DNA of 20,510 nucleotides, from the IMG/VR virus record IMGVR_UViG_3300005337_000052, positions 1-20,510 of that record, one strand, 5' to 3'. Below, piece after piece: positions 1 through 20,510 of this stretch. The notes below the pieces were generated by a model that made no database searches, was not told where the DNA came from, and worked only from the letters and a program-made list of their open reading frames with translations. The DNA is from a virus. Both the position numbers and the translations under genes were made by a program. How positions within the stretch are numbered: position 1 is the first letter of the stretch; every line of letters starts with the position of its first letter.

Positions 1-16
1 AATTAAGGAAAACAAA

Positions 17-211
17 ATGAAGCCAACAGACGACGAAGTAAAAGCCTTGCAAATGACAATCACAGAAGTTAGGGCTAAATTTCAAAACGAAATTGAAAGA
101 TGCCGAATTGCTTTTGCTGATTATAAGCAAGGCGTTCCGGTGCATATATTTAGAGTTTTCTTTGTTTTCATAGTTTCAAAGCTTTGTCTATTCGTTTTGA
201 AATTCTTTTAA
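17..211 (+). CDS. small hypothetical protein with hydrophobic C-terminus
   Basis: 64 aa, not recognised. The ATG is preceded by a good Shine-Dalgarno (AAGGA, 6-10). Residues 1-40 are charged and probably helical. Residues 44-64 are strongly hydrophobic (Phe/Val/Leu), so this could be a tail-anchored membrane peptide. The DNA coding for the hydrophobic part (about 150-215) is very T-rich and unlike the first half, and the ORF ends only 8 bases before the tRNA. The C-terminus may therefore be leftover non-coding sequence joined to a truncated gene. The start is convincing; the integrity of the 3' half is not. Confidence 0.5.
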   Translation: MKPTDDEVKALQMTITEVRAKFQNEIERCRIAFADYKQGVPVHIFRVFFVFIVSKLCLFVLKFF

Positions 212-219
212 CAGCAAAT

Positions 220-305
220 CCGGGGATGGCGAAATAGGTAGACGCAAGAGACTTAAAATCTCTCACCCTTAAGGTATGGGGGTTCGATTCCCCCTCCCCG
301 GACCA
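220..305 (+). tRNA. tRNA-Leu (anticodon UAA)
   Basis: The acceptor stem CCGGGGA (220-226) pairs with TCCCCGG (295-301), followed by discriminator A302 and an encoded CCA (303-305). The D arm is GCG/CGC with GG in its loop. The anticodon stem AGAGA/TCTCT encloses the loop CTTAAAA, giving anticodon UAA. The variable arm is long, as in class II tRNAs, and the T arm is GGGGG-TTCGATT-CCCCC. It would decode UUA, a codon that is frequent in the surrounding phage genes, so it probably supplements the host tRNA pool during infection. Confidence 0.96.
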
Positions 306-332
306 TTCAACTACTATCAAGAAAGGGCAACT

Positions 333-617
333 TTGAAAACTACTGAAATGGCGCTTATCACATATGGCGTTACTTGCACAACAAATAGCGATGGTGCAGC
401 AGTAAAAGATATTTATTTGCTTATTACAGACGAACAGAAGTCTAAAGAGTTCATTAAAACAATTTCAGAATATTTGAACACTAGACCGGATGCACCTGCA
501 TGGTTGTGGAGTTTGTCCGATTTCATTAGCAAGATGCCTTGCAAAGATATTCCAGGAATGAAGAAATCGGACGAAAAAGATAAGCCAATTATTGCAAGCA
601 AAACCGATGAATATTAA
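333..617 (+). CDS. hypothetical protein
   Basis: 94 aa if it starts at TTG 333, which has a GAAAGG Shine-Dalgarno at 321-326. An in-frame ATG lies at 348. The frame is open back to an ATG at 276, but that ATG is inside the T arm of the tRNA and cannot be a sensible start. The sequence is soluble, with no membrane segment and no motif I recognise. Its 3' end overlaps the start of the ATPase gene by 11 bases, which suggests translational coupling and a role in the same replication/recombination operon. Confidence 0.6.
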   Translation: MKTTEMALITYGVTCTTNSDGAAVKDIYLLITDEQKSKEFIKTISEYLNTRPDAPAWLWSLSDFISKMPCKDIPGMKKSDEKDKPIIASKTDEY

Positions 618-1314
618 AGATATCGTGCCAGTAAATACGCTTGCCATGAAATATGGTGTAAAGGCAGTTATTTACGGTCCACCTGGAAGCGGCAAAACTC
701 CTTTAGTTGAAACTGCGCCACGTCCTTTAATGTTAGTTTGCGAACCCGGCATGATGTCGCTTCGCAAGTCAAAGGTTCCTGCTTATTTAGCCAATACTCA
801 CGGCCGAATAGAAGGATTTTTTAAATGGTTCTTTGGTTCAACTGAAGCTAACCAATTTGATACATTATTTATTGATAGTGGATCGCAGCTAGCAGAGATT
901 GTGCTTTCTGACGTTTTCGGTTCATTCAAAGACGGCAGAAAAGTATATGGAGAAATGTCTCGCATTTGCATGGAATGGTTCGATCCTTTATTCTATATGC
1001 CTAACAAGCATATAATAATTCTAGCAAAAGAGGTTTCAGAAGAATATACAGTAACAGGTAACGTTAACGGCATACCAACATTAACAACATATAAGTTCAA
1101 AAAGCCATTCTTTCCAGGGCAAGACTTACCTATGAAGATTGCCCACAGGTACGATATGATATGGCGGGCTAATCGTGAAGTTATACAGGGGGCAAAACAA
1201 ACAGTAATATATTGTCAACCGACAGACGCATTTATCGCAAGGGACCGAAGCGGGCAACTTGCCGATAAAGAACCTGGAAACCTTTCATATCTATTTCAAA
1301 AGGCTATGGACTGA
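607..1314 (+). CDS. AAA_24 / RecA-fold phage ATPase (Sak4-like)
   Basis: 235 aa from ATG 607; an in-frame TTG at 592 is an alternative, and neither has a strong Shine-Dalgarno. The Walker A motif GPPGSGKT is at residues 24-31 and a Walker B strand TLFIDS at about 86-91. Size and layout fit the phage nucleotide-binding AAA_24 family, which includes Sak4-type single-strand annealing/recombination ATPases. Known members work with phage SSB proteins in annealing and strand exchange. Here a DUF669-type putative SSB lies two genes downstream, which supports that role. The ATPase assignment is firm; the recombination role comes from family and context. Confidence 0.8.
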   Translation: MNIKDIVPVNTLAMKYGVKAVIYGPPGSGKTPLVETAPRPLMLVCEPGMMSLRKSKVPAYLANTHGRIEGFFKWFFGSTEANQFDTLFIDSGSQLAEIVLSDVFGSFKDGRKVYGEMSRICMEWFDPLFYMPNKHIIILAKEVSEEYTVTGNVNGIPTLTTYKFKKPFFPGQDLPMKIAHRYDMIWRANREVIQGAKQTVIYCQPTDAFIARDRSGQLADKEPGNLSYLFQKAMD

Positions 1315-1316
1315 GT

Positions 1317-1598
1317 ATGAATAAACGTGATAATTTGACAAATCCGAATAGCTGCCTTAATAAAGCTGCTGCTTTGGAACCTATTTTTGTTTTGCGGGCA
1401 AAAGACCCGTTGGCGCCAATGACTATTCGTCATTGGGTTACGATGAATGTCGAAATTCAGCCGCAAGATAAATTGCAAAAGGCCCTTAATTTGGCTGAAG
1501 AAATGGAGGAATGGTATAGAAAAAACTCGCCGCAAGCATCGGCTGAAGAAATGCCGATTAAAGACAACTATCCGAATGAACGCACGCCGATTCGCTAA
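1317..1598 (+). CDS. hypothetical phage protein
   Basis: 93 aa, starting two bases after the ATPase stop, so probably translated by reinitiation. It contains a compact central segment (PIFVLRAKDPLAP, then a Trp-Val-Thr strand) followed by an acidic helix (about residues 48-65) and a Pro/charged C-terminus. The coding character is convincing and the position between the ATPase and the putative SSB suggests a replication-linked role. I do not recognise a defined function. Confidence 0.65.
   Translation: MNKRDNLTNPNSCLNKAAALEPIFVLRAKDPLAPMTIRHWVTMNVEIQPQDKLQKALNLAEEMEEWYRKNSPQASAEEMPIKDNYPNERTPIR
1335..1363 (+). promoter_or_regulatory. possible sigma70-type promoter inside the 93 aa ORF
   Basis: A perfect -35 hexamer TTGACA (1335-1340) is followed after 17 bases by TAATAA (1358-1363), a weak -10 that matches 3 of 6 consensus positions. 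It would start transcription near 1370, upstream of the DUF669 gene, which ends at a terminator. The location inside a coding region and the poor -10 keep this tentative. Confidence 0.25.
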
Positions 1599-1622
1599 CA
1601 ACTAACCGAAAAGGAAACACAA

Positions 1623-2378
1623 ATGACCCCGTTCCAATTTGATGCACGCACCGTTCCCCCTGCCAGTGCTGACGGTAACGCACCGTTGCCTATTGGCGAA
1701 TGGCCGATGATTATTACCGCATCGGAAATCGTACAAAATGCTCAGAAAACAGGCGGATATGTAAAGTTTAAAGTGGTAATTATTGACGGCGAGCATAAAG
1801 GCCATGAAGGCTTTTACCGTCTCAATATGTACCATGAAAATGCAAAGACAGTCGAAATCGCGCGCAAGCAAATGTCGGCGCTTTGCTATGTGACGCAGAA
1901 ATTCATGCTTAACCAGCTTGATGATTTGCACAACATTCCGTTTATTGGTGTTGTCAAATCGAACGCTACGGAAGAATATCCAAATGCGACGCAGATTAAT
2001 GGCGTTAAGGATATTCAAGGTAACGACCCTGGAAAGAAAGCACAGACGCAACCGCAAGCCGCACCGCAACAACAGCCACAACAATTTGCACAACCGCCGC
2101 AAGGTAACGTATCGGCGCCAACGACAGCGCAATGGGCAGGCCAACCGCAGCCACAGCAGCAGGCACCGCAACAGCCCGCACAGTGGACCGCACCGCAGCC
2201 AGCGCAACAGCCGACGCAGCCTGCCGGATGGGTTTCAGGCCCGGCGCAAGCTGCCGCACCGCAGCAGCCCGCCTGGGGGCCTGCGGGTTCTGTAAACAAC
2301 CAGCAAGCGCCAGCGCAAGGCGGGCAGCCTGCCTATCAGCCCGGCGCACAGCCGCCCTGGGGCCAGCAAGGTTCCTGA
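1623..2378 (+). CDS. DUF669-family putative ssDNA-binding protein with Q/P/A-rich tail
   Basis: 251 aa, ATG with an AAAAGGA Shine-Dalgarno at about 1609-1615. Residues 1-125 fit the DUF669 pattern: a PLPIGEW strand near 21-27, then KFKVVIIDGEHKGHEGFYRLN, then an NAKTVEIA...MSALCYV helix. DUF669 proteins accompany phage recombination ATPases and are generally treated as SSB-like. Residues 140-251 are a low-complexity tail of Gln, Pro, Ala, Gly and Trp, like the disordered linkers of bacterial SSBs. The protein ends in WGQQGS and lacks the acidic DDIPF-type tip. The gene is richer in G+C than its neighbours, and the terminator follows 26 bases after its stop codon. Confidence 0.78.
   Translation: MTPFQFDARTVPPASADGNAPLPIGEWPMIITASEIVQNAQKTGGYVKFKVVIIDGEHKGHEGFYRLNMYHENAKTVEIARKQMSALCYVTQKFMLNQLDDLHNIPFIGVVKSNATEEYPNATQINGVKDIQGNDPGKKAQTQPQAAPQQQPQQFAQPPQGNVSAPTTAQWAGQPQPQQQAPQQPAQWTAPQPAQQPTQPAGWVSGPAQAAAPQQPAWGPAGSVNNQQAPAQGGQPAYQPGAQPPWGQQGS
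2041..2375 (+). repeat. low-complexity Q/P/A-rich coding repeat
   Basis: CAG/CAA, CCG and GCA codons recur irregularly (QPQQQ, APQQP, AQQP-type units) and encode the disordered C-terminal tail of the DUF669 protein. The bias also creates long spurious open frames on both strands. Such tracts can expand or shrink by slippage. Confidence 0.8.
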
Positions 2379-2404
2379 AAGAATCCATTTCGACTCGCAA
2401 CAAC

Positions 2405-2429
2405 AAAGGGGCTTAATTGCCCCTTTTTT
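2405..2429 (+). terminator. intrinsic (Rho-independent) terminator
   Basis: The inverted repeat AAAGGGGC / GCCCCTTT with a TTAATT loop runs directly into a TTTTTT tract (2424-2429). It sits 26 bases after the DUF669 stop and just before the nuclease gene. It should cap a transcript carrying the ATPase and putative SSB genes, with partial read-through supplying the downstream nuclease, helicase and polymerase. Confidence 0.9.
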
Positions 2430-2440
2430 AATCGCAAATC

Positions 2441-3316
2441 ATGACCGAACCAATTAATTTTGAATTGCCTGGAGTTAAGAAGCTTATTGCTTCTGACATT
2501 TTGAAAGATATAGATAGCGCAGCAATTAAACTTTATACGGAACCGCCGCGTTCGCATTTAGGCGCTTCCATTATAGGCAAAGCTTGCTCTAGACAATTAT
2601 GGTATGGATTCCGATGGTGCGAATATGAAAGCCATAACGGAAGGCAAATGCGATTGTTTAATCGCGGGCATAAAGAAGAAGAAAGGTTTATTGAATGGCT
2701 GTCGGTTGCAGGCTATCGCGTTCAAGCATTTAACCCTGATACTGGCAAGCAATGGAGGGTTAGCGCATTAAATGGGCATTTCGGCGGTTCTTTAGATGGC
2801 AAGATTTGGATTAATCAAAAATGGAATTATCAAAAGCCTTTGCTATTAGAGTTCAAAACTAACGCAACAGGCGCAGGCTTTAATAACTTGCTGGCAAACG
2901 GATGCGAAATTGAAAAGCCTATTCATTTTGACCAGCAATGTATTTATGGGCATCTTGAAGATTTAGATTATAGCTTATATCTAAATGTGTGTAAAAACGA
3001 CGATAACATATATCCTGAAATTGTCGAGTTAGATAAAGAAAGAGGCAAACGATTAGTTATCAAAGCAGAAAGAATAATCTTTAGTAAGAAACCGCCAGAA
3101 CGATTATCCAATAATTCATCGCATTTTGAATGCAAGTTTTGTGCGTTTAGGGAGATTTGCTTTATTGGCAAACCTGCACAACATAATTGCCGTTCCTGCA
3201 AGAATTCAACGCCTGTTGAAAATGCCGAATGGCATTGCGCTTATTGGGGGCAAAACATACCGAAAGACTTTCTGATTAAAGGCTGCGAACACTGGCAGGA
3301 TATTACAAAGGAATAA
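2441..3316 (+). CDS. Cas4/AddB-like PD-(D/E)XK nuclease with Fe-S and Cys4 motifs
   Basis: 291 aa. The nuclease core is visible: RGHKEEERF (H77), GGSLDG (D119), LLEFK (E137, K139) and QxxxY (Q165, Y169). Cysteines C49 (in KACSRQLW) and C231-x2-C234-x5-C240 match the 4Fe-4S signature of Cas4 and AddB. Beyond it lies a second cluster, C250-x2-C253, C266 and C282, probably a zinc knuckle. Such enzymes resect or trim DNA ends, so this is likely the exonuclease partner of the Sak4-like ATPase and putative SSB. There is no CRISPR array or Cas1/Cas2 gene here, so a CRISPR role is unlikely. The ATG has no clear Shine-Dalgarno and sits in an AAATCATG context shared with two later genes. Confidence 0.82.
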   Translation: MTEPINFELPGVKKLIASDILKDIDSAAIKLYTEPPRSHLGASIIGKACSRQLWYGFRWCEYESHNGRQMRLFNRGHKEEERFIEWLSVAGYRVQAFNPDTGKQWRVSALNGHFGGSLDGKIWINQKWNYQKPLLLEFKTNATGAGFNNLLANGCEIEKPIHFDQQCIYGHLEDLDYSLYLNVCKNDDNIYPEIVELDKERGKRLVIKAERIIFSKKPPERLSNNSSHFECKFCAFREICFIGKPAQHNCRSCKNSTPVENAEWHCAYWGQNIPKDFLIKGCEHWQDITKE

Positions 3317-3318
3317 CA

Positions 3319-3567
3319 GTGAAACAACCAAATTGGAATACTAAAAGAAAAAAGCCATACACAGAAACAGGAGTTAGAAGATTTTATTGTATTAGATGCA
3401 GAGAAAAGCAAGCCACGCAACAATGGCAAATTTGTTCTGACGGCAACAACTATAGACCGATATGCAATTTATGCGATGTAGAATTAAATACTGAAATATT
3501 ACATTTTATGAAAGACCCTCATAGAGTAACAAAAATTTGTAAATATAGATTGAAAATTTTTAAATGA
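3319..3567 (+). CDS. small four-Cys zinc-binding protein
   Basis: 82 aa, GTG start with AAAGGA (3307-3312) six bases upstream. It has C24-x2-C27 and C49-x2-C52 (CIRC and CNLC), a treble-clef or zinc-ribbon spacing, in a basic protein with an Arg/Lys-rich N-terminus. The stop overlaps the helicase start in ATGA fashion, so the two are translationally coupled. A DNA- or protein-binding accessory role is plausible. I see no HNH catalytic motif, and the specific function is unknown. Confidence 0.65.
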   Translation: MKQPNWNTKRKKPYTETGVRRFYCIRCREKQATQQWQICSDGNNYRPICNLCDVELNTEILHFMKDPHRVTKICKYRLKIFK

Positions 3568-5198
3568 CAATAGAAACCCGTTGGTATCAGACAGAAGCAG
3601 TAGATAGCATATTTAACTTCTTTGCGTCTGGAAAGAAAGGAAATCCGCTAGTTGCCTTGCCAACAGGCACGGGTAAGAGCATTGTTATCGGCTTATTTAT
3701 TCAGAAGGTCTTGCAATACTGGCCTAGCCAGCGTATTTTATTGGCTACACATATCAAAGAATTGATAGAACAGAATGTTAATAAGATACGGGATATCTGG
3801 CCTTTAGCACCTGTGGGCATCAATTCTTCAGGTTTGAGGCAGCGTGACACGGTACAGCCAATTATTTGTGCTGGAATTAAAAGTATTTATGACAAGGTGG
3901 CGCAGCTAGGTCGGCGCGATATTCTGCTTATTGACGAAGCTCATTTGCTAGCTCCTAGTCAAGATTCTATGTATAAGGTGGCAATAGCTGCCTTGAAACA
4001 ACTTAACCCGCATCTTATTATTGTAGGATTAACTGCTACTGCTTACCGTATGGGGCAGGGAATGTTAACCGAAGGAGACATATTCACAGACATTTGCTAT
4101 GATTTAACCGATATTGCAGGCTTTAATAGGCTTATTGCAGAAGGTTATCTCTGTCATTTGCTGCCTAAACAAACTGAAACGCAAATAGATGTTTCTAGCG
4201 TTGGTATTAACAATGGAGATTTCGCCAAAGGTGAATTAGAAAGGGCTGTCGATAAAGAATCTTTAAATTATAGAATTCTGGAAGAAAGTTGCAGATTAGG
4301 TGCCAATCGGCAATCATGGCTTTTGTTCGCAACTGGAATAGATCACTGCGTACATATGTCAGATATGCTAAACCGAGAATTTGGAATAGCTGCAACATTT
4401 GTGCATTCCAAACTAGAAGACAAAGAAAGAGATAGAAGAATAAAGGCTTTTAAGGATGGGGAATACCGCTGTATAGTAAACGTCAACATGCTTACTATCG
4501 GATTCGATCATCCGCCTATAGATTTAATTATTCATGCTCGTCCTACATTGTCTCCCGGCTTATGGGTTCAAATGAATGGCAGAGGCACTAGACCTAGTTT
4601 GCCAACTGGAAAACTTAACTGTCTTGCTTTAGATTTTGCAAAGAATACACTAAGACTAGGCCCGATTAACGATCCGAAAAAGCCACGTAAAAAAGGAGAA
4701 GGCACAGGCGATGCGCCTGTTAGAGTTTGCCCGGAATGTGGCGTTTACAATGCAGCTTCAGCTAGACAATGCTTTAACTGTGGCTGCGAGTTTGAATTTA
4801 AAACCAAACTGCAAAGCGAAGCGTCTTCAATTGAATTAATCCGCACCGATACACCAATTATCGAAACATACGAAATTGATAAGGTTTTTTATCATTATCA
4901 TTTAAGCAAGAAAGATAATGCAAAGCCTTGCATGCGTATTCAGTACATAGCTAAAGGAGGAATGCAGGATTTTACCGATTGGGTATTTCTAGATCATCCG
5001 GGCTTTGCAGGGCATAAAGCGCGCGATTGGTGGCGTGAACGCCACGGATACGAACCGCCGACGCCTGAGACATGCGCGCCGTTCAAGTCAGCTACAGAAG
5101 CAGCATTGTCCATTTGCGGGCAATTGCGAGTTCCTAAAAGAATTAGCGTTTGGGTTAACCGCCCCAATCCTGCTGTTCAAAGGGTAGAATATGAATAA
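3564..5198 (+). CDS. SF2 DEAD/DEAH helicase, RadD/SSL2-like
   Basis: 544 aa. Visible motifs are a Q-motif-like TRWYQTEAV at the N-terminus, Walker A PTGTGKS (33-39), DEAH (124-127), TAT (157-159) and motif VI QMNGRGTR (336-343). A zinc ribbon follows (C389, C392, C403, C406), then a C-terminal domain of about 130 residues. A two-RecA-domain core followed by a zinc finger is the layout of RadD-type helicases, which act in recombination and repair. In phages such genes neighbour polymerases and are often labelled replicative helicases. No DnaB-type helicase is in the window, so this may be the phage fork or branch-unwinding enzyme. Start ATG 3564 overlaps the previous stop. Confidence 0.88.
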   Translation: MTIETRWYQTEAVDSIFNFFASGKKGNPLVALPTGTGKSIVIGLFIQKVLQYWPSQRILLATHIKELIEQNVNKIRDIWPLAPVGINSSGLRQRDTVQPIICAGIKSIYDKVAQLGRRDILLIDEAHLLAPSQDSMYKVAIAALKQLNPHLIIVGLTATAYRMGQGMLTEGDIFTDICYDLTDIAGFNRLIAEGYLCHLLPKQTETQIDVSSVGINNGDFAKGELERAVDKESLNYRILEESCRLGANRQSWLLFATGIDHCVHMSDMLNREFGIAATFVHSKLEDKERDRRIKAFKDGEYRCIVNVNMLTIGFDHPPIDLIIHARPTLSPGLWVQMNGRGTRPSLPTGKLNCLALDFAKNTLRLGPINDPKKPRKKGEGTGDAPVRVCPECGVYNAASARQCFNCGCEFEFKTKLQSEASSIELIRTDTPIIETYEIDKVFYHYHLSKKDNAKPCMRIQYIAKGGMQDFTDWVFLDHPGFAGHKARDWWRERHGYEPPTPETCAPFKSATEAALSICGQLRVPKRISVWVNRPNPAVQRVEYE

Positions 5199-5424
5199 GC
5201 TTCGCTTCCGATTAATTCCATTAATGGAAGTTGCTAAACAGATAGAAGATGTTTTGAATGTCAAGCATCAGAAGGAGCATAATGGTCTAGCGCCGTCTTG
5301 CCTTAGCTGTAAATGGTTCGTTGAGAAAACCGAAATTTGCACTAAATGGAATAGCAGGCCACCGGCAAGAATTATAGCGTTAAGCTGTGCCGACTATAAA
5401 GACACAGACGATATCCCGTTTTGA
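5191..5424 (+). CDS. small Cys4 protein ending in an SSB-type DDIPF tip
   Basis: 77 aa, starting at ATG 5191, which overlaps the helicase stop by 8 bases. An N-terminal helix (residues 8-30) is followed by a probable zinc knuckle, C37-x2-C40-x9-C50-x15-C66. The spacing and flanking residues (CxSCK...C...CxDYxD) resemble the extra Cys cluster at the end of the phage nuclease. The last residues are DTDDIPF. DDIPF is the end of proteobacterial SSB, the peptide bound by RecQ, RecO, PriA, ExoI, the chi subunit and others. The protein could recruit host SSB-partner enzymes or compete with host SSB for them. That function is an inference; the motif is read directly. Confidence 0.72.
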   Translation: MNKLRFRLIPLMEVAKQIEDVLNVKHQKEHNGLAPSCLSCKWFVEKTEICTKWNSRPPARIIALSCADYKDTDDIPF

Positions 5425-5436
5425 AAAGGATTTAAA

Positions 5437-5637
5437 ATGATTAGGCTAACATTTTCGCCAATGCTAGGAACTGAACTTTTTTGGAAAGTTGACGCAAACG
5501 CCTACAGAAAGCAGTTTCCTAATAATACTTGGAAATTTAATCCGTATACAGGAAAAGAAAGAGATTTGCGAGATATTAAAAGCGATCCTACAGGCTTGCT
5601 TATCGTTCCGCCTAACTCTGATTTGCTGGCTTGCTAA
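5437..5637 (+). CDS. hypothetical protein
   Basis: 66 aa, with a strong AAAAGGA Shine-Dalgarno (about 5422-5428) before ATG 5437. It is rich in aromatic residues (TELFWKV, NTWKFNPY) with a basic/acidic middle, and has no motif I recognise. It sits between the DDIPF zinc protein and the clamp-like gene. Another reading frame is also open over most of this stretch, but the Shine-Dalgarno and the exact spacing to the next start favour this one. Confidence 0.6.
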   Translation: MIRLTFSPMLGTELFWKVDANAYRKQFPNNTWKFNPYTGKERDLRDIKSDPTGLLIVPPNSDLLAC

Positions 5638-5640
5638 ATC

Positions 5641-6861
5641 ATGGCAACTAAACGCCGCCGCACCAAACCGCAAGCGACAGATAGCCTATTAGCTGCTGTT
5701 GAATTTGTTTCTCTTATTCAAGGCGATACAGACCATTGTATTTTAAAAGATGGATGGTGCGTAGCCAGCGATACAGTAATGTCTTTAGGCTGCAAGATTA
5801 AAGATGACTTTTCAGCTTGCCCACAGACTAAGAGGCTACTTGCAGCGCTTCGCAAGTGTGAGAGTAGCTTAGCTGTCGCGCAACTTGACGACGCATCTAT
5901 TCAAGTAGTTTCCGGCGGATTGCGCGTGAAGGTGCCTTGCGTGCCGTTTGAGAGCCTGTCTGTACTGTGGGCAGACACAAATATTGCGCCGTTAGATGAT
6001 CGATTTGTCAGTGCATGCAAAGCATTATTGCATTTGACGGTTGAAAAAGGAAACCATGTTTATGAGGCTTCTTTACTATGTACTAATCAAACTATTTCGG
6101 TTACGAACGGCCGCGTTCTTATTGAGTATTGGCACGGTAACAATTTACCTCCTTATTTTGTTTTGCCTTCTAAGAGCGTATCTGTTTTAACAAAGATAAA
6201 CAAGAAAATTAGCGGCTTTGGCTATTCGGGCAATAGCTGCACTTTCCACTTTGAAGATTCGTCTTGGTTTAGAACACAGCTATACGAAGATAAATGGCCT
6301 AACATAGAAAGGCAGTTTGAATTTTATAAAGGTCAACCGCTACAGCAGTTAACGCCAGGATTGTTTGATGCGATAAAACAGATTCAAGAGTTTTGCACAG
6401 ACAAAAAACTAACATTTGCAAGTAACAGGCTTGAATGCAATGGAGCAAGTTTAGATTTAGTTGGATTGCCGAAAGGTCCGAAGGTTAACATTGAAGACTT
6501 TTTAGCCTTAGAAGGATTGGTAAGCAAGGCATTTCATGAAAACGGAAAGAGCTTTTTGTTTGGAGATATGACTAGAGTAGCAATGACTACTTTTGCAGAA
6601 AAAGAAAAACAACAAATAGAACAGATTAAAAAACGCTGGCTATTCTGTCACCCTGAATCATCAAGCTACATTGAAGTATTTACAGAAGCAGAAGCTAAAG
6701 AATGGGAAGGTGCAGACAATGGACTTTGTACTGAAGTAACAAACATTGAAGAACATGAAAAAGCTTATATAGACTACAAGAAACAAAAACAAAATCATAT
6801 TGAATTACCGCCTTCATCGCGCACAGGTTTTGATAATCTAGAAGACGACATTCCGTTCTAA
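5641..6861 (+). CDS. putative DNA sliding clamp (beta/DnaN-like) with SSB-type DDIPF tip
   Basis: 406 aa. The layout resembles a three-domain bacterial beta clamp. Domain 1 (about 14-105) has a helix LLAAVEFVSLI and strand WCVASDTVMSLG. Domain 2 (about 117-225) has TISVTNGRVLIEY, a loop to FVLPSKSVSVL and LYEDKWPNIERQF, closely recalling beta-clamp domain 2 (aTDghrL ... vPrK ... eGkyPd). Domain 3 is about 237-320. A clamp is about 366 aa; here an added charged tail (about 321-406) ends in NLEDDIPF, the proteobacterial SSB tip. It lies 3 bases upstream of the polymerase gene, as expected for a processivity factor. The fold call is by eye, and a structural model would settle it. Confidence 0.62.
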   Translation: MATKRRRTKPQATDSLLAAVEFVSLIQGDTDHCILKDGWCVASDTVMSLGCKIKDDFSACPQTKRLLAALRKCESSLAVAQLDDASIQVVSGGLRVKVPCVPFESLSVLWADTNIAPLDDRFVSACKALLHLTVEKGNHVYEASLLCTNQTISVTNGRVLIEYWHGNNLPPYFVLPSKSVSVLTKINKKISGFGYSGNSCTFHFEDSSWFRTQLYEDKWPNIERQFEFYKGQPLQQLTPGLFDAIKQIQEFCTDKKLTFASNRLECNGASLDLVGLPKGPKVNIEDFLALEGLVSKAFHENGKSFLFGDMTRVAMTTFAEKEKQQIEQIKKRWLFCHPESSSYIEVFTEAEAKEWEGADNGLCTEVTNIEEHEKAYIDYKKQKQNHIELPPSSRTGFDNLEDDIPF

Positions 6862-6864
6862 ATC

Positions 6865-8790
6865 ATGTTTTTTACTCCAAAGCGAACCAAGCAGCAGCCA
6901 GTTTTAAAGCCTGTAGAAAGGCAGCTAGAACCAATACCATTAATGAGTATAGAAGAATTGCGTTCGTCTGTAGGCGAGCCTTTTTTATGCGATACAGAAT
7001 GCTATGTTAATTATTTCCTTGTCTCGTTTACCAGTTTTAAAACTGGTAATGTTATTTATTTTGAGCTATCCCCTGATAGCGTGCCTGATTATAGTTTGTT
7101 TAATTTTATTATGTGGAGTCATTGCATCGTTGGTTTTAATAGCACTAAGTATGATTTGCCAATGTTAAGTTTGTTCTTTGCGCTTGCTGATACAAAGACA
7201 TTAAAAGAAGCTTCCGATGATTTGATTTTGAATGGTTTGACTCCTTATTTTTTCATGGAAAAATATAAGGTACAAATTTATAAAATTAATCATATCGACC
7301 TAATTGAAGTTGCACCGCTAAGCGCGTCTTTAAAAGCATACGCAGCCCGTATGCACATTAGACGCCTGCAAGAATTGCCATTTTCACCGCACAGTGCATT
7401 AACACAGCAGCAAGCCTTATACGTCAGAGATTACAATATTCATGGTGATAACGTAGCCACGGCATTTCTTTACGCTGAACTATTACAACAAATCAAGCTG
7501 CGCGAAGCTCTAGGCAAAAAATATAAGCTAGAGCTAAGGTCAAAATCGGATGCACAGATTGCCGAAGCAGTTATAGGCAGTGAAATACGCAAGCGAGTTA
7601 ATCGCAAGATTAGCGTTCCTGAATTACCATGTAATTATAGCTTCCAATATGATCCGCCTAGCTATATGCAGTTTGCATCGCCTGCATTGCAAGAAGTATT
7701 TTCTAAAGTCTGCGAAGCTACATTCTATTTGAATGGTAAAGGCGAACCGGAATGCGAGCAAATTAAACAACTAAAATTTAAATTTGGTTATAGCATTTAT
7801 CAAATGGGCATAGGCGGTTTGCATAGCTGCGAATCTAGCATTACCCACAGGAAAGAAAATGGTTTTGTTCTTTTAGATAGGGACGTAGCCTCTTTCTATC
7901 CTCGCATCAAATTAAACAACCGATACTATCCTGAGCATTTAGGAGAAGACTATATTGATGTTTATAATGACTTGGTAGAAGAACGCCTAAGATGCAAAGC
8001 AGCTAAAGACAGCGTAGGCGCAGATAGCGGCAAGATTATTATTAATGGCGGATTCGGAAAGCTAGGGAGTCCTTATTCGCTTTTCTACAGCCCTAAGTTA
8101 ATGGTTCAAGTTACCATTACAGGGCAGCTATCCCTACTCATGCTTATTGAAAGCATAGAAGGCATTGGTATTTCTGTTGTTTCAGCTAATACCGACGGCA
8201 TCATTATTAAATGCCCGGAATCACGCAAAGCCGACCTAAACGCAGTTATCCAACTGTGGGAAAAACGCTGTTCTTTTGAAACCGAAGAAACAGAGTATTT
8301 ATCGGTTCATTCGCGCGACGTTAATAATTACATTGCCGTGAAGACTGACGGCAAAGCAAAGACTAAAGGGGTCTACTCTGAGAAGGGCAGCGCCGGCAAT
8401 TCCCGTTTATCAAAGAACCCTGAAGCTCTTGTCTGTGCGGACGCTGCCATAGCCTTCATAACCAAGGGGACCCCCATAGAAGACACTATTTTAAAGAACC
8501 TTGACCTTACCCGCTTCGTTGTCGTCCGTAACGTCAAAGGGGGTGGACATAAAAACGGCGTGTATCTCGGTAAAGTTGTTCGCTGGTATTACGCTAAAGG
8601 TGAGCTAGAGAGCATTCGCTATGTCAATACAGGAAACAGCGTTGCAAATAGCGAAGGCGGAAAACCCTGTATGGATTTACCGCCTACTTTTCCAACTGAT
8701 ATTGATTACGACAGGTATATTGCTAGAGCATACGAAATTCTTTATGAGACTGGAACAGTAAAACGCCCCGATCTTTTGTTTATGTTATGA
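6865..8790 (+). CDS. family B DNA polymerase with 3'-5' exonuclease
   Basis: 641 aa. Exonuclease motifs: DTE (D43, E45), FNSTKYD (91-97), and Y190...D195, the last with one residue more than the usual spacing. Polymerase motifs: A, DVASFYP (340-346); B, KIIINGGFG (390-398); C, NTDG (442-445), where the usual DTD is NTD. It is shorter than most PolB enzymes and shows no terminal-protein-priming insertions that I can recognise. The extreme C-terminus RPDLLFML resembles a clamp-binding peptide, and the upstream gene encodes a clamp-like protein. The gene is the last of the + strand operon and its end overlaps the convergent tail operon by 11 bases. Probably the phage replicative polymerase. Confidence 0.88.
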   Translation: MFFTPKRTKQQPVLKPVERQLEPIPLMSIEELRSSVGEPFLCDTECYVNYFLVSFTSFKTGNVIYFELSPDSVPDYSLFNFIMWSHCIVGFNSTKYDLPMLSLFFALADTKTLKEASDDLILNGLTPYFFMEKYKVQIYKINHIDLIEVAPLSASLKAYAARMHIRRLQELPFSPHSALTQQQALYVRDYNIHGDNVATAFLYAELLQQIKLREALGKKYKLELRSKSDAQIAEAVIGSEIRKRVNRKISVPELPCNYSFQYDPPSYMQFASPALQEVFSKVCEATFYLNGKGEPECEQIKQLKFKFGYSIYQMGIGGLHSCESSITHRKENGFVLLDRDVASFYPRIKLNNRYYPEHLGEDYIDVYNDLVEERLRCKAAKDSVGADSGKIIINGGFGKLGSPYSLFYSPKLMVQVTITGQLSLLMLIESIEGIGISVVSANTDGIIIKCPESRKADLNAVIQLWEKRCSFETEETEYLSVHSRDVNNYIAVKTDGKAKTKGVYSEKGSAGNSRLSKNPEALVCADAAIAFITKGTPIEDTILKNLDLTRFVVVRNVKGGGHKNGVYLGKVVRWYYAKGELESIRYVNTGNSVANSEGGKPCMDLPPTFPTDIDYDRYIARAYEILYETGTVKRPDLLFML

Positions 8791-11350
8791 TTTCGTCAAC
8801 ATAGTCTTTATCGTTCTTATAGTAATCGTCTGTGTAATTGATTAACTTAACGCCTAGCGTAAAGTTATCGTTAGGTGTTGTCTCATCTATCAGAAACAAA
8901 TCGGCATCTTCTGTGCCAGTCTCAACAATTGTGTATAGAGTTTTAACCGAAGCTTCTTCGTCTAAGCTTAGCGGCAATCTAGGCGGTATTTGCAGCAATA
9001 CTTTATAAGGCGATGCGCCCGGTGTTACTGTAATTGATTGCACAGTTTCGTCGTAAAGCTGCAAAAATATAAGATAGGTTTTTCCTGCAACCATCTTATG
9101 CTTTTGTGATAGCGTTAACTCTAAACCTGTTTGGCCTTCGACTTCTCCGTCAGAAGTTAGTTTAGGGTTAGTGTTATCGGCACATAAAACCAAATTGCTT
9201 CTAAACAGCAAATAGGTTTCCTGCAATGCTTCGCATTCAACAGAAGCGACAGAATAGCGCAGCCTATTCCAAATTCTATTAGCCTGGAAATGCGCTTGCC
9301 TGTGATTCCTAACGCCTACGCTTTCAATCTGCTTAGGGTTAGTTGCACTCTGATCCTCTGGAATATACAGTGTGACTACTGAATCATCATTTGGCGAAAT
9401 GTATTGATATTCAACGCCATCAAATTCCGACCTTCCAAATCTAAGCGTTCTTTTCTCGCTTTTCGGAATCTTGTTTCTATGATTCAGTATAAGAACCGGA
9501 TCAGTTTCCTTCTTTATAAAGTATAGGCTGATTAAACCCGCTCTTTTAAAAGCCTGACAAAAACAAGCCTCTGCAATCATATGCAAGGTTTCTTCTGCCG
9601 TCAAATCAGTCTTGTCTAATGTATAGCAAAACTGAGCGGCATTTGTAGTGCCGAAATACTCTATTATTTCATCTTCTATTGCATAAATATGATTAACGTC
9701 TAATTGCGAAAGCGGCCATCTACCGATCTTAGGGTCCAACGCAGCAAAGCAAAATATATCAGCAAAACTATTGCTTGCATACAATTCGGTTGTGAATGCT
9801 CCACTTGCATACGCTGGAATCTTGCGAGTAGCAAGCAAATTTAACTCTCTGTCATTTAACGCCAAAGCATTAGGCGTAGCCATCGTGACAGTTTGAATTG
9901 TGGTTATGTTTCCGAAATGAGGTTGACTTACTTGCGCCACTCCGTATAAATCACGCCATTTAACATCATCGGATATTTGACCGTCAAAATCAAAATCTTT
10001 CGGCGTTATACGTCTTGCTCTAGCTGAAAATCTGCCTTTAAAGCCTAATTCAGCCGGACCTAAAGTAACAGCCCTGCTTTCACGCGACGCACTGCTGCCT
10101 TCAATAGTTATCTGAAAATATGATTCCCCGCTATATGCAAGACCGTCAACGCCGATAGGGGTTAAACCTATTTCTACAGTAACATCTGTTTTAAACTGTT
10201 CTCTGCCATCATCCTTATACATTCCATTAGGATTAAAAAAATTGGCAATGAATGCTGTAACGTCAGGCGAATCTATAACGAAAGGGCCGACCCAATTACC
10301 CTCATCTGTGGGCACACCAATGGAAACCTTATGCCCTGGAATACCATAGGCGCCGCCGTTGCCATTGCTAGCGTCTTCTTCTGCTAAGTGATTCCATGAA
10401 TCATTTTGTATTCCAGGATTCAACAGCATTATAAGATTTGGTGTAACGCTATCTACTGTATAAACTCCGCTAAAATTAAACATATACCCGCCATCGTAAT
10501 TCCTATGATTACTTGTGCGGACAAAAATAGAGTCGCCTGCTGAAAATGTATCTGTAAAATCTGCGGCAGTGTCATCCAAAAGTCTAATAATGTTTGGGTG
10601 CTCAAATCTAATCTTATTTAAATAGTCGGCTCTTTCAGTAACATCATTAGGCGCAATTAAAGTTTGTCCATTAACGGACTTTGACCTAGTGACATTTAAA
10701 ACCCTTCTTCCAATAGGCGCACCTATTGCCATTGCAATAACGCCATCATTAGGAGAATGAAAAGGGTCGTAAACTTCTGCCGATGCGCCTTTTATCTGAT
10801 TAATTCTTGTTTGACCGTCTCTGATATCAGTAATGTTGTATTTGCCACGTCCAACACACATATAATCATAAATGTATTCTACGTTATCAACGTAAACACT
10901 ATATGGCATTGCTAGCAAATCAGGAATAGCTCTAACAGTTCCCAAGATATCGGGAATTCTTGCGTTCGGTCGTGCTTTATTACTTCTATCTGAAAGTTTA
11001 TTGTTAGACGATGAGTTATCAATATTCCGACTTGCAATAACTGGAATATTAGGTTTTGGCATAAACGCCACTACTGCAACAACTGCAATAATGGCAACAA
11101 CTGCCCATGTAACTAATTCTTCCGGCAATACAACAATATAAAATGGACCCGGCATTTCCATTAATTTATCAATATCGGCATCTGAATTAGGAGTTACGTC
11201 ATTTAATTCTGCCACTTCACCGTGATAAATTGAAGCAAATTCAGGCCAAACTGAAAGCCTATTTTTAATGCATTCGCAAACGTTATCGGTTTGCATGGTA
11301 TGCCATGCTTCCGGGTTAGTTGCGTCTTCAATAAAAGTTACTTGCGGCAT
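8780..11350 (-). CDS. tail tip / central fibre protein (lambda J-like)
   Basis: 856 aa. A hydrophobic segment rich in Val/Ala (about residues 79-96) is followed by the characteristic NNKLSDRSNKARPNARIPD...GTVRAIPDLL region seen at the start of many J-type tail tip proteins. Next comes an IRDGQT...IKGASAEVY stretch and a long body of beta-rich hub and fibronectin-like segments. J proteins form the distal tail hub, help recognise the host, and are made last in the tail cluster, just after the NlpC/P60 peptidase, as here. The start overlaps the peptidase stop by 13 bases. The C-terminal 100 residues probably carry host specificity. Confidence 0.82.
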   Translation of the reverse strand: MPQVTFIEDATNPEAWHTMQTDNVCECIKNRLSVWPEFASIYHGEVAELNDVTPNSDADIDKLMEMPGPFYIVVLPEELVTWAVVAIIAVVAVVAFMPKPNIPVIASRNIDNSSSNNKLSDRSNKARPNARIPDILGTVRAIPDLLAMPYSVYVDNVEYIYDYMCVGRGKYNITDIRDGQTRINQIKGASAEVYDPFHSPNDGVIAMAIGAPIGRRVLNVTRSKSVNGQTLIAPNDVTERADYLNKIRFEHPNIIRLLDDTAADFTDTFSAGDSIFVRTSNHRNYDGGYMFNFSGVYTVDSVTPNLIMLLNPGIQNDSWNHLAEEDASNGNGGAYGIPGHKVSIGVPTDEGNWVGPFVIDSPDVTAFIANFFNPNGMYKDDGREQFKTDVTVEIGLTPIGVDGLAYSGESYFQITIEGSSASRESRAVTLGPAELGFKGRFSARARRITPKDFDFDGQISDDVKWRDLYGVAQVSQPHFGNITTIQTVTMATPNALALNDRELNLLATRKIPAYASGAFTTELYASNSFADIFCFAALDPKIGRWPLSQLDVNHIYAIEDEIIEYFGTTNAAQFCYTLDKTDLTAEETLHMIAEACFCQAFKRAGLISLYFIKKETDPVLILNHRNKIPKSEKRTLRFGRSEFDGVEYQYISPNDDSVVTLYIPEDQSATNPKQIESVGVRNHRQAHFQANRIWNRLRYSVASVECEALQETYLLFRSNLVLCADNTNPKLTSDGEVEGQTGLELTLSQKHKMVAGKTYLIFLQLYDETVQSITVTPGASPYKVLLQIPPRLPLSLDEEASVKTLYTIVETGTEDADLFLIDETTPNDNFTLGVKLINYTDDYYKNDKDYVDEIIT

Positions 11351-11676
11351 TTAACAAATCTCACTTTATCAAAACCATAAGAAGCTAGCTTCAATTCTGT
11401 ATGTCTAACGCCTGCGCTGCATAAATGAAATACTTTACCTCTTAGCCATATTCCAATATGCGGACTTTCAAACCTAGACTGAAAAACAACTAAACAAGGT
11501 TCTTCCGGTTTATCTAGCTCTATGAAGTTTCTTAATTCACTTCGCTTTAATTGAATCGTTATTAGCTTCTGTAAATCTTCACCAGTTAAAGCTTGCCAAA
11601 CTTCATAGGTAAAATGAAGGCAGTTATATTTCAGCCTATGATAAACCCTGTTGAAATAAGGCAGCGTGCTAAACAT
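11338..11676 (-). CDS. NlpC/P60-type tail peptidase (lambda K-like)
   Basis: 112 aa. The catalytic Cys motif YNCLHFTYEVWQ (C19) and the His motif SPHIGIWL (H73) with a second His in KVFHL (H84) are spaced as in NlpC/P60 cysteine peptidases. In lambda-like tails this protein sits before the J gene and is thought to cleave peptidoglycan or process the tail tip. It is short, essentially the peptidase domain alone, without the Mov34/JAB domain of lambda K. It overlaps the SPRY gene end by 8 bases. Confidence 0.78.
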   Translation of the reverse strand: MFSTLPYFNRVYHRLKYNCLHFTYEVWQALTGEDLQKLITIQLKRSELRNFIELDKPEEPCLVVFQSRFESPHIGIWLRGKVFHLCSAGVRHTELKLASYGFDKVRFVKCRK

Positions 11677-12265
11677 ACCAAGCTAAATAGCCTGTCGGTT
11701 TTGCATAGTGGAATTCAGAATTATTCGTTATAATTGTTGCTTTTGCATCTTTATATGCCGATCCAAATGCAGGCGCAAATTCTGTTCCTGTCATTATTGC
11801 CATTTGGCCTAAACCTGAAACCGGGTCCGCAGGCCATGCACCGTTTTTGCCATACCAAACTTTTTTAGCGTCTGAATCTACAGCAAACATTAGAACATCG
11901 TCAGGCCCATATCCGCCCGGTCCCCAATATTCAAACACACTGTTATGAATCCGTCTACCTGAAGATTCAATGCCCCATGATGTTGTTTCGACTCCAGGAA
12001 CGCGGCTTAAATTGCCTTGATTAATGATGCCCACAGAAGGGGCAAATGCCGCACCTGGAATATAAGCACCGGACGGCCCTTCCATAAGCAATTCAAAATA
12101 GTGTTTTCCTGTCGAATGGAATATGTCGCAAATGGCACTGCCGCCGCTATTGCTAAAAACTGTAGCTGTTTTGCCATCGTTTGTTAAAGCAATGTCCGCA
12201 TACTTGGTTTTCCAGAAACCAAAACTGCGGCTTAAATTAGCAAAGAAAGCTGGACCGCCTGTCAT
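11669..12265 (-). CDS. SPRY-domain tail-associated protein
   Basis: 198 aa. The central and C-terminal parts read as a SPRY fold: SGGSAICDIF and GKHYFELLMEG near the N-terminus, SWGIESSGRRIHN, then the diagnostic DVLMFAVDSDAKKVWYGKNG strand pair (about 122-141). SPRY domains bind proteins or glycans. In phages they are found on tail or fibre proteins and are assumed to help adsorption. It is coupled by ATGA to the preceding gene and lies inside the tail-tip cluster, so a virion adhesion role is likely but unproven. Confidence 0.65.
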   Translation of the reverse strand: MTGGPAFFANLSRSFGFWKTKYADIALTNDGKTATVFSNSGGSAICDIFHSTGKHYFELLMEGPSGAYIPGAAFAPSVGIINQGNLSRVPGVETTSWGIESSGRRIHNSVFEYWGPGGYGPDDVLMFAVDSDAKKVWYGKNGAWPADPVSGLGQMAIMTGTEFAPAFGSAYKDAKATIITNNSEFHYAKPTGYLAWYV

Positions 12266-12705
12266 CCTGGGTCTTTCAAGTAAGAAGCAATGATTGTGTC
12301 GTCTGCCTCATCGTATTGACAAGACATGAAATCAACAGCTACAGGATTGGTGCTTGCTGTGGGCTCGCCACCTGCAAACCTGTATTTATCTCCGAAATCT
12401 AAAGTAAATCCGCCAGGTTTAATGCGAATATGCCAAACGTCGCCATCTTCTAAATTGGTTGGATTTTGCAATGTGCCGTTTCTAACTTGCACCAATCTAA
12501 AGTTTTCAGCTAGAGAAACATCGTAGCCAAACAAACCGCCGCTATTATCGGCAATTAGAAGCGGCTCTTTTCTTTTCTGAGATTTAAACCATTCTTCACG
12601 CAAACGTCCAATTGTTGCCCGTCTATCTGACCCGCCTTGTTCAATATATAATTGATCAGCACTATTAAACGGGCCTGCTTCTGGTTTATCTAATAAATTA
12701 GGCAT
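12262..12705 (-). CDS. small tail protein with fibre-type C-terminus
   Basis: 147 aa, starting right after the DUF1833 stop (TAA-ATG). The N-terminus (LDKPEAGPFNSADQLYIEQGG, shortened here: LDKPEAG...LYIEQ) looks like a virion-attachment segment. The second half (GDVWHIRIKPGG, GDKYRFAGGEP, AVDFMSCQYDEAD) resembles the short beta-rich module that ends many phage tail fibre and structural proteins. Together with the following SPRY gene it forms a two-gene insert between DUF1833 and the peptidase. Exact role unknown. Confidence 0.6.
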   Translation of the reverse strand: MPNLLDKPEAGPFNSADQLYIEQGGSDRRATIGRLREEWFKSQKRKEPLLIADNSGGLFGYDVSLAENFRLVQVRNGTLQNPTNLEDGDVWHIRIKPGGFTLDFGDKYRFAGGEPTASTNPVAVDFMSCQYDEADDTIIASYLKDPG

Positions 12706-13323
12706 TTAAGTTTCCGTTTCAAATCTAGTTCCGTCAATAAACATAAACGGCGTTCCGTCAATAAAGTCAAAAGGCTTAGGCGGAATATAAACAGTGTTAT
12801 TTGTCATGAATCCCTTAAGCATCGGGAATCTGTCAGCAGCATAAATTTCGCCTGTTTTACCATTATTTAATCTTCTAGATATTGCAACAAAGGTGCTTCC
12901 CTCATGAGCATATGTAAAGTTTTCAATTTGCAGAGTTATCGGGCTACTTAACGGCGCTGTTAAAACATCAGACCTATATTCTCTATGTATGCAAGTTGGA
13001 TAAATTGCAAAACCTTCATCCGGGTCTATTGCTGTCGCGTCCCTTACGTTCTTAATTTCTTTAGCAATACTTTCTCCAACATCGCCTAAACTAACTTCTA
13101 ATTCTAAATCTAAATCGTCTTTAATTCCACGTCTTATTATCTTGATTGGTAAATAAGTAAATATAACTCCGCTTTCACCAGTTTCTAAAGTAACGCTAAT
13201 TGGAACCGAAGAATTACGAACGAATCTGTATACTTGCGAAAAATTCGGATGACGAATTTCTAATGTTTCAAGCTTGACAACATTTCTTTTAGACTTTAAA
13301 AAATACTCTGAATAGTTACTCAT
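12706..13323 (-). CDS. DUF1833-family tail protein
   Basis: 205 aa. The sequence follows the DUF1833 pattern: LETLEIRHPNF with RFVRN near the N-terminus, a VTLETGESGVIFTYLP strand, the LDLELEVSLGD block, HREYRSDVL...PITLQIENF, and a terminal ADRFPMLKG motif. Members occur in siphophage tail-tip clusters next to NlpC/P60 and J genes and are presumed minor tail components. The last 20 residues contain two near copies of FIDGTPF/FIDGTRF. The start overlaps the upstream stop by 8 bases. Confidence 0.75.
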   Translation of the reverse strand: MSNYSEYFLKSKRNVVKLETLEIRHPNFSQVYRFVRNSSVPISVTLETGESGVIFTYLPIKIIRRGIKDDLDLELEVSLGDVGESIAKEIKNVRDATAIDPDEGFAIYPTCIHREYRSDVLTAPLSSPITLQIENFTYAHEGSTFVAISRRLNNGKTGEIYAADRFPMLKGFMTNNTVYIPPKPFDFIDGTPFMFIDGTRFETET

Positions 13324-13678
13324 GCTTTACTTTAATTTCAATATCGCAGCCTACATTAAATGTTTCGCCTTCAACTGACAGCAAACTAAAAGAACCTGGA
13401 ATTATAGAAACAATCTGTTCGACAATTAAACCTGTTTTATGCGACAACAAATCAATTAAAAACGGAGAATGCCCGCTTGCTTCATGACTTCTGTAAGCTT
13501 GATTTAAATAATCATATTCTTGCGCTGTTAAAGCACTCCATCTTAAACTACCTGTATGCGGCATATTCTTTACAGTTTCGCCTAACCTAGAGTTAAAGCC
13601 AAAATTAACAGCCGTTGCATCAGACGCAACATTAATAGAAAATCCTTCTCTGTCTGGTGAAAGTTCAAGCTTATTCAT
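13316..13678 (-). CDS. minor tail protein, paralogue of the upstream gene's C-terminal domain
   Basis: 120 aa from ATG 13678, which forms an ATGA overlap with the upstream stop; a TTG 15 bases earlier is less likely. It shares an order of features with residues about 187-300 of the upstream gene: LSPD..GF at the start, a W-x-L/A-L-T/S...D...L helix, a PFLIDL strand, IIPGSF, then a V-x-C-x-IEI ending. This looks like one tail fold duplicated in tandem. Position after the tape measure suggests a distal-tail role like lambda M/L, inferred from order. Confidence 0.65.
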   Translation of the reverse strand: MNKLELSPDREGFSINVASDATAVNFGFNSRLGETVKNMPHTGSLRWSALTAQEYDYLNQAYRSHEASGHSPFLIDLLSHKTGLIVEQIVSIIPGSFSLLSVEGETFNVGCDIEIKVKHE

Positions 13679-14595
13679 AACGGCAAAGGCCAACTAGTTA
13701 AAGTTTCTCCGCGTATAATTTCAATCTCGCAAGAAACTACTTGTCTATCGCCTTTCTTTGAAACATACTTTAATGTTCCAGGTATTAAATAAACAGAGTG
13801 TGTTGTTTTTACAGTAGCTTTATCAACAAACAAGTCTAAAACAATAAATGATGTTGCGGCTACTTCAAACAAGCCAACCAATATAGATAAATCTCTATTG
13901 CTTAATGTCCATTGCGCTCTAGCTTTTGCATTTACTGTTATAAAATCTTTTCTATATCTACCTAATCCACCTTCCAAAGCTTGATGGTTGGTTTCTGCCG
14001 GAAAGGTTACAGCATAACCGGATTCATCTGGCGAAAAAGTTTGTCTTGTGCAAGTTCTGCCGGGAATCGCAGGCGGTTCCGGCGCCGGAGGAGGGGGAGG
14101 AGGAGGGGGTAAATTTATATCTAAATCAGCTACAAATATTGCCGCAAATGCTAAAACAGGCCCGCGAAAAGGGATAGGGCCTGCTATATCTGTTTGCAAA
14201 ATTCCATCTGTATTGAACGGTATGGAAGTTATGCCCGTTGTTTCACTTACGGAAAGCAAATAAAGAGAAAACCATGCATTGCCCGCAGAGTTAGGAACAC
14301 CTTGCAACCATAAAACAAATTCTCCTTTGATTGGTTGTTTAAAAGTTAAAGTTCCATTTTTAGACAAAGGATTAGAAACAAAAGGTCCGTCTGCTTCATC
14401 AGACCGTCCTAAAGCATGATATGTATAATCAAGCAATGCATTTACAAATGGGCCTGCTTCCATTAGTTCTGCATCTGGCGTAAATTCGTCAGGAAAATAA
14501 CCGTAATAATTTCCTTTTAGCGGCCCTTCGCAATAGATATAAGCAGGGTTGTCCGCTAAAACTGTTGCATTATGACAAAATACGCCTAATGCCAT
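13675..14595 (-). CDS. two-domain minor tail protein with poly-proline linker
   Basis: 306 aa, TAATG overlap with the tape measure stop. The N-terminal domain (about 1-160) is unrecognised, with several aromatic and Gly-rich strands. Residues 163-170 are eight consecutive prolines in a Pro/Ala/Glu linker. The C-terminal domain (about 187-300: FSPDESGYAV, QWTLSNRDL, FIVLDL, LIPGTL, VVSCEIEI) is paralogous to the downstream 120 aa protein. It probably builds part of the distal tail. The extra N-terminal domain could be a surface-exposed, possibly glycan-binding, appendage; that is speculation. Confidence 0.65.
   Translation of the reverse strand: MALGVFCHNATVLADNPAYIYCEGPLKGNYYGYFPDEFTPDAELMEAGPFVNALLDYTYHALGRSDEADGPFVSNPLSKNGTLTFKQPIKGEFVLWLQGVPNSAGNAWFSLYLLSVSETTGITSIPFNTDGILQTDIAGPIPFRGPVLAFAAIFVADLDINLPPPPPPPPAPEPPAIPGRTCTRQTFSPDESGYAVTFPAETNHQALEGGLGRYRKDFITVNAKARAQWTLSNRDLSILVGLFEVAATSFIVLDLFVDKATVKTTHSVYLIPGTLKYVSKKGDRQVVSCEIEIIRGETLTSWPLPL
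14059..14109 (-). repeat. poly-proline linker; G-rich + strand
   Basis: Encodes eight prolines in a row followed by APEPPAIPG. The + (template) strand is GGAGGAGGGGGAGG-type sequence with several G runs, so it could form a G-quadruplex. Eight prolines would normally need EF-P for efficient translation. Confidence 0.75.
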
Positions 14596-17500
14596 TACAT
14601 TCTTCTTTCTGTTTTAGTATTATTACGCATACTCTTAGAAATTGCCGAATTAGGATTAGCGATTTGCCCTGCAACAATCTTAGGCGTTTGTCTTGCGACA
14701 GTCTTTTCGCTAATATCTTCTGCAATCAACACAACTTCGTCACGCGACACACTGTCTACTCTATAATTTTGCGGCGTCCCCATGTTGTTTATTGTTATTT
14801 TAGGAACCGCATTGCCCACAGTAGCACCGCGATTCATTGCCTCTAGAACCGGCCTATTTCTGGCTGTAGCTGCGGCATTGGCGACAAACTCTTTACCATG
14901 TACAAAGCCTGCAATGTCCTTTAAGCCTCTATCGCCAGTATAACCGCCTGTCTCAAACATCGGAAGCGACAATGCTGTGGACAGCGCGTGCGCGGACGCG
15001 ATGCCTGCCATTGCAGGAATAGCATTGGCACCAAACGAAGCTAGCGAAACTTCTGCTGCTGCCGGCGCCCAGGCTGCGGCAACTGCTGCGCCCTCAAGCA
15101 TGCTTGCTGCGCTAGACGCTTTGTCTGCTGCTGAAAACAAAGCTTTATTAACAATGTATTGAACGCCGAGCTTTATAAAAGAACCGATTAAATCGGTAAG
15201 TACAGTTTGCGCGACATTCTGCAAGCTGTCCTTTAAACTATCCCCCATAACGATAGCTCGACCGATGCTGTTAGCTGCGCCATCGGACAGCCCTGTATAC
15301 ATATCTCCAAAAGCTGCGGATATGCTGCTAGCTGCGTTCGTATAGTTTTCTACCAGTCTGCTGGACGCGGCAATAGAAATATCAGCAAATGTGCCAACGC
15401 CATTAGCCAAATTCAAATTAGCTGTGTCTGCTTGCAGTTTGACGATTTGGTTTCTGTAGAAATCTGTCGATACTGCGCCATTGGCATATGACTGCGTTAC
15501 AGCGTCAATCCTAGCCCTTAATTCGTCATATGTATCTTTTGTTCTAAGTTCAATAGCGTCTAGCTCGCGTCTGAGCAAAGTTTGCTTTTGCAATACGGCA
15601 AGCTGTCTTCTTAAGGCTTCTGTTTGTTCGTCCGTTAGCTGTCTACCTGTGGGCAATAGCGAGTTTTGAATCTGCATTATCTGCGATTCGACTTCTCTTG
15701 CTTTTGCTGACATACCGAGCAAGCTAGTATGTTGTGACAATTCTCTATTGAATTGCGCTAACGGGTCTGTAGCTTGCTCATAAGCAAAACTTGCCGCTCT
15801 AGTCGCTCTTTCTGCTTCTTCTTGCGTTATGTTGTTGCCTTTTAAAAGAATATCAATAGCCTTTAGATCGGCTTGATATTTTTCCATCGGCCCTTTAGCT
15901 GTGCTATAGATTTGATCTATAGATGCAGTTACTTTTCTATTTGCTTCAATTTGCCTTAACTGGTCTTCAATACCTGATTTTTCTTTAGGTGAAAGCTTAG
16001 CATGGTGGCTTGCTTCTAGCCTAATATCAATTTCAGTTAACTTTTGTTGTGCGTTTCTAACTTCTGCAATCTTGTCATAAGATGCTAGCTGTTTGTCTAA
16101 CTCTTGCGTAACCTTGTTAACCTGCGTTGCCCGCAATTCTTCTTCACTATATTTAGGGCCTTTCGGTCCTTTAGGCGAACGATAATTATCTTTTCTGTCG
16201 ATAGCTTCTAAAATTTTTGCGCGATTGTCCGTAGCAATTTTAATTGCTTCCGTTTCTCTTTTTGTTCTTTCGCTAACAGGAATTGCGTTAAGCCTTGCTA
16301 AATCAGCATCAAGCTTTTTTATTTCTTCAGATGCCTTTTGCCCGCCGATTTTAACTCTTTCTAGCAGGGCATTAACGCCGCTTAAAGCATCAGACCTTTC
16401 TTTTAAATCTTTATTTTGACTAGAAAGATTTGCTTCATTTTCTAGACGATAAAATGATTCCATGCCAACGCTTTTTTGCGTTTGCATTTTCTTTTCTAAA
16501 TCAGCGCGTTGCCTTCTTAACTGTTGAAGCGTTTGTTCTTCAGCAGACCCGAAAGGCTTATCTAACAATTCGCCTATAAATCCTCTGCTTTGTTTCCTTG
16601 CTTTTGCTAATTCTTCTTGTTTGGCAATTTGCAAATCAATTGCTTTAGTTTCTTCATTCAAATTCTGGAAAGCATCGGCTGTGCCTAATTCGGCCCTAGC
16701 TCTAATCGCGTCACGCGCAGCTTTAGAAAGATATTGCAAGCCTTTGGCTAATGTAGAAGTAACTCCATAAGCTTTATCCAATTCTCCAATAAGAATCATT
16801 GTGTTATTGGATAGAACAGTAAACGCTTGACTAACCGTCATTGTCGCGTTTTGCAATTGCTTTTCGGCAATTTCGCCTAGCAATTGCATAGCATTACGCA
16901 TTACATCTAAATTAATCTTTCCTTCTTTGGCTGCATCTAACAACATTCCTCTATTTGCTAAACCTAAAGATTTAGCGATAGCTTCTCCAAACGCGGGGAA
17001 GTTTTCCATTACCGAACGGAATTCGTCCCCGTCAAGTTTGCCTTTATTGAATGCTTGCGACACCTGTAAAAGCGCCGATGCCTGTTCACTGGTTGTTAAA
17101 CCAGCAATAGCAGTAGCTTTAGTTAAAGCTTCGGTTATAGCCAAAGCTTCTTGCTGTGTACCGCCAACATCCTTTAAAGCAAAGTTAATGCGCTGATAAG
17201 TTGTGGCTGTGGCATCTAATGGCGCTCTAGACCTATTGGCAACATCTAATAATTCTGAAGTTCTATTATTTAGCTCTTGCGTTGAATCCGTTACTGTTTT
17301 TAATCTGTTTTGCAGATTAGTATAAGTATCAACTGTGTTTACTAACGCGCTGAAAGCTTGGTACAGTGTATATAAAGCGAAAAGTCTGAAATAAAGCTGA
17401 TTTATTGAATCTAAAACTCCACCGACAGATAAGCTAGGGCCTTTACCGCCGCCATTCTGTAAATTAAGCAAACGTAATTGGGCTGCGGCAGCTTGCGCCG

Positions 17501-18215
17501 TCGCCTGCGCTAATCTTTGTTGCGCTGCTGCGCCTTGAATTGCGGCAGTGTTGCTGCGCGTCTGCGCCGTCGCTGTATTCGTTAAAGAAGTCGCTAGGCG
17601 CTGATTTGCCGTGGCTGTGCCCACAGATGCCGTCTGTGCACGGGCCTGCGCTGCACTGGTCTGCGCCGTGGCTGTCGTCAGGCGTTGGCTAGCTGTGGCA
17701 GTCCCTATTGCCGCCGTCTGCGCTCTTGCTTGCGCTGCTGTCGTCTGCGCTATAACTGTGGCTAATCTTTGCGTTGCCGTTGCGGTGCCAACTGCGGCAG
17801 TTTGTGCCCTAGCTTGCGCTGCTGCTGTTCCTGCTGTTGCCGTCTGCAATCTTTGCTGCGTTACTGCAAGCCTAGCTGCCGCTGTTTCGTTTCTTAATGT
17901 CGAAACTGCCGATTTTGCTTGCGCTGCTTCTAAATTGGCTGTAGCGATTCTAGCTCTTGCTTCTGCTTCAATTGCTTTATTTAATGCTTGTTCTTGCTTT
18001 AAATATGCTGCACTATTTTTGTCTGACTGATTTCTGAGCTTATCTAAAGCCGTCAAACCTTGTAAAATTTTGCCTGGATTTAAACGATCTAATGCTTGCT
18101 GTAATCTTTTAACTGCTATGTCGCCTTCTACAGCAGCTTTTGCAATTTCTAATAATTTTCTTTGTGTGGCAGGGTTTATTCCGTCGCTAACTTCAATTTT
18201 AATATTGTCAGCCAT
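14595..18215 (-). CDS. tape measure protein
   Basis: 1206 aa, the longest gene, directly after the tail assembly genes. Residues about 60-250 are Ala/Gln/Thr-rich coiled coil with tandem 28-residue repeats. About 290-450 match a tape measure N-terminal domain (LQNRLKTVTDST, YQRINFALKD, LLQVSQAFNKGKLDGDEFRS). The middle is long coiled coil. The end (about 1020-1110) has hydrophobic Ala-rich segments and FETGGYTG with VHGKEFV, a common tape measure ending. The protein sets tail length and is ejected at infection. The start overlaps the upstream stop by 8 bases. No lysozyme or peptidase domain is apparent. Confidence 0.93.
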   Translation of the reverse strand: MADNIKIEVSDGINPATQRKLLEIAKAAVEGDIAVKRLQQALDRLNPGKILQGLTALDKLRNQSDKNSAAYLKQEQALNKAIEAEARARIATANLEAAQAKSAVSTLRNETAAARLAVTQQRLQTATAGTAAAQARAQTAAVGTATATQRLATVIAQTTAAQARAQTAAIGTATASQRLTTATAQTSAAQARAQTASVGTATANQRLATSLTNTATAQTRSNTAAIQGAAAQQRLAQATAQAAAAQLRLLNLQNGGGKGPSLSVGGVLDSINQLYFRLFALYTLYQAFSALVNTVDTYTNLQNRLKTVTDSTQELNNRTSELLDVANRSRAPLDATATTYQRINFALKDVGGTQQEALAITEALTKATAIAGLTTSEQASALLQVSQAFNKGKLDGDEFRSVMENFPAFGEAIAKSLGLANRGMLLDAAKEGKINLDVMRNAMQLLGEIAEKQLQNATMTVSQAFTVLSNNTMILIGELDKAYGVTSTLAKGLQYLSKAARDAIRARAELGTADAFQNLNEETKAIDLQIAKQEELAKARKQSRGFIGELLDKPFGSAEEQTLQQLRRQRADLEKKMQTQKSVGMESFYRLENEANLSSQNKDLKERSDALSGVNALLERVKIGGQKASEEIKKLDADLARLNAIPVSERTKRETEAIKIATDNRAKILEAIDRKDNYRSPKGPKGPKYSEEELRATQVNKVTQELDKQLASYDKIAEVRNAQQKLTEIDIRLEASHHAKLSPKEKSGIEDQLRQIEANRKVTASIDQIYSTAKGPMEKYQADLKAIDILLKGNNITQEEAERATRAASFAYEQATDPLAQFNRELSQHTSLLGMSAKAREVESQIMQIQNSLLPTGRQLTDEQTEALRRQLAVLQKQTLLRRELDAIELRTKDTYDELRARIDAVTQSYANGAVSTDFYRNQIVKLQADTANLNLANGVGTFADISIAASSRLVENYTNAASSISAAFGDMYTGLSDGAANSIGRAIVMGDSLKDSLQNVAQTVLTDLIGSFIKLGVQYIVNKALFSAADKASSAASMLEGAAVAAAWAPAAAEVSLASFGANAIPAMAGIASAHALSTALSLPMFETGGYTGDRGLKDIAGFVHGKEFVANAAATARNRPVLEAMNRGATVGNAVPKITINNMGTPQNYRVDSVSRDEVVLIAEDISEKTVARQTPKIVAGQIANPNSAISKSMRNNTKTERRM
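17484..17903 (-). repeat. tandem 84-base (28 aa) repeats in the tape measure gene
   Basis: Residues 105-244 form five 28-residue units. Units at 133, 161, 189 and 217 begin AQARAQTA(A/S)(V/I) or a near variant and carry QRL at fixed places; the first unit (105) is more divergent. The period of 28 is four heptads, so each unit adds a whole number of coiled-coil turns. Unit number could vary between relatives and change tail length. Confidence 0.85.
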
Positions 18216-18642
18216 GTTTTGCTTTCTCTTGGTTCAAAACTCTGCGGCCTAATAACTCTGCGCGTTCGACAAAACCTGCTGGAGCTTTTGCCGAACTACC
18301 ATTATTTAATTGTTCAATATATGGCGCGTTGTTTGTTATAAACACAGTTTGGCCGGGCTGAACATTTTTTAATAAATTAGTTGCTACCCTTATTGCTTCT
18401 GCTGCACTGCTTTTTTGTGTAGAACCTCCTTCCCCTTCATAGTAAGCTGCGATGAAATCAGTTTTAGGCGCACCTATACTTACTTGCCAATTAGATAAAG
18501 CCTGCGATGTGTCAACTGGCGTATGATAAACAAGATCGTTAACTATTGCTAAAACAACTTTCTTCTTAATATCATTGGAAGTTTTGCCAATATTATTGGC
18601 TCTCTCCCTTAGCATCTGCGCCAGCGTCGCTAGATTTCCCAT
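18208..18642 (-). CDS. HK97 gp10-like tail completion protein
   Basis: 144 aa. An N-terminal helix (LAQMLRERANNI) is followed by VYHTPVDTSQALSNW, the typical gp10 stretch in which a newly cut, multi-strand core begins, then TVFITNNAPYIEQLNNGSS and GFVERA. Such proteins sit at the head-tail joining end of the tail tube. Usually the gene precedes the major tail protein; here it lies between the chaperone frameshift ORF and the tape measure. The start overlaps the upstream ORF by 50 bases. Confidence 0.65.
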   Translation of the reverse strand: MGNLATLAQMLRERANNIGKTSNDIKKKVVLAIVNDLVYHTPVDTSQALSNWQVSIGAPKTDFIAAYYEGEGGSTQKSSAAEAIRVATNLLKNVQPGQTVFITNNAPYIEQLNNGSSAKAPAGFVERAELLGRRVLNQEKAKHG

Positions 18643-18943
18643 TTTGTTTCTTTACATACGCCAAATCTAACCTATTTATAACGTCTATAAAGTATCGCAA
18701 ATCTTGCTTTTTGTAGCCCAAACTTTTACCGTATTTCTTTACTTTAAAATATGGAATTCTTCCAATTTCTAAGGATACCGGGCGCTCAGTATCTAAATCA
18801 AAAAAGGCTTGCAAAAATATCTGCAAGCCTTTGTTTAGTTCTGGCGCATTCCTTATTGCGTCGGGCAATACATGCCGTGTCTGTAAAGATTGCCTTACTT
18901 CTCTTTTTTCAATAGGCCCAAACTGAAGCCTATAGAACAGCAC
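18593..18943 (-). CDS. tail assembly chaperone, downstream (T-like) part made by -1 frameshift
   Basis: The open frame runs from codon CTA at 18952, through the GTG at 18943, to the TAA at 18593. It is in the -1 frame relative to the preceding chaperone ORF and joins it at the A AAA AAC site, giving a predicted fusion of 267 aa (148 + 119). The GTG at 18943 has no Shine-Dalgarno, so independent translation is doubtful. The segment (RPVSLEIGRIPYF, KKYGKSLGYKKQDL) should act like lambda GT's T domain, which recruits tail tube subunits to the tape measure. Confidence 0.75.
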   Translation of the reverse strand: MLFYRLQFGPIEKREVRQSLQTRHVLPDAIRNAPELNKGLQIFLQAFFDLDTERPVSLEIGRIPYFKVKKYGKSLGYKKQDLRYFIDVINRLDLAYVKKQNGKSSDAGADAKGESQ

Positions 18944-18948
18944 GGCCG

Positions 18949-19395
18949 TTAGTTTTTTACGTCATCTTCTAACTGCTGTTCGCTTTTAAATAGCTCCGTC
19001 CCGGCGGCTTGCTCTTGCAGGCTTTTATACAAAAGAGGCAAGCGGGTAAAAAGCGCCGTGGCATTTTCAATCGAAAACTCCGCGTAGCCTTCGTCTTTCT
19101 TATTGCCTGTCACATCAGACAAAGGAACAAATTCCCATGTGACTAAACAACCTTTAATGAAAGCTTCACGAAAAAGCCTTTTAGCGGTATCGTTAAAAGC
19201 CCTTCCACCGTGGGCAATTTCCGCGCGAAAAGGTCTAGTGACTTCTTCTAAAACCCGCGTATATTTCGGGTTATCGTCGGCGCAATGCGTGACGTAAAAA
19301 GTAGGGCTATTGCCATCTTTATCCGGCGAATAGCGAATAGGAACGCCTTTTTTAGCCTTAGTGGCGTCAATCTCAAAGGTATCGCTTAGCGACAT
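18949..19395 (-). CDS. tail assembly chaperone (lambda G-like)
   Basis: 148 aa with a strong AAAAGGAAA Shine-Dalgarno between the tail tube stop and ATG 19395. An N-terminal beta domain (PIRYSPDKDG, FYVTHCADD) precedes helices (RLFREAFIKGC, TALFTRLPLLYKSL) and an acidic end (EQQLEDDVKN). Position between major tail protein and tape measure, plus the slippery site just before the stop, identify it as the G-type chaperone that coats the tape measure during assembly and is absent from the finished virion. Confidence 0.82.
   Translation of the reverse strand: MSLSDTFEIDATKAKKGVPIRYSPDKDGNSPTFYVTHCADDNPKYTRVLEEVTRPFRAEIAHGGRAFNDTAKRLFREAFIKGCLVTWEFVPLSDVTGNKKDEGYAEFSIENATALFTRLPLLYKSLQEQAAGTELFKSEQQLEDDVKN
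18952..18958 (-). promoter_or_regulatory. programmed -1 ribosomal frameshift site A AAA AAC
   Basis: Read on the - strand the zero frame is GTA AAA AAC TAA, so the heptamer A AAA AAC sits right before the stop. A -1 slip continues as CTA ACG GCC GTG into the downstream ORF, which is open throughout. A modest hairpin (stem ATAGGC/GCCTAT, 18912-18933) lies 18 bases downstream, farther than usual, so its contribution is uncertain. Confidence 0.9.
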
Positions 19396-19407
19396 TTTAT
19401 TTTCCTT

Positions 19408-20510
19408 TTAATTCAGGGGCATTAGCGAATCGGGCAGATACGCAAAGAAAGTAGCTGCAAGCGTATAACCATATTTGTTTTCGCCTGCTGCTGTATCAAT
19501 TGGGATTTTGACTTTTTCGTTAAGTGCGATATCTAAGCTACCAACACTCAAACCGAGTAAAGGAACATCAAAAACCATTCCTGCATTATTCATCGCAAGA
19601 ATAACGTTGAAACTGGCATCGACGTTATTTCTTGCGTCTTTGATTGCTTCAACTGTCGTGAAATAGCCAGTCAGCGAACCGGAAACCTCAAAGTTTCCCG
19701 ATCCCATATCAATAGCGTATCTTTCACCTAAAGCCTTTGTAGCTGTCACGCCATTTTTAATGGCAAGCGAACCCTGATTGACATACATTACAAAGTTATC
19801 GTCATTCAAAAGATTAGACGCGCTGCCTAACCGAATACGATAAATATCTGAGTTAGTATTGTATTGCTCCAATCCCTTTTCGGAAAACCGAGCGCCTTCT
19901 TTCAAACCTTCTAAGCCTGTGCGGAAAGTTTCCTTAACCGCAACAAAACTCATATCGAAAGTAACTTTATCTTCAAGCGGCATCGTTACAGTGATATCGC
20001 TTGCGATGCTGCCTTCGATATATCTAGCTTGCGTTCCGGCAGAGTCTTTGCCTAGCGTTTGTTCAAACTGGAACGGAATTTGCACGATGTTTTCTGCATC
20101 AGGTTCATTTCTAACCAGAGTGCCGAAAAACACTTGAACGGTTTGCGCTGCTGCTGTGTCGTCAAAAGGCGTAAACGTCGTTTCATCCAACTTAAGAACC
20201 GACTCAGTAACGCTAGAAACTCTGCCATAACCCGCACGGTTATTGTTTACAAAGCCCGTTAAAGCATCGTCTCCGCCAATACCAATCCATTCGCCAACGA
20301 CGACACCGAGTCCTTTCCAACCAATCGCGCCAGTTCCGCCGGCAAGCGTTGCCGCTCCCCATGCGCCATTAGTCATCGTCTCAGTAGTGGCAATAGCATT
20401 TGCCGGAGTGCCCGCCTTAACTGCTGTGACAATAACTGCTGTGCCGTTAGAAGTTGCCGTTACTTGCTCATTCTTAGCGGTTCCTGCACCATATTTGCTA
20501 CCTGCGCCAG
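19408..20510 (-). CDS. major tail tube protein (5' end outside window)
   Basis: The frame stays open to the window edge, so the ATG at 20376 is internal and at least 367 residues are present. Near the edge a small module (GTAVIVTAVKAGTPANA, NGAWGAATLAGG) precedes a Gly/Asn-rich segment. The remainder (IVQIPFQFEQTLGKDSAG, YIEGSIASDITVTMPLEDK, GSGNFEVSGSLTGYF, TLAATFFAYLPDSLMPLN) is the tube-forming domain of Phage_tube_2-like proteins. The gene is G+C-richer with a different codon bias from the minor tail genes, as expected for the most abundant tail protein. The chaperone Shine-Dalgarno begins immediately after its stop. Confidence 0.78.
   Translation of the reverse strand, partial: GAGSKYGAGTAKNEQVTATSNGTAVIVTAVKAGTPANAIATTETMTNGAWGAATLAGGTGAIGWKGLGVVVGEWIGIGGDDALTGFVNNNRAGYGRVSSVTESVLKLDETTFTPFDDTAAAQTVQVFFGTLVRNEPDAENIVQIPFQFEQTLGKDSAGTQARYIEGSIASDITVTMPLEDKVTFDMSFVAVKETFRTGLEGLKEGARFSEKGLEQYNTNSDIYRIRLGSASNLLNDDNFVMYVNQGSLAIKNGVTATKALGERYAIDMGSGNFEVSGSLTGYFTTVEAIKDARNNVDASFNVILAMNNAGMVFDVPLLGLSVGSLDIALNEKVKIPIDTAAGENKYGYTLAATFFAYLPDSLMPLN

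Follow-up and report, generated by a model that had tools for sequence, protein, structure and literature searches.

SSB-type C-terminal tips on helicase- and clamp-linked proteins of phage and prophage modules

In a group of phage and prophage modules the acidic C-terminal tip typical of SSB is found on proteins other than the phage SSB. These modules combine Sak4, a DUF669 SSB, a Cas4-type exonuclease and a RadD-like helicase; some also have a polymerase and a beta-clamp homologue. The phage SSB has no tip, but most modules do have one, nearly always a single copy, and it occurs on at least five unrelated carriers: the Cys4 protein, the DUF6511 protein, the beta-clamp homologue, the RadD-like helicase and the exonuclease. 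The carriers are mostly encoded beside the helicase gene or overlapping it. We read this, on the basis of sequence comparison, as a portable SSB docking peptide that has been moved off SSB onto helicase- and clamp-linked proteins. We regard it as about as likely as not that the DDIPF ends serve as genuine docking tips of the SSB type, displayed by such proteins and most likely docking SSB partners of the host.

Two tips in one viral fragment

The window, i.e. the whole stretch of 20,510 bases analysed here, derives from a virus fragment in IMG/VR (Table 1). The initial annotation had pointed out that two of its proteins end like SSB, and the reading frames bear this out: the Cys4 protein ends in DTDDIPF and the clamp homologue in NLEDDIPF. 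It was also right that the codons of the two DDIPF ends differ, the two proteins belonging to different families, and that the DUF669 SSB has no tip (its end being ...PPWGQQGS). A scan of the whole record for DDIPF followed by a stop codon returned two sites only, both at the ends of the carrier genes, and the reversed control pattern returned none. Both ends combine an acidic stretch with a hydrophobic residue at position -3, Pro at -2 and Phe at -1, as expected of SSB-Ct, and are predicted by AF2 to be exposed on flexible tails in the clamp as well as in the Cys4 protein. The OB-fold SSB domain (PF00436) is absent from both carriers, neither of which has a Pfam match at E 0.5. A 66-aa ORF lies between the two carriers (window positions 5437-5637).

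Table 1. Positions of the module genes and of the two tips in the window
Feature	Coordinates	Strand	Evidence or remark
Sak4-like RecA-core ATPase/annealase, start codon uncertain	592..1314	+	phrog_124, E=4.5e-37
DUF669 SSB	1623..2378	+	no tip at C-terminus
Cas4-domain exonuclease	2441..3316	+	phrog_1990, E=2.9e-94
RadD-like SF2 helicase, adjoining the tip carriers; carrier itself in other phages	3564..5198	+	E. coli RadD, E=6e-48
Cys4 (zinc-ribbon-like) protein, 77 aa; tip carrier 1	5191..5424	+	phrog_23504, E=1.2e-10
SSB-type tip DDIPF-stop of the Cys4 protein, GACGATATCCCGTTTTGA	5407..5424	+	pattern scan; acidic tip in 32/35 homologues
Beta-sliding-clamp homologue, 406 aa; tip carrier 2	5641..6861	+	phrog_947, E=3e-32
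SSB-type tip DDIPF-stop of the clamp homologue, GACGACATTCCGTTCTAA	6844..6861	+	pattern scan; P and F invariant, 24 tip-bearing clamps
Phage DNA polymerase, directly after the clamp	6865..8790	+	phrog_1252, E=2.7e-189

The match of the Cys4 protein to phrog_23504 extends to the last profile position, and the protein shows the hallmarks of this family, i.e. the C-x2-C ... C ... C arrangement and a C-terminal IPF. Across the alignment of its homologues C37, C40, C50, C66 and P76 are invariant and F77 is near-invariant. The AF2 models were built from alignments of window and viral-contig sequences only; in that of the Cys4 protein the C-terminal block has a mean pLDDT of 54, the tip being of low confidence, and a Foldseek search with this model gave no significant match. 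By hhalign (E=1.3e-6, Prob 91), the Cys4 protein is related to the C-terminal zinc domain of the exonuclease (about 3170-3313), but in these phages the tip is found only on the free-standing protein and not on the related domain. In the window the start of the Cys4 gene overlaps the stop of the helicase gene by 8 nt, and for 34 of the 41 Cys4 genes the start lies between -60 and +30 nt relative to the helicase stop, which suggests coupled translation. The Cys4 gene of Paracoccus phage vB_PmaS-R3 (L005:8968-9198) is unannotated in its record.

The clamp homologue belongs to phrog_947, annotated as polymerase processivity factor, and resembles beta sliding clamps both in sequence profile (best E=1.5e-10 against bacterial beta clamps) and, as a monomer AF2 model, in fold (best Foldseek E=3e-17, TM about 0.6). 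According to this model, the clamp fold spans about residues 10-316 and is followed by helices and by a disordered C-terminal tail, the last 21 residues (386-406) having pLDDT values below 50. The tip is the sole conserved portion of this tail: among 24 tip-bearing clamps the entropy is about 3 bits at the linker positions, about 0.25 bits at I(-3) and D(-5), and 0 bits at P and F. Judged from these alignments, the tip is under selection and the linker is not. A single-protein search of the viral contigs with the window clamp returned no relative. The clamp L047:3247-4476, closely related to that of RcTitan, ends in DDEIQF instead of DDEIPF, either through genuine loss or through an error in sequencing.

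Distribution of the tip

Related modules of 20 named phages were collected by clamp or Cys4 homology, and 80 viral contigs were collected with an alignment of the polymerase, for which the tip was not used. For the count of specificity, the tip was defined as an acidic ending of the form [DE]x(0-2)[ILVM]PF. Such an ending was present in 32 of 35 Cys4 proteins, in 22 of 81 clamps and in 3 of 74 helicases, and was absent from the SSBs (0/53), exonucleases (0/65), Sak4 proteins (0/51) and polymerases (0/95), as well as from the other mechanical ORFs of the related loci (0/11,566). This last figure, set against those for the Cys4 proteins and the clamps, excludes chance as the source of the endings. 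Among 59 tabulated tips, which had been chosen for their PF end, I, V, L or M stands at -3 in 57 and D or E at -4 in 51. Across 60 whole Pseudomonadota genomes (1.5-8 Mb), [DE][DE]IPF followed by a stop is usually single and located at ssb. Extra matches to [DE][ILV]PF-stop in four whole records were rejected, as they do not lie in ORFs of at least 30 aa ending in the tip.

Nineteen of the 20 named phages have a single tip-bearing gene in the module. The carrier is the Cys4 protein in 13 of them (e.g. PmaS-R3, Halfdan, XAJ2 and VpKK5); in five it is the clamp (phage 73, FtMidnight, KL1, RcTitan and Kmi2C), all without a detected Cys4 gene, and in phage 9g it is the helicase. In IME_AB3 there is no tip in the module and none in the whole record. 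A similar picture emerged from 71 phage loci that have both a helicase and a clamp, were found without use of the tip and were scored with a slightly looser pattern: an SSB-type tip is present in 56, and exactly one in 55 of these. Sorted by carrier, 30 of the 71 loci have the tip on the Cys4 protein, 20 on the clamp, five on the helicase, one (the window) on both the Cys4 protein and the clamp, and 15 have none. Extra loci from searches with single window proteins (L274, L280, L284-L286) follow the same pattern, with more clamp and helicase carriers.

The initial annotation had proposed that absence of the ending from homologues would count against a role for it, and by that rule the claim for the clamp alone looks weak, because 59 of 81 clamp homologues have no tip; conservation does hold for the Cys4 protein. 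In phages with a tip-less clamp, either the Cys4 protein or the helicase usually carries the tip. On the polymerase tree at least five changes are needed to account for the clamp tip. Cys4 tips and clamp tips exclude each other significantly when ancestry is ignored (Fisher p=1.2e-5), but not on supported independent branches, where there are too few independent branch pairs. The window is the sole case with both tips among the 71 loci. Its helicase has its closest relatives among the phages of the clamp-tip group (52%), and on the polymerase tree the window stands beside AH03, a Cys4 phage, with support that is not strong. Its two tips may reasonably be taken as a mosaic or transitional state. 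What had been proposed as a relocation of SSB function thus stands insofar as the tip is conserved, selected and located on other proteins than SSB, but two carriers at once are the exception, and the number of carrier families rises from the two noticed at first to at least five.

In bacterial genomes, additional matches to [DE][DE]IPF-stop pointed to DUF6511 proteins and to an exonuclease of the window family ending in EEIPF. Prophage modules were chosen by exonuclease family alone to avoid bias, and 40 regions were read. Sak4, exonuclease and RadD-like helicase occur together in 34 chromosomal prophage modules, L305 being counted although it was found by its tip. Of these, 31 have one tip, which is carried by DUF6511 in 29, by the exonuclease in one (L305) and by the helicase in one (L323). 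Two of the three modules without a canonical tip have a DUF6511 protein ending in TPF or APF. A Cys4 carrier is present in L345 as well. Genomes with DUF6511 are a near-subset of the exonuclease-bearing genomes (28/29). DUF6511 (PF20121) resembles the Cys4 carrier in being small and in bearing the tip at its end, which the Pfam profile reaches, and most of its genes overlap or adjoin the helicase gene, as Cys4 genes do; it differs in having no Cys4 motif, and no relation between the two was detected. The tip is also present in modules without clamp or polymerase and is therefore independent of their presence. Since 15 of the 71 phage loci and three of the 34 prophage modules have no canonical tip, it is not strictly essential everywhere.

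One bacterial genome (G008, L288-L294) contains seven DUF6511 copies with tip, and the two copies read with their flanks (L307, L308) both lie in modules with Sak4, helicase and exonuclease. Two further bacterial proteins were seen with this kind of ending: an ArdC-N-domain (anti-restriction-like) protein ending in DDIPF (L296:816-1697) and a 333-aa protein ending in DDDIPF (L300:769-1770).

None of the 88 DUF669 SSBs of these modules has the tip; the 25 detected in the prophage modules lack it. A P(x)W motif close to the C-terminus is present in 81 of the 88 and is possibly their own docking tail. Pseudomonadota SSBs end mainly in DDDIPF (52/71) or DDEIPF (10/71), a consensus with which the carrier tips agree; the host tips are nearly uniform and vary too little for an analysis of host-phage covariation.

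Docking partners and alternative explanations

In the mechanism that we propose, the phage SSB would coat the phage ssDNA and would be unable to recruit SSB partners itself, so that the module would present the recruiting tip on another protein, one stationed at the helicase or the clamp. The tip may dock in SSB-Ct pockets, most likely of host SSB-interacting proteins (e.g. PriA, RecO, RecQ, chi or RNase HI), and the docked partners would be brought to phage forks and recombination intermediates.

A different acceptor would be the neighbouring helicase, which the tip could activate or anchor. E. coli RadD binds SSB-Ct via Arg21, Arg49 and Arg145, and this binding raises its ATPase activity (PMC10238739); the phage helicase is RadD-like, and the genes of the small carriers usually overlap or adjoin its gene. 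Nevertheless, the window helicase has A, S and I at the three positions, and among phage and prophage helicases Arg21 and Arg49 are unconserved, position 49 being often N, G, D or E, and only position 145 is mostly K or R. Neither do the pocket sites differ clearly between tip-less and tip-bearing modules. Pocket conservation was rejected as a pointer to the phage acceptor, and since Arg21 and Arg49 are not kept, docking on the helicase via a RadD-type pocket is improbable, which leaves helicase activation quite unlikely. In a co-occurrence analysis, which is a weak test, no phage gene was significantly associated with the tip. Because the tips match the host SSB consensus, two arginines of the helicase pocket are not kept and no phage gene shows significant co-occurrence, we rank host SSB-interacting proteins first as acceptors and Sak4 second.

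It is somewhat unlikely that the tip is a tether internal to the module, which docks on phage Sak4 and holds this annealase at the helicase, clamp or exonuclease. Every prophage region inspected around the exonuclease contains Sak4 (41 Sak4 matches for 41 exonucleases), as do most of the tip-bearing phage loci whose flanks are long enough; a tether of this kind would fit the persistence of the tip in modules without clamp or polymerase, and in phage HK620 the binding of Sak4 to SSB-covered ssDNA requires the SSB tip (PMC5928155). The tips, however, resemble the host SSB (I/V-P-F) and not the YPPF end of HK620, Sak4 is also present in tip-less modules (L019, L026, L051, L065), and the P(x)W tail of the DUF669 SSBs could serve Sak4 instead. 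The carriers might also act as decoys that flood host SSB-interacting proteins and block the host's repair enzymes or a defence that senses SSB. With a free tip of host consensus, a phage protein could compete with host SSB, yet a decoy needs neither a single carrier nor a link to helicase, clamp or exonuclease, both of which are seen here, and we give this explanation a low probability. As for chance or function-less inheritance, the Cys4 family taken by itself might simply have inherited the ending, but the separate appearance of the tip on five or more unrelated proteins, the invariant P-F after variable linkers and the clean control ORFs make it extremely improbable.

Recruitment of host partners by the tip remains our preferred reading. 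With rather less than even confidence, it may be extended to a 'distributed SSB', i.e. a widespread phage and prophage module in which ssDNA binding and tip reside on separate proteins and a near-obligatory portable tag recruits host partners. If so, SSB partner docking would be detachable from ssDNA binding and movable between unrelated proteins, two families of unknown function (phrog_23504 and DUF6511) would be explained as tip carriers, and 9g, Halfdan, FtMidnight and phage 73 would be tractable phages for finding which SSB partners phages need. No earlier report of the tip on these proteins, and no mention of DUF6511, was found in the open-access literature.

Comparison with known systems

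The carrier tips share with SSB-Ct (DDDIPF) the terminal Phe, the preceding Pro, Ile, Val or Leu at -3, the upstream acidic residues and the disordered tail, a likeness known from sequence and predicted structure; they differ in that the phage carriers have no SSB domain. The phage clamp homologue matches the bacterial beta sliding clamp (DnaN) by sequence profile and fold, but it is remote, with 10-15% identity in the Foldseek matches, and has an added tail with the SSB tip at its end. To our knowledge, cellular beta clamps have no tail that ends in an SSB tip. The window helicase shares the SF2 core of RadD, but scores 218 bits against the NF053632 equivalog cut-off of 720 bits; moreover, some phage helicases carry the tip, whereas RadD itself is an SSB-Ct binder (PMC10238739).

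A comparable arrangement is that of HK620, in which a DUF669 SSB ending in NDYPPF adjoins Sak4 and its last six residues are required for Sak4 binding and stimulation (PMC5928155). Both systems have Sak4 and a DUF669 SSB side by side and involve an SSB-like tip; in the group of the window, the SSB is without the tip, and a neighbour protein bears it instead.
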